Of a DNA stretch of 64,000 nucleotides, positions 1-64,000 are shown one piece after another. The translations under genes were made by a program, and so were the position numbers. The number at the start of each line of letters is the position of its first letter. The stretch's first letter is position 1. This stretch comes from Pseudodesulfovibrio portus (GTDB lineage Bacteria; Desulfobacterota; Desulfovibrionia; Desulfovibrionales; Desulfovibrionaceae): the NCBI RefSeq assembly GCF_026000375.1, contig NZ_AP026708.1:3198001-3262000 (forward strand), given 5' to 3'. The notes under the pieces were generated by a model, which saw only the letters and a list, made by a program, of their open reading frames with translations, was not told where the DNA came from and ran no database searches.

Positions 1-1070
1 ATTTTCCCTTTAACGTTGGCGACGGACAGTTTTACGTTAAAACGATTGTCGAACAGTTCTTCCGCCAACATGCAGCAAATAAAAAATGCAGGGAAAATCA
101 GAATAAAAAACAAGCCGTTGACATAGTTCTTACCAGCAATGACGCCAATTTTTTCCAGTGCAGTGCCGTACATCCCTTCAAACAGATAAATGCCATACGT
201 GTAAGATCCGACAAGGCACAGGATCCTCTTGAAGGGCAAATAGATCGTGTATGCATTGATGAACAAGTATGAAAATACAAGTGTCGAGACAATAAACAAA
301 CATGAAACGAATGTCGTATTGTTTCCAGGGATGGGGGGGATATACGTATAGCCGTTAGTGAAGATGAACGAGCCGAGCATTACTAGCGATGTCAATAGGA
401 CCCATCGGTTTTTTCCACTGGCTCCGTAGTTTTCATGTATAATCGGAAAAAGCATGCCTATGCAGAATAAGAAGTACTCGGAAAGATAAATATTTCTGTA
501 CATCCAACATCTGACTTCAGGAGCAGAGAAGTAATGCAAAACAAGATTGGCCACCCCAAAAAGCACGCAGAGTGCAGGAATCATTTTCAGCCTGTATTTT
601 CTTATCAAGGCGTAAAGAGCGGGGGCTAAAACATAGCAGGGGATCAAGGCATGGAGGAACCATGCACGCGGAGGGTCGGTAAAATGAATGAGGAAGAAGT
701 CGAAGAAGAGGTCGGATGAAAGGGACTGGCCTCTGTCAAAAATCAAATCAATAAAGAAGTTGGCCCAGTACAGTGGATATATCCTGATAAATCGTTTCAA
801 ATAAAAGCTGATCAGTTTTGTTTTTTCGTCATGGGTACGGCTCAGTGAATAATAGAGCCCAAAGCCGCTTAGGATAAAGAAGAAAGTGATGAAATGGTTC
901 CCGAACAGAGGGAGTTTGAAAGGCATGAATCTGTTGGAAAAATGGCTTCCGACTACTGTCAGTATTGCAAAACCTTTGAGATATGACGTTAGTTCGCGAC
1001 TGGAATTCACGTGAGTGCCTTTCGTGGAGGTTGAAGACGGTTCCCTTAGAGTAGCAATTACTTTTTCCAT
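1..1070 (-). CDS. Acyltransferase 3 family membrane protein, partial (C-terminus beyond the window)
   Basis: The reverse strand reads without a stop from an ATG at 1070 to the window edge, about 356 residues. The N-terminal part has the acyltransferase-3 pattern: a first membrane helix ending in a His (LKGFAILTVVGSHFS), then FFFILSGFGLYYS and the RFIRIYPLYW segment, followed by many hydrophobic helices. Proteins of this family (PF01757) sit in the inner membrane and O-acetylate sugars of lipopolysaccharide, O-antigen or exopolysaccharide. It lies at the edge of a polysaccharide cluster but on the opposite strand, so it is probably a separate transcription unit decorating the same or another glycan. 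The C-terminal end is not visible. Family assignment is confident; the substrate is unknown. Confidence 0.85.
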   Translation of the reverse strand, partial: MEKVIATLREPSSTSTKGTHVNSSRELTSYLKGFAILTVVGSHFSNRFMPFKLPLFGNHFITFFFILSGFGLYYSLSRTHDEKTKLISFYLKRFIRIYPLYWANFFIDLIFDRGQSLSSDLFFDFFLIHFTDPPRAWFLHALIPCYVLAPALYALIRKYRLKMIPALCVLFGVANLVLHYFSAPEVRCWMYRNIYLSEYFLFCIGMLFPIIHENYGASGKNRWVLLTSLVMLGSFIFTNGYTYIPPIPGNNTTFVSCLFIVSTLVFSYLFINAYTIYLPFKRILCLVGSYTYGIYLFEGMYGTALEKIGVIAGKNYVNGLFFILIFPAFFICCMLAEELFDNRFNVKLSVANVKGK

Positions 1071-1438
1071 CTTATCCGAAACTTTTCAAGCTTTTTCAAA
1101 GTTGAACATGTGCCCCTTGCCTCGCGTTCATGCTTGTTTGGGGGAGTATGCCCGTTGGCTTTGAGTCTTTTTTTGTGGGCTGCGGACAGTGGACCTGCCA
1201 AATGGCAAAATGGCGCAAATGGGTCAGGCCGTAAACAGGGCGCGGTGAGTGCGCGGTCTCGCCTCCTCCCGGCTTAGGATCGGTGTCCTGATGTCCGGGA
1301 ATATCGGACTCGACGGCGCTTTAAGGGGAAACACTTCTGGCAATCAAAATGTCCGATTTTAATTGTTTTTTATCATTGAATTTTTTTACATGTGGTATAT
1401 TTCTTTCATGGGATATATAAAAAATGTGGAGACAGTGA
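1071..1438. other. Intergenic region, divergent promoters expected
   Basis: This 368-base gap separates two divergently transcribed genes, so it should hold both promoters. It is AT-rich towards the plus-strand gene. One weak sigma-54-like arrangement (TGGTAT, five bases, TTTCA) at about 1393-1408 lacks the near-invariant -12 G, so I do not call it. I see no gene, repeat or clear terminator here. Confidence 0.4.
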
Positions 1439-2623
1439 ATGATAAAATCAATTACGGTTTTTTTCGGACTTTTCATATTCGTACTCGCCTTGTCGCCTGC
1501 AGCCTACGCAATCAACCAGGTTGGTTCATTTTCTGAATTGGGGATGTACCGAGACGTGTGGCAGCAAGGCTCTTACGCTTACATGGCGAGCGGGTGGGCG
1601 GACCTGAGAACCGTCGACGTGTCCGATTATTCCAATATGAGGATGACCGATTGGTGGCTTGACCGGTCCGCCAGTGGCGATGAGTCCTACTCTATATTTG
1701 CGAATGATGACTATCTTTTCTTGGCCGAACGGACCAATGGCGTGCGGATATTCAGTCTGGCAGACAAGGCTAAGCCGGCCCTGCTCTCTACATTTAATCC
1801 GTATGCTGGCGATCCTTATTACCGAGCCTCTTCCGTTTCAGTGAGTGGCAGCACTCTGTATGTGGGCGATTTCATGGGTGGCTTTGTCAGCGTAGACATC
1901 AAAGACCCCAGCAAGCCTGTAGAGCTTGATCGTATCACCTTCAAAAAGGAAACGGGGCGTTCAATAGAAGCGCAGGGCTTTGCGGTCAAAGGCAACTACG
2001 CCTATGTTGCTAATCCTCCTGGCGGTTTTTCTGTCGTTGATGTCTCTAATCCGGCAAATCTCGTTACCAAGACGTACGTTACCGAGAACGAGAAAAGTCC
2101 TTTGGGCGTTTGGGATATTGGCGTCAAGGGCGATTACGCATATGTGCTGGTGCAAGGGGTAGGCGTTGAGGTCTATAATGTTGAAACGCCGGACCAGCCC
2201 ACGCTGGTTGCCACGGTTGAGCTTCCAAACGGCAAGTTTCTTAACGGCGTGTCCACTGGCAATGACATGCCTCCTTTGGATATCGAGTTTTATGGCAACG
2301 TTGCCTTTGTCAGCAATGGCATTGATGGTGTCTACGTGCTTGACATTTCAGACCCTGAGGCAATGACTCAGGACTCCATTCTGGAAACGTTCGACCCTGA
2401 GCTTATTATTGAAGAGCAACTCCCCAGGCCCTATTCATATTCGTGGGGCATGAGTTTGGATTTCGAAAGCAGCATTCTCCTCGTCGCTGACGGTCATAAC
2501 GGAATTGCAGCCTTTGATATCTCCGAATACGGTATGGTTGCGACTCCGCTCCCTCCGTCGTTCCTCATGTTGATTTCTGGTTTGGTTCCGTTCCTGTACG
2601 CTCGCATCAGGCGAACTGCCTAA
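1439..2623 (+). CDS. Secreted LVIVD-repeat beta-propeller protein with a PEP-CTERM-like C-terminus
   Basis: The 394-residue product starts with a signal peptide (MIKSITVFFGLFIFVLALSP, cleaved near AYA). It continues with repeated units of the form G-x-Y-A-Y-V-A...G-x-x-V-x-D-V-S-x-P, the LVIVD/YncE-like beta-propeller repeat: for example VSVSGSTLYVGD, FAVKGNYAYVANP, IGVKGDYAYVLVQG and FYGNVAFVSNG. The last 27 residues have the architecture of an exosortase sorting signal: a PLPPS motif, a hydrophobic helix (FLMLISGLVPFLY) and a basic end (ARIRR). It is therefore probably exported, perhaps processed, and held at the surface. Other proteins in this window (16014, 32772, 33714) carry a closely related tail. 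Binding partner and role are unknown. The start fits a GGAGA about 8 bases upstream. Confidence 0.8.
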   Translation: MIKSITVFFGLFIFVLALSPAAYAINQVGSFSELGMYRDVWQQGSYAYMASGWADLRTVDVSDYSNMRMTDWWLDRSASGDESYSIFANDDYLFLAERTNGVRIFSLADKAKPALLSTFNPYAGDPYYRASSVSVSGSTLYVGDFMGGFVSVDIKDPSKPVELDRITFKKETGRSIEAQGFAVKGNYAYVANPPGGFSVVDVSNPANLVTKTYVTENEKSPLGVWDIGVKGDYAYVLVQGVGVEVYNVETPDQPTLVATVELPNGKFLNGVSTGNDMPPLDIEFYGNVAFVSNGIDGVYVLDISDPEAMTQDSILETFDPELIIEEQLPRPYSYSWGMSLDFESSILLVADGHNGIAAFDISEYGMVATPLPPSFLMLISGLVPFLYARIRRTA

Positions 2624-3254
2624 GTTCGTACTGGCACTCTGCCAAGCCAGGACACCTATGAGCGCTGATCATCAGTCGAAATCAAAACCTTGTATTTTGA
2701 GAAAGTAAGAATCTTGATACTTCGTGTTGTCCCTGCGTGCGGAATTGTCACCCACAGGGACAAATTTTTGGATTCGAGCCATATTGCCGGGGATTTATTC
2801 TGGTTCATTCAGTGTGAGTCCAAGGCTCTGTTTCTGTGAAGAGGTGTTCTTCTCATCAATCATAGTAAGATCTTTTTCGACTTGTCTTTGTTGTTCCTGC
2901 CAAGTCGGATTTGAAGTGTAGTTCTTTGTGATTTTTTCTGATGTGCATGTGATACGTCGGGATGGTCTGACCTTTATCCCAAGCCATCTTTTAAGGTTTT
3001 TTAGCAATTCATCCATTAACATAGAATCCTTAATGATATATGGTCACTTCAGTTTAAAAGGGTGAATTGTTGGCATCGTGTGTGATTCGATTGTGTTTCA
3101 ATAATTTAAGCGATAGATATCGAGCAAATGCAGTATTCCGATTCGCTCCCCCCTCACAGCGCGGAAAGCCTGCTCGTACATTTTCGGCGGGAGAGCTACT
3201 CAAAAAGCAGGCAACTGATTTCAAGTCAGTATCCTTGAGCCCGCATCAACTGTG
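2624..3254. other. Gene-poor stretch between the beta-propeller gene and the APS kinase remnant
   Basis: Apart from the doubtful small minus-strand frame at 2795-3022, I see no supported gene, RNA or repeat. Short plus-strand frames within it have no ribosome binding site or recognisable product. The stretch immediately precedes a decayed gene and may be part of the same decay. Confidence 0.4.
2795..3022 (-). CDS. Possible small hypothetical protein (75 aa)
   Basis: An open frame on the minus strand begins with ATG at 3022, preceded by AAGGA five bases upstream, and encodes a hydrophilic, lysine-rich 75-residue product without a signal peptide or membrane segment. I recognise no family. It lies in an otherwise gene-poor stretch next to decayed sequence, so it could be a remnant or chance frame. 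The ribosome binding site is the main support. Confidence 0.3.
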   Translation of the reverse strand: MLMDELLKNLKRWLGIKVRPSRRITCTSEKITKNYTSNPTWQEQQRQVEKDLTMIDEKNTSSQKQSLGLTLNEPE

Positions 3255-3640
3255 CGATTTGGAAATGCTTTTGAGTCGAGCGAGCTTGATTTCATTAGAG
3301 AGCATCGCAATTTGAACGTCACCCGCATTGGCCTCGTTGCCAGTTAGATTGTCAAAGAATGGTGGCATCGCGGTTTGCTCACCCATCGCTCCGTATCCCG
3401 AGTCACGCAGGCCGATCCAACGAGGCTGTCGAGCAATACGGTGCTTTGTCGAGGTCCATGTGAATATAATGACCGGAAGGGGATTTATGCGAAGGCGAGG
3501 GCTGGGCTGATCAAGGAGATGACCCGTTCATCGAATCGGAGAGCCCGGAATTGCGGATTTACACTTCTGAGTTGACACTGAGCGAGGTTGTTCAGCAAGT
3601 GGAGTCGTTGTTGGAAACCCTTGGTTATATTTTAGGCCGT
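3255..3640 (+). pseudogene. cysC: Decayed APS kinase (cysC-like) remnant
   Basis: Pieces of an adenylylsulfate kinase domain appear in family order but in all three forward frames. They are: ESSELDFIREHRNLNVTRIG and LVAS then a stop at about 3343; SKNGGIAVCSPIAPY (about 3351-3395); CFVEVHVN (about 3444-3467); DRKGIYAKARAGLIKEMT (about 3471-3524); and DDPFIESESPELRIYTSELT running on to ETLGYIL (about 3519-3635). In an intact enzyme these follow one another as the IGxVAxxxxxxGxIxxxxxISPY, FVEVxV, KGLYxKARxG and DDPYExPxxPE regions. At least two frameshifts and an in-frame stop are needed to explain the reading, so the gene is dead. The N-terminal P-loop half was not found. It suggests loss of a sulfate-activation/sulfation gene next to the polysaccharide cluster. 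Confidence 0.75.
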
Positions 3641-3848
3641 GAGGCTGTTCTTAAAAATATGTCTGTAATTTTGATAATTTATGTGTTTTGCATGTAAATT
3701 GCTGATATGGCGAAAGTGGTTCCTTCGTGTCCGTTGGCCCTCGGTAACCCGCTTTTGGAAGCAAGTTCATGGAATTGTCGAAGGTTTTTGAGATAGTTAC
3801 ATGCTGACTAAAAGACGGATGTGCAGTTGTAGAATACAGGTGGATCGT

Positions 3849-5144
3849 ATGAATCGAATCTTATTTTCCCTTTGCATGGTGGTTAGCATGCTTGTCGTCG
3901 GTGTCGCCCTAGGTGGCGTGTCAGTGGCGAATGCTAAACCTTTGAAGCCCGCTTGGAGTTTTCAGGCAGATGCGGCTTCCGGTTTTGCAAAGCAGTCCAG
4001 GATGCTCATTTTCAAGGATTTACCTGAAGTGGTTCTTCGCAATGTTAGATTCCATAGAGAGCATTTAGCTGATACGGCTGACAAGTATTCCGGCAATTTT
4101 ATATACGTCAAGAATTGTAAGAAGGTGGTCCTTGATGGTGTGGTTGCGCAATGGGGGAAGGGAGTCAGCTCTGCATACCAAAGCATTTTGATTGAAGATT
4201 GTGATGAGGTTACCGTTACCAATTGTTTCTTTTCGGGCAAGGTCAAGCGCGCGCATCTTCGGATTGAGGGGTGTGGAAAGGTTGATGTCAGCAATGTTGA
4301 GGTGAGCGGAATTTCGCTCGATGGACAGGTCGTCGGGAGCGGGATCGGAGTCTGGATTAACAATGGTAGCCCCCAAGCGCTTTCTGATCCGAAACGCGGC
4401 ATGTACTCCGGTGACCCGTTGGATTTGAATTCCTTCACCCTGCGTAACAGCTATTTTCATGACCCTAGTATTGTGAGCGACAAGTTTCAGAATATCGACG
4501 GGGTGCTGGTTCATTCCGGTAGCAACGGGGTGATAGATGGTTGCTTCTTTGAGAATTGGTATGGTGGCGATGCCGCTTTGGATCTTTCGCATCGCCGAAG
4601 GGATGAAAAATATCGGAATAAAACGATACAGGTTAAGAACTGCTCTTTCATAAACAGCAAGTGCGTAAAAGCTAACGGCATCAGCCTTGAAAGCAACAAG
4701 ATTACGTTTTCTGGTAACACCTACATAAATACACCACTTCAGTTTTACCATAATGGGTACACTGTCAGGTTCTTGAATGATGTCTTTCTCTACAAGAACC
4801 AGAAGAATAGGGGTTTTTTCATTCAATTGCTTGGGATGCATACAGGGAAAGTGAGGTTTGACTCTTGCCTTATGCTCGCAAATGCAATGCATAGTTTCAT
4901 TGCACAAAGTGGAAATACCAAGGGGGCTGGCTATAAAGGGTTGTTTTCGTGGAAAACGTATTTTGTTGTTGGAAGCAGTGTAAGAGCTGTCAGCACAAAG
5001 GTGGGAGAGAACGTCACTTCACTGGATGACATCAAAAACGGATTCATTTTCAAAAGATCTATTGATAGTGACGTGAAAGCCGCTATACAAGCTGGCAGCA
5101 TGCGTGTTGATCAGGAACTGATTGAAGAGTTTGGCGCATTTTAG
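3849..5144 (+). CDS. Secreted right-handed beta-helix protein of the polysaccharide cluster
   Basis: This 431-residue protein has a signal peptide (MNRILFSLCMVVSMLVVGVA, cleavage near ANA). It then shows repeating short units of the parallel beta-helix type (VKNCKKVVLDGVV, IEDCDEVTVTNCFFSG, IEGCGKVDVSNVEVSG, IQVKNCSFINSK). Such folds occur in polysaccharide lyases, epimerases and adhesins acting on long glycans in the periplasm or outside the cell. The ATG at 3849 is preferred over an upstream in-frame ATG at 3801 because it follows AGGTGGA and gives a clean signal peptide. It is the first gene of a same-strand run with export and assembly genes, so processing or binding of that polysaccharide is a reasonable inference. 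No catalytic residues could be assigned. Confidence 0.7.
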   Translation: MNRILFSLCMVVSMLVVGVALGGVSVANAKPLKPAWSFQADAASGFAKQSRMLIFKDLPEVVLRNVRFHREHLADTADKYSGNFIYVKNCKKVVLDGVVAQWGKGVSSAYQSILIEDCDEVTVTNCFFSGKVKRAHLRIEGCGKVDVSNVEVSGISLDGQVVGSGIGVWINNGSPQALSDPKRGMYSGDPLDLNSFTLRNSYFHDPSIVSDKFQNIDGVLVHSGSNGVIDGCFFENWYGGDAALDLSHRRRDEKYRNKTIQVKNCSFINSKCVKANGISLESNKITFSGNTYINTPLQFYHNGYTVRFLNDVFLYKNQKNRGFFIQLLGMHTGKVRFDSCLMLANAMHSFIAQSGNTKGAGYKGLFSWKTYFVVGSSVRAVSTKVGENVTSLDDIKNGFIFKRSIDSDVKAAIQAGSMRVDQELIEEFGAF

Positions 5145-5236
5145 AGCGCAGGCATGCGTTGCGATTTCTTGACATATCGATTTGAGTGGATTCGGCGGTT
5201 GACTATTACACGACACCGGGGAGAATGGGATGAGAA

Positions 5237-6514
5237 ATGAGGCTTAACGCAACACCTGTTTTATGGAGTTACGCTCAAGTGCTTTTTGGTTCGGCCGCAG
5301 GAAGGGCTCTTTCGTTTCTTAATATTGTCATCTGCTCCAAGCTTCTTTCTGTAGCAGAGTTCGGCCTTTATACGATATGTTTAGCCGTGCTGAATGTGGC
5401 ATGGCAGATTTCGCAGTGCTTTGATATTTCATATATCAAGTTTGCAAAAGTCGCTGGGGACGACGAACAGAAGAGCGCGATACTTGAATCGAACCTGCGC
5501 TTGAAGAAGTATTACATCGCTCTCATACTACTCGTTAGTTACCCTGTCGCATATTTTTATGGGCGATACTATCTTGAATCGTCTGAAATCATCGTGGCAC
5601 TCTCGCTCAGTGCGTGCGCTGGAGCTTTTCTTGTTTATAGCAGGACATTGGCCGCCGTATATCAGGAAAAAGAGCGTTTTGGCCTTTATTCCATCATCGG
5701 TTTCGCACATCCTTTTCTTGTCTTTGCCTGTCTTGTTGGCTGTTATCTGTTTTGGGATGACGCTTCTCTGCTGAGCATAGTGGTCATCTACCTGGCCGGA
5801 GCCTTAGTATCCATGGTGGTGAGTGCCTACTATTTGCAGCGAAAAATTGGTGTCGGGAGCGGCAAGGCCTCTGGCAGTTCCTTCCGCGAAGTTTTGGCTT
5901 TGAGCAAGTGGGTTTTTGGCGTCACGTTGCTTTACTATGTTTATCAACGAGTGGATGTCCTGTTGATAGGGCGTATAGTCGGCTTGGAAGAGTTGGGACA
6001 GTACGCGGTTGCAGCTCAGATTGCCCTCGTCTTTTCTTTGTTTACAGGCTCGGTCAGCGGTATCTTTTTGCCCAAGTCCATGCTCGCTGTGCAATCGATG
6101 CAGGCATTCCGGAAATATTTGAAAGAGGCTTTTGCGCCGATCATGTTGATATTGGTTGGCTTGATCGGTTTCTATTTTGTTTGTCCGTTCGTTGTCGAAA
6201 TCGGTTTTGGCGACATTTATATCAGCAGCATTTCTGCGATAAAAATTCTCACCATAGGTTGGTGTTTTCAGGTTGCCTATTTGCCATTTCAATATTTGTT
6301 CTATGCTTTGAATCAACCACGGTTGCGGTTTTTACTGGAAATAATTAAACTCGGCACCGCAGTGGTCCTTTTGCAGGCACTGACGCCCAGATATGGCATT
6401 GACGGCGCAGCCAGCGCTATTTCCATAGCATTTTTCTTGAATTTCATAATAGCAAGCTCTGTTTCTATCTATTCAATTGTTCGGAGTGCGAAAGCAGCAC
6501 AGGAGGAAGTATGA
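5237..6514 (+). CDS. Polysaccharide flippase (Wzx-like, MATE/MOP superfamily)
   Basis: The 425-residue product is almost entirely hydrophobic, with about 12 predicted membrane helices. The N-terminal pattern (GSAAGRALSFLNIVICSKLL, then EFGLYTICLAVLN) and the central TLLYYVYQRVDVLLIGRIVG followed by LGQYAVAAQIA are typical of the polysaccharide biosynthesis/Wzx family. Members flip undecaprenyl-linked oligosaccharide repeats across the inner membrane. Its stop overlaps the start of the pyruvyl transferase gene (ATGA at 6511-6514), which indicates translational coupling. With a Wzy-type polymerase nearby it suggests a Wzx/Wzy-type assembly route. Confidence 0.88.
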   Translation: MRLNATPVLWSYAQVLFGSAAGRALSFLNIVICSKLLSVAEFGLYTICLAVLNVAWQISQCFDISYIKFAKVAGDDEQKSAILESNLRLKKYYIALILLVSYPVAYFYGRYYLESSEIIVALSLSACAGAFLVYSRTLAAVYQEKERFGLYSIIGFAHPFLVFACLVGCYLFWDDASLLSIVVIYLAGALVSMVVSAYYLQRKIGVGSGKASGSSFREVLALSKWVFGVTLLYYVYQRVDVLLIGRIVGLEELGQYAVAAQIALVFSLFTGSVSGIFLPKSMLAVQSMQAFRKYLKEAFAPIMLILVGLIGFYFVCPFVVEIGFGDIYISSISAIKILTIGWCFQVAYLPFQYLFYALNQPRLRFLLEIIKLGTAVVLLQALTPRYGIDGAASAISIAFFLNFIIASSVSIYSIVRSAKAAQEEV

Positions 6515-7800
6515 AGGTTCTAATTCCAGAGAATATTCCTGCACACAACAAAGGTGAAGAGGCTATTCTTCGTGGTATTTTAAGAACATTTGGGGATATT
6601 GAAGTAGAGAAGCTCTATCTATATTCCACGTCTCCTGATTACGATCAAAAGATATATGGTAATCCAGTAGAAGTTATAACAGATACTCTTATCCCATATG
6701 CACGTACGACGAAGTGGGTTAAGATTAAGCATTTGTTGGGCCAGATCCCGAAGCACCTGCTGTATCTGATCATGCGGAAGATTGACAAAGGTCTGCCTTC
6801 CAAATTTTTCAAAAGTAAGCTCTTTCAGGCGTACGATGAGGTTGATTGTGTGATCTGTGCTCATGATAATGCGTACGCTATTATGCACAATGCACTGATT
6901 CTTTTTTGCAATTTTATCAACGTTCCTGTTGTCGTATACGGAACGAGTTTGAAATCCTTTGTCTACGAACGTCCCTTGGCAAAAGCTGCATTCAAGATGG
7001 GGCTGGAACGAGTCAACTTGGCTACGACCCGTGAAGCGTTAAGCTACAGTATCGTGAGAGACAAGCTGGAGATCCGGAATGCGAACATCCATCTCACTGC
7101 GGATAAGGCTTTTCTGGTTTCCCCCGACGATGCCAGCGTTGGTCGTACCGTATTGGAAAAGCATGGCTTGGACGTGGACAAGGATGTGATCGTCGGTGCG
7201 ACGCTTGTCAACAAGACAGACGTCTTTCACGGGTGTCTTAAGTCCATAGCCGACGAGTCTGAAAAGATGGCTGCCCGAGTGAGTATTTACGCTCAGTATT
7301 TCGATTATATCGTTGAGAAGTGTGGTGCAAAGATCGCGTTTTTCCCTCATTCGATAGGCCCCAAGGAATTCCACGATGATCGTGTGATGGCCAGGAGGGT
7401 GCTTGAGGCGTGCAAACATAAAGATCAAATGGTCGCTATTGAGGATGATTTAAGTGTCAGCACGCTTAAATCCATGCAGTTGCATTGTGCCTTTTTTACG
7501 GGCGAAAGAACCCACTCTTGCATCGGGGCGGCTTCGGTCCTGACGCCATTCCTTTCTTTGACCTATGAGGATGATCATAGAACCTGGGGAATACTTGGTG
7601 AAATGGTTGGCGCAAAGGAATGGATTTACAATATCAGCAAGATGGAAAAAGAGACCCTGACTGCGGCGTTTGATAATGCGTGGGATAATAAGAAAAAAAT
7701 AGTTGCGCATCTGGAAGAGAGAATCCCGCAAGTCGTGGATAACTCCATGATGAATGGGCACCATTTGAAACAACTCCTTTCGGAATACGGCTTGGGTTAA
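6511..7800 (+). CDS. Polysaccharide pyruvyl transferase family protein
   Basis: The 429-residue soluble protein begins MKVLIPENIPAHNKGEEAIL, the N-terminal GxxNxGdEA(I/L)L pattern of the polysaccharide pyruvyl transferase family (PF04230; CsaB/WcaK-like). Later segments fit as well: a Rossmann-like half with FFPHSIGPKEFHDDR, and the C-terminal FFTGERTHSCIGAASVLTPF, which matches the R-x-H...A...G.P signature of this family. These enzymes transfer a pyruvyl group from phosphoenolpyruvate to a sugar, forming a ketal and giving the glycan a negative charge. The gene overlaps the flippase by four bases and is followed after three bases by a glycosyltransferase. The exact sugar acceptor is not known. 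Confidence 0.85.
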   Translation: MKVLIPENIPAHNKGEEAILRGILRTFGDIEVEKLYLYSTSPDYDQKIYGNPVEVITDTLIPYARTTKWVKIKHLLGQIPKHLLYLIMRKIDKGLPSKFFKSKLFQAYDEVDCVICAHDNAYAIMHNALILFCNFINVPVVVYGTSLKSFVYERPLAKAAFKMGLERVNLATTREALSYSIVRDKLEIRNANIHLTADKAFLVSPDDASVGRTVLEKHGLDVDKDVIVGATLVNKTDVFHGCLKSIADESEKMAARVSIYAQYFDYIVEKCGAKIAFFPHSIGPKEFHDDRVMARRVLEACKHKDQMVAIEDDLSVSTLKSMQLHCAFFTGERTHSCIGAASVLTPFLSLTYEDDHRTWGILGEMVGAKEWIYNISKMEKETLTAAFDNAWDNKKKIVAHLEERIPQVVDNSMMNGHHLKQLLSEYGLG

Positions 7801-7803
7801 ACG

Positions 7804-9045
7804 ATGAAAATCGCATTGTGCAACCACCGCTACTTCATAAGTGGCGGTCCGGAGAAGTACCTGTTCAAATTCAAGGCTCTGGCTGAAGAGCGCGGTAATT
7901 CCGTGATGCCGATTTCGGTACACAGCCCCGAGAATGAGAAGTGTGAATACGAGGATTATTTTTTCTCATCCGTTTCCAAGAGCGGCGATGCCTACTTTAA
8001 TCCCGATGACAAATCCATCGCGACGCTAGTCAAGTCGATCACAAGGCATTTCTATTCGTATGAAGTGTACAAAAAAACACGACATTTTGTTGAAGAACAA
8101 AAGCCTGACGTCGCGTATGTGCTTCATTATCTAAACAAAATATCGCCAGCGGTTATTGATTCCTTCATTAATAATGATGTCCCCTGCGTGGTGAGAATCT
8201 CGGATTTCGGTTCGATATGTCCGCAGGCCCATCTGTATGCAGATGGAAAAATCTGCGAAGAATGTATAGAGCGTGGTTACCATAGATGCATCGCGAACAG
8301 GTGTGTCAAAGGGTCCCTGGCGGCAAGCTCGGTAAAAGTCTTTGCGTATTACTTCAACCTGCTACTTCGGCATCGGCGCCGGATATCCGCTTTCGTTTTT
8401 CCGTCTTTGTTCACCATGGAGAAATATATCGAATGCGGTTTCCCTGCCGAAAAATGTCATCATGTGCCGACAATGATCGAAAGCTTGGCAGACGAGCCTG
8501 CCAACTCAGATTCGCCGGACCGCATTCTTTTTGTCGGCAGATTTGTGCAGGAGAAGGGTGTGCATCAGCTGCTTGAAGCATATGCTGGCTGCGAAAGTGG
8601 TACGCTTCCCCTGTGTCTTGTCGGGTATACGGGAAAAACGGACTATGAAATCGATTTGAAGCGTGACTATGGATCAATTGCGACATTCAAGGATTTTGCT
8701 TCAGGTGAAGAATTGAATGAGCTGTATGCAAAAGCTTCGTTCGTGGTGATACCGTCAGTGTGGTATGACAACCAGCCAAATGTGTTGCTTGAGGCTGCAT
8801 TGCGGTCGAAAATGGTCGTTGTGCCGAGGCATGGTTGTTTTACTGATTTGGTTGAGGAGGGCGTGACAGGCCTTTTTTACAATCCTGATGATGTCGCCGA
8901 TTTGGCTGAAAAGATGTCTTGGGCAAGCGACAATGCTGATGCTGTGAGGACGATGGGGATAAATGCCTCGAAAAGAGTACACGAACTTCATTCGAGTGAA
9001 TCGCATATAAGCCACGTCATGGACATATTCAACAGTGTGAGATGA
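7804..9045 (+). CDS. Glycosyltransferase family 4 protein
   Basis: The 413-residue cytoplasmic enzyme has a GT-B layout. The N-terminal acceptor domain starts MKIALCNHRYFISGGPEKYL with the glycine-rich GG.E/K motif, and a donor domain starts near RILFVGRFVQEKGVHQLLEA. The family signature falls around SFVVIPSVWYDNQPNVLLEA (the E-x7-E region). A cysteine-rich insert (CPQAHLYADGKICEECIERG and following CIANRCVKG, about residues 139-170) resembles the zinc-binding insert seen in some GT4 enzymes of capsule clusters. It most likely adds one sugar to the lipid-linked repeat unit. Neither donor nor linkage can be read from the sequence. It sits three bases behind the pyruvyl transferase gene. Confidence 0.88.
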   Translation: MKIALCNHRYFISGGPEKYLFKFKALAEERGNSVMPISVHSPENEKCEYEDYFFSSVSKSGDAYFNPDDKSIATLVKSITRHFYSYEVYKKTRHFVEEQKPDVAYVLHYLNKISPAVIDSFINNDVPCVVRISDFGSICPQAHLYADGKICEECIERGYHRCIANRCVKGSLAASSVKVFAYYFNLLLRHRRRISAFVFPSLFTMEKYIECGFPAEKCHHVPTMIESLADEPANSDSPDRILFVGRFVQEKGVHQLLEAYAGCESGTLPLCLVGYTGKTDYEIDLKRDYGSIATFKDFASGEELNELYAKASFVVIPSVWYDNQPNVLLEAALRSKMVVVPRHGCFTDLVEEGVTGLFYNPDDVADLAEKMSWASDNADAVRTMGINASKRVHELHSSESHISHVMDIFNSVR

Positions 9046-9048
9046 TCG

Positions 9049-9507
9049 GTGCTGTTATTCCTGCATAAAGTACAACATCGACTGTATACGTACAAAGTCC
9101 CATTGATCCCCCAATTGATCAAAGGGTTCATTTTTTTGATCTTTGGGTGCGTTTTACCTCCTCAAGTTGCGATAGGCAGCAATACCCGGTTGTGGCATCA
9201 TGGCTTGGGAGTGATCTTTCATCCGGGATCAAGCATCGGTCAGAACTGCAATATTTATAATCATGTTGTCCTCGGTGGAGGGCATGACGGGCCTGATGGG
9301 CTACCAGTAAGAATAATAGTAGAGGACAATGTGAATATCGGGGCAGGGGCGAAAATCCTTTGCAGGAAACCTCCCCTGATATTGCGTGAAGGGACAACCG
9401 TTGCCGCCAACGCAGTGGTTATGTCCGACACCATCAAGGGTGAGGTCGTAGCGGGTGTTCCTGCAGTCCGTGTCAAGATCAAGAAGCAATATGAGAATGA
9501 ACAATAA
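9049..9507 (+). CDS. Serine acetyltransferase-like hexapeptide-repeat transferase
   Basis: The 152-residue product contains left-handed beta-helix hexapeptide repeats (IGSNTRLWHHGLGVIFHPGS, IGQNCNIYNHVVLGG, VEDNVNIGAGAKIL, VAANAVVMSDTIKGEVVAGV) ending in the family's GVPA loop. This matches the serine O-acetyltransferase/CysE-like group. In polysaccharide clusters such enzymes O-acetylate a sugar using acetyl-CoA. The start is a GTG at 9049: the nearby ATG at 9042 is in another frame and stops quickly. The gene end overlaps the start of the polymerase gene by about 17 bases. A housekeeping cysteine role is less likely, because the N-terminal CysE domain is very short. Confidence 0.83.
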   Translation: MLLFLHKVQHRLYTYKVPLIPQLIKGFIFLIFGCVLPPQVAIGSNTRLWHHGLGVIFHPGSSIGQNCNIYNHVVLGGGHDGPDGLPVRIIVEDNVNIGAGAKILCRKPPLILREGTTVAANAVVMSDTIKGEVVAGVPAVRVKIKKQYENEQ

Positions 9508-10732
9508 AGAAATATATTTATTTCTTTTAGTGCTGTTTTTCCGCCTCGCACTTGAAGGACCCATATACTCCCTTTATGGCTGGGGTGTTTCCCGCTATTT
9601 GTCGTTCTTTTTCAGCTCGTTCGTTTTTCTATTCAGTTGTTATCAACTGATCAAGCCCGGTGGAAAGCTCTTCGTGTTCCCCATCGGCCTTTACTTTCTG
9701 TTTTTATTCAGTTCCACCTTGTCCATTTACAACGCAACGGATTTACAGTTGTTCTTGTTGACTTTTCTTAAGGTTGCAACAACGTTGTTATTGTACGTTG
9801 TGGGGTACAACATAGTTCGATCCTACGATCATGCTTTTAAGGTCCTAAAGCTGTTCGCTGCGTTTTCCCTTCCCATAGTTGCGTACGGATATTACCAGTA
9901 CTTTTCCGGCTCAGCCAATTTGTTTTCCAATTATTGGGGACAAAGCTACTTCAGGATGCTGTCGACCTTCTTCCATCCGAATCAGTATGCCTTTTTCCTG
10001 GCCGTTTTGTTCATTGTTATCGCCCTCTTGATACTCAACAAGCATCGAGTGTTTTTCTTTTTCGTGTACATGGTGTCGGTGGGTGGGGCGATTGTCTTGA
10101 CCTATTCGCGTTCTGTCTTGTTCGCCCTCGGATTTGCAATTCTGGTTTGGGCGTCTTTCAGCAAGGCACTGAGAAAGTATGCCGTATTGATGGTTGTCCT
10201 TGTCGGCCTTGCTTTGGGGTCAGTTATTGTTGAAGGAATGACCGATATCATCGACAAACGTCCAGGGCAGGTCAACAGTGTGGATTTCAGGGTTTCAGTG
10301 ACCAAAGAACTCATGAATATTGTTCTTGATAAGAGTCCCCTTTTAGGGTTTGGTCTGGGAAGCTCGACTGAGCTGGTAAGGACCAAGACGAAATGGGGTA
10401 ATTTGCCTCCGCACAACGACTATATCCGAATTCTGGTTGAAACAGGCTTTGTCGGGCTGTTTTTTTACTTGATGTATGTCTTCCGGGTCTGTGGAGCATT
10501 TGTTCGTGATATGCGAAGATTATCAACGGATAAATTCCTTCTAACTTTTTACATTGTCTTTATTTTCCATTGTGTTGTAATGGTATCCACCAATCACGTT
10601 GGGAATATCTCCACGATGGGTGTGTCCTACTTTATTATGGGAATTCTGTATAAGACTTCAGTATTGAATCAGGCGGAAAAAGGAGTTTCAGATGCAAATG
10701 CCACCCGAAGCATTGTTGGCGGTAACATATAA
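9491..10732 (+). CDS. O-antigen ligase/polymerase-like membrane protein (Wzy/WaaL type)
   Basis: The 413-residue protein has about ten hydrophobic helices and a large periplasmic loop in the second half. The loop contains the typical sequence around SPLLGFGLGSSTELVRTKT and PHNDYIRILVETGFVGLFFY; the G.G...HN.YL.....G..G pattern marks the O-antigen ligase/polymerase family (PF04932). Such proteins join lipid-linked oligosaccharides at the periplasmic face. Because a Wzx-like flippase is in the same run, polymerisation (Wzy) is more likely than ligation. The ATG at 9491 gives a clean N-terminus; an upstream in-frame start at 9455 would extend further into the preceding gene. Confidence 0.85.
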   Translation: MRMNNKEIYLFLLVLFFRLALEGPIYSLYGWGVSRYLSFFFSSFVFLFSCYQLIKPGGKLFVFPIGLYFLFLFSSTLSIYNATDLQLFLLTFLKVATTLLLYVVGYNIVRSYDHAFKVLKLFAAFSLPIVAYGYYQYFSGSANLFSNYWGQSYFRMLSTFFHPNQYAFFLAVLFIVIALLILNKHRVFFFFVYMVSVGGAIVLTYSRSVLFALGFAILVWASFSKALRKYAVLMVVLVGLALGSVIVEGMTDIIDKRPGQVNSVDFRVSVTKELMNIVLDKSPLLGFGLGSSTELVRTKTKWGNLPPHNDYIRILVETGFVGLFFYLMYVFRVCGAFVRDMRRLSTDKFLLTFYIVFIFHCVVMVSTNHVGNISTMGVSYFIMGILYKTSVLNQAEKGVSDANATRSIVGGNI

Positions 10733-11684
10733 ATGTAATGCCAAGTGCCACATGTGTAATACGTGGCAATTCCCAACCAAGAACAGTGAAGAGGTGTCTC
10801 CTGCCGATCTCGAGAAGCTGCCTGGAGGTTTCAGGTTTGCTAATGTTACAGGCGGCGAACCGTTTTTGCGGTCTGACATTGAGGATATAATCGAAGTCGT
10901 TCTCACAAAGACGGATCGTTTGGTTGTAAGTACTAACGGATACTACACAGATAAAATACTCGCTGCCGCCGAGCGGTTTTTCCCCAGAATGGGCGTTCGT
11001 ATCAGTATTGAAGGCCTGCCCGCCGTGAATGACGATCTCCGGGGACTCAAGGATGGATTCGACCATGGACTCCGTTCATTGTTGGGGCTGAGACAGATGG
11101 GGCTTGCAGACATCGGCTTCGGGACCACTGTTTCCGACAGGAATGCGAAAGATATGGTTGAGCTCTATGAGCTCGCTGAAGCCATGGGGATGGAGTTCGC
11201 GACTGCGGCGATGCACAACACCTATTACTTCCATAAGTTCGATAATTCATTTGAAGATATTGAAATGATATCAGACCAGTTCAAGACCGTCGCCAAGCGG
11301 CTGCTGAAGACCAACCGCCCGAAGAATTGGTTCAGGGCTTATTTTAACTATGGGTTGGCAAACTACGTCCGTGGCAATGCCCGCCTTCTTCCCTGTGAGG
11401 TCGGCTCTGATTTGTTCTTCATGGATCCATTTGGCGAGATTCGACCTTGCAACGGGATGGAAGAAAGCATGGGGAACATCAGGGAAAAGAGTTTCGATGA
11501 AATTTGGAACAGTCCTGAGGCGCAAGCGGTCAGGAGCAAGGTCGGCAAATGTGACAAGCAATGCTGGATGGTGGGGAGTGCGGCTCCTGCAATGAAAAAA
11601 GATCTTGCAACCCCTGCCAAGTGGGTGGTGAAAAACAAGATCAAAACCCTTCTGGGGAAAGAAATTGACTGGTGCTTCGACTAG
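10692..11684 (+). CDS. Radical SAM/SPASM domain enzyme in the polysaccharide cluster
   Basis: The 330-residue product starts with the radical SAM cluster motif CNAKCHMC (CxxxCxxC) about 15 residues from the N-terminus, followed by the glycine-rich VTGGEPFLR segment that contacts S-adenosylmethionine. The C-terminal part has a SPASM-like cysteine pattern (CEVGSDLFFMDPFGEIRPCN, then MGNIREKSFDEIW, and CDKQCW), which would bind further iron-sulfur clusters. SPASM enzymes include peptide maturases, anaerobic sulfatase activators and sugar-modifying dehydrogenases or epimerases. Here, between a polymerase and a glycosyltransferase, modification of a sugar or lipid intermediate is more plausible than RiPP maturation, because I see no precursor peptide. 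The start has AGGAG six bases upstream and overlaps the polymerase gene by 41 bases. Confidence 0.85.
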   Translation: MQMPPEALLAVTYKCNAKCHMCNTWQFPTKNSEEVSPADLEKLPGGFRFANVTGGEPFLRSDIEDIIEVVLTKTDRLVVSTNGYYTDKILAAAERFFPRMGVRISIEGLPAVNDDLRGLKDGFDHGLRSLLGLRQMGLADIGFGTTVSDRNAKDMVELYELAEAMGMEFATAAMHNTYYFHKFDNSFEDIEMISDQFKTVAKRLLKTNRPKNWFRAYFNYGLANYVRGNARLLPCEVGSDLFFMDPFGEIRPCNGMEESMGNIREKSFDEIWNSPEAQAVRSKVGKCDKQCWMVGSAAPAMKKDLATPAKWVVKNKIKTLLGKEIDWCFD

Positions 11685-11685
11685 T

Positions 11686-12810
11686 ATGCGTATAGCAGTC
11701 CTTGGTCTTCGCAGCATCGGAGGGGAGTGCTCAGGCGGAATCGAGCGCCATGTGCAGGAGTTATCCACCCGGATGGTCGCGCACGGGCATGACGTTACTG
11801 TCTTTTGCCGGTCAAAGTACAATGACCTTGGCAGTGACTTCGCCGGTATCCACTTGAAGAATCGTCCGGCTGTTTATAGCAAACACCTGGAGGCGATAAC
11901 CCATACTGCCGCCACAATGCCATCGGTGCTTTTGGGGTACGACGTCGTCCATATTCATGCGACCGGTCCTTCTTTGCTGTCGTGGATGCCTCGGCTGACA
12001 GGCGTGGCCACGGTCGTGACCGTGCATGGCCTTGACCACCTCAGAGCCAAATGGGGCGGCATAGCGAGCCTGGTGCTCAAGGCAGGTGCATGGACTTCGG
12101 CCAATTGTCCGTCGAAAACCATTGTAGTGTCGAAAGTGTTGAGAGAGCACTACGCTTCGAGATACGGGAAGCAGGTTGTATATATACCTAACGGTATTGA
12201 TCGGCCGACATCAAGACCGCTGGAACGGTTGACGAGATTCGGGTTGGAGCCCGGCCGTTTTGTTTTGTCACTGGGACGCTTGGTCCCGGAAAAGGGCATT
12301 CATTATCTCGTCGAGGCGTTCCGAAACCTTGATACCGACCTGAAACTTGCTATTGTTGGTGAAGACAGTTTGAGCGGGGGGTATCTTGGTACGCTTAAAA
12401 AACTTGCCGGAGATGACGAAAGGATCGTTTTTACCGGCCCGCTTTTCGATATGGATAAAGACGAAGCCTTTTCTAACGCCAAGTTTTTCTGCATCCCTTC
12501 AGATTTGGAAGGCATGCCTATCGCCATGCTTGAAGCCATGAGCTATGGCTGCCCGACGTTGTCGAGCGACATTCCGGAGTGCCTGGAGGTTTACTCCGGC
12601 CAGGAAGGGCGGATTGGCTATGTTTTTCGACAGGGGGATGTCGCTGATCTGTCTGATAAATTGAATTCATTGATCCACGCCGGGAATCTTGCTGATACAG
12701 GAAAATTCGGTCGTGATTTCGTTCTGTCAGAGTACAGTTGGGATGATATCGCCTCGAAGACTCTTGATGTATATGGCGAAGTGTGCCGAACTAACCTGTT
12801 TAAATTATGA
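11686..12810 (+). CDS. Glycosyltransferase family 4 protein
   Basis: This 374-residue GT-B enzyme has the N-terminal glycine-rich acceptor motif (RSIGGECSGGIERHVQEL), a central VVTVHGLDHLRAKWGG, a donor domain starting at FVLSLGRLVPEKGIHYLVEA, and the GT4 signature at FFCIPSDLEGMPIAMLEAMS. It probably adds a sugar to the lipid-linked repeat unit at the cytoplasmic face. The ATG at 11686 directly after the preceding stop is preferred over an upstream in-frame start at 11665, because the MRIAVLGLRS strand is the usual N-terminal beta-strand. Substrate and linkage are unknown. Confidence 0.88.
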   Translation: MRIAVLGLRSIGGECSGGIERHVQELSTRMVAHGHDVTVFCRSKYNDLGSDFAGIHLKNRPAVYSKHLEAITHTAATMPSVLLGYDVVHIHATGPSLLSWMPRLTGVATVVTVHGLDHLRAKWGGIASLVLKAGAWTSANCPSKTIVVSKVLREHYASRYGKQVVYIPNGIDRPTSRPLERLTRFGLEPGRFVLSLGRLVPEKGIHYLVEAFRNLDTDLKLAIVGEDSLSGGYLGTLKKLAGDDERIVFTGPLFDMDKDEAFSNAKFFCIPSDLEGMPIAMLEAMSYGCPTLSSDIPECLEVYSGQEGRIGYVFRQGDVADLSDKLNSLIHAGNLADTGKFGRDFVLSEYSWDDIASKTLDVYGEVCRTNLFKL

Positions 12811-12823
12811 AGAGTTGATGTCA

Positions 12824-13792
12824 ATGAGTGGGAGGATATCAGAGGTAGATGCTGCCAAAGGGGTGGCGATAATTTTGGTCGTGATAGGTCATATCGTTTC
12901 CGGCCATCCCCCTTCCGGGCATGAATGGTATACCATCCTCAAGAATCACATATACATGTTCCACATGTCAGTCTTTATGTTTCTGTGTGGAATCACTTTC
13001 CATTATTCGTTGGGCGACGATTTTTCCTCTAATTCGATAGCCACTTTTTACAAAAAAAAGTGCATCAGGCTGCTGCCACCATATTTCTTTTTCCTTTGTT
13101 TAATTTTCTTGGGAAAAGTGGTTGCGTCACACTACATACATGTTGATAACGTTCCATCGGGGGGGCTGGAACTTGTGGGTGTATTGCTGTATCCGATTGG
13201 TTCCTATTCAGACTACTTGTGGTTTATCTATGTATTATTTTTGTATTATTTGTCGACACCACTTGCCGTAAAGTTCGGCTTGAGTCGATATCTGATTCTG
13301 TTTGTTGGTGTCGTCTTTCAGCTCTTTGATTTTAATTTGAAAATTTTCGCTCTTGATTACTATTTCAGGTTCTTCTTCTTTTTTGTCTTCGGCTGGATAG
13401 TAGCAAAAGAGATCAATACGTTTATTAATATATTGGATCGAGGCAAGATCTACGTATACTTGCTGTTTGCTGTCGCGGTGTATTTCGGAGATATGGAGCG
13501 TTCATTCTTCGTTTCTGCCCTAGCCCTGTTTCCATGCCTTCTTGTAGGCCGACTTCATTTTCCCCTGCGGTCGTACGTGGAATATATTGGTATGTATTCC
13601 TTCCCCATTTATTTGATGAATACTATATCGATCGGGCTTGCAAAGGGTTTTCTTTTTCAGCTTGTTCCATGGCATGGTGGGTGGTTTTTCATGTATTTCA
13701 CCATTCTCGCCGTCGTTGGCGTCGTCTTGCCTATAATTGTGCGTAATGTGGCCGTGCGAATCGTACCTTCTGCGCGGTTTATCTTTGGATGA
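12824..13792 (+). CDS. Acyltransferase 3 family membrane protein
   Basis: The product has about 322 residues and roughly ten membrane helices. Its N-terminus (SEVDAAKGVAIILVVIGHIV) carries the first-helix His of the acyltransferase-3 family, followed by FHMSVFMFLCGITF and KKKCIRLLPPYFFFL, which match the conserved F.LSG and R..P.Y elements. It most likely acetylates the polysaccharide made by this cluster. An open frame extends upstream into the previous gene, but ATG at 12824, with AAGAG nine bases upstream, gives the conventional N-terminus; ATG at 12818 is a close alternative. It is the last gene of the cluster before a set of hairpins. Confidence 0.83.
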   Translation: MSGRISEVDAAKGVAIILVVIGHIVSGHPPSGHEWYTILKNHIYMFHMSVFMFLCGITFHYSLGDDFSSNSIATFYKKKCIRLLPPYFFFLCLIFLGKVVASHYIHVDNVPSGGLELVGVLLYPIGSYSDYLWFIYVLFLYYLSTPLAVKFGLSRYLILFVGVVFQLFDFNLKIFALDYYFRFFFFFVFGWIVAKEINTFINILDRGKIYVYLLFAVAVYFGDMERSFFVSALALFPCLLVGRLHFPLRSYVEYIGMYSFPIYLMNTISIGLAKGFLFQLVPWHGGWFFMYFTILAVVGVVLPIIVRNVAVRIVPSARFIFG

Positions 13793-13854
13793 GCATAACT
13801 AAGACTATCATCTCCCTTTTGAGTTGGGTGAGAGTTGTTAATCCAATGAGAAAT

Positions 13855-14088
13855 CCCCCGGCTCTGCCGGGGGACCATAAGAGTTCGAATTATGCGGGAG
13901 TCTTTCTTGGCGTAAGCCCCTCAATAAGCGCCTGTATCGATGCTGTATTCCCTTGGTTTTCGCATGCCGAAATGGTCGGTGCGGCAATTGTACAGGCGCA
14001 GAGGTGAGAACAAGTCTTTCCGCCTTTAGGCGGTTCTTAAAGCCGCTTCGAGCGGCTCACGAATTCAAGCCCCCGGCTTTGCCGGGGG
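13855..14088. repeat. Cluster of four hairpins bracketed by near-identical CCCCCGGC-NNN-GCCGGGGG stems
   Basis: Between the acyltransferase and the UDP-glucose dehydrogenase genes there are two almost identical 8-bp stems with three-base loops (13855-13873 and 14070-14088). Inside them lie two more stems, CCGCC/GGCGG (14020-14033) and AGCCGCT/AGCGGCT (14041-14057). None is followed by a strong T tract. The first could still end the cluster transcript. The repeated stems look like a small intergenic repeat element rather than a single terminator. No gene is seen in this 341-base gap. Confidence 0.55.
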
Positions 14089-14133
14089 TATCTGACTCTG
14101 CATCACACTGAATGTTAATATGGAGGTGGTACC

Positions 14134-15477
14134 ATGAACGTATGCATCGTTGGCACCGGTTATGTCGGCTTGGTTTCCGCTGCCTGTTTCGCAGAAATGG
14201 GCAACACGATTTATTGCGTGGACGTCAACCCAAAGGTTGTGGAGACGCTCAAGTCGGGAAAAGTGCATATTTTTGAGCCTAGCCTGGAAGACTTGGTCAA
14301 GCGCAATACCCAGCAGAGCCGTCTTCACTTCACTACCGATCTCGGCGAAGGGTTGGATGCTTGTGAAGTGGTGTTCATCACCGTAGGAACGCCTTGTGGT
14401 GCGAACGGCTCTTGTGACTTGCGGTACGTGGATGCAGTGGCCCGTGAAGTCGGCCAGAAGATGACCGCTTCAAAAATCGTGGTCGATAAATCGACAGTGC
14501 CGGTGGGAACTGCTGATCGCGTGCGCGGTATTATTTCCGAGGAGCTTGCCAAGCGTGGTGAGGATATTCCATTTGATGTCGTTTCAAACCCGGAGTTCCT
14601 GAAAGAAGGCGACGCGGTTAATGACTTTATGAAGCCCGATCGTGTAATCGTGGGTACTGAAGACAACAATTCCGCCAAGGTTATCGGTACACTGTATGCG
14701 CCTTTTGCCCGCAGTCGTGAGAAGCTTATCGTCATGGGCGTGCGTTCTGCCGAGATGACCAAGTATGCTGCCAACTGCATGTTGGCGACGAAGATATCTT
14801 TCATCAACGAGGTCGCTAGTATTTGTGAACGGGTTGGGGCCAACGTCACTGAGGTGCGTGCAGGGATCGGTTCGGATAGCCGTATCGGCTATAGTTTCAT
14901 CTATCCAGGCGTAGGTTACGGCGGGTCCTGCTTTCCTAAGGACGTGAAGGCACTCATCGGTACGGCGGCAGAGAATGGCTATGAAGCCAAGCTCATCAAG
15001 TCCGTGGACGAGGTCAACAATGCTCAGAAGCATATCCTGGCCAACAAGATTTTGGAGTACTATGAACCGCAAGGCGGTGTGAAGGGCAAGACCTTGGCCT
15101 TATGGGGTATCGCATTCAAGGCCAATACCGATGATATTCGCGAGGCGTCAGCCATCGAGATTATCAAAGATCTCACCGCACAAGGAATGTCGGTGCGAGC
15201 CTTTGACCCGGTCGCTAATGATCGTGCGCGTGATGAGGTCGGCCATATTGAGGGGCTGGAAATCATGGACGACCAGAATAGCGTGCTGGAAGGGGCTGAT
15301 GCTTTGGCTGTGGTTACGGATTGGAATCAGTTCCGCAATCCTGATTTTGAGGCCATCAAGAGTGCTCTCAACGCGCCGTTGATTTTTGACGGGCGCAACC
15401 TGTACCAGCCAGAGCGTATGGGACAGGCCGGGTTCGCTTATTTTAGTATTGGTCGGCAGGATGTTCAACCGCAATAG
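14134..15477 (+). CDS. ugd: UDP-glucose 6-dehydrogenase
   Basis: The 447-residue enzyme oxidises UDP-glucose to UDP-glucuronate with two NAD+, supplying acidic sugar for surface polysaccharide. Visible signatures are the N-terminal Rossmann motif GTGYVGLVSAACFAEMGN, the KSTVPVGTAD segment, FLKEGDAVNDFMKPDRVIVG, and the catalytic cysteine at residue 266 in GVGYGGSCFPKDVKAL. The C-terminal UDP-binding domain (LWGIAFKANTDDIREA) is complete. Length matches the family. The ATG has GGAGGTGG upstream. It stands apart from the low-GC cluster behind a hairpin region, so it probably has its own promoter while supplying the pathway. Confidence 0.95.
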   Translation: MNVCIVGTGYVGLVSAACFAEMGNTIYCVDVNPKVVETLKSGKVHIFEPSLEDLVKRNTQQSRLHFTTDLGEGLDACEVVFITVGTPCGANGSCDLRYVDAVAREVGQKMTASKIVVDKSTVPVGTADRVRGIISEELAKRGEDIPFDVVSNPEFLKEGDAVNDFMKPDRVIVGTEDNNSAKVIGTLYAPFARSREKLIVMGVRSAEMTKYAANCMLATKISFINEVASICERVGANVTEVRAGIGSDSRIGYSFIYPGVGYGGSCFPKDVKALIGTAAENGYEAKLIKSVDEVNNAQKHILANKILEYYEPQGGVKGKTLALWGIAFKANTDDIREASAIEIIKDLTAQGMSVRAFDPVANDRARDEVGHIEGLEIMDDQNSVLEGADALAVVTDWNQFRNPDFEAIKSALNAPLIFDGRNLYQPERMGQAGFAYFSIGRQDVQPQ

Positions 15478-15516
15478 AGAGTATCTCTAGAGTAGGGTGT
15501 TAGAATTTTGTGCCCC

Positions 15517-15547
15517 CCTTTGTGCCCCCTTTTAGGGGGAACAAAGG
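15517..15547 (+). terminator. Likely terminator after ugd
   Basis: CCTTTGT (15517-15523) pairs with ACAAAGG (15541-15547) and CCCCC (15525-15529) with GGGGG (15535-15539), giving a 12-pair stem with one mismatch and a TTTTA loop, 40 bases after the ugd stop. The downstream T tract is weak. Confidence 0.55.
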
Positions 15548-15630
15548 TTAAATTAGCCTTCCAATAAATCCGACTAGACTCAACAATGGTTTGTAATTAT
15601 TGATCTTTTTGATTCGCTTGGAATCCCCTG

Positions 15631-15693
15631 TACGCCTGCTAAGCGTGTAACGGGTGTTAAGCTCGTTCGAGAGTTCAAATCTATCATTTTTTG
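15631..15693 (+). pseudogene. Degenerate 3' part of tRNA-Ser(GCT)
   Basis: The segment folds like the right-hand part of a serine tRNA. It has an anticodon stem TACGC/GCGTG (15631-15635, 15643-15647) with loop CTGCTAA carrying anticodon GCT, and a long variable arm with ACGGG/CTCGT. The T arm is GAGAG-TTCAAAT-CTATC (15669-15685) with one mismatch. There is no matching 5' acceptor or D arm upstream, and no CCA end, so it is not a working tRNA. Such partial tRNA copies are typical relics of site-specific integration. It marks the boundary between the low-GC polysaccharide region and GC-richer sequence. Confidence 0.6.
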
Positions 15694-15960
15694 TCAAAAT
15701 CATTTGCTTACGGTACAAATCGTAAGTCCATTTCTTTATTCGCAGGCTCGGCTTCGCTTCTGGCCGCCATTTGGTCGAACACGACATGGCCGCTTTGGAA
15801 TCCTCAAGGGTCAAGGGGTGGGCTGCCGAGTTCATTGTCCTCTGTGGCCGGATGCAGGAGTCCGGTAAAATCGGAAAAATCGATACCGGAGTTGTACGAC
15901 GTTACGTCATGTGAATGTAAGTTGTTGTTTTATTGTTGGAATTAGCTTTTATTTGTCGAA
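15694..15960. other. Non-coding stretch between the tRNA relic and the sigma-54-like promoter
   Basis: Together with the sequence around the tRNA relic this makes a gene-free gap of about 530 bases after ugd. I see no supported gene in it; short frames on both strands lack ribosome binding sites or recognisable products. It may contain scars of the integration event suggested by the tRNA fragment. Confidence 0.4.
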
Positions 15961-15976
15961 TGGAATGCGTTTTGCA
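15961..15976 (+). promoter_or_regulatory. Candidate sigma-54 promoter of the PEP-CTERM-like gene
   Basis: TGGAAT-GCGTT-TTGCA has the -24 GG and -12 GC at the exact 12-base offset required for sigma-54, with an intact TTGCA -12 box and two mismatches in the -24 box. It lies about 40 bases upstream of the start at 16014. In other bacteria PEP-CTERM protein genes are known targets of sigma-54 with the PrsK/PrsR pair, which fits; promoter function here is inferred. Confidence 0.5.
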
Positions 15977-16013
15977 TAAACTGGTTAAATTCGCAATTTC
16001 AAGGGAGATGACC

Positions 16014-16565
16014 ATGAAGAAACTTTTCGCAACCCTGGCTGTTTTCGTCCTTGTTCTTTCCGCCGGAGTGGCCAGCGCCGCTACCACGACCATCACCTTT
16101 CAGGAGACGCCCACCTGGATCAACAGCACCACGTTCACCATCGGTGACGTGACCTTTGAGAACTGGATCATCGCTCGGGACAACGGCAACGATCCGAACA
16201 AGCTGCTGTTGACCGTCGGCTACCAGGCACCGGCCAGCGCTTCAATCATTTTTTCCAGTGCGGTGGACGTCACCCAATTCTATCTGTCCATGTGGAATAC
16301 GACCCTCTCCAATGACGCGGGCGCGTCCTATACCGCCACGAGTATGGTCGATGGCCTCATGACCAATCTGGTGGCTTCGCTTCCCGGCTTCCTGACCGTG
16401 GCGGATTTCGAAGGCGTAACAAAGCTGACTTTCAACCTGAGCCCCATGTACAGTGTGGTGACGATGGACAACCTGACCTTCTCCCCCACCCCCATCCCCG
16501 GCGCCATCTGGCTTCTCGGTTCCGGCCTGGTCGGCCTGGTCGGCCTGCGGAGAAAGTTCCTCTAA
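16014..16565 (+). CDS. Secreted PEP-CTERM-like protein (exosortase-sorted)
   Basis: The 183-residue protein has a signal peptide (MKKLFATLAVFVLVLSAGVA, cleavage near ASA) and a Thr/Ser-rich beta-type body without recognisable domain. It ends in a classic sorting tail: PTPIPGAIWLLGSG, then LVGLVGLRRKFL, that is, a P-x-PGA motif, a membrane helix and an Arg/Lys cluster. This belongs to the VPxPGAxWLLGSGL group of PEP-CTERM-like signals processed by exosortases in the inner membrane. The ATG at 16014, rather than 16008 or upstream frames, is chosen because AAGGGAG stands seven bases before it. A strong terminator follows directly, so it is a single-gene unit, possibly driven by the sigma-54-like site at 15961. 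Confidence 0.85.
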   Translation: MKKLFATLAVFVLVLSAGVASAATTTITFQETPTWINSTTFTIGDVTFENWIIARDNGNDPNKLLLTVGYQAPASASIIFSSAVDVTQFYLSMWNTTLSNDAGASYTATSMVDGLMTNLVASLPGFLTVADFEGVTKLTFNLSPMYSVVTMDNLTFSPTPIPGAIWLLGSGLVGLVGLRRKFL

Positions 16566-16591
16566 CAATTCGAGACAACGGTCTCTCCCAC

Positions 16592-16624
16592 AAGGCGCGT
16601 CCCTTTCGGGGCGCGCCTTTTTTG
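16592..16624. terminator. Strong rho-independent terminator, shared by convergent genes
   Basis: AAGGCGCGTCCC (16592-16603) pairs with GGGGCGCGCCTT (16608-16619) around a TTTC loop and is followed by six T residues on the plus strand. It lies between the converging PEP-CTERM-like gene and the hybrid kinase gene and could act for both. Confidence 0.85.
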
Positions 16625-16649
16625 TTGAACGAGAGTGCAGCCTGATGCG

Positions 16650-19600
16650 CTACGTTGTCCGGGATATCTTTTTGAGCATTGCTTCAAGTTCGCCGATATC
16701 CAGAGGCTTGGCCAGGTAGTCGGTCATGCCTGCCTCAATGAATTGCGCTTTGTCCCCGGCCATGGCGTAGGCGGTGAGGGCCACGATGGGAATGTCCCGG
16801 TTATCCGGTCCGGCTTCGCCGGAGCGGATCGCCCGCGTTGCCTCGGTGCCGTCCATTCCGGGCATCTGGACATCCATTAACACGGCATCGAACTTCTGCT
16901 GTTTGAGAGTGTCGAGCGCCTGGATGCCGTCCGGGACCGCGACCACTGTGCAGCCCAGCTTTTCCATGAGGCGCTGTGCGGAGATGGCGCTGACGCGGTC
17001 GTCCTCGGCGAGCAGGACCTTGAGGGCGGGGACAGCGTCGTGTGGTTCGGTGTCGGCGGTCTGCTCGGAGGGGGGCGTTTCCGCAGGCTTGAAGCCGATG
17101 CTGAAGAAGACGGTGGTTCCCTTGCCGGGTTCGCTTTGGATATCGATGTGGCCGCCCATGAGGTCGATGAGCCGTTTGCAGATGGAAAGCCCGAGGCCCG
17201 CTCCCTGGAAGTTCCGACCGATTCCGTCGTCCAGTTGCATGAAAGGCGAGAAGAGCGCCTCGATCTGGTCTTGGGCGATGCCGATGCCCGTGTCCGCTAT
17301 GGAGAACAGGACCGTGGTCCGATTGATGGCCCCCTTGGGAGACGGGACGGCTTCGACCGTGACGGAGCCCTCCCGGGTGAATTTCAGCGCATTGCCGATG
17401 AGGTTGGCCAGGATCTGCTGCAGTCTGTATGGGTCGCCCGTGACGAACTCCGGCAATTCCGGGTCCGGTTCCAGTTTCAGGTCGAGGCCCGCCTGCCGGG
17501 CGGTGGGGGTGAAGAGTTCGATGGATTGCCTGAGGGTTTCCGGCAGGTTGAACGGTTCTGCGGCGATGCTCAATTTTCCGGCTTCCACCCGTGACAGGTC
17601 GAGGATGTCGGTGAGGAGCTGGGTCAGCCGCTTGGAGGACCGGATGGCCGCGTCCGTGTATTCTTTCTGTTCCTGGTTCAATTCGGTGGTCTGCATGAGT
17701 TGCAGCATGCCGAGCACGCCGTTCATGGGCGTCCGGATTTCGTGGCTCATGTTGGCGAGAAACTCGGATTTGGCCCGGTTGGCGGCGTTTGCCGCTTCGG
17801 CGACGTTTTTCAATTCCTCTTCCATGGCCTTTCTCGGGCCGATGTCGTCAATGACCCAGACCACGCCTTCGTCCAGGTTCGCCGGATTGAGCGCCTTGCC
17901 GCCAAGTGAACACCAGACCGGGGTCCCGTCCTTTCGGGCGAGTTGGTATTCCACCTGGATTTGGTCTTCCCGAGTGAGCTTGTAGTAGTATTTTTCGCCG
18001 AATTCGAGGAACCGGGAATCGCTCAGGTGCAGGTCGCGCATGGAAATGCTTTTCATGTCGTCCGGCGATTCGTATCCGAGAATGTCGGCCAGCCGCTGAT
18101 TGCCCCTGTAGAGCTGGCGTCCCCCGCGCAGCAGCATGATGCCAACCTGGGAGTTGTTGAAGATGCTCTCGAAATCGTTCTTGGACTGGGCCAGTGCTTC
18201 CTCGGCCCGTTTCCGCTCTATTCCCAGCGCGATCTGATCCGAGCAGGCCGCGATAAGCTGCTGGTCCATCCGGCTGTATGAGTTGGGTTTGTCATAGTCC
18301 TGAATGACCATGACGCCCTTGATTTCCCCCCTGACCCGGAGCGGCACCCCGAGCCAGGTCTCCGGAATGACCCCGTGCATGACCACGGTCCCGTTCTCAA
18401 GCAGGCGTTGGATTTCCGCCTTGGAGAGCAAGACCTGTCTGTCTTGCCTGAGGGGGTACAGGCTCAACCTTTTTTGTCGAGGATCGTTGATGTTCTCGAT
18501 CGTCGGGCAGACGGACATGGTGGAGTCTTCGCAATATTGGTAGACGAGGGTGTCCTCCTCTTCATCGACCAGGGCGACGAAGAAATTGTCGGCTCCGAGC
18601 TCTCTCAACATGATCTTGTGGATGGAGGCGAGCAGTTCGGCCAGCGTGTTGGAGGTCTGGGAGTGCTGATTGATTTCCAGAAGAACCTTTTCCAGGTGCC
18701 GGGCCTTTTGCTGGAACAGGATCATCCTGTTTGCGGAATCCTTGACCCTCTGGAATTCCCCATAGGTGGCATCGGTGGATGAGAGAGTCGCTCCGATGCG
18801 TGTGGCTTTTTCGAATGAATCGCTCAGGCCGTCGATGTTGTCCTTGACCTTGATGACGACCCTGCGCGTGATGGAGTAGGTGCAGGCTGTGATGATGAGG
18901 ACTATGAGCAGCGCTGTGGCGGTGTATTTCAGGAAACGCTGCTCCAGGTGTGCCTTTGCCAGAAGCAGTTCCCTGTCGAGGTGTTCGAGGCTCGTGCCCG
19001 CGCCGATGTACCAGCCCCAGTCATGCAGGGCGATGGCGTAGCCGAGCTCCCTGTGTGGACTGTGCCCGCCGTTTTCTGCGGGGAGAGTGTAGGCGACGAA
19101 TGCGCCGCCGTCCCGTGCGGCATGGATGAGTTCTTTGACCACTTCGACGCCGTCGACGTCCCTGACATGGAGCATGTTTCTGCCCGTGGCGGGCCCAAGG
19201 AGGGAAACGCCGTCGAACGTGCCCGCAAACAGGTACTGATCGGCATCGCTGCCGACATTCTCCAGCGCCGTCAGTATATGCTGCTGAAGATCCAACTCGT
19301 AGTCTTCGAGGTAATCCCCGGTGCCGACGACCACATCCAGTTCGGGTATGTATTTCACGTATGATAGTTTGCGGTGGTTATTGCCGGAAACCCCGGGCTT
19401 GGTCCATTGATATTCGTAAAACCCCTCGCCGTTTTCGGTGGCGATTCGAAGAATGTCACGGACCACGAAGCCGCCGCGGGAGTCGGCGGCCTCGAGCATG
19501 TTTTTCCCTTCCATTTCCGGGTGCACGGCAGACAGGATGTTTTCCCCGGTGAGGTCCAGCATGAAGAAGTATCCCCGCCCATTGAGAAAGCGGATGGGAC

Positions 19601-19949
19601 GCAGGGCTTCCCGTGCGATTTCCAGGGTGAATTCCCGGGACGAGCGCGGAATGCCGGACCTGGTGATCGAAGTGATGATCTTCGCCGCTTCTCCGACCAT
19701 GTTCCGGAGTTGTGTCTCGAGCCGTTTCTTTCCTTGGACCCGTTCAGTCTCCACGAATTGGGCGCACCATGTGACCTTTTCGGTCAGCGCGTTGCGGTGG
19801 TCCGCAATATGGCGTTTCTCGAACAATTCGACGTTGGCCAGATGGTCCTGGTAGGTGAGGCCGGCAAAAAGGGTGCCCAGCAGAATGAAGAGTATTGCCG
19901 CAACGACAAGATTGTTGCGAAGAAGGATTTTGATGAAGCTCGGCGTCAT
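16650..19949 (-). CDS. Hybrid sensor histidine kinase with double Cache, GAF, PAS and receiver domains
   Basis: The 1099-residue membrane kinase has these parts in order. A first membrane helix lies near residues 10-33. A long periplasmic part holds two Cache-like modules (GRGYFFMLDLTGENILSAVH with the WTKPG element, and DQYLFAGTFDGVSLLGP with WGWYIGAGTSLEHL), closed by a second helix (ATALLIVLIITACTYS). A GAF-like domain (SNTLAELLASIHKIMLRELG, QLIAACSDQIALGIERKRAE) and a PAS domain (FESIFNNSQVGIMLLRGGRQ) follow. HisKA has the phosphorylated His in FLANMSHEIRTPMNGVLGML, and HATPase shows DTGIGIAQDQIE and GAGLGLSICKRL. A C-terminal receiver has its Asp in FDAVLMDVQMPGMDG. It should sense a small periplasmic ligand. 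No partner regulator is adjacent. ATG at 19949 with AGGGA upstream is preferred over an in-frame TTG at 19973. Confidence 0.92.
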   Translation of the reverse strand: MTPSFIKILLRNNLVVAAILFILLGTLFAGLTYQDHLANVELFEKRHIADHRNALTEKVTWCAQFVETERVQGKKRLETQLRNMVGEAAKIITSITRSGIPRSSREFTLEIAREALRPIRFLNGRGYFFMLDLTGENILSAVHPEMEGKNMLEAADSRGGFVVRDILRIATENGEGFYEYQWTKPGVSGNNHRKLSYVKYIPELDVVVGTGDYLEDYELDLQQHILTALENVGSDADQYLFAGTFDGVSLLGPATGRNMLHVRDVDGVEVVKELIHAARDGGAFVAYTLPAENGGHSPHRELGYAIALHDWGWYIGAGTSLEHLDRELLLAKAHLEQRFLKYTATALLIVLIITACTYSITRRVVIKVKDNIDGLSDSFEKATRIGATLSSTDATYGEFQRVKDSANRMILFQQKARHLEKVLLEINQHSQTSNTLAELLASIHKIMLRELGADNFFVALVDEEEDTLVYQYCEDSTMSVCPTIENINDPRQKRLSLYPLRQDRQVLLSKAEIQRLLENGTVVMHGVIPETWLGVPLRVRGEIKGVMVIQDYDKPNSYSRMDQQLIAACSDQIALGIERKRAEEALAQSKNDFESIFNNSQVGIMLLRGGRQLYRGNQRLADILGYESPDDMKSISMRDLHLSDSRFLEFGEKYYYKLTREDQIQVEYQLARKDGTPVWCSLGGKALNPANLDEGVVWVIDDIGPRKAMEEELKNVAEAANAANRAKSEFLANMSHEIRTPMNGVLGMLQLMQTTELNQEQKEYTDAAIRSSKRLTQLLTDILDLSRVEAGKLSIAAEPFNLPETLRQSIELFTPTARQAGLDLKLEPDPELPEFVTGDPYRLQQILANLIGNALKFTREGSVTVEAVPSPKGAINRTTVLFSIADTGIGIAQDQIEALFSPFMQLDDGIGRNFQGAGLGLSICKRLIDLMGGHIDIQSEPGKGTTVFFSIGFKPAETPPSEQTADTEPHDAVPALKVLLAEDDRVSAISAQRLMEKLGCTVVAVPDGIQALDTLKQQKFDAVLMDVQMPGMDGTEATRAIRSGEAGPDNRDIPIVALTAYAMAGDKAQFIEAGMTDYLAKPLDIGELEAMLKKISRTT

Positions 19950-20026
19950 GGTTGTCCCTATGGCATAAATCAAGGACCTTTCCTAGATGGTTAGAATCTT
20001 TGTGGGCATAGTCCCGTTCAGAAAAC

Positions 20027-20060
20027 ATGAGAGGACGCCCTGTGACGGACGTCCTCTCAT
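20027..20060 (-). terminator. Hairpin terminator after the phosphomannomutase gene
   Basis: ATGAGAGGACG (20027-20037) and CGTCCTCTCAT (20050-20060) form a perfect 11-bp stem with a 12-base loop. On the minus strand it is followed by GTTTTC, so it probably ends the upstream mutase transcript. Confidence 0.65.
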
Positions 20061-20087
20061 TCAATGCCTATTTGACTGTATCTTTTG

Positions 20088-21437
20088 TTAAATCCATTCC
20101 TTGAGCTTGTCCTCGAACATGGTCTTGATTTCTTCCAGCCTTTCCGGGGTTTCGGCCTCGAAGCGGAGAACCAGAACGGGCTGGGTATTGGAGGCTCGGC
20201 ACAACCCCCAGCCGTCAGGGAAGACTGCGCGCACGCCGTCGATGTCGATGGCTTCGAATTTGGAGCTGAAGTATTCGACGGCTTTGCCCACCACCTCGGT
20301 CTTGCGAGATTCCGGGCAGTCCACACGGATTTCCGGGGTGGAGTAGGTCTTGGGCCAGTTGAGCAGTGCGCTCATGGGCTTATCGGATTTGCTTACGATT
20401 TCCACGATGCGCAGGGCGGCGTAAGTGGCATCGTCAAAGCCGTAGTAGCGGTCGGCAAAGAACATGTGGCCGGACATCTCGCCCGCGAACTTGGCGTCTA
20501 TCTCGCGCATGCGGGCCTTGATCAGCGAGTGGCCGGTTTTCCACATGACCGCGTCCCCGCCGTGTTTGCGGATGTCGTCGTACATGAGGTGCGAGCACTT
20601 GACCTCGCCGATGATCGACGCGCCGGGAAAGGCCTTGAGGATGTCCCGGGCGTAGATGGCCACCAACTGGTCGCCGAACATGAGGCCGCCTTTTTCCGTG
20701 ATCACGCCGATGCGGTCGCCGTCGCCGTCCAGGCCGATGCCGAGGTCCGCCTTTTCAGCGAGCACCTTGTCGCGGAGCTGGGTCATGTTCTTTTCGATCA
20801 CGGGGTCCGGGTGGTGATTGGGGAAGGTGCCGTCCGGCTCGCAGAACAGGCGGATGACTTCCGCCCCTGCCGCTTCCAGCGCATCGGCGGTCAGGGTGCC
20901 GCCCGTGCCGTTGCCGCCGTCCACAACCACCTTGACGGGCTTGGCCAGGGTCACGTCCGCAGAGAGTTCCTTGATGTAGGCGGGGATGACGTCCTTATTC
21001 GTGACTGTGCCGGTCCCTTCGGGGAAGTCGCCTTTTTCCATGATGGCGTACACGTCCTGGATTTCGTCGGAGTGGATGGTGGACTTGCCGGACCAGACCT
21101 TGAAGCCGTTGTATTCCGCAGGGTTGTGGCTGGCAGTGATCATGACGCCCGCGGTCTGCTTCAGGGTGGTGACCGCATAATAGAAAGCCGGGGAGGAAAC
21201 CTGGCCGATGGCGATGACATCCACGCCGACGCTGTTCAGGCCGGCGGCCAACGCCTTGGAATAGGCGGGCGACGTCTGGCGGCAGTCATGGCCGACAACG
21301 GCGGTTTTCGAGCCTGCATTCAGGAAATAGGCCCCGCACGCCTTGCCGAGTCTCTCGACCCATTCTTCGTCGAAATCCTTGTCCACGATGCCCCGGATAT
21401 CATACGTTCTGAAAATCTCCCGTGAGATCGATTTCAT
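20088..21437 (-). CDS. Phosphomannomutase/phosphoglucomutase
   Basis: The 449-residue enzyme interconverts hexose 1- and 6-phosphates. The N-terminus IFRTYDIRGIVDKDFDEEWV, the active-site serine loop GVMITASHNPAEYNGFKVW (Ser103), the metal-binding loop GLDGDGDRIGVITEKG, the sugar-specificity GEMSGHMFFADRYYGFDDA and the phosphate-binding RASNTQPVLVLRFEA are all present. This matches the AlgC/ManB group with both phosphomannomutase and phosphoglucomutase activity. It would supply glucose-1-phosphate for UDP-glucose, feeding both ugd and the glycogen genes, or mannose-1-phosphate. The gene is monocistronic, bounded by a hairpin downstream. The name algC/manB cannot be decided from sequence alone. 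Confidence 0.93.
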   Translation of the reverse strand: MKSISREIFRTYDIRGIVDKDFDEEWVERLGKACGAYFLNAGSKTAVVGHDCRQTSPAYSKALAAGLNSVGVDVIAIGQVSSPAFYYAVTTLKQTAGVMITASHNPAEYNGFKVWSGKSTIHSDEIQDVYAIMEKGDFPEGTGTVTNKDVIPAYIKELSADVTLAKPVKVVVDGGNGTGGTLTADALEAAGAEVIRLFCEPDGTFPNHHPDPVIEKNMTQLRDKVLAEKADLGIGLDGDGDRIGVITEKGGLMFGDQLVAIYARDILKAFPGASIIGEVKCSHLMYDDIRKHGGDAVMWKTGHSLIKARMREIDAKFAGEMSGHMFFADRYYGFDDATYAALRIVEIVSKSDKPMSALLNWPKTYSTPEIRVDCPESRKTEVVGKAVEYFSSKFEAIDIDGVRAVFPDGWGLCRASNTQPVLVLRFEAETPERLEEIKTMFEDKLKEWI

Positions 21438-21741
21438 CCTCTTGTCTCCCTAAGTTGAGTATGCCGATAATCACCCCTGTCAATCACCGCTCTGTAGAGT
21501 CATACTGAAAAACTTCCGAGAAAGGAATGTTCGTTCTTCGGTGGGAAGTCGTTTTTCGGAATTGTTATGGCAGCTCGTGGATGTGTTGTCTCGTCAAGTT
21601 TGTTGTATTCGAGAGGGAGCACGTTTTTTGGTCGTAATGCCCGGTGGCGGTTTCGGTTGAGACTTGATGTCAGGAGGCGCCGGGCTGCTTGCACGGCATG
21701 ATTCGTTGCTGTATGTGAGATGGGGTGTTTATCTTGAGATC
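21438..21741. other. Intergenic region upstream of the phosphomannomutase gene
   Basis: The 304 bases hold the presumed promoter of the minus-strand mutase gene. I see no supported gene, hairpin or repeat in it. Confidence 0.4.
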
Positions 21742-21879
21742 ATGCTGAGAACCTTTGACAAATGCGGACCTTGTCGGTTGTGGCGGGACTCCATGCGGGC
21801 CTTGCTCAAGCAGGGCGAACCCGTCAACGTGACCGTGGGCGGTTCCCCCGATAGTCTGCGCGGGGTGCTCAACAGGTAA
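21742..21879 (+). CDS. Possible 45-residue small protein with CGPC motif
   Basis: A short frame from ATG at 21742 encodes MLRTFDKCGPCRLWRDSMRA and 25 further residues. The CGPC pair is reminiscent of redox-active thioredoxin motifs, but the product is far too short for that fold. The ribosome binding site is poor. It precedes the PilZ-like gene on the same strand. Coding status is doubtful; I list it because the surrounding gap is otherwise empty. Confidence 0.25.
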   Translation: MLRTFDKCGPCRLWRDSMRALLKQGEPVNVTVGGSPDSLRGVLNR

Positions 21880-21975
21880 GTCCGATTGTGTGTGAACGTG
21901 AAGAGGTATTGAATTTGCAGACGGTTAGGCTGAGGTAGCTGAGGCGTCAAATTGCTGAACGCGAGCGTGGAAACC

Positions 21976-22962
21976 ATGATCGAATTTTCTGTCCAATCGG
22001 ATTACCTGCGCCAGGTGCAGCGCACCTTTGGGGGCGGCGGGAATATGGACATTCTGGGGTATCTTTCCCAGGTGGTTCTGGTTGCCGTTCCCGTGGTCGC
22101 GGTCATGGTCCTGTGGAAATACAGGCACATGCTGGCGTTTGGCGTCGGCCATCTCGTGACCAATCTCGTTTCCAGCCGCAGCCATCGGATCATCGAGAAC
22201 TATCTGGTCTCCAAGGGAGTCCTGCTGGACGTCTGTCTGTACACGCCCGAAGGGGTGGGCATGAAGATCTGCGACGCCCGGGTGAGAAGCGTGGTGCGCG
22301 GGCGGATGAACATGCAGCTGGTCAACGTCACTTCCGCAACCATGAAACTCAAGAATTCCCGCGTGATCTGTTTCGCCAAGCCCTTTTCCTATTCCGGCAG
22401 GCGGATCAATTCCTTCATCTCCTACATCAGCCACATGGACCGGCGCGGGGTGGTGCTCAAGGAATTGACCCTGCTTACGCCGATCCGCTACCAGTTCATT
22501 ATCCGCCGTCGTCACGCCCGCCGCAGGGTGGCCGGAGAAGGGGCGGTCAGGGTCAAGGTGTGGAGCGGCCGCAAGGTCAATTCCTTCTGGATGACGCGGC
22601 CGGACATGCAGACCGTGAACAACCCCGCACTATATGGACGTGACACCCGGCTGGTGGTGGACAACATCTCCGCAGGCGGCCTGCGCATGTTCGTGCTCCA
22701 TCCCAAGGGCGGGCTGCCGCCCATGCAGAAGGGCAACCAGCTGGTCCTGCGTGTTTCCATCTGGAATCCGAACACGAAGAAATTCACCTACTTCACGGCG
22801 TTGGGGACCATACGAAGCCGGTTCTCAGGCGCGGGCGGCGCCCTGGGCCTGGGAATTCAGTTCACGTCGGAAGGGGAAAAGGTGGGGAACCGTTATACCT
22901 GGCATACGGTAAAAGGCGAAATCAAGCCGCTGGCCAAATTCCTTGCCCAGTTGCAGGAATAG
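21976..22962 (+). CDS. Membrane-anchored PilZ-like protein
   Basis: The roughly 328-residue protein has one N-terminal membrane helix (LSQVVLVAVPVVAVMVLWKY) followed by a cytoplasmic region in two parts. The first (about residues 65-170) is unassigned and YcgR-N-like in layout. The second contains the PilZ motifs: a basic RRRHARRRVAGE segment and, about 50 residues later, DNISAGGLRMFV, matching RxxxR...(D/N)xSxxG. PilZ domains bind cyclic di-GMP, so it may link that messenger to motility, envelope or polysaccharide output. Three starts are possible: a TTG at 21952, ATG at 21976, and ATG at 22045 behind GGCGGG just before the helix. I chose 21976. The binding motif looks intact but is not proven. 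Confidence 0.75.
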   Translation: MIEFSVQSDYLRQVQRTFGGGGNMDILGYLSQVVLVAVPVVAVMVLWKYRHMLAFGVGHLVTNLVSSRSHRIIENYLVSKGVLLDVCLYTPEGVGMKICDARVRSVVRGRMNMQLVNVTSATMKLKNSRVICFAKPFSYSGRRINSFISYISHMDRRGVVLKELTLLTPIRYQFIIRRRHARRRVAGEGAVRVKVWSGRKVNSFWMTRPDMQTVNNPALYGRDTRLVVDNISAGGLRMFVLHPKGGLPPMQKGNQLVLRVSIWNPNTKKFTYFTALGTIRSRFSGAGGALGLGIQFTSEGEKVGNRYTWHTVKGEIKPLAKFLAQLQE

Positions 22963-22967
22963 GGAGT

Positions 22968-23408
22968 CTAGGCTTCGCCCTTTTTCCGGCAGTCGGGGCA
23001 GACGCCGTACAGGTACATCTTGTGGCTGCACAGGGTGAAACCGTGCTCCCGGGCGATGGCTTCCTGCCTGCGTTCGATGGTCTCGTCCATGATCTCGATG
23101 TTTTTTCCGCACCGTTCGCAGATGAGGTGGTCGTGATGTTCCTTGCCGTAGCTCGGCTCATATCTGGTGACGCCATCGGCGAAATCCAGGGGTTCGACCA
23201 GGCCGGAGTCGCTGAGCAGCTTGAGGGTCCTGTACACGGTGGCCTGGCCGATGGACGGGTCTTTCTTCTTGACGCGCGCGTAGAGTTCCTCGGATGACAC
23301 ATGGTCCCCCTGCTTGAGCATGGTTTCCAGGATGAGCCGTCGCTGAGGAGTCATCTTGAGATTCTGGTCGGTCAGATAGTCTGAAAAGGCGTCTTGCGGG
23401 GTTTTCAT
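22968..23408 (-). CDS. Fur/PerR family transcriptional regulator
   Basis: The 146-residue protein has the winged-helix DNA-binding part (MTPQRRLILETMLKQGDHVS, GQATVYRTLKLLSDSGLVEP) and the metal-binding dimerisation part with HHDHLICERCGK and a second C-x2-C near the C-terminus (GVCPDCRKKG), which bind structural zinc. Length and motifs are standard for Fur-type repressors responding to iron, or to peroxide in the PerR branch. The sequence alone does not separate Fur from PerR. A Fur-box-like sequence lies about 35 bases upstream of the start, suggesting autoregulation. It converges with the PilZ-like gene with only five bases between stops. Confidence 0.92.
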   Translation of the reverse strand: MKTPQDAFSDYLTDQNLKMTPQRRLILETMLKQGDHVSSEELYARVKKKDPSIGQATVYRTLKLLSDSGLVEPLDFADGVTRYEPSYGKEHHDHLICERCGKNIEIMDETIERRQEAIAREHGFTLCSHKMYLYGVCPDCRKKGEA

Positions 23409-23441
23409 GGTGTATCCCGTCGTTTTGCTTTTGGATTTCGT

Positions 23442-23456
23442 TGATACCTATTCTCA
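23442..23456 (-). promoter_or_regulatory. Candidate Fur box upstream of the Fur-family gene
   Basis: TGATACC-T-ATTCTCA resembles the 7-1-7 inverted-repeat Fur operator TGATAAT-N-ATTATCA with 5/7 and 6/7 matches. Its position about 35 bases upstream of the start codon is suitable for repression of its own gene. Confidence 0.45.
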
Positions 23457-23592
23457 TCTCATACGGTAAGCAGGAAAAGGTGTCAAACACTGGGAGCAAT
23501 TTCTGGACAGCCCTTTGCACCTTGACAATCCGGTGCCGGGTTTCTACAACCATTTTCCCGCATTTCACCATGAACAATGCGGAATTCCCCAC

Positions 23593-23684
23593 GGAGAGGT
23601 GGCAGAGTCCGGTTTAATGCGCTGGTCTTGAAAACCAGAGGCGGTGCAAGCCGTCCGGGGGTTCGAATCCCTCCCTCTCCGCCA
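23593..23684 (+). tRNA. tRNA-Ser (anticodon TGA)
   Basis: The 92-base sequence folds as a complete serine tRNA. The acceptor stem is GGAGAGG/CCTCTCC, the discriminator is G, and the CCA is encoded. The anticodon stem CTGGT/ACCAG has loop CTTGAAA carrying TGA. There is a long class II variable arm and a T arm GGGGG-TTCGAAT-CCCTC. Its 3' 19 bases recur at 32691-32709 with one mismatch. Confidence 0.95.
23665..23683 (+). repeat. Left copy of a tRNA-derived direct repeat (candidate attachment site)
   Basis: GAATCCCTCCCTCTCCGCC, the 3' end of the tRNA-Ser gene, is repeated 18/19 at 32691-32709 in the same orientation. The arrangement is that expected for a tRNA-targeted integration, where the element lies between the intact tRNA and a copied 3' end. 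No integrase gene is seen between the copies. Confidence 0.5.
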
Positions 23685-23822
23685 GAAAAAAATACAGTCA
23701 TTTCAAGCGTATGAACGCATGGGGTGGCTGTTTTTTATTCCCAGAATACAGTCGGAAATTGTGTGGGGTGTATGCCGCTATGCGAATAGTTCGTGCCAAT
23801 TTCGTGGGACTGCGCGAGACGT

Positions 23823-25106
23823 CTATTGGAGAACCTCATCAGGCTGGTAAAGGCGGATAAAGGCATCCTGGGCTTTGTCGTGATCAATGTTTTCGAGAAG
23901 TCTCAAACTCCAAGTCAGGCCTGATGTCCGGCATTGCATGAAGCCCTGCCCCAGTCTTCTGAAGATGTTGCCCTTGAAGCGTTCCAGGTGTCCGCTCGGC
24001 AGATTGTTCGGGATCAATCCTACGAACAGGAATATGGCAGGGCATTTTTGGGCGATGGACAGGACTTCTTCGAACAGAGGGATTGCCCTGGCGTCATCCT
24101 TGACGAAAACCATGGTTTTCAAATTGTCTGCCCGGTCTGTTGCCGCAGGCGGGGGGATGATGTTTTCCCTGGGGGGATATCCTTTGGCGGCGAATGGCTC
24201 CAATTCGGACTCGGCTTCGACGGCGGTGGGCCGGTCAACGGGATCGGGGGCAAGGCATGCCGTGCAGAGTTTTCGTATGGAGGCTGGAGTGTCTTCGGTT
24301 CTCGGCAGCGTGTCGGGGAGAACCGAGCCCGGGAAGGTTGGTCGCAGGAAACGTTTCAAGGTCCCGAAGGCGCTTCTTCCGGTCAGGAGCAGATGCAGCA
24401 GCAATCCTAAGGCATAGATGTCATGCGCCTGCCCGCATTTCGAGTCTTGCAGTGACTCCGGCGAACAGTATTCCGGTGAAGTGGCGGTATAGGCGGAATC
24501 CTTCCAGAAGTCGTCCCACCAGTCGCAATGCGCCGAGCCGAAATCCGTGAGGGTGAGAGTCTCGCCGTCCAACCAGACAGCGGTCGGCGAAAGGTTGCGA
24601 TGCCGGATGCCGGATATGTGCAGTTGCGAAATGCGCCGGGCCAGAATCGCGGCCATGCCGATGCGGTCATTCAGTGGCTGCGGTTTTTCCAGCCACTCGT
24701 GAAGGGAGGTGCCGTCAGGGAATGGGGATATGACTCCGCCCCGCCATTCTTCAACAGGCCATATGAAGCCGTCCGGAGGAGGAATGGCGATAAATCGCGC
24801 TTCATTCTGCCAGCGCAGGAATGCGTCGGTGTTCAGACTGTAGAATTGTTTGAGAAGATAATGTCTCGAGCGCCGCCGACCGAGGTGGTGAAGATTGTAG
24901 CGGCCCCGTTTGATCTGGCCGGTAATGAGGACGCCATGAATCGATTCCCCGGCGACGATCGGGTTGGGCAGGCTCTCTCTCAGCGCGATATTTTCCAAGG
25001 CGCTCCACATGGTTAACTCACATCGGTCCGGAGCATGGGTGGTGGGGATAAAGAGGGGAAGCGGCGACTCCGGGGTAATAGGGGAACCATGAAAACGGTA
25101 ACTCAT
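23823..25106 (-). CDS. Protein kinase-like protein with an extra C-terminal domain; HRD replaced by HRN
   Basis: The 427-residue cytoplasmic product has a eukaryotic-type kinase fold. A lysine is placed for ATP binding in HYLLKQFYSL, the catalytic loop reads ISGIRHRNLSPTAVWL, the metal-binding DFG is intact in LTLTDFGSAHCDWW, SPEYCSPESL stands in the APE position, and AHDIYALGLLLHLLLTGRSA forms the F helix. The catalytic Asp of HRD is Asn, so it may be inactive or a pseudokinase. The last 100 residues (from DNLKTMVFVKDDARAIPLFE) look like an alpha/beta domain of UspA type without its ATP loop. It follows the transporter operon on the same strand behind a hairpin. The start could be ATG 25106 or 25010; neither has a strong ribosome site. 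Confidence 0.72.
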   Translation of the reverse strand: MSYRFHGSPITPESPLPLFIPTTHAPDRCELTMWSALENIALRESLPNPIVAGESIHGVLITGQIKRGRYNLHHLGRRRSRHYLLKQFYSLNTDAFLRWQNEARFIAIPPPDGFIWPVEEWRGGVISPFPDGTSLHEWLEKPQPLNDRIGMAAILARRISQLHISGIRHRNLSPTAVWLDGETLTLTDFGSAHCDWWDDFWKDSAYTATSPEYCSPESLQDSKCGQAHDIYALGLLLHLLLTGRSAFGTLKRFLRPTFPGSVLPDTLPRTEDTPASIRKLCTACLAPDPVDRPTAVEAESELEPFAAKGYPPRENIIPPPAATDRADNLKTMVFVKDDARAIPLFEEVLSIAQKCPAIFLFVGLIPNNLPSGHLERFKGNIFRRLGQGFMQCRTSGLTWSLRLLENIDHDKAQDAFIRLYQPDEVLQ

Positions 25107-25183
25107 ATTGTCCGGAGTGCCAACCTCATGGGACGGGAGGCGATGTCCCCGAGACCGAATCTTGGGGCGGATGATGGGAAATG

Positions 25184-25219
25184 CCTCCCGGGGCCGGGGG
25201 GCAGTCCGACCCCGGGAGG
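25184..25219 (-). terminator. Hairpin at the end of the transporter operon
   Basis: CCTCCCGGGG (25184-25193) and CCCCGGGAGG (25210-25219) form a perfect 10-bp GC-rich stem just after the stop of the 102-residue membrane protein. It separates that operon from the kinase-like gene. The T tract is poor, so it may be a partial terminator. Confidence 0.5.
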
Positions 25220-25222
25220 ATT

Positions 25223-25531
25223 TTAGAATCCGGATTGGCTCTGGACGTCGGGTTCACGGTATTCACCGAAATCGTTGCGCTTCAATCCGGCGTAGATCAG
25301 GGCTGCCAAGGTGGTGCACATGAACGTTCCCAGCAGGACCGGGGAGGACCAGTCGATGTTCAGCCACCAATCGCCGGAGGTCTCGTGCATCACGGTCAGG
25401 AAGACGCCGGGCCATTCGTTGACCACGCCGATGTACTGGTAGAGCAGGGTGAAGCCCAGCGTAAGATAGGTGATGGCTCCCAGCCCCACGAAGAAGTGGC
25501 GGAACATGTTCTTGAGCAATTTGATGTCCAT
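25223..25531 (-). CDS. Small membrane protein, last gene of the YeiH operon
   Basis: The 102-residue protein has two predicted helices (FFVGLGAITYLTLGFTLLYQ and SPVLLGTFMCTTLAALIYAG) joined by a loop rich in Trp (SGDWWLNIDWSS), and a hydrophilic C-terminal tail. I recognise no family. It starts ten bases after the preceding gene in a tight same-strand operon with a long YeiH-type transporter and UspA, so it is probably an accessory membrane subunit. Function is unknown. Confidence 0.8.
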   Translation of the reverse strand: MDIKLLKNMFRHFFVGLGAITYLTLGFTLLYQYIGVVNEWPGVFLTVMHETSGDWWLNIDWSSPVLLGTFMCTTLAALIYAGLKRNDFGEYREPDVQSQSGF

Positions 25532-25540
25532 GGTGCCCCC

Positions 25541-26149
25541 TTATGCGCCGTAGTAGAACCAGCCCACACCCAGGATGAGGATGAGCAGGCATTCCAGCAC
25601 GGTGAGCTTGAACATGAAGCCGCAGATCCGGCGTTGGGTCGGGTTCATGGTCAGCAGGATCTTGTTCATGAAGAAACGCCAGGTCCTGTGCTTGAGCGAG
25701 TCGGACTCATAGAGGCGATAGTACTCGCGCAGGCTCGGTAGCCAATACTGCATGGTGCGTTGGGCGTCTTCGACAGTGAAGGACGCGCCCCTGGCCGGGG
25801 TGATGGCAAAAGACACTGCCGTGTTCGTCCCCTTGTCGCAGGAGCGTGCCGACAGGGTCAGGCCGATCTCCGGGAACGCGGCCGTGAAGGTGCCGCCATC
25901 GCGTGAAAGCCTGGGCGCGACGTTGAATTCGCTCTCCACAAGCACATCTTCCACGGGGTAGGTCCCGTCAGAAAATTTGTCCATGTGCCAGTGCGGGTTG
26001 AGGCGCATCAGGGTCATGTTGCGGAGGGAATCCCAGAAATCGGGATTCCAGGCCAGGTTGGTCTCCATCCAAACGTTTGCGCGGGGAAGTTCTTCCGCCT
26101 CCACATGGGCGAGGTCTCTACGGTCTATGGTCTCAGTTGCATTGGTCAT
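25541..26149 (-). CDS. Hypothetical protein with a C-terminal membrane helix, YeiH operon
   Basis: The 202-residue product has a hydrophilic body (MTNATETIDRRDLAHVEAEE, then PRANVWMETNLAWNPDFWDS). It contains a Trp/Tyr-rich segment TMQYWLPSLREYYRLYESDS and ends in one helix, FKLTVLECLLILILGVGWFY. It therefore appears to be a cytoplasmic domain tethered by its C-terminus. I do not recognise the family. The start is fixed by an ATGA overlap with the UspA stop (26146-26149), which shows translational coupling. Its place between UspA and a two-helix protein suggests a membrane complex with the transporter, by inference. Confidence 0.82.
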   Translation of the reverse strand: MTNATETIDRRDLAHVEAEELPRANVWMETNLAWNPDFWDSLRNMTLMRLNPHWHMDKFSDGTYPVEDVLVESEFNVAPRLSRDGGTFTAAFPEIGLTLSARSCDKGTNTAVSFAITPARGASFTVEDAQRTMQYWLPSLREYYRLYESDSLKHRTWRFFMNKILLTMNPTQRRICGFMFKLTVLECLLILILGVGWFYYGA

Positions 26150-26589
26150 GGCGCCACCACCAGAGGGCATGGCATCTGCGGGTGCAGACGCTTGTTTTCG
26201 AAACGGTCCTTGAAGCCGGGAGCCTGGACTTTCTGCCAGGTGCCCATGATCGCCACGTCGGCACCGGTCTTTTCCGCCGCTTCGGCAAGCACCTCTTCGA
26301 GCTTGCCGCCCTTGCTGAGGAAGTCGATGTCGACGCCTTCGAAATCGGTCCGGACGCGGTTCCACACGGCATCGATCTCCTTGGCGATCTCTCCGGCTAC
26401 GTAAGAGCCGAAGTTGTTGCGCGTGGTGGACGTGTTGAGCCAGTCGTCGCAGGTCATGTCGCCCCAGGCCTCGTTGATGATGGACAGGACGGTGACTTTT
26501 GCGCCGTAGGCGTCGGCCCATTGCCGGGCGAGTCGCTCAGCCTTGCGGGCTCCGGGGGTGCCGTGTGTGGCGAGAAGGATATGCTTCAT
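26146..26589 (-). CDS. UspA-family universal stress protein
   Basis: The 147-residue protein begins MKHILLATHGTPGARKAERL and includes AKVTVLSIINEAW and the family's late GADVAIMGTWQK segment followed by the C-terminal strand CPLVVAP. The layout is the single-domain universal stress protein fold, a cytoplasmic nucleotide-binding alpha/beta domain. The G-x2-G-x9-G-(S/T) ATP loop is only partly recognisable, so ATP binding is uncertain. UspA domains often regulate transporters encoded next to them, and here the gene sits in an operon with a YeiH-like transporter. The ATG at 26589 is preferred over an in-frame upstream start, because that extension would begin inside the intercistronic hairpin region. 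Confidence 0.85.
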   Translation of the reverse strand: MKHILLATHGTPGARKAERLARQWADAYGAKVTVLSIINEAWGDMTCDDWLNTSTTRNNFGSYVAGEIAKEIDAVWNRVRTDFEGVDIDFLSKGGKLEEVLAEAAEKTGADVAIMGTWQKVQAPGFKDRFENKRLHPQMPCPLVVAP

Positions 26590-26611
26590 GACGAAATTCT
26601 TTTTAATGGGT

Positions 26612-26652
26612 GCCGCAACCGGAGGAGGCACGGTGCCTCCTCCGGTTGCGGC
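26612..26652 (-). promoter_or_regulatory. Perfect 19-bp intercistronic hairpin in the YeiH operon
   Basis: A 19-base arm (26612-26630) pairs perfectly with its reverse complement (26634-26652) around a three-base loop. It lies between the stop of the 55-residue membrane peptide gene and the UspA start. No T tract follows in the direction of transcription. It therefore looks more like an RNA-processing, stability or attenuation element than a plain terminator. Confidence 0.65.
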
Positions 26653-26669
26653 GAGAGGAGTTTATGTGG

Positions 26670-26837
26670 TTACGCAATCCACTTGGTGAACAGCAGGACC
26701 AGGAAGGTTACCACGAGGACCAGACCCAGAGCGGTGAGGTCTTCGTTCTTTTCGGATGCGAAGACGGACAGTGCGCGTTCCTCGTTCTGTTCCTGATCGG
26801 ACTTATCTATTTCGCAATTGACATCAGGCTGTGCCAT
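26670..26837 (-). CDS. 55-residue single-helix membrane peptide between YeiH-like and UspA genes
   Basis: A short frame begins with ATG at 26837 behind a strong AAGGAG and encodes 55 residues. An acidic N-terminal half (MAQPDVNCEIDKSDQEQNEE, then RALSVFASEKNE) is followed by one hydrophobic helix (LTALGLVLVVTFLVLLF) and the end TKWIA. It starts 12 bases after the transporter stop. The good ribosome site, helix and position argue that it is real. Small single-helix proteins often bind and regulate the transporter encoded beside them, so a regulatory subunit is the natural inference. No known family was recognised. Confidence 0.8.
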   Translation of the reverse strand: MAQPDVNCEIDKSDQEQNEERALSVFASEKNEDLTALGLVLVVTFLVLLFTKWIA

Positions 26838-26849
26838 TTTCTTTCTCCT

Positions 26850-28490
26850 TTAGTGAAGGACGACGTCTTTGACGAAGTACATGACGACGATGAAGGACAG
26901 GGTGGCCTTGGCCACACCGGAGATGCCGCCCATGACGAGAGGCCAGCCGCCGGCCTGGGCGAGGGACTTGCGGGTGATCTGCATTCCGAGACCGATGAGG
27001 CCGTATGCGAAGAACCAGATCATGCAGTCGGTCAGGGTGACGACGGTCTTGGACTTCTTGTGCACCTGCTTGACCGCGTGCTTGATGGCGGACGTCACGT
27101 CCTTGGAAATGGACAGCTCTCCGCCCTTGGCGCGGGCGAGCATGGATTCCAGGCCGGACATGCGCTGACGCGCGGTTGCATCGAATGCGGACTTGTTCTC
27201 GCGGTCTTCAAAGTTGCCGGCGATCTGATGCTGCTTGACGAGGTTGTCGAAGGCAGCCTGTTCATCGGCGTTGAGGCCGGGAATTCCTGCGGTTTGAGCC
27301 TGTTGCAGGATGGTCAGTTCCTCAGGGGTGACCTCGGTGCGCTGGTTGTAGCTGAAATCGAGGTACTTACCCTTGTAGTGGCCCGGAGGGGAGAAAACGC
27401 CCATGGAGGACATGAAGAAGAGCAGCAGGAAGCCCAGGATGAAGATGGGGAACTTGTCGATGACAACTTCCTTGAAGGACAGCTTCTGACCGGATGCCTT
27501 GCCGAACCAGGTGGCGAGCACCAGGACGATGATGGGCAGGAACAGGACACGGGTGATGTTGAAGATCTCGCCGACCTTCAGGGTCTTGATGTCCACGGCG
27601 TTGAAGGCAAGGCAGGCGGCAGCGACCTGAGCGGAGTTCAGGATGCCGGTGCCGGCCCATGCGCCGAATTGGGTGGCGTTCATGCCCGCAAGCTTGCCGA
27701 TGGTCGGGAAGGCGAACATGCAGAGAATACCGAAGCCCAGGATGGTGCCGATGGTGTAGGCCATCTCGGAGCACTTGGCCTTGACGACCGGGGCGCATGC
27801 GACGGTTGCGGACACGCCGCACACGCCCATGCCTGCGGACAGGACGCCGGTCATGGTCTTGGGCTGCTTGAAGATCTTGCCCAGGAACAGGACGAAGAAA
27901 ACGGTACCCAGGACGAAGAAACCGATCATCCAGACGGAGACCATGCCCAGCTTTGCCAGTTCGGCGAAGGAGTACCGGGCACCGAGCAGGATGACGCCCA
28001 TCTTGAGGACGAAGCGGGCGGTCTTGACGCCGGAAGCGGCGAATTTGGGGATGCCCCAGCTGTTGGTGATGATGATGCCGACGATGATGCCGAGGACGAC
28101 GTAGTTAAGATTAAGAACCTTGTAGATTGCGAAACCGAGAACGGGTGCCAGGGAGTCGCTCGCGATCTTGACCATCGGCTCCGCAAACCAGCGGATGCCC
28201 ATGGCCAGGGCCAGAATGAACAGGATGCCCGGAATGGTTTCAAGGACGAAGACGTCCAGTTTGCCCATGGGCTTGTTCATTCGGGACTGGCGAATCAGTG
28301 CGGTGACAACGCCGAGACCGCCGCCGACGAAGCACATGGTTTCCATGAGCTCGATGGCTTTGTGAACCTTGAATGTGGTCAACAGACCGGTGAGCACTCC
28401 CGATGCTACGAGGGCACCCAAGATCAGCAGTATGCCACTGATGATCCAGGTGGGTGTATTGTCGGGGCGACCGACGGAAACATTTGCCAT
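26850..28490 (-). CDS. Long-form YeiH/UPF0324-type membrane transporter (putative sulfate/sulfonate exporter family)
   Basis: The 546-residue protein has about eleven hydrophobic helices. Conserved stretches of the YeiH/Cons_hypoth698 family are visible: KMGVILLGARYSFAELAKLG, the GVCGVSATVACAPVVKAKCS segment with its small-residue turn, TIGTILGFGILCMFAFPTIG, and FGAWAGTGILNSAQVAAACL. E. coli YeiH is about 350 residues. This protein is longer because of a hydrophilic insertion (about residues 375-470, from HYKGKYLDFSYNQRTEVTPE) before the last helices. The family is annotated as putative sulfate exporters, mainly by prediction. The start at 28490 has AAGGAG upstream. It is the first gene of an operon preceded by a near-perfect sigma-54 promoter. 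Confidence 0.85.
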   Translation of the reverse strand: MANVSVGRPDNTPTWIISGILLILGALVASGVLTGLLTTFKVHKAIELMETMCFVGGGLGVVTALIRQSRMNKPMGKLDVFVLETIPGILFILALAMGIRWFAEPMVKIASDSLAPVLGFAIYKVLNLNYVVLGIIVGIIITNSWGIPKFAASGVKTARFVLKMGVILLGARYSFAELAKLGMVSVWMIGFFVLGTVFFVLFLGKIFKQPKTMTGVLSAGMGVCGVSATVACAPVVKAKCSEMAYTIGTILGFGILCMFAFPTIGKLAGMNATQFGAWAGTGILNSAQVAAACLAFNAVDIKTLKVGEIFNITRVLFLPIIVLVLATWFGKASGQKLSFKEVVIDKFPIFILGFLLLFFMSSMGVFSPPGHYKGKYLDFSYNQRTEVTPEELTILQQAQTAGIPGLNADEQAAFDNLVKQHQIAGNFEDRENKSAFDATARQRMSGLESMLARAKGGELSISKDVTSAIKHAVKQVHKKSKTVVTLTDCMIWFFAYGLIGLGMQITRKSLAQAGGWPLVMGGISGVAKATLSFIVVMYFVKDVVLH

Positions 28491-28540
28491 ACCTAACCTC
28501 TCCTTGTGGGTTAATTTAAGTGAACAGGTGTTTCTGCTAA

Positions 28541-28556
28541 GGCAAGGCTCGTGCCA
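28541..28556 (-). promoter_or_regulatory. Sigma-54 promoter of the YeiH operon
   Basis: On the minus strand TGGCAC-GAGCC-TTGCC matches the sigma-54 consensus TGGCAC-N5-TTGCW except in the last base. The predicted transcript start is about 40 bases before the ATG at 28490. The divergent neighbour encodes a sigma-54 activator, which supports function. Confidence 0.85.
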
Positions 28557-28620
28557 AATGGGTTGATTATGGCAACAGTCTGTATTTATTGTATTAAACA
28601 GCAAAGCGCTCTTTAGGTGT

Positions 28621-28659
28621 TGCAAACTTGAGTTTGCAGTTGCTAACCTTGGGTTTGCA
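28621..28659. promoter_or_regulatory. Tandem palindromic sites upstream of the sigma-54 promoter (activator binding)
   Basis: TGCAAACTTGAGTTTGCA (28621-28638) is a perfect inverted repeat. A close copy, TGCTAACCTTGGGTTTGCA, follows at 28641-28659. Their centres are about two helical turns apart, and they lie 65-103 bases upstream of the -24 box, the usual place for an NtrC-type upstream activating sequence. The adjacent response regulator (31209) is the obvious candidate ligand. Confidence 0.75.
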
Positions 28660-28782
28660 CCTTGGCCTCCAAGTGGGGACGGGTTGTACGCGAAGGCAAA
28701 AATGAGGTAGTGTCGGCCTTCTTTCCGCAGCTCGGGGCGGCACTGAAAGACTTAAAAGGGGACCCTGTCCCCGGAGCGATAC

Positions 28783-31212
28783 ATGGCGAATCTCGGACCG
28801 AAAAAACTCCAGGCCAAGTTCCTTGTGGGCCTTGGCACCATCGTTTTGCTGTTGGGCGTCTTCTTCGCCTCCAGCCTCTATTTCCATCTCTCGTCCCTGT
28901 TGGACACCCAGGTGCGCGAAAAGGCGGACCTCATGTTCGCCCAGGTGTCGAGCGTGCAGAGCTATGTGCGCGAGGTCCTGCGCCCGAAGATGTTTGCTTC
29001 CCTGCCGGATGACGAATTCATCATCGAGGCCATGTCTTCATCATATATGTCCCGCGCCATTATGGACCGGCTGGATTTGCCTCAGTCGGAATACCACTAT
29101 CGCCGCGTGGCCGAGAACGCCCGCAACCCGCTCTACGAGATCAATCCCGAGGAAAAGGATCTGCTCGCCCTGTTCAGGGCCAATCCCGGCATGATGTACT
29201 GGGAGGGATACCGGCAGGTGAAGGGATCGGATTATTTCGTCAAGGCGCGCCCGGTCATCTTCAAACAGTCCTGCCTTACCTGTCACGGCGATCCGGTCGA
29301 TTCCCCGCCGGTGCTCATCGAGCGGTACGGCGTGGACCACGGATTCGGCCATGAGCGCGACGCCCTGGACGGTCTGGTTGTCGTCGGTATCCCGGTGGAG
29401 CAGGCCGTGGCCCGCATCCGCGAGGCGACGATGGGTTACGCCGCTCTGTACGGCGCCGGGATGCTCATCTTCTTCGCTCTGGTACAGGCCTTTTTCAACC
29501 GGCTGATCATGACCAACCTGCGGCGGCTGACCGCGAAGTTCCGCAACCTGTTCGACGAAGAGCCGGAATTGCGGGTTTTGGAGAAGCTGAACCAGGAAGA
29601 CGAGATCGAAGAAGTCGTGCAGGGGCTGGAGGAGCTTGGCGACCATCTTCATTCCGTTCACTCGCAGCTCCGGCAGCACTCCGAGAATCTGGAGGAGATG
29701 GTCGTGGTCCGGACCAGCGAGTTGCAGCAGGAAGCCGACGAGCGCCGTTCGGACGTGTCCCTGTTCGTTCAACTGTTGGACGGCCTGAACCGCAGCCACA
29801 ACCGGCGCGAAATGTGGAAATACTCCCTGCCGCTGCTGGTGAAGCGCTTCAACGCCCGGTCCGCCGGATTCATCTGCATGTTCGCCTCGCGCGGTTATTA
29901 CACTTACCCCGAGGGGCTGCCGCGCCCCGAGTTGCCGGAGAACTGGAAGGAGATCCTGGTGGATTCCCGGTCGTTCTACGAGGATAACCGTGCCTTCATA
30001 CCGGTGGGCGCGTCCGATGAGTTCACCGAGGGCATACTGTATCTCGAATGGGAGCCGGAAACCCGCATCAAGGTCAAGGATCAGGACATTCTCCGCGCCC
30101 TTGGCCAGCAGCTCGGCATCGCCATGGAGAACCTGTCCGCCCTGAACAATCTGCTGCGGCAGAAGGACATGCTGCAGGGCATCGTCGAGGGTATCGGCGA
30201 TCCGCTCCTGCTCATGGATGCGGGCGGCAACGTGGTCCTCGCCAACGAGGCCGCGCGCCGTCTCGCCAAGTCCCTGGACGGGTCCATGACCGACGAGGGG
30301 TGCGCCGCGCTCTTCAAGTCCGGCGGCTCGTTCGAGGAATTTCCCGTGCGGGCCGCCCAGAAGTCGGGGATGCTCATGTCCCACACGGTGGACGTGGGCG
30401 ACCGCCACTTCGTCATCAGCATCTTCCCCATCGCGGGCGGCGAGTCAGGTGAAGGACAGGGCGTCGTCTACGTTCGCGACGTGACCCAGGAACGGCATAT
30501 GCTGGAAACCATGCAGCAGAGCGAGAAACTGGCCACCGTGGGCCAGCTCGCAGCCGGTCTTGCCCACGAGATGAACAACCCGCTCGGCGTCATCAAATGC
30601 TACGCCGAGCTGCTCAAGACCTCGGTCCCCGGCCAGGAGATCAGGCCCGACGCCGAGATCATTCTCAAGCACGCCACCCAGGCGCAGAACGTCCTTCAGG
30701 ATCTGCTTAATTTCGCCCGGCCCAAGCGGGCGGTCCAGGCCCGGCTCGACGTGGGCGGCGTGGTGGCGGACGCCATGTCCGTGTTCCGCGTGCAGGCCGA
30801 CAAGAAGGGCGTGACCCTGCTCCTGACCGTGGGCGACGGGTTGCCGGACGTCATGGCCAACGAGCAGTACGTGGAACAGATCATCGCCAACCTGCTCAAG
30901 AACGCCCTGGACGCCGTGGTTTCCGAAACGGGCCGCATCGAGGTGGGGGCCGAGCTCGACGCCAAGGCGGGCATGGTGGTCCTCCGGGTGGCTGACAATG
31001 GCCCGGGCGTGCCGGAAGAGCATCTCAAGTCCCTGTTCGATCCCTTCTTCTCCACCAAGGAAGTGGGTGAGGGGACCGGGCTGGGGCTGGCCGTGGTCTA
31101 TGGGCTCGTCCAGGAGATGGGCGGGGCGATCCGCGTAGGAAACCATGGCGGCGCTGTGTTCGAGATCCGGCTGCCCGTGGACGAAACCCAATCGGGGGGA
31201 GGTGAGGAATGA
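28783..31212 (+). CDS. Membrane sensor histidine kinase with periplasmic c-type haem motif
   Basis: The 809-residue kinase has these parts: a membrane helix (about residues 16-37); a periplasmic sensor of DUF3365/Tll0287-like type with a covalent haem motif CLTCH at residues 164-168 in FKQSCLTCHGDP; and a second helix near 222-241 followed by a HAMP-like linker and coiled coil. A GAF-like region (about 330-460) and a PAS domain (about 465-570) come next. HisKA follows with His595 in GLAHEMNNPLGVIKCYAELL, then HATPase (NLLKNALDAV, DNGPGVPEEHL, GTGLGLAVVYGLV). Haem sensors of this type can respond to redox state or gaseous ligands; the signal here is unknown. Its stop overlaps the regulator start (ATGA). 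It is divergent to the YeiH operon, its likely target. Confidence 0.92.
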   Translation: MANLGPKKLQAKFLVGLGTIVLLLGVFFASSLYFHLSSLLDTQVREKADLMFAQVSSVQSYVREVLRPKMFASLPDDEFIIEAMSSSYMSRAIMDRLDLPQSEYHYRRVAENARNPLYEINPEEKDLLALFRANPGMMYWEGYRQVKGSDYFVKARPVIFKQSCLTCHGDPVDSPPVLIERYGVDHGFGHERDALDGLVVVGIPVEQAVARIREATMGYAALYGAGMLIFFALVQAFFNRLIMTNLRRLTAKFRNLFDEEPELRVLEKLNQEDEIEEVVQGLEELGDHLHSVHSQLRQHSENLEEMVVVRTSELQQEADERRSDVSLFVQLLDGLNRSHNRREMWKYSLPLLVKRFNARSAGFICMFASRGYYTYPEGLPRPELPENWKEILVDSRSFYEDNRAFIPVGASDEFTEGILYLEWEPETRIKVKDQDILRALGQQLGIAMENLSALNNLLRQKDMLQGIVEGIGDPLLLMDAGGNVVLANEAARRLAKSLDGSMTDEGCAALFKSGGSFEEFPVRAAQKSGMLMSHTVDVGDRHFVISIFPIAGGESGEGQGVVYVRDVTQERHMLETMQQSEKLATVGQLAAGLAHEMNNPLGVIKCYAELLKTSVPGQEIRPDAEIILKHATQAQNVLQDLLNFARPKRAVQARLDVGGVVADAMSVFRVQADKKGVTLLLTVGDGLPDVMANEQYVEQIIANLLKNALDAVVSETGRIEVGAELDAKAGMVVLRVADNGPGVPEEHLKSLFDPFFSTKEVGEGTGLGLAVVYGLVQEMGGAIRVGNHGGAVFEIRLPVDETQSGGGEE

Positions 31213-32606
31213 GCCGCCAGGTAGGCATCTTGCTTGTCGACGATGAGAAGGACTTTGCCGTGGGGCTGGCCCGTCTTCTGGGACGACGTTTCCCCGAGGA
31301 GCGCATCAAGGCCGTGAATTCCGGCGACGATGCGCTCCGGGAACTCGCGCGCGAGTCCTACGGCCTGCTGCTCACCGACCTGAACATGCCCGGCATGGAC
31401 GGCGCGGAGCTGCTGCGCCAGGCCAGGGCGGCCAAGCCCGACCTGAGCGTCGTCATACTCACGGCCTACGGCACCGTGCCCACGGCCGTGGACGCCCTCA
31501 AGGACGGCGCCTACGACTTTCTGGTCAAGCCGGTGGAGCCGGACGCCCTGTTTCAGGTGGTGGAGCGCGGCCTGGAACGCAGTTCCCTGTTGAGCGAGAA
31601 CTCCCGTTTGCAGGAACTGGTTGCCCGCCAGTGCGGGGCCAACGAGCTGGTCGGGGATTCCCTGGCCATCCGCCGCCTGAAGGAGAGCGTGGCCGCCGTG
31701 TCCGAGTCGGACTACACCGTACTCGTGCGGGGCGAATCGGGCACCGGCAAGGAACTGGTGGCCCGCACCATCCACCGGCTCAGCGGCAGGCGCAAGGGCC
31801 CCATGCTCATGGTCAACTGCCCGGCCATCCCGGACCAGTTGCTTGAGAGCGAGTTGTTCGGCCACGTCAAGGGTGCGTTCACGGGTGCCGACCGCGACCG
31901 CAAGGGCATATTCGTCTCCGCCAACGGGGGCACGCTCATGCTGGACGAGATCGGCGACGTGTCGCCCGCCATCCAGACCAAACTGCTGCGCGTGCTGCAG
32001 GAGGGGGAGGTCCGTCCCGTGGGGTCGAGCAAAACCTTTCCGGTCGATGTGCGCATCATCGCCTCCACCAATCAGCCCCTGGAAGAGAAGATCAAGGACA
32101 ACACGTTTCGCGAGGATCTTTACTACCGCCTCAATGTCCTGACGCTGAACGTTCCGGCCCTGCGGGAGCGGAGTGAGGATATCCCCGTGCTTGCCCACTA
32201 TTTCCTTGAAAAGGCGTGCGAGGAGATGAAGGTGTGTCCCAAATTCTTCAATCCCGACGGAGTGGCCTATCTCTCCACAAAAAGCTGGCCGGGCAATGTC
32301 CGCGAGTTGCAGAATTTCATTCGAAGGCTGGCCGTGTTCTCTGCCGGAGAATCCCTCGAGTTGGGCCACATCAAATTGGTGGAGAAGCTGAACGGTGCGC
32401 CGGGCGACAAAGATGAACCGGAGGTGATGCTCTTCAAGGACGCCAAGGAAAAGATCATAGACGACTTCACCCGCGCCTATGTCGAGGAGTTGTTGGCGAA
32501 CACCCGCGGCAATGTCTCACAGGCTGCCAGAGAGAGCGGCTTGTCCCGTGTCGCCCTGCAAAAGATACTCAAACGGCTGGAGATCGATGCCGGTCACTTC
32601 AAGTAG
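31209..32606 (+). CDS. Sigma-54-dependent response regulator (NtrC family)
   Basis: The 465-residue protein has a receiver domain with phospho-acceptor Asp57 in GLLLTDLNMPGMDG. The AAA+ domain has Walker A GESGTGKE (about residue 175), the sigma-54-contacting GAFTGA loop (about 222) and Walker B-like GGTLMLDEIGDV. A C-terminal Fis-type helix-turn-helix (NTRGNVSQAARESGLSRVAL) completes it. It should be phosphorylated by the overlapping haem-sensor kinase and drive sigma-54 promoters. A consensus sigma-54 promoter with tandem palindromes lies just upstream of the divergent YeiH operon, so that operon is its most likely target. Confidence 0.95.
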   Translation: MSRQVGILLVDDEKDFAVGLARLLGRRFPEERIKAVNSGDDALRELARESYGLLLTDLNMPGMDGAELLRQARAAKPDLSVVILTAYGTVPTAVDALKDGAYDFLVKPVEPDALFQVVERGLERSSLLSENSRLQELVARQCGANELVGDSLAIRRLKESVAAVSESDYTVLVRGESGTGKELVARTIHRLSGRRKGPMLMVNCPAIPDQLLESELFGHVKGAFTGADRDRKGIFVSANGGTLMLDEIGDVSPAIQTKLLRVLQEGEVRPVGSSKTFPVDVRIIASTNQPLEEKIKDNTFREDLYYRLNVLTLNVPALRERSEDIPVLAHYFLEKACEEMKVCPKFFNPDGVAYLSTKSWPGNVRELQNFIRRLAVFSAGESLELGHIKLVEKLNGAPGDKDEPEVMLFKDAKEKIIDDFTRAYVEELLANTRGNVSQAARESGLSRVALQKILKRLEIDAGHFK

Positions 32607-32690
32607 CCATGTGAATGGCCGATACAGTTCGTTCATAAATGATTCCAGAGTGTTGTGATTTTGAGGTGATATGGTGCAACCGGATGGAAT

Positions 32691-32709
32691 GAATCCCTCC
32701 CTCCCCGCC
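32691..32709 (+). repeat. Right copy of the tRNA-Ser 3' end (candidate attachment site)
   Basis: GAATCCCTCCCTCCCCGCC matches the 3' end of the tRNA-Ser(TGA) gene at 23665-23683 in 18 of 19 bases and in the same orientation, about 9 kb away. The sequence before it does not fold as a tRNA. It lies directly after the two-component system, at the border to the next gene pair. Confidence 0.5.
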
Positions 32710-32719
32710 GGGGATGAGT

Positions 32720-32753
32720 AAAGGCCTGCCTCAACCGAGACAGGCCTTTTTTC
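32720..32753 (+). terminator. Rho-independent terminator after the two-component system
   Basis: AAAGGCCTG (32720-32728) pairs with CAGGCCTTT (32741-32749) and is followed by further T residues. It lies between the regulator gene and the convergent PEP-CTERM-like gene and could serve both. Confidence 0.75.
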
Positions 32754-32771
32754 GTGTGGTTCTCGTTGTGG

Positions 32772-33554
32772 TCAGCGTCTTTTGTTGCGCAGGCCGGCGA
32801 GGCCGATCAGGCCGGAGGCGAGGAGCCAGATGGCGCCGGGGACGGGGGCGGCGTTGAGGTGTTGCGCTCCCGTGACTTCCGTGAGGCTCATGGTGTTAAA
32901 GAAATCATTGGAGAAGGAGTCGACCTCGCTCCCGCCCCACAGGATGCTGCCGTAGCCGGTCCCCAACTTGAGACCGAGGACAAAATCCGTTCCGGCAGCC
33001 AAATTGAGATTCAGCGTGTACGAATTGTCGACGGCCATGCTCCCGGCAGATGTCAACTGTGTCGTCAGTTCATTTATGGTGTTGTTCTCGACAAAGTTCC
33101 ACTGCGTGCCGTCGTAGGCATAGAGGGAATAGACCAAATCCTGGCCGACGCTGTAAAAGCCGCCCGGTTCGGTAGGCGTCCCCATCTGCAGGGAGCCTTC
33201 GATGTCGATTTGAAATGATTGGGTGTTCCCGGTGGCTCTGTAGGCCTGATACAATCCGGCATAGGCCCAGGAGGTATAGTCATCCAGGACGTTGCTCCCG
33301 GCGCTGGAAACGCCCAACTGGTTGGTGCCGGCCTTGAAGGAGCGCGCGACGTTGTACCCATTGTTTGGGTCGGTTCGTTGGATGGCGGATGAAGATCGGT
33401 TGGCCGCGTATACCTCGTCCTCGACCCAGAACACGTCATCATACCCGATATAGTCCGGTGTGTAGGAGGTTACGGCAAACGCATTGCCGGCCAGGCCGAT
33501 CACCAAGACTACAGCCGCTACAAACATCAAAATGCATTTCGGATGTCTAGACAT
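32772..33554 (-). CDS. Secreted PEP-CTERM-like protein
   Basis: The 260-residue protein has a signal peptide (residues 1-27, CILMFVAAVVLVIGLAGNAF) and a Ser/Thr/Asn/Tyr-rich beta-type body with no recognised domain. The sorting tail is APVPGAIWLLASGLIGLAGL followed by RNKRR. The tail is nearly identical to that of the neighbouring protein (33714) and close to that at 16014, so all three should be handled by the same exosortase. AAGGGA precedes the chosen ATG at 33554; frames further upstream lack one. It is likely a surface- or matrix-attached protein of unknown role. Confidence 0.83.
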   Translation of the reverse strand: MSRHPKCILMFVAAVVLVIGLAGNAFAVTSYTPDYIGYDDVFWVEDEVYAANRSSSAIQRTDPNNGYNVARSFKAGTNQLGVSSAGSNVLDDYTSWAYAGLYQAYRATGNTQSFQIDIEGSLQMGTPTEPGGFYSVGQDLVYSLYAYDGTQWNFVENNTINELTTQLTSAGSMAVDNSYTLNLNLAAGTDFVLGLKLGTGYGSILWGGSEVDSFSNDFFNTMSLTEVTGAQHLNAAPVPGAIWLLASGLIGLAGLRNKRR

Positions 33555-33713
33555 AAGTCCCTTCCCTGAACTTGAATTAACGGCCTTCATTCTGCGGATG
33601 AGTCTATGGACACTTGCCACAGCCTGAAAGGCTCTTTTCCCGCCTATTCCCGCCAAATTTATTCAAAGTGCAGAGTGCACTGCGATATCCGAGAGCTTGC
33701 GCCCTCGATATGG

Positions 33714-34367
33714 TCAGAGCATTTTTCCGCGCAGTCCGGCGAGGCCGATCAGGCCGGAAGCGAGGAGCCAGATGGCGCCGGGTACGGGCGTGATCTGCGG
33801 CCTGGTGGACGTCCCCTGAAGAAAGGTCGGGTCAAGGTGCATGTCGGTGGAGCGGTAATAGGAGAGGTCGGAGCGGGACTCGCCCCAGAGTTCGTGATTG
33901 AGGCGGGCGGTTTCCCCCGGTTCGAACATGAAGGTGAAGGAGTCGAGGACGATGGAATTGCCTGTTGCCCCAAGGGCCACCACATCGTTGCCGGGATAAT
34001 TGTTTAGGGCCGTGTGGATCTCTGTGTAATCACCCACGGCGCTGGGAGTGTAGTATGGCGCTTGCAGATTCCCGCCCACATACTCTGCGTAATAGTATGT
34101 CGTGTACGGGGTGTTGGACGGGTACTCCGCGACCACGCCGGTGGTGGTGATTACCATCTTGTACGCATAGCTGGAGAAGATGTCGGTATCCACCCCGATA
34201 TACATGGTCAGGGGGTCGCCGACAGCGTAGTCGAGCGGAGCCTCTGCGTCTTCGTAGAGGGAAGTGACCGTCCCGACGAGTTTGTAGTACTGGATGGCGG
34301 CATTTGCCGATGGGGCAAAGGCTATGACTGCGATCAGCAACAGGCTGGTGAAAACGATCCTGCGCAT
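33714..34367 (-). CDS. Secreted PEP-CTERM-like protein
   Basis: The 217-residue product begins with a signal peptide (MRRIVFTSLLLIAVIAFAPS, cleavage near ANA). A tyrosine-rich body of unknown fold (VDTDIFSSYAYKMVITTTGV and TYYYAEYVGGNLQAPYYTPS) follows, ending in the sorting tail TPVPGAIWLLASGLIGLAGL then RGKML. GGGAGGAACAACC before the ATG at 34367 supports this start. It precedes the other PEP-CTERM-like gene on the same strand with a 160-base gap, so the two may be a paralogous pair or co-regulated. The exosortase itself is not in the window. Confidence 0.83.
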   Translation of the reverse strand: MRRIVFTSLLLIAVIAFAPSANAAIQYYKLVGTVTSLYEDAEAPLDYAVGDPLTMYIGVDTDIFSSYAYKMVITTTGVVAEYPSNTPYTTYYYAEYVGGNLQAPYYTPSAVGDYTEIHTALNNYPGNDVVALGATGNSIVLDSFTFMFEPGETARLNHELWGESRSDLSYYRSTDMHLDPTFLQGTSTRPQITPVPGAIWLLASGLIGLAGLRGKML

Positions 34368-34643
34368 GGTTGTTCCTCCCCGGCTGCTTAATTCATTGCA
34401 TTCGCCGACATGGGGCAGGCATGCTTCCACGGCCACGCCACCAAGTCTCCGCACCATGCAGACGGCGTGGTGCGGCACATAATGATTCGTTATGGCAACC
34501 CCCTCAAAGGTGTTGATTGGTTGATTCAAGCAAAAAATATGCAAGTTTATTCATTTTGAGTGGTTGTATTAAGCCTCAAACAGAATAAACTTCGTTTTCC
34601 GTTTTTTTCGGATTTCCGACCGTCGGGAACGGGCGAGGAAAAG

Positions 34644-34678
34644 GAAAGGGCTCGCCTCATCCGAAGCAAGCCCCTTTC
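34644..34678 (-). terminator. Terminator of the glycogen operon
   Basis: GAAAGGGCTCGC (34644-34655) pairs with GCAAGCCCCTTTC (34666-34678) with one bulge, and T-rich sequence flanks it on both strands. It lies just after the stop of the fused synthase-phosphorylase gene. Confidence 0.65.
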
Positions 34679-34696
34679 TTTTTTATTGCCGCAGGA

Positions 34697-37600
34697 TCAG
34701 CTCCAGCGAATCAAACGGGTGTCCCACTTGCCGGACAGGCCGGGGTGGGTGGGCAGGACGCGGACGCCGTAGCGGACCTGCCCCGAGGTGGCCGGGGAGT
34801 AATTCGCCCTGAATTCCAGTATGTTTCCTTCGGTGTGCTTGAGCTTCATGGGGATGGCGTCGATGATCACCTCGTCGTTGGGGGTGGAGACCACCAGCTC
34901 GGCGAGGACTTCCTCGTCCAGGAGTTGGCCTCTGTCCACCTTGGCGGTGACCGTCAGTTGGCTGCCGAGTTTGAAGACGTCGCCGTGGAGGCCGTCCACG
35001 TGGACGTCCCGGATGGTGACCGTGGAGAATCGGCCGGGAATGCGCTTGCGCCACTCGCCGATCTCCTGGGCCAGGAGGTAGTTGTCCTTGTTCCTGCGGG
35101 CGGACAGGGCAATGGCCGGGGTGTACATGTCCCCGATGTAGTCGTGGACCATGCGGTGGGTGGAGTACTGGCGGAAGGCTGTTTTCATGGAGTCCTTCAT
35201 GCGGCTCAGCCAGGAGTGGGGAATGCCGCCGTCCCGGTTGTAGAACTCGGGCACGACCTCCGTCTCCAGGGTCGCGTAGAGGTTGTCCGCGTCCACGATG
35301 TCCTGGTTGACCTGGCTCTCGTAGGTCAGGCCGCTGCCCACGGCCCAGCCGTTCCGGCCGTCAAAGGCCTCGTCCCACCAGCCGTCCAGGATGGAGCAGT
35401 TGGGCACGCCGTTGGCCGCGGCCTTCATCCCGCTGGTGCCGCTTGCCTCCATGAGTCTGGTCGGGTTGTTCAGCCAGACGTCCGCGCCGGACACGAGCAG
35501 ACGGGCCAGGCGGATGTCGTAGCTTTCCAGGAAGATGACCCGGCCCAGGAAGTCGTCCTGCTTGGCCAGTCGGCAGATGAGGTTGATGAAGCTCGCGCCC
35601 AGGGTGTCCGCCGGGTGCGACTTGCCCGCGAAGATGACGTTCACCGGTCGCTCGCCGCACAGGATTTCCTTGGCCCGCTGCAGGTTGTGGAAGAGCAGCG
35701 TGGGGCGCTTGTAGGCCGTGCAGCGCCGGGCGAAGCACAGGGTCAGGTGGTCGGGGTTCAGGGCGTCGAGGAAGGCCTTGAGCCGGTTGGGCGGTTCGCC
35801 CTCCCGGGTCCACTGGGTCGAGATGGAGCGGCGCACTTCGTCGTAGAGGCGATGTTTCAGGGCGACGTGGGTGTCCCAAAGACGGTGGTCGTCCAGACCG
35901 TCCAGGCAGTTCCAGTCGTTCCCGTCCAGCAGCGTCTGATGCACCGAAAGGGAGCAGGACTCCTCGATGTCGTGGCGCAGCCGTTCGTCCAGCCAGGATG
36001 TGATGTGGACCCCGTTGGTGATGTGCCCCACCGGGATCTCCCCGAGCAGGAAGCCCCGCCACAGGTCCATCCACATGCGGCGGGACACGTCGCCGTGCAG
36101 CCTGCTGACCCCGTTGCGGATGCAGGAAAGCTGCAGGGCGAGCACGGTCATGTTCAGGTGGTCCGCCTCTTCGGCGTAGATGTGTCCCAGATTCCACAGG
36201 GCGTCCCAGGGGATGCCCATCTCGGCGGCGTAGCCCCGGAAGTAGTTCTCCACCAGGGACTTCTCGAACCGTTCGTTGCCCGCCGGAACCGGCGTGTGCA
36301 TGGTGAAGACCGTGGAGCCGCGCACGACTTCCTTGGCAGTGGCGAAATCCACGCCGTCGATGAGCATGAGCTGGCGGATGCGTTCGAACAGCAGGAAGGC
36401 GGAATGGCCTTCGTTGAGGTGGTAGATGGCCGGCTCCATGTTCAGGGCCTTGAGCAGCCGGACGCCGCCCACGCCGAGGATGATCTCCTGTTCGATGCGG
36501 CCCTTGGAAGAGGGATCGTAGAGCCGGGACGTGATGTCGCGGTCGGAGCGGGAGTTCTCCACCACATCCGTGTCCAGCAGGTACAGGATGGCCCGGCCGA
36601 CCTTGATTTCCCAGATCTGGGCGTACACGGTCCGTCCCGGCAGATCCAGGGCGAGGAGCAGCTTGTCCGCGTCGCCGTTGTGCAGCGGGGTGACGGGCAT
36701 GGTGGCGAAGTTGTTTTCCCGGTATTCCACGACCTGGTCGCCGTTGCCGTTGATCCGTTGGTGGAAGAAGCCGTTTTTGTAGAGCAGCGAGACGCCGATG
36801 AAGGGCAGGTTCAGGTCGCTGGCAGACTTGATGTGGTCGCCGGCCAACAGGCCGAGGCCGCCCGAGTAGATGGGAATGGACTCGTGCAGTCCGAACTCCA
36901 TGGAGAAGTATGAGATGGGATGATCCCAGGTTATACCCTGGACATCCGCATGGTTCCTTGCGGCCATGTACTCGTCGAAACGGGCCATGACGCCCGCGAA
37001 CCGGGCCATGAACTCCGAGTCCTCGGCCAGTTGGTTGAGGCGTTCCTGGTCCATGGTGTCCAGCAGGAGCGTCGGGTTGTGCCCGCACTCCTCCCATTTG
37101 TGTCCGCCCATCCACTCGAAGAGTTCCTGGGAATCACGGTGCCATACCCACCAGAGATTGTCGGCCAGTTCGCGCAGCCGGGCCAGGGCCGGTGGCAGTT
37201 CGGTGACCACCATGAAGGACCGGAGTCGGGGCTGGGTCGTGTTGACGCCGCTGAAGGAGACCATCTTGCCGGGTGCGGCTTCCATGCGCTGCACTCCGGC
37301 GATCCGCTCGGTGCGGATGTTCGCCGCGTATTCGTAGGCTTCGATGTAGCGCGGGTAGAAGTGGATCCACGTCGTTTCCTCGGCGATCCGGCGCGCGTCG
37401 GCGCTGCGGTCGGCCCGCTCCTTGGGCGACCATCTGGTGAAGTCGTCAAGGTAGTGTGCCAGCTTGCGGCGGGCCGTGTCGTAGTCTTCCTCCAACCGCT
37501 TGAGGACCTGGACGCCCGGTGTGCCTTGCGGGTGCATCTCCATGACCCACTGGCCGAATCCGGCCCGGTCGGCGGTGACGGTGGGCACGGCAAAGGCCGC

Positions 37601-38929
37601 GCTTTCCATGGGAGTGTAGCCCCACGGCTCGTAGAACGACGGGAACACGGTCAGGTCCATGCCCGCCAGGGCGTCGTAGTATTCCAGGTTGAGGATACCG
37701 TCGTTGCCGTCGAGATAGACCGGTATGAAGATGACGCAGCATCGCTTTCCGGCGGTGTTGTCCAGATGCCGTTCGCGGCAGCGTTGCACGATGGGGTCGT
37801 GTTCGGCGTCACCCAGGTGGTGGGTGGCGATTCCCGCGTATTTTTCGATGTCGTAGCGTTCCTTCTTCAGCCTTCGGCGCGCCTCGTCGCTGAGGCCCGC
37901 GTATCCGCAACTGACCAGCAGGAAGGTCACCACCGTGACGTCGGCGTCCGCCTTGGTCAGGGCTTCGTTCAGGTCGGACAGGCTGTCCAGGAGCAGGTCG
38001 ATGCCCTTGTTGTGGAATTCGTATCGGCCGCTGGTGGCCACCAGAAGGGTCTTGTCCGGCTTCAGGTCGCGTTCAAGGAATCGTGAGGCCAGGTCCAGGA
38101 GCAGCTCCCGGGAGGATGCCCGGGTCTTCTTCACCTCGGCGGGATCGGCGAACCCTTCGAGGTTGAAGCCGTTGACCGTCACGACCTCGGGGTTGGTGCC
38201 CAGCAGATTGGCGGCTTCCCGCCGGGTGATGTTGGACACGGTGGTGAAACAGTCCGCCTCGCGGGCCGAGACCGATTCCATGGAATGCTTGGCCGTGACG
38301 TCGAAGACCTTGGCCTCCTGCGACGGTTCAATTTCCTCCAGCCGCTCGTAGATGTCCACGCCGGAACCGGACATGGCCCTGCCGAGCATGGTGGCGTGGG
38401 TGGTGAGGACGGTACATACGCTGGGCGCGTGTTTCTTGAGATGGAGGACGCCTGCGCCGGACATCCATTCGTGGAAGTGGGCGAAGATGTCGGCGGATTC
38501 CATGTCGTCGCTGACTTCCTTGACGACCATGGCGGCGGCGGTGCTGAACAGGACGGGCTCGATGTAGTCCCAGGAGCCGGACATGGAATCCACGCCGAAG
38601 TCGTTCCAGAGCTGGAAGAGGAGCTTTTCGTGGCTGGGGATCGCATTCTGGAAGCCGATGAGCCAGGCCAAAGGCTTGCCGGGCACGTCCCACCGTCCCA
38701 CTGCGATGTGAATTCCCATGTTTTCCAATCGCTCCAGCGAGGGCTTCAGGTCCTTGGGCGGATCGCAGGGCTCGAATCCCGGATTGCGGTCGAGCAGCGG
38801 CCCCAGGGCGATGTAGCGGTCCTCAAAGGCAAGCATGGCCTGCGCGGCCTTGCTTCCAATAACCGTATGGATGCCGCCGACCTTGTTGCAGACTTCCCAG
38901 GAGATTTCAAAAAGCCAACTGTTATCCAT
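34697..38929 (-). CDS. Fused glycogen synthase (GT3-like) and alpha-glucan phosphorylase (GT35)
   Basis: The 1410-residue protein joins two glycogen enzymes. Residues 1 to about 560 are like the eukaryotic/GT3 glycogen synthase (SWLFEISWEVCNKVGGIHTV, SGSGVDIYERLEEIEPSQEA, FPSFYEPWGYTPMESAAFAV). From about 575 on it is an alpha-glucan phosphorylase of the GlgP type (LADNLWWVWHRDSQELFEWM, YFSMEFGLHESIPIYSGGLG, HLNEGHSAFLLFERI, and the pyridoxal-phosphate region MEASGTSGMKAAANGVPN). One chain would therefore both extend and phosphorolyse alpha-1,4-glucan. Synthase and phosphorylase are separate proteins in most bacteria. No frameshift is involved: a single open frame spans both parts. It is the last gene of the operon, eight bases into the GH57 gene's end. 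Confidence 0.92.
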   Translation of the reverse strand: MDNSWLFEISWEVCNKVGGIHTVIGSKAAQAMLAFEDRYIALGPLLDRNPGFEPCDPPKDLKPSLERLENMGIHIAVGRWDVPGKPLAWLIGFQNAIPSHEKLLFQLWNDFGVDSMSGSWDYIEPVLFSTAAAMVVKEVSDDMESADIFAHFHEWMSGAGVLHLKKHAPSVCTVLTTHATMLGRAMSGSGVDIYERLEEIEPSQEAKVFDVTAKHSMESVSAREADCFTTVSNITRREAANLLGTNPEVVTVNGFNLEGFADPAEVKKTRASSRELLLDLASRFLERDLKPDKTLLVATSGRYEFHNKGIDLLLDSLSDLNEALTKADADVTVVTFLLVSCGYAGLSDEARRRLKKERYDIEKYAGIATHHLGDAEHDPIVQRCRERHLDNTAGKRCCVIFIPVYLDGNDGILNLEYYDALAGMDLTVFPSFYEPWGYTPMESAAFAVPTVTADRAGFGQWVMEMHPQGTPGVQVLKRLEEDYDTARRKLAHYLDDFTRWSPKERADRSADARRIAEETTWIHFYPRYIEAYEYAANIRTERIAGVQRMEAAPGKMVSFSGVNTTQPRLRSFMVVTELPPALARLRELADNLWWVWHRDSQELFEWMGGHKWEECGHNPTLLLDTMDQERLNQLAEDSEFMARFAGVMARFDEYMAARNHADVQGITWDHPISYFSMEFGLHESIPIYSGGLGLLAGDHIKSASDLNLPFIGVSLLYKNGFFHQRINGNGDQVVEYRENNFATMPVTPLHNGDADKLLLALDLPGRTVYAQIWEIKVGRAILYLLDTDVVENSRSDRDITSRLYDPSSKGRIEQEIILGVGGVRLLKALNMEPAIYHLNEGHSAFLLFERIRQLMLIDGVDFATAKEVVRGSTVFTMHTPVPAGNERFEKSLVENYFRGYAAEMGIPWDALWNLGHIYAEEADHLNMTVLALQLSCIRNGVSRLHGDVSRRMWMDLWRGFLLGEIPVGHITNGVHITSWLDERLRHDIEESCSLSVHQTLLDGNDWNCLDGLDDHRLWDTHVALKHRLYDEVRRSISTQWTREGEPPNRLKAFLDALNPDHLTLCFARRCTAYKRPTLLFHNLQRAKEILCGERPVNVIFAGKSHPADTLGASFINLICRLAKQDDFLGRVIFLESYDIRLARLLVSGADVWLNNPTRLMEASGTSGMKAAANGVPNCSILDGWWDEAFDGRNGWAVGSGLTYESQVNQDIVDADNLYATLETEVVPEFYNRDGGIPHSWLSRMKDSMKTAFRQYSTHRMVHDYIGDMYTPAIALSARRNKDNYLLAQEIGEWRKRIPGRFSTVTIRDVHVDGLHGDVFKLGSQLTVTAKVDRGQLLDEEVLAELVVSTPNDEVIIDAIPMKLKHTEGNILEFRANYSPATSGQVRYGVRVLPTHPGLSGKWDTRLIRWS

Positions 38930-40142
38930 GGGTGTTCTCCTCGTCGGATGCTTTCGTGTTCTCGTTGAGCCTGAGCGTCAGGTCATTGAGCGCATTCATG
39001 TAGGTGATGAACGCCTGGTGAGGGGTCTCGAAGGGGTTGAAATACTTGTGTACGTCCCCGTCGGAGAACCATTTCGTGCACATGTAATAGAAGTGGTCGC
39101 TGGTGAGCAGCTCCCGCCATGTGTTGATGAGCTCTTCGTCGCCCGAGGCCAGCACCCTGGCCTCCAGGCCGTATGCCAGCTCTGCCGCCTGGTCCTGCAT
39201 GGGGTTGCCGAGCCAGGCCGAGACGTCGCGTTCGAGGTCCGCCCAGGATGTGAAATAGGGCACGTCGAGTTGGGCCATGGGGTCGAGCTTGGCGGCCGCT
39301 TCGGCCGGGGTCCGGAAGACGAAGTCCTTGTGGGCCATGACGGCCCGGGGCAGGTCGCGGAAGAAGTGGAAGATGCCCGTGTCCTCCCATTGGTGTTCGC
39401 CGATGGTCTCGTAGTCCATGAACAGGTTGATCACCTCGCCACCGCCGGCGATGGCGTGGACCCAGCGGGTGAATTTGTCCGTGGTCACGGGCCACTGATC
39501 CCAGTTGCGGTCCGAGAAGCGGAAGGCCACGTCGTCGGACAGCCGGTAGTTCTTGAGCAGGGCCTTGAGCTTGGAGCATCCGGCGGGCTGGTACACGTAG
39601 TTGGGGGAACGCCAGCCCAGCACCTGGTCGGCGCCTTCGGCCAGGATGGCCTTGTAGCCCATCTTCTCGATCTCCAGAGCCAGGGCGTTGCTGTAGATGA
39701 GCTCGGTGTTGCGGAAGGTCACGGGCGCGACGCCGAAGTGCTCCTTGAGCGCGGCCTCGTGCATCTTCACCTGCCGCCGGAATTCCTCCCTGGAGAAGAG
39801 AAAGGCCAGGGAATGGTAGTGGGTTTCCCCGATGAACTCCACGCAGCCGGTGTCGGCCAGCTCCCGGAACGATTCGAGCACCTCCGGGCAGTATTGTTGG
39901 AACTGGCGCAGGGCCACGCCGGTGATGGCGTAGGCGATGCGGAAGTCTCCCTTGAACTCGTTGATCAGGTCGAGCATCATCCGGTTGGCGGGCAGGTAGC
40001 ACTTGTTGGCCACCTTGTGCAGGATGTCCCGGTTGGCCGCCTCATCCAGATAGTTGTGGCGCTTGCCCATGTCGAAGAAGGTGTACTTCTGGTCGAGGCG
40101 CATGGGCTGGTGGACCTGGAAGTAGAAGCAGACGGATATCAT
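38922..40142 (-). CDS. Glycoside hydrolase family 57 (alpha-amylase/glucanotransferase-like)
   Basis: The 406-residue protein begins ISVCFYFQVHQPMRLDQKYT, the HQP signature of GH57. It contains the family's other conserved regions: GETHYHSLAFLFSREEFRRQ, FRNTELIYSN with the expected catalytic Glu, and NLFMDYETIGEHQW with the catalytic Asp and following E-T-x-G-E-H. GH57 members are alpha-amylases, 4-alpha-glucanotransferases or branching enzymes acting on alpha-glucans. At about 400 residues this resembles the short alpha-amylase group found next to glycogen synthase in anaerobes. It overlaps both neighbours (ATGA with the GT4 gene at 40139-40142), so translation is coupled. Confidence 0.9.
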   Translation of the reverse strand: MISVCFYFQVHQPMRLDQKYTFFDMGKRHNYLDEAANRDILHKVANKCYLPANRMMLDLINEFKGDFRIAYAITGVALRQFQQYCPEVLESFRELADTGCVEFIGETHYHSLAFLFSREEFRRQVKMHEAALKEHFGVAPVTFRNTELIYSNALALEIEKMGYKAILAEGADQVLGWRSPNYVYQPAGCSKLKALLKNYRLSDDVAFRFSDRNWDQWPVTTDKFTRWVHAIAGGGEVINLFMDYETIGEHQWEDTGIFHFFRDLPRAVMAHKDFVFRTPAEAAAKLDPMAQLDVPYFTSWADLERDVSAWLGNPMQDQAAELAYGLEARVLASGDEELINTWRELLTSDHFYYMCTKWFSDGDVHKYFNPFETPHQAFITYMNALNDLTLRLNENTKASDEENTHG

Positions 40143-41425
40143 CGGGCGCCCCCTGTCAGTTCGCGGTAGACGGTCAGCAGTTTTTCCGCAGCCTGTTCCC
40201 ATTGGATCTTTTTGAGAACCTCGCGACCGCTCTTGATCAAACGGTCGGCCCGTTCCTCGTTGCAGAGGATGTCCAGTATCTCGTCGGCCAGGCGGTCCAC
40301 GTCCCAGAAGTCGACCTTGACCGCGTCGTCGAGTATCTCGGCCACGCCGGATTGCTTGGAGACGATGGACGGCACGTCGTAGACGATGGCTTCCAGGGGC
40401 GTGATGCCGAAGGGCTCGGACACGCTGGGCATGACGTACAGGTCGCTCATGGCGTAGATGCGTTCCACGTCGGCTCCGCGCACGAAGCCGAGGAAGTGGA
40501 ACTTGTCGGCCATGCGCAGCTCGGCCATACGTTCCACCATGCGGGGGAACATGTCGCCGAAACCGGCCATGGCGAAGCGGACGTTCGGGTTCTTTTTGAG
40601 CACCCTGGCTGCGGCCTCGACGAAATAGTCCGGTCCCTTCTGGAAGGTGATGCGGCCCAGGAAGAGGACCAGTTTCTCCTTGAAGGGCTTTTCGATGCGC
40701 ATCTGGCCTATGCGCCGCTCCTTGGAGACGGCGTTGTGGACCACGGTGATCTTGGCCGGGTCGATGGAATACCGTTTTATGATGGTGTCCCTGGTGTAGT
40801 GACTGACGGCCACGATGCGGTCGGCGGCCTCGAATCCCGCCCGTTCGATCTCGTATACCTGCTGGTTGATGTGTTCGCCGCTGCGGTCGAACTCCAGCGC
40901 GTGGGCGTGGATCACCAGCGGCTTGCCCGAAACCCTCTTCGCCTCGATGCCCGCCGGGGCGGTCATCCAGTCGTGGGCGTGGATGACGTCGAATTTCTCA
41001 TGGGCCGCCAGGTGGGCGCCCACCAGGCTGTAGCGGACGATCTCGGCCATCAGGTTGCTGCCGTACCCGCCCGCGAAGTCGTTCTGCAGCTCCCCGAAGA
41101 TGTCGGCGGCGGTGACGCGCTCGTCCTTTTCCAGGATGGAGCGGTATTCCTTTTCGGTCAGATAGGGGCGCAGCGGCGACAGCACCTCGAGCACGGACAC
41201 GCGCTCCTGCAGCTCCAGAATCTCCGAGATGCCCACTTTCGCCCGGACCCGGTTCGCTCCCATGAGGGTCAGGTGTTTGCCTTCCTCGTCGGAATCGAGC
41301 CGAGGCAGGACAAACATGATTTCCGTGCCGAAGCTGGCCAGCCCCTTTGTCAGCCCGAGGCAGGCCGTGCCCAGCCCGCCGGAAATGTACGGTGGGAATT
41401 CCCACCCGAACATGAGTACGCGCAT
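40139..41425 (-). CDS. GT4/GT5-like glycosyltransferase of the glycogen operon
   Basis: The 428-residue GT-B enzyme starts MRVLMFGWEFPPYISGGLGT, the starch/glycogen-synthase-type N-terminus with the K/S-x-GG-L motif. It has FDVIHAHDWMTAPAGIEAKR and VVHNAVSKERRIGQ, a donor domain from VLFLGRITFQKGPDYFVEAA, and the family signature at LYVMPSVSEPFGITPLEAIV. It transfers glucose from a nucleotide sugar, probably to alpha-glucan (glycogen or maltosaccharide), given neighbours for debranching, GH57 and synthase-phosphorylase. The ATG at 41425 sits two bases after the debranching enzyme's stop. Whether it duplicates or complements the GT3-like synthase in the same operon is not clear. Confidence 0.9.
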   Translation of the reverse strand: MRVLMFGWEFPPYISGGLGTACLGLTKGLASFGTEIMFVLPRLDSDEEGKHLTLMGANRVRAKVGISEILELQERVSVLEVLSPLRPYLTEKEYRSILEKDERVTAADIFGELQNDFAGGYGSNLMAEIVRYSLVGAHLAAHEKFDVIHAHDWMTAPAGIEAKRVSGKPLVIHAHALEFDRSGEHINQQVYEIERAGFEAADRIVAVSHYTRDTIIKRYSIDPAKITVVHNAVSKERRIGQMRIEKPFKEKLVLFLGRITFQKGPDYFVEAAARVLKKNPNVRFAMAGFGDMFPRMVERMAELRMADKFHFLGFVRGADVERIYAMSDLYVMPSVSEPFGITPLEAIVYDVPSIVSKQSGVAEILDDAVKVDFWDVDRLADEILDILCNEERADRLIKSGREVLKKIQWEQAAEKLLTVYRELTGGAR

Positions 41426-41427
41426 GG

Positions 41428-43383
41428 CTATTTCTCCCCGAGCAGTTTGTTCAGGCGGATGGCTTCGGCCACGCTCCAGGCCTGGGCGATGGTCCCCTTG
41501 GGCATGTGGGGCGGGTTGCCCGTGTACAGTTCCGGGATCGAGGCGATGCCGAAGTCTTCGGGGAACGACCGCAGGATCGGCCTGAAGTATTTGCGCAGGA
41601 AGGCCTTGGCCCCGGTCCTGTCCTCGGCCTGTCGGAGCAGCGCCTCGCCGAAATGGCCGGCCAGCCATGGCCAGACCATGCCCTGGTGGTAGGCGGAATC
41701 GCGGGAGTCCGCATCGCCCCTGTAGAAGGGGGAATAGGCCGGGTTCCTTGGCGAGAGCGTTCGCAGGCCGTAGGGAGTGAGGAGATGGGCCTGGACCACG
41801 CTGATGATCGCCCGCATCTGTCCCGTGTCCAGCATGGTGTGGGGCAGGGAAACGGCAAATATCTGGTTGGGCCGGATGCACCGGTCCCGACCGTGTTCGT
41901 TGACGACGTCGTTCAGGCAGTTGTCGGCATGGTTCCAGAATTTGTCGATGAAGTTGGCGGCCAGCGTGTCTGCGGCCTGTTGAGCCTGGGTGGCCAGCTC
42001 ATCCTGTTCGGGCGAGAGCTCAAGGAAGAAACGCAGCGCGTTGTACCACAGGGCATTGATTTCCACCGCCGCCCCGTGCCGGGGGGTGACGGGCCTGCCG
42101 TAGGCCTGGGCGTCCATCCAGGTCAACTGGGTGTGCTCGTTGCCCGCGTAGAGCAGTCCGGCTCCGCCCAGGGCGCACAGGGGCACCCTGCCGTCGAGAT
42201 GGGCATTGATGATGTCGCGCAGGGCAGGGAAGACGCGGGCCATGACGAACCGCCTGCTCCCTCCGGTCTTGAGGTATTCCTGCACGGCCCAGAAGAACCA
42301 GAGCGAGGCGTCCACCGAGTTGTATGCCAGATGGTCCGAGTGCTGGTCGAGATAGTTGGGCAGCAGGCCGTCGCGTTCCAGTGCTGCGTAGGCGGCCAGG
42401 ATTTCCTCGCCGAGTCCCCTGCGCCCGGCGTGAAAGGTCAGGCCGGGCAGGGCGATCATGGTGTCGCGTCCCCACTCGCCGAACCAGTGGTACCCGGCGA
42501 CAACGGAGGCGAAGTCCGAAGCGTTTCGGATCAGGAACTGGCCGGAGAAGTATTTGAGTTGCTGGACGTGCTTGACCCGGTCCCTGCACGCCGCGAATTC
42601 CGTCTCGCGGCGGGTGATTTCCTTTTTGCGCAGCCGTTCGAGGTTGCCCAGCGGGTCGGTGGAGGCCGCGAAGATGACCGGCTTGCCTTTTTGCAGGGTC
42701 GTTTCGAACATGCCGGGGCAGAACAGGTCTTCCTGGTAGTCGAACCCTCTTTCGCGTTCCGCGAGGTACTCGAAATTGAGCTTCCATTTGGGGCCGGGGA
42801 AGAATTCGGAACGGCGGTTGGTGCCCATGAAGAGAGGCGGCATGCCGTTGTAGGGCTGGATCTTGCGACCGTTCTTTTCCGGGTAGGACTTGGGGCGCAG
42901 GAACATGTTCTCCCTGGTCAGGGAGTGGATGTCCCGGTAGGCCAGCAGGGGCCGGATGCGCAGGGTAGGCTTGACCTTGCCTTCGAGCAGCTCGTAGCAG
43001 AGCAGCACGGTGTTCCTGCCGTGCACCATGATCATGGACTTTTGGATAAGGGCGTCCCCGATGCGGTAGGTGATGGACGGGTGGAGGCCCTGTTCGAACC
43101 GTTCCACGAACTGGTGTCCGGTGGGGTGGTAGACGCCCGGGTATTTGTTGGTGGAGAGGTTGAATTCCAGATCGTCGTGGACCAGCGAGGTCTCGACCTT
43201 GGACAGGAGAACGAACTTGCCGCGCGGCTCCTTGAGCGCCGCCACGAGGAGTCCGTGATACTTTCGGGTATGGCAGTTGATGACCGTGCTGGAGGCGTAG
43301 CCGCCGAGGCCGTTGGTATCGAGCCATTCTTTTCGCGTCGCCGTTTCCGTATTGACGCATTCGTCCCGGGAAATCCGAATCAT
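41428..43383 (-). CDS. Glycogen debranching enzyme (amylo-alpha-1,6-glucosidase, GH133-like)
   Basis: The 651-residue protein has the GDE_N domain (KEWLDTNGLGGYASSTVINC, TRKYHGLLVAALKEPRGKFV) and the GDE_C (alpha/alpha)6-barrel catalytic domain (FGEWGRDTMIALPGLTFHAG, NSVDASLWFFWAVQEYLKTG, LLYAGNEHTQLTWMDAQAYG, and YHQGMVWPWLAGHFGEALLR). Such enzymes remove alpha-1,6 branch stubs of glycogen. It is the first gene of a four-gene operon, with ATG at 43383. The upstream gap has no classical ribosome sequence closer than TGCAC..GGT, so translation may be modest. Length and domain order match the archaeal/bacterial-type debranching enzyme. Confidence 0.92.
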   Translation of the reverse strand: MIRISRDECVNTETATRKEWLDTNGLGGYASSTVINCHTRKYHGLLVAALKEPRGKFVLLSKVETSLVHDDLEFNLSTNKYPGVYHPTGHQFVERFEQGLHPSITYRIGDALIQKSMIMVHGRNTVLLCYELLEGKVKPTLRIRPLLAYRDIHSLTRENMFLRPKSYPEKNGRKIQPYNGMPPLFMGTNRRSEFFPGPKWKLNFEYLAERERGFDYQEDLFCPGMFETTLQKGKPVIFAASTDPLGNLERLRKKEITRRETEFAACRDRVKHVQQLKYFSGQFLIRNASDFASVVAGYHWFGEWGRDTMIALPGLTFHAGRRGLGEEILAAYAALERDGLLPNYLDQHSDHLAYNSVDASLWFFWAVQEYLKTGGSRRFVMARVFPALRDIINAHLDGRVPLCALGGAGLLYAGNEHTQLTWMDAQAYGRPVTPRHGAAVEINALWYNALRFFLELSPEQDELATQAQQAADTLAANFIDKFWNHADNCLNDVVNEHGRDRCIRPNQIFAVSLPHTMLDTGQMRAIISVVQAHLLTPYGLRTLSPRNPAYSPFYRGDADSRDSAYHQGMVWPWLAGHFGEALLRQAEDRTGAKAFLRKYFRPILRSFPEDFGIASIPELYTGNPPHMPKGTIAQAWSVAEAIRLNKLLGEK

Positions 43384-43720
43384 GCTGCACCGCCTGGTAT
43401 GAATGAAGCCTGACTGAAAAGATCGAAAAAAGGGACTTCTCTATGATTCGTATAGATCGAAAAAAGCAAGTGCTTGCAAGCGAAAATTGCGCATTGACGT
43501 TATTATTTGGCGATATCGGCACAGAGGCGTCATCGTCTCGGCCGGAATATTCCGGGGCAATGATTGCCCTGCGCGGATTAGACGACACATTTATTTTGTA
43601 ACTATTTGATTTTCAGTGCTAATAATTTGTATATTTTTGTTTACCATAAACTTGCACGGGGATAATGATATGCCATTCCGGCCTTGGGTCGGGAAGAAAT
43701 TATTCAACGGAGGCTTGCAT
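43384..43720. other. Divergent promoter region, glycogen operon / ATP-grasp gene
   Basis: This 337-base AT-rich gap separates divergent genes and should carry both promoters. It contains the direct repeat AGATCGAAAAAAG (43420-43432 and 43454-43466) and a small GCAAG-TG-CTTGC stem (43466-43477) on the glycogen side. These could be regulator sites. I see no gene: an upstream extension of the next frame lacks a ribosome site as good as the one at 43721. Confidence 0.4.
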
Positions 43721-45712
43721 ATGAGCCCCACATGTGAGGAGCCGGGCGCATCCACGTTTCGCCTGGCTGTCCGGGAAGCATCCTTGGCGGACCTTCCATT
43801 TCTCGAGCATCTCGAAAGGACGAGCTTCAGCGACAAGCGGCAGAGCTCCCGAGAGAGTCTGCGCAACAGCATCAGGAGTTCCGCCCAGTCGGTGCTGATC
43901 CTGGAAAAATCGGAAGGCAGGCAGCCGGCGACCCGCATGGGTGCCGCGATCCTGTTTCAGTACAAGCGTTCGCTCAGGGTCTATTCCGTGGCCGTGGATA
44001 CGGCCTACCGGATGATGGGATTGGGCGAGGCGCTCATGCAGCACGTCGTCAATTTCGCCGTGACGCACGGCTACGAGCGGATCACGCTGGAAGCCGACAT
44101 GGCCAACACCAAGCTGGTGGAGTGGTACAAGCGGATGGGTTTCGAGCCCGCAAGGCCGCTGACCGACTACTACGGCCCGGGCGAGGCCGCGCTGAGAATG
44201 GTCCTGTCCCTTTCAGGCAAGGGCAGCGGCCAGGACCACATGGTCATCGTGGTGGACGACGCCCGGCAGTCCCAGGACTGGGCACCGGGGATTCCCTTCT
44301 GCTCGGCCAAGGACTACCTGTCGGACACCAACTATTCAAAGTCGAGCCGGTTCCAGGTGCTGAACCTGTGCAACTCCCAGAAGACGCACTCCATGGGGTA
44401 TTACGTCTCCCTGCTGGCGTCCGCGCGCAACCATCTGGTGGTCCCGTCGGTCATGGCCATGAAGGACGCGACCTCCACCATGGTGGCCCAGAGCCTGCTG
44501 GACGAAATCCGGGAGTACGTGGACAGGAAGCTTCCCGCCAACAAGGGGCCGAACTTCGAGTTGACCGTCATCCTGGGGATGACCGACAACCCGCGTTACT
44601 GTGAACTGGCCCAGAAACTGTTCACCCTGTTTTCCATACCTTTCTTCACCATCCAGTTGCAGTGGAGCGGGGCGTGGAGCCCGAAGAAGATCAAGGTGCT
44701 CCACCTCAAGCAGGTCCTGGCCGACAGCCCCGACCTGCTTCGTGACGCGCTCACCGCCTACTGCGCCAGGAAGCGGTACACCCGGCCCCGGCTCAAGAAC
44801 TACAAGTACGACCTGGCCATCCTGACCAACAAGGACGAGCTGACCCCGCCGTCCGACGCCATGGCCCTGGAGCGGTTCCGCAAGGCTGCCGAAAAGGTCG
44901 GGTTTCACGTGGAGTTCATCACCAAGGCGGACCAGCGGCGGATGTGCGAATTCGACGCCCTGTTCATCCGCGAGACCACGGCCCTGGACAACCACACCTA
45001 CGGCATGTCCCGGCACGCCTACACCGAGGGACTGGTGGTGGTGGACGACCCCTGGTCGATCATGCTCTGCTCCAACAAGGTCTATCTTCAGGAGCGGTTG
45101 GCCAACGCGGGCGTCTGCCAGCCCAAGGGATGGCTGCTGGCCCGCAAGGCGTGCGACGACAAGTTCCTGAAGTCGCTGCCCCTGCCCCTGGTCCTCAAGC
45201 TGCCGGAGAGCTCCTTTTCCCAGGGCGTGTATCTGGTCAAGACCATTGACGACCTCAAGGAGAAGCTGGCCGTCATGTTCACCAAGACCGATCTGGTCAT
45301 CGGGCAGGAATTCCTCAAGTCGGATTACGACTGGCGCATAGGGCTCATCGACAACACGCCCCTCTATGCCTGCAAGTACTACATGGCCAGCAACCACTGG
45401 CAGATATACAACTGGGCGTCCACGGGCGGCGAGGAATTCAGCGGCAAATCCGATGCGGTGCCGGTCAATCAGGTACCGCCCGGCATCCTCAAGGCGGCGG
45501 TCAGCGCTTCCTCGCTCATCGGCAACGGGTTCTACGGCGTGGACCTGAAGGAGGTGGGGGGCAAGGCGTACGTCATCGAGGTCAACGACAACCCCAGCGT
45601 GGACGCGGGCGTCGAGGACGAGCTGCTCGGCAACGAGCTGTACGAGCGCATCATGCGCTCATTGTTCAACCGCATCGAGGCGGAGCGCCAGCAGGTGCGC
45701 TACGTCTATTGA
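43721..45712 (+). CDS. GNAT acetyltransferase fused to a RimK-type ATP-grasp ligase
   Basis: The 663-residue protein has an N-terminal GNAT domain (about residues 12-165: RLAVREASLADLPFLEHLER, VYSVAVDTAYRMMGLGEALM, WYKRMGFEPA). A middle RimK-associated region runs to about 390. The C-terminal ATP-grasp domain (about 440-655) shows SNKVYLQERLANAGVCQPKG, PLVLKLPESSFSQGVYLVKT, DYDWRIGLIDNTPLYACKYY and the metal-binding FYGVDLKEVGGKAYVIEVND followed by NPSVDAG. RimK-type enzymes join an amino acid to a carboxylate using ATP; the acetyltransferase may cap the product. This GNAT-ATP-grasp fusion is known as a family from amidoligase surveys, but its substrate is not established. The ATG at 43721 with CGGAGG upstream is preferred over starts at 43616 and 43670. 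A SET-domain gene follows after 10 bases. Confidence 0.88.
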   Translation: MSPTCEEPGASTFRLAVREASLADLPFLEHLERTSFSDKRQSSRESLRNSIRSSAQSVLILEKSEGRQPATRMGAAILFQYKRSLRVYSVAVDTAYRMMGLGEALMQHVVNFAVTHGYERITLEADMANTKLVEWYKRMGFEPARPLTDYYGPGEAALRMVLSLSGKGSGQDHMVIVVDDARQSQDWAPGIPFCSAKDYLSDTNYSKSSRFQVLNLCNSQKTHSMGYYVSLLASARNHLVVPSVMAMKDATSTMVAQSLLDEIREYVDRKLPANKGPNFELTVILGMTDNPRYCELAQKLFTLFSIPFFTIQLQWSGAWSPKKIKVLHLKQVLADSPDLLRDALTAYCARKRYTRPRLKNYKYDLAILTNKDELTPPSDAMALERFRKAAEKVGFHVEFITKADQRRMCEFDALFIRETTALDNHTYGMSRHAYTEGLVVVDDPWSIMLCSNKVYLQERLANAGVCQPKGWLLARKACDDKFLKSLPLPLVLKLPESSFSQGVYLVKTIDDLKEKLAVMFTKTDLVIGQEFLKSDYDWRIGLIDNTPLYACKYYMASNHWQIYNWASTGGEEFSGKSDAVPVNQVPPGILKAAVSASSLIGNGFYGVDLKEVGGKAYVIEVNDNPSVDAGVEDELLGNELYERIMRSLFNRIEAERQQVRYVY

Positions 45713-45722
45713 GGAATCGGCC

Positions 45723-46313
45723 ATGATTCATCCCGATACCGTCGTGAGGACCGTTTCTCCGGTCATCGGCAACGGCGTGTTCGCCACCCGCGACATCCCC
45801 CTGGGCACCATCGTCGTGGTCCGGGACGGGTTCGACACCTGTCTGACCAGGGAGGAGTTCGAGGCGCTGCCCGATCCCCTCCGGGAATCCATGGAGACGT
45901 ATCTCTATCACGACCGGAACGGTTGCCTGGTGCTGAGCTGGGACCACGCCCGGTACATGAACCACAGCTGCTGCCCCAACACCATGATGACCGACTACCG
46001 GCTGGAGATCGCGGTGCGCGACATCCGGGCCGGGGAAGAGATCACCACGGAATACGGGCTGCTCAACATCCAGGAGCCGTACGCCATCCATTGCGGCTGC
46101 CCCGACTGCCGGAAGCATTTGCGGTTGGACGATATCGACCGCTACGGGGACCGATGGGACGTGCGCGTCAGGGAGGCGCTTTTGGCCGTGCCCGACAGGG
46201 TCCAGCCGCTTTGGGGACTGCTCGCACGGGAGACGCGTGCCGCAGTGCTCAGGCTGCAGAGAGACGCGGACCTGTATTCATCCGTGAAGAATCTGAAGTG
46301 GCGGGCGGATTAG
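45723..46313 (+). CDS. SET-domain protein (putative protein lysine methyltransferase)
   Basis: The 196-residue protein consists of a SET domain. It opens with the GNGVFATRDIPLGTIVVVRD motif, has the AdoMet-binding ARYMNHSCCPNTMMTDYRLE (NHSCxPN), RDIRAGEEITTEYGLLN (GEE(L/I)xxxY), and a post-SET-like cysteine cluster CGCPDCRK. Residue pattern and length fit a working AdoMet-dependent lysine methyltransferase. SET proteins are uncommon in bacteria of this type, and the target is unknown. It is co-transcribed with the GNAT/ATP-grasp gene. One inference is that the pair modifies the same protein or peptide; another is that they are simply neighbours. Confidence 0.85.
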   Translation: MIHPDTVVRTVSPVIGNGVFATRDIPLGTIVVVRDGFDTCLTREEFEALPDPLRESMETYLYHDRNGCLVLSWDHARYMNHSCCPNTMMTDYRLEIAVRDIRAGEEITTEYGLLNIQEPYAIHCGCPDCRKHLRLDDIDRYGDRWDVRVREALLAVPDRVQPLWGLLARETRAAVLRLQRDADLYSSVKNLKWRAD

Positions 46314-46350
46314 CCGCCCGGTGAAGCGGGGCGCGCAGCGAGGCCGGGGA

Positions 46351-47205
46351 TCAGTCGGCCGTGTTTCCCAGCCCCATGAGGATGTAGGCCAGTTGGGCGG
46401 CGGCGAAGTCCGAGGCGTGATCGCCCGCTGCCGGAGCCAGTTCCACCAGGTCCACGCCGATGAGCTTCTTCCCCTTGACCACCGATTCCAGAAGCGAAAT
46501 GGCCGTCTGCCAACTCAGCCCCCCGGGGACCGGGGTGCCGGTGGCGCGGATCACGGACGGGTCGAGTCCGTCCACGTCAAAGGAAATGTAGATGTTGTCC
46601 GGGAAGTCCGGGGGCAGAATCTGCCGGGGGACGCCCTTGAGGAACAGCTCGCGCGCGTCGAGGTGGGGGACTTCGTTGGCCTTGCGGTAGTCTGATTCCT
46701 CCTTGCACATGGCGCGGACCCCTATCTGGAAGAGCGGCAGGCCCAGGTCGTCCATGGCCCGGCGCATGACGCAGGCGTGGGAGTAGGGCGACCCTTCATA
46801 GGTGTTGCGCAGGTCGGCGTGGGCGTCGAACTGGACGATGCCGAAGCGCCGGTGTTGCCGCAGGGCCCGGAGCGCGCCCAGTGTGACCGTGTGCTCCCCG
46901 CCGAGGACCACGGGCAGGGCTTCACACTCGACGGCGTAGCAGACCGCGTCCTCGATCCGGTCGAGTACCTTGGAAATGGGCCCCCCGCAGTCGATGGGAG
47001 GGGTGGTGTGGATGCCGTTTTCCGCCGGTGTGGACGTGCCGTTCCACACTTCCAGCTGAGTGGAAGCGTTTATGACGGCCGCAGGGCCTTCCGAAGTGCC
47101 GGAGCCGTAGGACACGGATGTCTCCAGCGGGACCGGTATGACGTGAAAGGCGGCCTCTTCGGGCCGGGCGTTGTCGATTTCACCGTCGAGAAAATGCAGA
47201 GCCAT
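46351..47205 (-). CDS. speB: Agmatinase (ureohydrolase family)
   Basis: The 284-residue enzyme hydrolyses agmatine to putrescine and urea using two Mn ions. The metal-binding motifs of ureohydrolases are present: VVLGGEHTVTLGAL, FGIVQFDAHADLRNTYEG followed by SHA, and YISFDVDGLDPSVIRATGTP. Length matches bacterial SpeB. It is the last gene of a minus-strand operon with arginine decarboxylase and the two carboxynorspermidine enzymes. The operon thus encodes arginine to agmatine to putrescine to carboxyspermidine to spermidine. Confidence 0.93.
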   Translation of the reverse strand: MALHFLDGEIDNARPEEAAFHVIPVPLETSVSYGSGTSEGPAAVINASTQLEVWNGTSTPAENGIHTTPPIDCGGPISKVLDRIEDAVCYAVECEALPVVLGGEHTVTLGALRALRQHRRFGIVQFDAHADLRNTYEGSPYSHACVMRRAMDDLGLPLFQIGVRAMCKEESDYRKANEVPHLDARELFLKGVPRQILPPDFPDNIYISFDVDGLDPSVIRATGTPVPGGLSWQTAISLLESVVKGKKLIGVDLVELAPAAGDHASDFAAAQLAYILMGLGNTAD

Positions 47206-47213
47206 AATACCCC

Positions 47214-48382
47214 CTACGAAAGCCTGTTCTTGAAATCCTCGTATCCGAAGGTGCGGACGAGGGTCAACGACTCCTTTGCGTCGTCGTACAGATAGATGGA
47301 CGGCAGCGGGATGCCGTTGAAGGTGTTGGTCTTGACCATGGTGTAGATGGCCATGTCCGTGAACACCAGCCGGTCGCCGGTCTTTGCCGCCCGGTCGAAG
47401 GAATACTCCCCGGCCACGTCGCCCGCCAGGCAGGACGGGCCGCCGATGCGGCAGGTCCAGGCCCTTTCGCCCGGTTCACCCGAGTCCACGATGTGGGGGC
47501 GGTAGGGCATTTCGATGACGTCCGGCATGTGGCAGGGCACGGCGGAGTCCATGATCACTATCGGCATGTCCGCCTCGACCACGTCCAGCACCCCGGCCAC
47601 CAGGTAGCCCGCGTTCAGGGCCACGGCCTCGCCGGGCTCCAGGTAGACTTCGACATCCCATTTCTTCTTGAAGCGGGTGACGAGATCGACCAGCAGGTCC
47701 ACGTCGTAGCCCGGCCGGGTGATGTGGTGGCCGCCGCCGAAATTGACGTAGCGCATGCGCGGCAGCACGTCCGCGAAACCGCGCTCCACGGCCTCGATGG
47801 TCCGTTCAAGGCAGTCCGCATCCTGTTCGCACAGGTTGTGCCAATGCAGGCCGGTGACGCCTTCAAGGTCGTCCGGGTCGAAGTGCGCGCGGCGGACGCC
47901 CAGGCGCGAGCCGGGCGAACAGGGATCATAGATGGGCGTGGCCCCCTCGGAATGCTCCGGGTTGATGCGCACGCCCAGCTCGATCTCCTTTCCCTGCTCC
48001 ACGGCCAGCCGCTGCACGAGCGGACGGAAGCGGCGCAGCTGGGCAAACGAGTTGAACACGATGTGGTCGCTGGTCTCGCACAGGTCGCGGATGTCGTGCT
48101 CGGAGTACCCGGCGGCAAAGGTGTGCACCTCCCCGCCGAACTCCTCCCGGCCCAATCGGGCCTCATGGGGCGAGCTGGCGCAAACGCCGTCGAGTTTCCC
48201 GGCCAGCATGGGGAAGACCGCGTGCATGGCGAAGCACTTGAGCGCGAGCAGCACCTTGCACCCGGCCCGCTCCCTGACCGTGGCGAGGGTGTCCAGGTTG
48301 TCCCGGAGCAATCCCTCGTCCACGACGTAGCAGGGGGTATCGACCTTGGCCGGGTCGAAACGATATTCCAGGCGGCCGTCCA

Positions 48383-48383
<1 letters not shown>
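47214..48383 (-). CDS. nspC: Carboxynorspermidine/carboxyspermidine decarboxylase
   Basis: The 389-residue protein is a fold-III pyridoxal-phosphate decarboxylase. The cofactor lysine lies in KVLLALKCFAMHAVFPML, HWHNLCEQDADCLERTIEA and the glycine loop YVNFGGGHHITRPGYDVDLL follow, and the C-terminal substrate site is at GPSCLAGDVAGEYSF (the C-L-A-G-D cysteine motif). These features match carboxynorspermidine decarboxylase, which removes CO2 from carboxyspermidine to give spermidine. The start is a GTG at 48383 overlapping the last base of the synthase stop codon (TAGTG), with GGAAGTGGAA upstream. There is no ATG in a suitable place. Confidence 0.92.
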
Positions 48384-49573
<1,190 letters not shown>

Positions 49574-49615
49574 ATGCGTATCCTCACTGAACGCCCCGTG
49601 GGGCGGTATGAATTG

Positions 49616-51529
49616 CTATCGTTCGAAGTACGTGTACCCCTGCAGGCCGTCCTTGTAGGCCTGAAGGATTTTCCGCCGCTGCGTCGGGGTGATCTGTCCG
49701 GACCGGACGGCGTTTTCCGCCGTTTCCCGGAACCGGTTCAGAAGCGCCTTGGTGTCGTATTCCACGTAGGAGAGGATGTCCTCGACCGAGTCGCCTTCCA
49801 GTTCTCCGACAAAGTCGAACTCGCCGTTCTCGCGTATCCTGATGGTGACGATGTTGGTGTCGCCGAGCAGGTTGTGCAGGTCGCCGAGCGTTTCCTGGTA
49901 TGCCCCTACAAGGAAGGCCCCGAGGCAGTATTCCTCGTTGTCCTTCAATTCGTGCAGGGGCATGGTTCGCTTGACGCCCTGGCTGTCGATGAAGCGGTCG
50001 ATCTTGCCGTCGCAGTCGCAGGTGATGTCGGCCAGCAGTCCCTCGCGGGTGGGCATCTCGTTCAGGCGATGCACCGGCATGATCGGGAATAGTTGTCCTA
50101 TGGCCCAGGAGTCGGGCAGGGACTGGAACACGCTGAAGTTGCAGTAGTAGATGTCGGACAGGGCCTCGGTGATGCCCTCCAGCTCCTGTGGGAGCGTGGG
50201 CATGTCCTTGGCCAGCCGGGCGATGCGGTGGATGGTTTCCCAGAACACGCTGTCGCCCAACGCCCGTTCGCGGAAGGACAGTTTGCCCTGGGCGAACGCC
50301 TGCCGGACTTCGTCACGGTAGTAGAGGATGTCGTTGAAGCACTCCTGGACGTTGCGCAGGTTGAGCGACTGCATGGCGTCGTGGAGGTGCAGGATGTGAA
50401 TGTTGGTGTTTTCGGGCAGCTTGTCGGGCAGCGGCTCCGGCTCGAAGCGCGCGGCGTCGAGCACGTTGAACAGCAGCATGGAGTAGTAGGCCACCAATGC
50501 CCGGCCCGACTCGGTGATGATGGTCGGGTGGGGGACGTTCTGCTCGTCGAGCACGGTCATGACGCCTTCAACCACGTCCACGCAGTATTCGTCCACCGAG
50601 TAGTTGCGGCTGGACATGAAGTTGGTCTGGGTGCCGTCGTAGTCCACGGCCAGCCCGCCGCCGAGGTCGAGGTAGCGCATGCCCGCTCCCTCGCCCACCA
50701 GCCCCGCATAGACGCGGCTGGCTTCGGCCACGGCGTTGCGGATTTCCCGGATGTTGGGGATCTGCGAGCCGAGGTGGTAGTGCAGCAACTGGAGACAGTC
50801 GAGCATCCCGGCATCTTTGAGAGCGTCGATGACCTCGATGATCTGCGCGGCGTTGAGGCCGAAGATGGATCGGTCGCCGCCGGACTCCGCCCACATGCCG
50901 TTGGCCTGTGCGGAGAGCTTGACGCGCACTCCCAGGATGGGGTCCACGCCAAGGGCCTTGGCCCGCTCGATGATCAGGGGCAGTTCGCCCGGCATCTCGA
51001 TGACCAGCACGCACTTGAATCCCAGCTGGGTGGCGTGCAGCCCGAGGTCGATGAACTCCTCGTCCTTGTAGCCGTTGCACACGAGCACCGCCTCGGTGTC
51101 GCGCAACATGCCCATGGCCGCGATGAGTTCCGCCTTGCTGCCCGCTTCCAGGCCGTGGTGGTATTTTTTCCCGTGACGGGTCACGGCCTCCACGACCTGC
51201 TGCTGCTGGTTGACCTTGATCGGGTACGCGCCGAGATAGGACCCCTTGAAAGCAAGGGATTCCATGGCCGTCTGGAAGCTGTCGTTGAGCAGGGAAATCT
51301 GTGTGTCGAGGATATTCTCGATGCGCAGAAGCACGGGCATGTCCAGGCCGCGGTCCTGTATTCCCGCAAGTATTTCGGGAATGGAGACCGCACCGGAGAA
51401 ATTGCCGGGCTCAGCGGTTACCTGAAGGTCTCCCGAAGGGGAGATGCCGAAGAATCCGGCGCCCCATTCGCGGACGCCGTAGAGTTCCGTGGACCGTTCA
51501 GCGGTCCATCTTTCCAGTGTAGGGGTCAC
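49616..51529 (-). CDS. speA: Biosynthetic arginine decarboxylase
   Basis: The 637-residue enzyme decarboxylates arginine to agmatine. It shows the fold-III layout of SpeA: an N-terminal tail (TPTLERWTAERSTELYGVRE), the cofactor lysine in YLGAYPIKVNQQQQVVEAV, GLEAGSKAELIAAMGML, LQLLHYHLGSQIPNIREIRN, YLDLGGGLAVDYDGTQTNF, and the C-terminal LGAFLVGAYQETLGDLHNLL. The length is typical for SpeA. It is the first gene of the polyamine operon, and the upstream GGGAGGAT gives a good ribosome site. The 240 bases before it have a short inverted repeat CGGGATAACCCG near 51558, perhaps regulatory. Confidence 0.95.
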   Translation of the reverse strand: MTPTLERWTAERSTELYGVREWGAGFFGISPSGDLQVTAEPGNFSGAVSIPEILAGIQDRGLDMPVLLRIENILDTQISLLNDSFQTAMESLAFKGSYLGAYPIKVNQQQQVVEAVTRHGKKYHHGLEAGSKAELIAAMGMLRDTEAVLVCNGYKDEEFIDLGLHATQLGFKCVLVIEMPGELPLIIERAKALGVDPILGVRVKLSAQANGMWAESGGDRSIFGLNAAQIIEVIDALKDAGMLDCLQLLHYHLGSQIPNIREIRNAVAEASRVYAGLVGEGAGMRYLDLGGGLAVDYDGTQTNFMSSRNYSVDEYCVDVVEGVMTVLDEQNVPHPTIITESGRALVAYYSMLLFNVLDAARFEPEPLPDKLPENTNIHILHLHDAMQSLNLRNVQECFNDILYYRDEVRQAFAQGKLSFRERALGDSVFWETIHRIARLAKDMPTLPQELEGITEALSDIYYCNFSVFQSLPDSWAIGQLFPIMPVHRLNEMPTREGLLADITCDCDGKIDRFIDSQGVKRTMPLHELKDNEEYCLGAFLVGAYQETLGDLHNLLGDTNIVTIRIRENGEFDFVGELEGDSVEDILSYVEYDTKALLNRFRETAENAVRSGQITPTQRRKILQAYKDGLQGYTYFER

Positions 51530-51772
51530 TCATAAATCCTCCCAGCTAGATTTAACTCGGGATAACCCGGTAATCTCGCATTGCGGATGAAAAATTCACC
51601 CTTCCATGCGAGAGCGGGGTTTATGAACCCGGTGCGAAAAAGTCAACATATATTTGCAGCCTTTTTCGCGACAAAGTAAATGTTTATTTTCATCGGGCGG
51701 TGGACGGAGGAACGGCAGGCGGGCGGGCCCGGGGGAATGTGGCCCGGGACAGCCGAGGTCCCGCAGTGGGCG

Positions 51773-53491
51773 CTAGAGATCCGACAGCAGGCTGGAGAGC
51801 AGGGAGCTCTTGTTCTCGTACTCCGACAGCAGGGCGTCTAGGGCGGCGTATTTTCTGGTGAGGCTTGTTTCCAGGGCGTCCAGCCGCGCTTCCTCATTGT
51901 AGATGTTGTTGTCCAGGGCGGTGATGCTGGATTCGTAGTTTTCGATGAGGATGGGCAGGGAGCCCTCGTCTGCGTCGGTGATGCCGTCCAGTATGTCGGA
52001 CAGTTCCCCGATGATGCCCTGCTTGACCCGGACGTCGCCCCCGTGGGTGCCGTCGGTCCGGTCGGTGACGGACATGTACAGGCCCGAGACGCTGTCGGAG
52101 GTGCCGAGGATGGTCCAGTTGTCGCTGTCCACAGAGGCCGCGACGCCGTTGATGGTGGCCGAGGTCAGCACGCCGCTTTCCACGGTGTACTGCACGTCGT
52201 ACGTGCCGGCCTGGGTCACCGTGTCGATGACCGACAGGACCTGGAGCGCGTCCGTGTCCGACTCCCCGACGCCCCGTTGCGAAAAGAGGTTGCCGATGGC
52301 CTCGGGGTCCGTCTCTATGGCCTCTTCCAGCTCGTCCTCGTCGAGGATCAACTGGCCGAAGGTGTCGGAGCCCTCGTCCGCGTCGGTGCTGATGCCGATC
52401 TGGGAGAGGGCGTTGAAATAGTCGCCGCCGTCCTCGCTGTCGTATGCGGTGAAGCCGAGCGCCCCTGAGGAGATGCAGTTCTTGATGTTGTTGTAGATGA
52501 TGTCCATGGCGTAGTTGTCCACGGTGTAGCTTTCCGTGTCCTCATCCTCGTCGTCATCGACGCGGCCGGTCAGGGTCTGGATGTCGAGGATGATCTGGTT
52601 CACCGACTCGACGAAGGTGGCGATCTTCTCCATCATGGCGTCCGTATCGTACTCCACGCTGATGCGCACGCCCTCGGCATCCGTGGATTCCTTGAGCTCG
52701 AAGGTGATGCCTGCCACCACGTCGTCGATGGAGTTGGTGGCGCGTTCGATCCATTCGTCCTCTTCCGGCGGGAACCCGTCCACCTTGATCTGGGCGTTCT
52801 GCGCCGTCTGGGTGTTGGTGAAGCCCGTCAGGCCGGTCAGGCCCGCATTGCCGGCGATGGTTATGGCGTTGTCCGCCCCGGCGTCCTCGCTGCTCAGCTT
52901 GAAATAGTATTCATCGCCGTCGTAGAGCAGTTCGGCTTCAATCCTGTCCCGTGCGTCCACGTCGTTGTTGACCGCGTTGACCAACCCTTCAAGGGTGGTC
53001 CCGGCGGCCACCTCCACGGAGATGGTTTCGCCGTCGAGGGTCAGTTCAAGGGTGGTGGCCGCGGCGGCGACCACGGTGTCCTCGGAGTCGAATCCGTCTC
53101 CGGAATTCACCCACACGTCCTTCTGGGCCAGTTGGTTCACGATCAGGGTATGGACGCCCTCGTCGGCTTCGCCGGTCAGCTCCACGGTCACTTCGTCGCC
53201 GCTGCTGGTGCCCTCCATTTCGAAGAACTCGTCGGGCTCGTCCATGTCGTCCAGGGTCTCGTTGAGGTCCTCGAGTTCCTCGTCGAGCATCTCCAGCAGG
53301 TCGATGATGTATTCGGTTTCGGTCTTTTGTTCCTCGTACGCCTCCAACTGGTAGCTTTCGGCGTCGATGGTGGCGTCGATGATCTCCGAGAAATCCGTGC
53401 CGTTGCCCAGGCCGGAGAAGGAGACCTCACCGGAGAGGGAAACGGTTTCGTATGCCGTGACGTCGCTGGAGACGGAGGAAACGTAGGACAT
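51773..53491 (-). CDS. fliD: Flagellar hook-associated protein 2 (filament cap)
   Basis: The 572-residue protein caps the growing flagellar filament and helps flagellin fold. The N-terminal FliD_N region starts around SGLGNGTDFSEIIDATIDAE and the C-terminal FliD_C contains SALGFTAYDSEDGGDYFNAL, QIGISTDADEGSDTFGQLIL and the final coiled coil YNEEARLDALETSLTRKYAA. The sequence is strongly acidic, as are its neighbours. It is the last gene of the hook-filament junction operon, nine bases after flgL. The usual chaperone gene fliS does not follow within the window on this strand. Confidence 0.92.
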   Translation of the reverse strand: MSYVSSVSSDVTAYETVSLSGEVSFSGLGNGTDFSEIIDATIDAESYQLEAYEEQKTETEYIIDLLEMLDEELEDLNETLDDMDEPDEFFEMEGTSSGDEVTVELTGEADEGVHTLIVNQLAQKDVWVNSGDGFDSEDTVVAAAATTLELTLDGETISVEVAAGTTLEGLVNAVNNDVDARDRIEAELLYDGDEYYFKLSSEDAGADNAITIAGNAGLTGLTGFTNTQTAQNAQIKVDGFPPEEDEWIERATNSIDDVVAGITFELKESTDAEGVRISVEYDTDAMMEKIATFVESVNQIILDIQTLTGRVDDDEDEDTESYTVDNYAMDIIYNNIKNCISSGALGFTAYDSEDGGDYFNALSQIGISTDADEGSDTFGQLILDEDELEEAIETDPEAIGNLFSQRGVGESDTDALQVLSVIDTVTQAGTYDVQYTVESGVLTSATINGVAASVDSDNWTILGTSDSVSGLYMSVTDRTDGTHGGDVRVKQGIIGELSDILDGITDADEGSLPILIENYESSITALDNNIYNEEARLDALETSLTRKYAALDALLSEYENKSSLLSSLLSDL

Positions 53492-53500
53492 GGCGTACCC

Positions 53501-54682
53501 CTAGATGTAGTTGAGCAGAGTCATTTTCATGATGTCGGACGAGGTGGAGAGCACCGCCTCGTACACGTAGTTGGCCTGCTCCAGTTCGATGATCAGCTGG
53601 GCCGCATCGGCGTCTTCCTCGCGGCTGATGGAGTTGGTGGTGATCTCCTTGACCAGGCTCAGGGATTGTTCGATGTACGTGACCTTGTCCTCCCTGGCCC
53701 CGATATTGGCGGCACCGGTCTCGACGTGCTCGTGGGCGGTGCGGATGTTCTCCAGGCATTCGGCCACGCCGTCGTAGTCACCCGTTTCCAGGTAGACGAT
53801 GCAGTCGCTGATGGTCTCGAACAGGTTGGGCTCCTCGTAGGCCTGGCCCGTGGCCGCGTCCACGCCGCCGAAGATGGTGGAGCCCACGGTGTTCATCTCC
53901 ACGGATGACCCTTCGGAAACTGCCACGCTCAGGGCCTCGTCGCTGCCGGTGTAGACCATGGCCCGGCGCACCATGAAGGCGTCGTCCTCCGAAGCGGCGA
54001 CGTCGGTCCCGGCCAGCATGTCCGCCTGGACCGTGCCGAGGTCGAGGACGGTGTCGCCGGCGGCCAGGGTGGCCGAGGTCCAGGTCTCGCCGTTGTCCGT
54101 GGAATAGCTGTAGTCCACGGCGTCGGCGCCGATTTCCCCGTCCGAATCGAACCGCACCCGGATGGTGGTGTCGGTCTCGCCTTGGAGCGAGGTGAAGCCG
54201 GCGTTGCTCAGGGAGCCTTCGGGCAGGGTGACGCCCAGGCCCACGGCGTAGGCGTCGCTCTCGATGTCGTTGCCCGCGAATATGGCGTCCGTGCCCTGGT
54301 CGGTGTTGGCGATGGCGTACAGGCTGTCGAGATAGCCTTCCATTTCCAGGGCCATCATCTCCAGTTGGGTCTCGGTGAAGGTCTCGGTGGCCCCTTGTTC
54401 GGCCAGCTCCATGACGGCGGTGATGATCTCGCTGGCCTGCATGAGCACCTCGTCGGCCAGGCCCAGGTACTCGTCGGCCGTGGCGCAGTTCTCGAGATAG
54501 CCGCTCAAGGAACTTTCGTAGGAACTGAGTTCCATGACCCGGCCCATCCCCGCAGGATCGTCGGAGGGGCTGTTGATTCGTTTTTGCGAGGCGTTCATCA
54601 TGGTCAGCTGCGTGACGTCGTTCAGGGAGGAGTTGAGCTGGTTGAGCGACTGGGAGAATATCTGGGAGGTGCTGATGCGCAT
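53501..54682 (-). CDS. flgL: Flagellar hook-associated protein 3 (hook-filament junction)
   Basis: The 393-residue product has the flagellin-like N-terminus MRISTSQIFSQSLNQLNSSL and KRINSPSDDPAGMGRVMELS, with coiled-coil ends that match flagellin D0/D1. The C-terminal AAQLIIELEQANYVYEAVLS is also typical of FlgL. A variable beta-rich middle part (about residues 140-290) is exposed in the junction zone. It assembles between FlgK and the flagellin filament. It follows flgK after 11 bases in the operon. Confidence 0.92.
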   Translation of the reverse strand: MRISTSQIFSQSLNQLNSSLNDVTQLTMMNASQKRINSPSDDPAGMGRVMELSSYESSLSGYLENCATADEYLGLADEVLMQASEIITAVMELAEQGATETFTETQLEMMALEMEGYLDSLYAIANTDQGTDAIFAGNDIESDAYAVGLGVTLPEGSLSNAGFTSLQGETDTTIRVRFDSDGEIGADAVDYSYSTDNGETWTSATLAAGDTVLDLGTVQADMLAGTDVAASEDDAFMVRRAMVYTGSDEALSVAVSEGSSVEMNTVGSTIFGGVDAATGQAYEEPNLFETISDCIVYLETGDYDGVAECLENIRTAHEHVETGAANIGAREDKVTYIEQSLSLVKEITTNSISREEDADAAQLIIELEQANYVYEAVLSTSSDIMKMTLLNYI

Positions 54683-54693
54683 GGCGGGCTCCT

Positions 54694-56703
54694 TTAGACG
54701 ATGTCCAGGATGGTATCCATCATTGCCCTGGTGACGCTGATGATCTCGGCGGCGGCCTGGTAGGCCTGCTGCTGTTTGGTCAGTTCGATGAGTTCCTCGT
54801 CGATGTTGACTTCGCTGGCCGAGGCCTGTTGGTTGTAGAGGTATTCGGCGGAGGTCTGGGCATAGGCCTGCTGCAGTTCGGCGGAGGACGCTGCCGAGCC
54901 CACGTCGGAGACGATCCCGGCCAGGTACTGGCTCAGGGTCGTTTCCATGCCGTCCACGGTGATCGTGGTTGTGGACAACCCGGTGATGGCGGTGGCCACG
55001 TCGTTGGAGCCCGAGGCCACCAGGCCGTCATCGCCAACGCTGCCCGCGTTGATGTGCGAGACATCCTGGGCCGCGTAGCTGTCCACCGCGATGGTCGAGG
55101 CGTCGGTGCCCGTGAAATAGGTGTTCACTCCGAGGGCGGCCATGAGGTTCGTGGTATCCCCGGCGATCTCGAAGGTCATGTCCCCGCTCGCGTCGAGTTG
55201 GAACTGGCCGTCCGCGTTGATGGAGGCCGTCAACTCGCCGCCGAAGGCCGCGTTGATGTCCGCCACCAGGTCGTCCAGCGAGTCGGAGTCGAGGTCGAAG
55301 GCGAGGATGGCCGAGGTGGAGACCGCGCCGTCTTCGTCGTAGGTGATCAGCTGGATTTCGCCGGAGGCGGCCTGGTCGGCGAAATACAGGCCGCTGTTGG
55401 ACAACAGGGCTGAAGAATCCTCCACTTCATAGCTGCCGGTGAGCGCGGTGTGGTGTTCCGTTCCGGCACCCTGGGCATGGGCCGAGTTCACTTCCCAGAT
55501 GATGGATTCGGCCAGCTCGTCCAGGGAGTCCATGGTCGGGGTGACCACGTCGTCGCGGACCGTGAACAGTCCGGCCAGGCTGCCGCCGGACACGCGGCCG
55601 GACACGTCCTGGCCGGAGGCGTCGGTCATGGGGGTGATGTTGGTCAGGGAGCCGTCGCTTCCTTCCCAATACAACCCGGTCTTGGCCACGATGGTGTAGC
55701 GGTCACCGGCCTCGTGGTCGCCGCTGCCGTCGAACCAGATTTCCACGCCATCGACTTCCACACTGTTGTTTTCGTCGCCTGCGGTATAGAGCATGGTGTC
55801 TCCGTTTTCATCTTCGAGCCAGGTGTCCCCGCCGTCGGTGGAAACCCTGAATTGTGCCGTGCCGTCCGCCCCCGTAGATACGAATTCCAGGAGCAGTTCC
55901 TCGCTGGTCTCCCCCTCGAATTCCAGGGAGCCCTCGTAGGTTGAGTCGCGGAGCAGCGATTGAGTCACCTTGGGGGAGCTGTAGACGAGGTGGTGGGTCT
56001 CGGTGTCGTCGACCATGGTGTACCCCTCCTCGGTCAGGATGGTGACGGAGCCGCTCTCCTTGTAGAGCGTCTCAACGCCGATGATGGCGTCGAGTTCGCG
56101 GATGAGCTGGTCGCGGTCCGAGATGGCCTGGTTGTCGCCGGGGTTGGCCATAATGGCCGCGTTCAGGGCCGCGATGTCGTCGATGAGGCTGTTGGCGTCG
56201 GACACCTCGGTCTGGATTTCCGCGTCGATCGCGTCCACCGAGCTCTCCAGTTGCTCGATGGTGGAGGTCAGGGCGTAGATCAGGGTTTCGGTCTCGCCCA
56301 GAAGCGCTTCGCGGGCGGACAGGGAGTCCGGGTCGGTGGTCAGGTCGTTCCAGGCGGTGAGGAAGTCGCTCAAGGTGTCGTTCAGGCCGCCATCGGACTG
56401 GTTGAGCAGGGAATCCAGCTGGCTCAGGTACTCCAGGGCAGCGGTCTCACAAGAAAGGTCGGCGTAGGCCGACAGGTATTGGGCCTCCACGAACTTGTCC
56501 ATCTGGGACAGGATGGACTCCACGTCCGCGCCGGTGCCCAGCGACAGCCCGTAGATGCTGATGGAGTCGCTGGTCTCGTAATTGACCTCGGTCCGCTGGT
56601 AGCCGACGGTGTCGGCGTTGGCGATGTTGTTCGACGCGTTGTCGATGGATACCTGGGCATTCTGCAGCGCCTTGGTGGCGATGGAGTACAGGTTGTTTAT
56701 CAT
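54694..56703 (-). CDS. flgK: Flagellar hook-associated protein 1
   Basis: The 669-residue protein begins INNLYSIATKALQNAQVSID and NIANADTVGYQRTEV, the rod/hook-type N-terminal motif, and continues with the FlgK region DGGLNDTLSDFLTAWNDLTT. Its end, VNIDEELIELTKQQQAYQAA followed by AEIISVTRAMMDTILDI, is the conserved FlgK/hook C-terminal helix. It is the first junction protein on the hook. Length is at the upper end of the family because of an expanded beta-rich middle. It lies between flgE and flgL in order of assembly. Confidence 0.94.
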   Translation of the reverse strand: MINNLYSIATKALQNAQVSIDNASNNIANADTVGYQRTEVNYETSDSISIYGLSLGTGADVESILSQMDKFVEAQYLSAYADLSCETAALEYLSQLDSLLNQSDGGLNDTLSDFLTAWNDLTTDPDSLSAREALLGETETLIYALTSTIEQLESSVDAIDAEIQTEVSDANSLIDDIAALNAAIMANPGDNQAISDRDQLIRELDAIIGVETLYKESGSVTILTEEGYTMVDDTETHHLVYSSPKVTQSLLRDSTYEGSLEFEGETSEELLLEFVSTGADGTAQFRVSTDGGDTWLEDENGDTMLYTAGDENNSVEVDGVEIWFDGSGDHEAGDRYTIVAKTGLYWEGSDGSLTNITPMTDASGQDVSGRVSGGSLAGLFTVRDDVVTPTMDSLDELAESIIWEVNSAHAQGAGTEHHTALTGSYEVEDSSALLSNSGLYFADQAASGEIQLITYDEDGAVSTSAILAFDLDSDSLDDLVADINAAFGGELTASINADGQFQLDASGDMTFEIAGDTTNLMAALGVNTYFTGTDASTIAVDSYAAQDVSHINAGSVGDDGLVASGSNDVATAITGLSTTTITVDGMETTLSQYLAGIVSDVGSAASSAELQQAYAQTSAEYLYNQQASASEVNIDEELIELTKQQQAYQAAAEIISVTRAMMDTILDIV

Positions 56704-56727
56704 GGCGGACCTCCCGGTGACCTTCCG

Positions 56728-58269
56728 TTAGCGCTTCATGCTGATGGCGGTGGAGAGCAGCGTGTCAGCCGTGGTGATGATCTTGGAGTTTGCCTGGTAG
56801 GCCGCCTGCAGGATGATCAGGTTGGTCAGTTCCGTGGCCGTGTCCACGTTGGACTGCTCCAGGGAGTTGGCCGCGATGGTGCCGAACCCGGCGGACCCGG
56901 CGGTGCCGATGCGCGCCTGGCCCGATTCCGTGGTGGCGGAATAGAGGTTGCTGCCTTCGGCGGTGAGGCCCTGGAGGTTGGCGAAGTCGGCCAGGGCGAA
57001 GGTGTAGAGGGCCTCGGTCTGGCCGTTGGTGTAGCTGCCCGAGAGGACGCCGTTTTCATTGACCGTCACGTCGATGAGGGTGCCGGGTGCGTAGCCGTCC
57101 TGGGTCAGGCTGTAGGTGGCCGAGCTGTCGTCGTAGCTGGTGGTCGCGCTGGTGCCCAGTACGGAGTTGTTGAAGGTGGGCAAGGTGTCCGGGTCGCTGG
57201 TGCCGATGTCGTCCAGGGAGTCGATGGTGGTGGTTGTCCAGCCTGTGCCTGTGGAGAAATCCGTATTGGTCAGGCCGAAATTGAAGCCGATTTTCTGGTT
57301 TTCATCCGAGCCGGTGAAGTTGGCCTCCAGCAGCGGGTTGCCCTCGGAGTCGAACTCGGCCAGGGTCCAGTTTTCCATGTTCATGGGATCGGAGTCCACG
57401 GGGGTGTCCGTCAGGGTGAAGGCCGTGGTGGAGATGAGCTGCCCCGAGGTGTCGAAGGTCATGGTTCCGGCCATGAGCAGTCCGGCTCCGCTGGTGGTGT
57501 CCATGTCCGTTCCGTCGAAGACCCGCTCGTCGGAGGACGCATCGCAGGTGACGATGTATTCCCAGACGATGGCGTCGTCGTCCGTTTCAACCGGGTCCAT
57601 GTAGACGGTCAGGTCATGGGCGGACCCGTTCTCGTCATAGACCGTGATGGTGGTCTGGTATGCGTAGAGCGAGTCGCCGATGGGCGGGTCCTGGGTACCG
57701 TCGTAGTAGGCGAACAGCGCCGTGTACGGGTCGGTGGTGGAGGTGGCGTTGTCCGTCGAGGTGGAGTCCAGGTTCAGGGAGAAGTTGACCTCGGTGGTCG
57801 CGCTGGGCGGGGATTGCGACTCGTCCAGCTGGATGTCCACCAGGGAACCGGCGATGGAGCCGTCGGTCATCTCCCAGCCCTGGACGCGGTTGCCGTGGGA
57901 GTCCACCAGGTAGCCGTCGGTGTCGAAGGAGAAGTTGCCTGCGCGGGTGTAGTAGGTGGTGCCGGTTTCCGGGTCTTCCACGATGTAGAAGCCATCGCCG
58001 TTGATGGCCACGTCCGTGGACGAGTTGGTGGAGGCATACGCCCCCTGGGAATAGTCCGTGTTGATGGAGGCCACGGTCACGCCGTTGCCCACCTGGTCGG
58101 GGTAGCCCCCGGCGTAAACGGTCGAGTAGAAGACGTCCTCGAACTGGATGGAGGAACTCTTGTAGGCCGTGGTGGTGGAGTTGGCCAGGTTGTTGGAGAC
58201 CACCGAGGTGGCCTGGCTTTGGGCGTGGAGGCCGGAAATGCCGGTGTACATAGAGCCGGTGATACTCAT
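56728..58269 (-). CDS. flgE: Flagellar hook protein
   Basis: The 513-residue protein carries the conserved N-terminus MYTGISGLHAQSQATSVVSN, then LANSTTTAYKSS, and GDGFYIVEDPETGTTYYTRA with GNFSFDTDGYLVDSHGNRVQ, diagnostic for FlgE. The C-terminal helix is ELTNLIILQAAYQANSKIIT followed by TADTLLS. It polymerises into the universal joint of the flagellum. The middle is enlarged and acidic relative to the roughly 400-residue enterobacterial FlgE. It follows flgD in the operon, as expected for hook assembly. Confidence 0.95.
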   Translation of the reverse strand: MSITGSMYTGISGLHAQSQATSVVSNNLANSTTTAYKSSSIQFEDVFYSTVYAGGYPDQVGNGVTVASINTDYSQGAYASTNSSTDVAINGDGFYIVEDPETGTTYYTRAGNFSFDTDGYLVDSHGNRVQGWEMTDGSIAGSLVDIQLDESQSPPSATTEVNFSLNLDSTSTDNATSTTDPYTALFAYYDGTQDPPIGDSLYAYQTTITVYDENGSAHDLTVYMDPVETDDDAIVWEYIVTCDASSDERVFDGTDMDTTSGAGLLMAGTMTFDTSGQLISTTAFTLTDTPVDSDPMNMENWTLAEFDSEGNPLLEANFTGSDENQKIGFNFGLTNTDFSTGTGWTTTTIDSLDDIGTSDPDTLPTFNNSVLGTSATTSYDDSSATYSLTQDGYAPGTLIDVTVNENGVLSGSYTNGQTEALYTFALADFANLQGLTAEGSNLYSATTESGQARIGTAGSAGFGTIAANSLEQSNVDTATELTNLIILQAAYQANSKIITTADTLLSTAISMKR

Positions 58270-58295
58270 TGCATTGCTCCTTGGTCTTTCGGTGA

Positions 58296-58982
58296 TCAGT
58301 TGGTGGCGTAGGTGACGTCGACCATGTTCACGGTTCGTCCGTCGGACAGGGTCAGGATGACGCCGTCGTCGGTGGTGGAAACGCCGGTCACGGTGCCCGT
58401 GGTGGTCGTGGATACGTCGAAGGAATCGCCGTCGTCGTTTTCGGCGGAGAAGAGGATGGAGTAGGTGCCGTCGTCGGTCTCCGAACCGGTGTAGTCGTAT
58501 CCGTCCCAGGCAAAGACATAGGTCCCGGCCTCGACGTCGGTGGCCGTGGCCGTGTCCACTATGTTGCCGTTGGAGTCGTAGACGTTGACGGTCAGGCTCG
58601 CGGCGTCCTCTTCCAGGGTGTAGTAGATGGATGAGACGTCATCCCCGTCCTTGGTCACGGTGTAGCCCGAGGCCTCGATCTCCATGCCCAGGTAGTCGAG
58701 GCCGCTCACGGCGGACATGGCGTCCAGCGTGTCGGAGAAGGACTCGATCTTTTCGTTCAGGGAAGCCAGTTCATCCAGCTGGGAGTATTGGGTCAGCTGG
58801 TTGACCATTTCCACGTTGTCCATGGGATCAGTGGGGTCCTGGTACTGCAACTCGGTCACCAGCAGGGTCAGGAAGTCCTCCGAGGTCAGCGAGGTCGCCT
58901 CTTCGGCGCTGGTGTACTCGATGGTGCTCGTGGACGAGGACGCAAGCAGCGAGTCGTAATAGCTGGTCGTATCGACGGTCAT
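58296..58982 (-). CDS. flgD: Flagellar hook assembly scaffold protein
   Basis: The 228-residue protein has the FlgD N-terminal signature (EDFLTLLVTELQYQDPTDPM, then DNVEMVNQLTQYSQLDELAS) followed by a Tudor/FlgD-Ig-like C-terminal part (LEEDAASLTVNVYDSNGNIV, YVFAWDGYDYTGSETDDGTY). It sits at the hook tip during assembly and is replaced by FlgK. Its start overlaps the stop of the upstream sigma-factor-like gene (ATGA, 58979-58982), so the two are translationally coupled. A fliK gene, often found just upstream of flgD, is not here. Confidence 0.93.
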   Translation of the reverse strand: MTVDTTSYYDSLLASSSTSTIEYTSAEEATSLTSEDFLTLLVTELQYQDPTDPMDNVEMVNQLTQYSQLDELASLNEKIESFSDTLDAMSAVSGLDYLGMEIEASGYTVTKDGDDVSSIYYTLEEDAASLTVNVYDSNGNIVDTATATDVEAGTYVFAWDGYDYTGSETDDGTYSILFSAENDDGDSFDVSTTTTGTVTGVSTTDDGVILTLSDGRTVNMVDVTYATN

Positions 58983-59560
58983 GAGACTTTCCTCCTTGTT
59001 TCGGCGACTTCTTCCTGTTCGGGGATCGGGGGGGCGGCCCCGTAGTGCTTCCGGAGCCGTTCCAGGGCCTGGAACTTGATGCTGCGGACGGTCCTGCAGG
59101 TGATGTCCAGGGCGGTGGCGATCTCTCCCGTTTCCATTCCATCCTTGAAGATCATGGTGATGACCTGGGCCTGTCTGCCGGTCAGGACTCCTGCGGGCAG
59201 GCAGAACAACTCCGCATCAATGCCGTCTTCGGTGTGAACCGGGCCCTGTTCGGAGAGCACCTCTTCCATCCACCGCATTTTCTTCCTGTAGTAGTCGATG
59301 ACAGTGGTCCTGCAGATAATGTTGAGCCAGGTTATGAAAGAGCTTTTTTCTTTGTCGTAGCGGGACAGGTAATCGTTCTTGTATATTTTAAGCGCTACTT
59401 CCTGGTATATGTCGTCTATTTCATTGCTATGAAGAGACAAGCATTTTGCTTTACTGAAGTTGTTTATTAGCTTGAATATGAGAGAAGAGTGTTCTTTGAA
59501 CAATATGTCATATGATAATTGTCCGTATACTCTTTCCATTTCAATAGATATGCTGCTCAT
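58979..59560 (-). CDS. Sigma-70-family (ECF-like) factor at the head of the hook operon
   Basis: The 193-residue protein has a sigma region 2-like half (SLHSNEIDDIYQEVALKIYK, EKSSFITWLNIICRTTVIDY followed by YRKKMRW) and a region 4-like helix-turn-helix half (LPAGVLTGRQAQVITMIFKD, GMETGEIATALDITCRTVRS, then IKFQALERLRKHY). The size fits an extracytoplasmic-function-type sigma factor, not FliA. It is coupled to flgD and therefore probably controls or fine-tunes flagellar genes, but no anti-sigma gene is adjacent. The first 100 codons are markedly AT-richer than the following flagellar genes, hinting at a different origin. Sigma assignment is good; the target set is unknown. Confidence 0.82.
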   Translation of the reverse strand: MSSISIEMERVYGQLSYDILFKEHSSLIFKLINNFSKAKCLSLHSNEIDDIYQEVALKIYKNDYLSRYDKEKSSFITWLNIICRTTVIDYYRKKMRWMEEVLSEQGPVHTEDGIDAELFCLPAGVLTGRQAQVITMIFKDGMETGEIATALDITCRTVRSIKFQALERLRKHYGAAPPIPEQEEVAETRRKVS

Positions 59561-59582
59561 GATTGCCTCCTGTAGGCATCAC

Positions 59583-59598
59583 AGCAATAGCAGTTCCA
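59583..59598 (-). promoter_or_regulatory. Candidate sigma-54 promoter of the hook operon
   Basis: On the minus strand TGGAAC-TGCTA-TTGCT matches the sigma-54 consensus with one mismatch in the -24 box and correct spacing. It stands very close to the start codon at 59560, so the leader would be only about 12 bases, including the AGGAGG ribosome site. Sigma-54 control of hook genes is common in other flagellated bacteria. Confidence 0.55.
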
Positions 59599-59840
59599 AC
59601 TGATATAAATACTATAAAAAGTAATATAAATTCAAAGCAAAAAAGTATTATACTAATATTCGTTTTCTTAATGTATAGCCTGTGCATCAGTTTGCATTGA
59701 AAAGGAAACTTAACAACAAATCGTAGTATGATTGGTGACGTGGCCCGTTTGTGCGGACGTGTTGACCGGGGGGAACGAATTGCCGGGCATGCGGATTTTT
59801 TGCATCCAAGACGGTCTTTCGCGCGATGAAACAAATACGT
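59599..59840. other. AT-rich intergenic stretch between the hook operon and the flagellin gene
   Basis: The stretch is AT-rich near the hook operon and contains no supported gene. It follows the flagellin terminator in the minus-strand direction. I see no further hairpin or repeat here. Confidence 0.4.
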
Positions 59841-59873
59841 GGGGCCGGACCGGGAGAGTCCCGGTCCGGCCCC
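59841..59873 (-). terminator. Terminator after the flagellin gene
   Basis: GGGGCCGGACCGGG (59841-59854) and CCCGGTCCGGCCCC (59860-59873) form a perfect 14-bp stem with a five-base loop, about 20 bases after the flagellin stop. On the minus strand a T-rich stretch follows at some distance. Confidence 0.8.
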
Positions 59874-59894
59874 CTCCTGGAGAAGGAGACGGCT

Positions 59895-60752
59895 TTATCC
59901 GATGAGGGACAGGGCCATCTGCGGGAGCGAATTGGCTTGGGACAGCATGGCCACGGCGGACTGCGTGATGATCTGCTGCTTGGTGTACTCGGTCATCTCG
60001 GTGGCCACGTCCACGTCGGAGATCTGGGACTCGGCCGCCTGCAGGTTCTCGGCCTGGACTTCCAGGTTGGAAACCGTGGCGGAGAGGCGGTTCTCCATGG
60101 CGCCGAGGTTGGCGCGGATCTTGTCCTTGGACACGATGGCCGCGTCCAGGGCCTCGAGGGCGGCTTCCGCAGCCGCCTGGGTGGAGACCACGGCTCCCGC
60201 CCGGTCGGCGTTACCGGACAGGCCGACGCCGAGGGCCGAGGCGGTGGTGGTGCCGATGGTGACGTCATACTTGTCCTCTGCGGCGTCGTTGCCTGTGCCG
60301 AAGTGGATGGTGATGCCATCCCCGGACAGGTTGCCGTTGAGGAGATAGATGCCGTTGAAGTCGGTGGCGTTGGCGATACGGGTGATTTCCGAGGCCATGG
60401 CCTGGTACTCGGAGTCGATGATGGCCCGCTGTTCGTCGGTGTATGTGCCGGTGGAAGCCTGCTCCGCCAGTTCCTTCATGCGGATGAGCTTTTCGTCGAT
60501 GACGGAGAGCGCTCCGTCTGCGGTCTGGATCATGGATATGCCGTCGTTGGCGTTCCTGATCCCCTGGTTGAGGGTTGAGACGTCGGACCGCATCAGTTCG
60601 CGGACGGCCAGGCCTGCGGCGTCGTCGGCCGAGGAGTTGATGCGCAGCCCCGAAGAGAGGCGTTCCGTGGACGTGCTCAACGCGCCGTAGGAATCGTTCA
60701 AGTGCCGGGCGGCCGAGTTGGCCATGAGATTGTTGTTGACTACCAGAGACAT
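59895..60752 (-). CDS. fliC: Flagellin
   Basis: The 285-residue protein has the conserved D0/D1 ends of flagellin: VVNNNLMANSAARHLNDSYG, ERLSSGLRINSSADDAAGLA and GIRNANDGISMIQTADGALS at the N-terminus, and AIVSKDKIRANLGAMENRLS, ISDVDVATEMTEYTKQQIIT and AVAMLSQANSLPQMALSLIG at the C-terminus. The variable centre is short (about 80 residues), giving a small flagellin. ATG at 60752 with AAGGAGG is used; an upstream in-frame ATG at 60782 is less likely. No convincing sigma-28 or sigma-54 box was found in the 250 bases upstream. The gene is separate from the hook operon by a terminator. Confidence 0.94.
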   Translation of the reverse strand: MSLVVNNNLMANSAARHLNDSYGALSTSTERLSSGLRINSSADDAAGLAVRELMRSDVSTLNQGIRNANDGISMIQTADGALSVIDEKLIRMKELAEQASTGTYTDEQRAIIDSEYQAMASEITRIANATDFNGIYLLNGNLSGDGITIHFGTGNDAAEDKYDVTIGTTTASALGVGLSGNADRAGAVVSTQAAAEAALEALDAAIVSKDKIRANLGAMENRLSATVSNLEVQAENLQAAESQISDVDVATEMTEYTKQQIITQSAVAMLSQANSLPQMALSLIG

Positions 60753-61005
60753 ACTTTCCTCCTTGAAAGTTGTTGCTTCCATGCATCGAACCGGCTCCCG
60801 ATGAACCGGTCCTCTTGATCATTCTTACGGAGGCAAAGCGGGAAACGTTCATGAAGGAATTTTTTTCCCTGCAATCGGGTTGCATGGCGGGAATAGATTT
60901 TTACAGATGGAATTAATGTTTCTTTAGCTTCCAAATATTTTTTAATATTTTTTTTATTACAAACTGCATTCTGAACATTTATGATCAGTCCAAAAGGAGA
61001 ATGGA
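60753..61005. other. Divergent promoter region, flagellin / OmpR-type regulator
   Basis: The 253-base gap contains an AT-rich block (about 60920-60960) and a direct repeat GAACCGG near the flagellin start. I searched by eye for sigma-28 and sigma-54 boxes and found none that is convincing. AAAAGGAGAATGG gives the ribosome site of the plus-strand regulator gene. Confidence 0.35.
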
Positions 61006-61716
61006 ATGAGTCAATTGTTGCTGATCGACGATGATCCCGAGCTGGCGGAGTTGCTGGTCTCGTACCTCAACGGCGAAGGATACGGTCTCGACACGGCAAC
61101 CTCGGGGAGTTCCGGGTTGGAGATGGCGGGAAACGGCGAGTATGAACTGGTGCTGCTCGACGTCATGCTGCCGGATACAAGCGGGTTCAACATCCTGGGG
61201 CAGTTGCGGGCGGAGTCCCCGGTGCCGGTGATCATGCTGACCGGACGCGGCGAGGAGATCGACCGGGTGGTGGGACTGGAGATGGGGGCCGACGATTACG
61301 TGTCCAAGCCCTTCCAGCTTCGGGAACTGCTGGCCCGGATCAGGGCTGTGCTGCGCCGGTACTCCAACGCTCATGAGCTGGAGGACGCAATGCCCGTTGC
61401 CCGCCAGAAAAAGAGCATCGAGATCGGGGAGGTGCTCCTGAACCGGAATGCCCGGAACCTGCAGCTGGGCGGCGCGCCCGTGCACCTGACCTCCACCGAG
61501 TACGACATCATCGAGATGCTGGCCCTGAACGCGGGCAACGTGGTCGAGCGCAACCGGCTGATGGAAAACGCATTGGGACGGGGAGAGGATTTCGATGACT
61601 ACGTACTCAATGTGCACATGAGCAACATCCGCAAGAAGCTGGGCGGACATGCCAGCATCAAGACCATACGCGGACGCGGCTATCTCATGGCCGTGCCCCA
61701 GGGATCGTCGTTCTAG
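61006..61716 (+). CDS. OmpR-family response regulator
   Basis: The 236-residue protein has a receiver domain with acidic pocket DDDP and phospho-acceptor Asp in ELVLLDVMLPDTSGFNILGQ. The K-P switch lies at ADDYVSKPFQLRELLARIRA. A C-terminal winged helix (LTSTEYDIIEMLALNAGNVV, DYVLNVHMSNIRKKLGGHAS then IKTIRGRGYLMAVP) completes it. This matches the CpxR/OmpR group. No kinase partner lies between it and the TonB-dependent receptor that starts at the very next base after its stop, so the kinase may be beyond the window end. It probably controls the downstream uptake module. Confidence 0.92.
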   Translation: MSQLLLIDDDPELAELLVSYLNGEGYGLDTATSGSSGLEMAGNGEYELVLLDVMLPDTSGFNILGQLRAESPVPVIMLTGRGEEIDRVVGLEMGADDYVSKPFQLRELLARIRAVLRRYSNAHELEDAMPVARQKKSIEIGEVLLNRNARNLQLGGAPVHLTSTEYDIIEMLALNAGNVVERNRLMENALGRGEDFDDYVLNVHMSNIRKKLGGHASIKTIRGRGYLMAVPQGSSF

Positions 61717-63618
61717 ATGCGGCATCCAGGCGGCTATATCCTTGCATTGGCGGTGGTCGTTTTCGCCCTGTTGCCCGTCCTCGCCCTGGCGGGTGAGGAT
61801 TTGGAGGACCTCAGCCTCGAAGAGCTGATGGATGTGGAGGTGGTCACGGCTTCTCGAAGGACCGAAGCCCTGACCCGGGTGCCCGGGGCGGTGACCGTGC
61901 TGACCGAAGAGGATATTTTTCGGTCGGGCGCGACGTCCATTCCCGAGGCCCTCAAGCTCGTGCCGGGGGTGCACGTCGCCCGCATGGACACGGACAAGTG
62001 GGCCGTGGGCGTTCGCGGCTTCAACGGCCTGCTCTCCAACAAGCACCTGGTCCTGCTCGACGGCAGGCCCATCACCTCGCCCACCACTTCCGGTGTGAAC
62101 TGGGGCAGCGCCGTGCCCGTCAGCATGATCAAACGCATCGAGGTGGTTCGCGGAGTCTGGACCAGCCTGTGGGGCGCCGACTCCTTTACCGGTGTCATCA
62201 ACATCATCACCAAGACCGCAGAGGAGGCCAGCGGCGGCCAGAGCGTGACCACGGTCGGGACTTCCGGGGTCGAGCAGGTGGTTCGGTATGGCGGAGAGGT
62301 CGGTGACAACGGCCATGCCGTGGGATTCGGCAGGACCGCCTACGAGGACGGCGACGGCATCAAGGGAGACGGCCGGAACAGGGGGTCCCGCGACTGGAAG
62401 ACCCTTCAGGGGGGCTTCCGCTACGATTGGGAAAATGCCTACACCGACTTGCTGACCCTGCAGGGCGAGATGCAGGAGTCGCGCATCCATGAAACGTCGG
62501 CGGGGGTGGACCGCTTCTTCTCGCCGCGTGATTCCGTGTCGTACAACGGGTACACCCAGTTCGTCTGGGACCGGGCCACGGGCCTGGACGCGGGCGTCCG
62601 GTTCAGAACCTCTTTTTCCCACGGCGGCATCCAGATGGGGGATTATACCGACATCGCCAACACCGTGGACGCGGAACTGCAATACGCGGCGGAGCAGGCG
62701 GGCATTCACCGGCTGACCTGGGGCGCGGGCACACGGTATTATTGGGAAGACATCCCGGACAGGAATCGCCCCGAAAGGGATCGTGACGACCATTCCTTCT
62801 CCGGCAACGCCTTTATCCAGGACAGGATCACCGTCCTGCCTGAGAGCCTGTACCTGTTCCTGGGTTCCAAGTTCGACTACCTGGGGCAGGGGAGCCTGGA
62901 GATCCAGCCGTCCGTGCGGTTGCTGCACACCCGTGAGGACTCGGAATACTGGCTGGCCGTGTCCAGGGCGGTGCGCACCGACAACTGGTATCAGCAGTCC
63001 GGGGATTTTTTCATTGATTACAAGGGGAACCGGTACAGGGTCATCGCCCCCGGCGACCTGGATACGGAGGAATTGGTCGCCTACGAAGCCGGGTACAGGC
63101 ACCGATTCTCAAGGGATACGAGTCTTGACGTGTCGTTTTACGTCAACGACTACGACGACCTGATCATGTACGATTTCGATGACGCGACCAACACCGCCGT
63201 CCTGACCAATTCCCTCAAGGGAACGGCCTACGGGGTGGAGGCGCTCTATGAGTGGAGGGTCTCCGACCGGGTCACTCTGCGACCCTCCGCCAGTCTCATT
63301 TACCAGCGGCTCTACGGGCTGGACGCCATGCCCATGGGCGGGGCAATGCCGGAAGAGGGCATGGGCAGCGAGGTCAAGCTGCAGGTCATGACCAAGCCTG
63401 CGCAGGATGTCGGCCTGGACGTGCTCGCCGGGTTCATCGACAGCCCGGACAAGCGGGCTTACCCCGGTTACTTCGAGGTCGAGGCCCACGCATCCTGGCG
63501 GGCCACGGACCAGCTTCTTCTGGAGGTCATCGGTCGGAACCTGGCCGGGGCCGACAACCGGTTCTCCGAGTTGCGCGTCGACCCGAGCCTGAAATTGCGG
63601 CTGACCTGGGATTTCTGA
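61717..63618 (+). CDS. TonB-dependent outer-membrane receptor
   Basis: The 633-residue protein has a signal peptide (residues 1 to about 25, ILALAVVVFALLPVLALAGE). A plug domain follows (VEVVTASRRTEALTRVPGAV, ITSPTTSGVNWGSAVPVSMI, IEVVRGVWTSLWGADSFTGV then INIITK), and then a 22-strand type barrel ending in LKLRLTWDF with the terminal aromatic. A short TonB box-like segment precedes the plug (SLEELMDVEVVTAS). It imports a large or scarce substrate such as an iron complex, cobalamin or sugar oligomer; the ligand cannot be told. It directly follows an OmpR-type regulator and its stop overlaps the YfiR-like gene (TGATG). Confidence 0.93.
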   Translation: MRHPGGYILALAVVVFALLPVLALAGEDLEDLSLEELMDVEVVTASRRTEALTRVPGAVTVLTEEDIFRSGATSIPEALKLVPGVHVARMDTDKWAVGVRGFNGLLSNKHLVLLDGRPITSPTTSGVNWGSAVPVSMIKRIEVVRGVWTSLWGADSFTGVINIITKTAEEASGGQSVTTVGTSGVEQVVRYGGEVGDNGHAVGFGRTAYEDGDGIKGDGRNRGSRDWKTLQGGFRYDWENAYTDLLTLQGEMQESRIHETSAGVDRFFSPRDSVSYNGYTQFVWDRATGLDAGVRFRTSFSHGGIQMGDYTDIANTVDAELQYAAEQAGIHRLTWGAGTRYYWEDIPDRNRPERDRDDHSFSGNAFIQDRITVLPESLYLFLGSKFDYLGQGSLEIQPSVRLLHTREDSEYWLAVSRAVRTDNWYQQSGDFFIDYKGNRYRVIAPGDLDTEELVAYEAGYRHRFSRDTSLDVSFYVNDYDDLIMYDFDDATNTAVLTNSLKGTAYGVEALYEWRVSDRVTLRPSASLIYQRLYGLDAMPMGGAMPEEGMGSEVKLQVMTKPAQDVGLDVLAGFIDSPDKRAYPGYFEVEAHASWRATDQLLLEVIGRNLAGADNRFSELRVDPSLKLRLTWDF

Positions 63619-64000
63619 TGCATCCGAGGTGGCAGGTCCTGTTCGCGTGCCTGATCTGGGCGTTTTCCCTATCAACCGCTGTCGCCGGGGGCGGCCAGGG
63701 GCTCACCGCCTCTCCCGACCGGTTGCGGGCATTGTACGTCCAGCGACTGGTCAAGTACGTCACCTGGCCCGAGGGGGCCGGGCCGGGGAAGGATGAGCCG
63801 TTCATCGTTGCCGCCGTGGACCCCGACGCGCTCAGGCCGTATTTCGCCGCCGGGGAAGCTGCCGCCCGTTTCAGGCTGGTGCAATGGCCTGCCCGGAAAT
63901 ACCACGTCCTGGTCCTGATCGGGGCCCCGCAACGGGAGGTCGCCGCCATCCTGAAAAGGGTTTCCGGGGAACCCGTGCTCACGATCTCGCAGAATCCGGT
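63618..64000 (+). CDS. YfiR/DUF4154-like periplasmic protein, partial
   Basis: An open frame from ATG at 63618 (overlapping the receptor stop) runs to the window end, 127 residues so far. It has a signal peptide (VLFACLIWAFSLSTAVAGGG). The start of a DUF4154/YfiR domain follows: LRALYVQRLVKYVTWPEG, FIVAAVDPDALRPYFAAGE, YHVLVLIGAPQREVAAIL and SGEPVLTISQNP, which match the F..F..WP, I.V.G.....L and P.LT(V/I)S elements. In Pseudomonas YfiR represses the diguanylate cyclase YfiN. TonB-receptor plus DUF4154 plus sensor-kinase arrangements recur in proteobacteria, so a membrane sensor gene is expected just beyond the window. Confidence 0.83.
   Translation, partial: MHPRWQVLFACLIWAFSLSTAVAGGGQGLTASPDRLRALYVQRLVKYVTWPEGAGPGKDEPFIVAAVDPDALRPYFAAGEAAARFRLVQWPARKYHVLVLIGAPQREVAAILKRVSGEPVLTISQNP

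Follow-up and report, generated by a model that had tools for sequence, protein, structure and literature searches.

A conserved YeiH-family transporter operon with a divergent haem sensor kinase in Pseudodesulfovibrio portus, and its candidate role in sulfur-oxyanion efflux

A five-gene block in a 64,000-nucleotide stretch of the Pseudodesulfovibrio portus genome (hereafter the window) belongs, together with three neighboring genes, to a regulated membrane-transport unit that is widely conserved in sulfate-reducing bacteria. The architecture and regulation of this unit are well supported by sequence comparison. As to substrate and direction of transport, we infer that it may be a UspA-gated, multi-subunit YeiH transporter of a sulfur oxyanion, most likely serving sulfite efflux and induced through a signal sensed by haem, a reading to which we give about an even chance.

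The first-pass annotation had proposed a regulated transport unit of five genes. Direct reading of the open reading frames confirmed all five at 25223-28490 on the minus strand, and co-occurrence, gene order and regulatory elements bear out a regulated, conserved unit. Its extent had been drawn too small, as three more genes belong to it: a haem-Cache histidine kinase, a sigma54 response regulator and a Ser/Thr-kinase-like gene after p102, all missing from the earlier list. The features are as follows.

23823..25106, minus strand: Ser/Thr-kinase-like protein, 427 aa (PF00069, 58.6 bits; HRN replaces HRD)
25179..25223, minus strand: strong RNA hairpin with a weak U tail, lying after p102 and before the kinase-like gene (fold z-score -3.3 over 25110-25235)
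25223..25531, minus strand: p102, two-TM protein of 102 aa (hydropathy)
25541..26149, minus strand: p202, 202 aa, SRPBCC (helix-grip)-like domain and C-terminal TM anchor (predicted; AF2 pLDDT 86.7)
26146..26589, minus strand: UspA-family protein, 147 aa from ATG or 161 aa from a GTG (PF00582, 30.4 bits, cut-off 24)
26670..26837, minus strand: p55, single-helix peptide of 55 aa
26850..28490, minus strand: YeiH/PSE-family transporter, 546 aa, ATG start (PF03601, 160.8 bits, cut-off 24.5)
27051..27386, minus strand: hydrophilic YeiH insertion, codons about 369-480, between two TM helices
28541..28556, minus strand: sigma54 promoter TGGCACGAGCCTTGCC, at -66 from the yeiH start
28621..28638, minus strand: presumed operator palindrome TGCAAACTCAAGTTTGCA
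28641..28659, minus strand: second, imperfect palindrome copy TGCAAACCCAAGGTTAGCA (direct reading)
28783..31212, plus strand: histidine kinase with a periplasmic haem-Cache (Tll0287/DUF3365) domain (PF11845, 111 bits; HisKA, HATPase_c)
29272..29286, plus strand: CLTCH haem c attachment motif
31209..32606, plus strand: NtrC-type sigma54-dependent response regulator (PF00158, 229 bits; PF00072, HTH_8)

Within the block, 12 nt separate the YeiH and p55 reading frames, UspA and p202 share a 4-nt ATGA overlap, and a gap of 9 nt lies between p202 and p102. Hydropathy agreed with the membrane types claimed earlier, namely one TM helix in p55, one at the C-terminus of p202 and two in p102. A Pfam profile search placed YeiH and UspA above cut-off, and gave no match above threshold for p55, p202 or p102.

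The genes for the 546-aa YeiH, p55, p202 and p102 were found in an identical set of 21 among 60 related genomes, and gene order was kept, out to Desulfobulbaceae and Desulfosarcina, across the 41 loci inspected, although contig ends truncate a few of them. That these are chance neighbors with no joint function is refuted by this identical presence and absence, together with an order kept across taxonomic orders, and its probability is negligible. Neighborhoods without the small proteins were searched for as a check on the earlier proposal, and the small proteins proved to be constant partners. Comparison of the loci showed YeiH, p55, UspA and p202 to be a conserved block, with p55 second only to YeiH in long-range conservation; p102 was restricted to Desulfovibrionales among the loci examined, and the kinase-like family was present in 31 of 39 clustered loci, the window included.

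The transporter falls within the YeiH/putative sulfate exporter (PSE) family (PF03601, TC 2.A.98), a family called exporter by annotation only. It scored 89 bits against a cut-off of 232.6 for TIGR00698, the YeiH subfamily proper, and is thus a PF03601 relative rather than YeiH in the narrow sense. Its core (residues 119-368) is 84% identical to Desulfobacterales orthologues. The hydrophilic insertion already noted at first pass was found in all 33 aligned orthologues, with 54% identity to distant ones, and is absent from short YeiH proteins. An AlphaFold model, built on 33 near-identical input rows, reached a pLDDT of only 55.7 overall. Residues 381-450 of the insertion were predicted to be helical with pLDDT 71-85, the rest of the model being poor. 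A sequence search against the PDB gave no match for either YeiH or p202.

A conserved ALSVFxSEKNEDLTAL motif precedes the TM helix of p55. In other YeiH clades, too, peptides related to p55 adjoin the transporter gene. The C-terminal anchor earlier ascribed to p202 holds, and a predicted folded domain in front of it had been overlooked: the model suggests an SRPBCC-type (START/Bet v1-like) fold with a tail anchor. Its best Foldseek matches were AHSA1/CoxG/polyketide-cyclase folds (E 4e-4 to 2e-2, TM-scores about 0.3-0.5), and every p202 profile match elsewhere adjoins YeiH and UspA. Outside Desulfovibrionales a different two-TM protein of ~92 aa stands upstream of YeiH. Profile comparison detected no homology of p102 with the two-TM protein upstream of Desulfobulbaceae YeiH, nor with the ~92-aa protein that follows a 590-aa YeiH, and the notion that they form a single family was rejected.

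The UspA protein scores above its family cut-off; the ATP-type G-2x-G-9x-G(S/T/N) motif is absent from it and from every orthologue. The kinase-like protein and its near relatives have HRN, HRC, HRS or HRG at the catalytic motif, the catalytic Asp being lost in Pseudodesulfovibrio; orthologues in Desulfonauticus and Desulfobulbaceae have an intact HxDLKPEN. We therefore predict that the window protein is a pseudokinase. An identification as the antiphage protein MAD6 was rejected as a generic kinase match (85 bits against an NCBIfam cut-off of 460).

The divergent haem-Cache kinase and sigma54 regulator, whose genes overlap by 4 nt, were shown by locus comparison to be conserved partners of the yeiH operon. 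The CLTCH motif is conserved in all intact orthologues, and this CXXCH is the sole Cys-bearing site in the sensor region, with no axial Cys. PF11845, the CXXCH motif, the lack of an axial Cys and the fusion to a kinase place the protein in the sCache_heme/Tll0287 signaling type. With Desulfonauticus as the exception, the Desulfovibrionales loci showed the same sigma54 element in a scoring scan, at -53 to -81. The palindrome was conserved at -129 to -163 across Desulfovibrionales loci. It is presumed to be the operator of the kinase/regulator pair; it is a single site at ≤2 mismatches in the 3.4-Mb genome, and was not recognisable upstream of Desulfobulbaceae operons. The link to a haem sensor suggested at first pass thus gains from the conserved divergent pair, the promoter and the unique operator. 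The Desulfobulbaceae operon also encodes a second haem-Cache copy, joined to a Ser/Thr kinase domain.

In the mechanism that we propose, the periplasmic c-haem domain would sense NO or a related redox signal, and the regulator would turn the yeiH operon on. YeiH would have p55, joined by p102 in Desulfovibrionales, as an adjacent membrane subunit; p202, held by its tail anchor, and the YeiH insertion would together offer the surface at which the pump is gated by UspA and the (pseudo)kinase. When dissimilatory sulfite reductase falters, the pump may expel a sulfur oxyanion, most likely sulfite. In Salmonella, resistance to sulfite depends mainly on YeiH, whose protection extends to strains without sulfite reductases (PMC12880088); those data concern resistance, not efflux. 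In the phylum, dsrA scored over cut-off in 16 of 17 YeiH carriers vs 188 of 395 genomes (Fisher p 5e-5, with kinship ignored). The Salmonella phenotype and the mostly dsrA-positive carriers are the reasons to favor sulfite, and make its export by the window YeiH plausible by analogy. Under molybdate, D. vulgaris is harmed by loss of the UspA protein DVU0542 and helped by loss of the transporter (PMC10102598), as if UspA restrained an oxyanion carrier. Also in that species, the related regulators DVU0539 and DVU0946 recognise one shared motif and activate the DVU0542 promoter (PMC3333781). Points against the pump model include the binding of lactate-utilisation promoters by D. vulgaris regulators, the lack of a recognisable operator before Desulfobulbaceae operons, and the absence of p102 outside Desulfovibrionales in the loci examined; the Salmonella data, being on resistance, and the single Pseudomonas protein reported to sense NO weigh on the same side.

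Alternatively, the same complex could work inward, importing a sulfur oxyanion (sulfite, thiosulfate, sulfonate or sulfate) to be respired, with UspA and the kinase closing the transporter whenever that anion, or an analogue of it, becomes toxic. The harm done by the D. vulgaris transporter genes under molybdate fits uptake of a toxic analogue, and the dsrA association suits import too, but for YeiH the only defined anion tied to a phenotype is sulfite, against which it protects, and we regard import as unlikely. A carrier of carboxylate or bicarbonate that serves lactate/pyruvate metabolism rather than sulfur seems more doubtful still. In its favor, the D. vulgaris regulator DVU0539 binds at the lactate operon and at the promoter of a lactate permease (PMC3333781). 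However, the validated motif occurs in just a subset of the DVU0539 DAP-chip matches (PMC3333781), no lactate gene shares the window operator because that operator occurs once in the genome, and YeiH has a sulfite phenotype. An NO-type sensor, such as the haem-Cache signaling protein that binds NO tightly, would suit a pump that removes a nitrogen oxyanion (nitrite) or another product of nitrosative stress, yet the literature found gives no YeiH with a nitrogen-oxyanion phenotype, and the annotated most-conserved neighbor families included none recognised as a nitrite or NO gene; we consider it improbable, the most so of these three.

Beyond its own clade, phylum-wide relatives of the transporter occur repeatedly with a single-helix peptide and UspA proteins, and sometimes with p202; the peptides share the motif [FL]x[ST]x[RK]x[EQ]D. 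A homologous haem kinase and regulator, with a related operator, also accompany members of the YeiH family whose accessory genes are very different. We tentatively suggest, with rather less confidence than for the sulfur-oxyanion pump itself, that Desulfobacterota YeiH carriers are hetero-oligomeric secondary transporters in which YeiH works with UspA and a single-helix micropeptide that is obligatory, and often with a tail-anchored SRPBCC protein as well. They would be under double phospho-control, by haem-sensing two-component induction and by Ser/Thr (pseudo)kinase/phosphatase gating through haem-kinase fusions. Sulfate respiration passes through sulfite, which is toxic; a dedicated transporter under a haem switch, conserved phylum-wide, would, if real, offer a testable answer to how sulfate reducers control this intermediate. 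It would also give functions to the molybdate-responsive cluster of D. vulgaris, to UspA proteins and to an overlooked family of membrane peptides of 28-135 residues. If the micropeptide/UspA reading is true, this would be the first sulfite efflux pump gated in that way and governed by an NO/redox haem sensor.

Among known systems, TeaD-TeaABC likewise encodes a UspA protein with a secondary transporter, the TRAP transporter for ectoine, which TeaD is thought to regulate; TeaD binds ATP, whereas the window UspA has no ATP-type motif. The SRPBCC proteins CoxG and AHSA1 (PDB 8uds, 2lcg) share the predicted helix-grip fold of p202, and CoxG is also membrane-anchored at its C-terminus, but sequence similarity to p202 was not detected. 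The sCache_heme NO-sensor domains have PF11845, CXXCH without axial Cys (a form reported to act as NO sensor) and fusion to a signaling module in common with the window kinase, which differs in being tied to a YeiH transporter; tight NO binding was reported, in a preprint, for one such protein only, that of Pseudomonas azotoformans (PMC12889525). Salmonella/E. coli YeiE-YeiH also pairs a PF03601 protein with a divergently encoded regulator, but that regulator is of LysR type and binds sulfite (PMC12880088), in contrast to the sigma54 two-component system here, and E. coli YeiH has 349 aa, no insertion, and nfo directly after it, with no peptide, UspA or kinase. A survey of sulfate transporters in sulfate reducers did not mention the YeiH/PSE family (PMC5840216), and the 'nitrate cluster' DVU0245-0251 of D. 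vulgaris/D. alaskensis was rejected as a relative, having a TauE-type transporter and another gene set (PMC4001038).

The first-pass annotation knew of no described system of this make-up, but D. vulgaris DVU0539-DVU0545 has the same core: a kinase, a regulator, two UspA proteins, a PSE/YeiH transporter and a 133-aa protein with one helix. Molybdate phenotypes are known for this cluster, which has been given no function (PMC10102598). The unit is thus not wholly undescribed; its core is already known as an unexplained cluster. Compared by published description, both systems have a divergent kinase and sigma54 regulator, UspA, PSE/YeiH and an adjoining one-helix protein, and the D. vulgaris regulator activates the transporter operon. 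The window has p55 in place of the 133-aa protein, and has p202, p102 and the kinase-like gene, all three absent from the D. vulgaris cluster as described. One of the loci compared (L154, in genome G148) has the same gene order as DVU0539-DVU0545, and by gene content and operator the window locus is a module of this type, with one UspA gene rather than two.

All five genes that the first-pass annotation had grouped as one unit at 25223-28490 were found on the minus strand, led by a 546-residue YeiH transporter with a hydrophilic insertion (about residues 369-480). The unit itself proved larger than five genes, as a histidine kinase, a regulator and a kinase-like protein also belong to it. In a profile search of the window proteins, p55 (a 55-residue single-helix peptide), p202 (tail-anchored) and p102 (two transmembrane helices) matched no family. 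The features are:

28490-26850, minus: YeiH, PF03601 (160.8 bits, cut-off 24.5)
26837-26670, minus: p55
26589-26146, minus: UspA, PF00582 (30.4 bits, cut-off 24)
26149-25541, minus: p202, ATGA overlap with UspA
25531-25223, minus: p102
25106-23823, minus: kinase-like protein, downstream of p102
28783-31212, divergent from the yeiH operon: histidine kinase, Tll0287/DUF3365 haem-Cache domain
31209-32606, divergent from the yeiH operon: NtrC-type regulator, overlapping the histidine kinase gene
28556-28541, minus: sigma54 promoter TGGCACGAGCCTTGCC, 66 nt before yeiH
28638-28621, minus: palindrome TGCAAACTCAAGTTTGCA, about 80 nt upstream of the sigma54 promoter

Between p102 and the kinase-like gene lies a GC-rich, very stable hairpin (25179-25223) without a good U tract, possibly an attenuator or processing site; given this strong RNA structure, the kinase-like protein is perhaps made in lower amount than the products of the upstream genes. 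Beyond the regulator gene, two neighboring secreted proteins (32772-34544) both end in VPGAIWLLASGLIGLAGLR, a PEP-CTERM-like sorting signal.

YeiH of the 546-residue type, p202, p55 and p102 occurred in an identical set of genomes (21 of the 60 own, genus and order genomes sampled), and this co-occurrence is not chance. A scan of named genomes also placed this YeiH in Pseudodesulfovibrio, Salidesulfovibrio, Desulfonauticus, Desulfobulbaceae, Desulfosarcina and one Thermodesulfobacteriaceae MAG. These loci were checked for absence of the small proteins, which would have counted against the proposed unit; the check did not refute it. The order YeiH-p55-UspA-p202 was kept as far as contigs extend, which supports the small proteins as steady YeiH partners; the kinase and regulator adjoin the YeiH block, with the kinase-like gene downstream in most. 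Compared with Desulfobacterales orthologues, the window proteins showed median identities of 69% for YeiH (core residues 119-368, 84%; insertion, 54%), 56% for p55, 48% for the regulator, 38% for UspA, 31% for the kinase, 26% for p202 and 20% for the kinase-like protein. The transporter and micropeptide are the slowest-changing members, as would be predicted if p55 packs against YeiH, which it may.

Equivalents of the sigma54 promoter were found at -53 to -81 in Desulfovibrionales loci, Desulfonauticus excepted. Most Desulfovibrionales loci depart from the palindrome consensus, TGCWAACYNNRGTTWGCA, at no more than one position (L068 at two, L069 and L090 at three), scores equalled by zero or almost zero shuffles. 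With up to two mismatches allowed it is a single site in the whole own genome, the reversed control pattern giving three sites per strand; none was recognizable at Desulfobulbaceae loci. Its position and co-conservation suggest that the regulator binds it. The Cache domain carries CLTCH, with no further Cys in the sensor region, and every intact kinase orthologue retains CXXCH. One signaling-type haem-Cache domain lacking the axial Cys shows tight NO binding and no stable complex with oxygen (PMC12889525); by analogy, NO may be the signal for the haem kinase of the window.

Order genomes without the cluster often carry a different long YeiH, of about 590 aa and with its insertion close to the N-terminus. 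Beside it lie homologues of the haem kinase (at about 40-45% identity for the closer ones and about 31% for the others) and of the regulator (46-58%), together with a membrane protein of about 92 aa; many of these loci also have a related operator. A stretch of under 10 kb holds two such YeiH genes in each of two loci (L100, L101); sigma54 regulators, a haem kinase, a pair of related multi-helix membrane proteins of about 240 aa and a protein of about 111 aa accompany them.

After a short YeiH (about 360-400 aa) comes a one-helix peptide of 28-35 or 131-135 aa, and next UspA. Profile searches detected relatives of p55 adjoining YeiH at L149 (E 2.5e-8) and L156 (E 2.9e-7), with weak matches in L106, L154 and L155 (E 1e-4 to 9e-4). 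By position and motif only, the 28-35-aa peptides would belong with these: the alignment places [FL]-x-[ST]-x-[RK]-x-[EQ]-D immediately N-terminal of the helix in nearly all. Peptides of 28-35 residues (LSxSRKQDL plus a transmembrane helix) lie immediately downstream of short YeiH genes and ahead of UspA in L107, L113, L114, L115, L116, L126 and L127; because of their small size they are likely missing from annotation in most genomes. In L106, L128, L129, L154 and L155 the one-helix partner has a biotinyl/lipoyl-like (barrel-sandwich) domain C-terminal of the helix, the L106 protein matching PF13533, and in L108 a distant 390-aa YeiH lies directly upstream of a 50-aa single-helix peptide. The p202 profile found six places among 395 phylum genomes, and all four outside the 546-aa clade adjoin YeiH and UspA.

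The operon of Desulfobulbaceae and relatives has further genes: for an active-looking Ser/Thr kinase that carries a UspA domain of its own, for a calcineurin-like phosphoesterase, for a fusion of haem-Cache and Ser/Thr kinase domains and, in some operons, for a radical-SAM protein. By its domains the fusion is an unusual, putatively haem-sensing Hanks-type kinase. In L088 (12109-14535; protein clusters F8, F9) the Tll0287-type fusion lies about 5.3-7.8 kb past the yeiH start and adjoins the phosphoesterase in the same operon as YeiH, as also seen in L080-L082, L085, L087, L092 and L152. The kinase-like protein has lost the HRD Asp in near Pseudodesulfovibrio relatives (HRN, HRC, HRS, HRG), whereas Desulfonauticus and Desulfobulbaceae orthologues retain HxDLKPEN. 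This distribution suggests that control of the kinase type probably came first and that the window protein is probably a pseudokinase scaffold.

The AlphaFold model of p202 (33 orthologues, pLDDT 86.7) shows two short helices, seven strands, a long helix, a second helix and a C-terminal transmembrane helix. Foldseek matched it to AHSA1-like, polyketide-cyclase and CoxG structures; the lowest E was 4e-4 and the TM-scores were modest. On these matches p202 is predicted to be a membrane-held SRPBCC-type domain.

Deleting yeiH in Salmonella raises sulfite sensitivity to about 20 times that of wild type, and sulfite reductases are not the explanation (PMC12880088). Among phylum genomes with a YeiH close to these clades, 16 of 17 (the window genome included) had dsrA above cut-off, against 188 of 395 overall (Fisher p 5e-5, relatedness ignored). 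When D. vulgaris is exposed to molybdate, it requires kinase DVU0540 and UspA DVU0542, whereas the transporter, like its small partner, is detrimental (PMC10102598), a pattern in which UspA seems to hold an oxyanion carrier in check. We rank first the whole scenario with sulfite efflux, at roughly even odds of being right; that the YeiH complex instead takes up an oxyanion seems doubtful.

The make-up had been thought undescribed, which does not hold: D. vulgaris has a cluster that shares this core, published with no function attached, and the YeiH transporter and haem sensor families are likewise known. New, as far as the literature examined shows, are the micropeptide/UspA/p202 core as a recurrent module, the haem kinase and operator as its shared switch, and the kinase/phosphatase elaboration of the YeiH operon. 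L154 (UspA, YeiH, 135-aa peptide, UspA, with the kinase and regulator divergent) shares its gene order with the published molybdate-responsive DVU0539-DVU0545 cluster of D. vulgaris.
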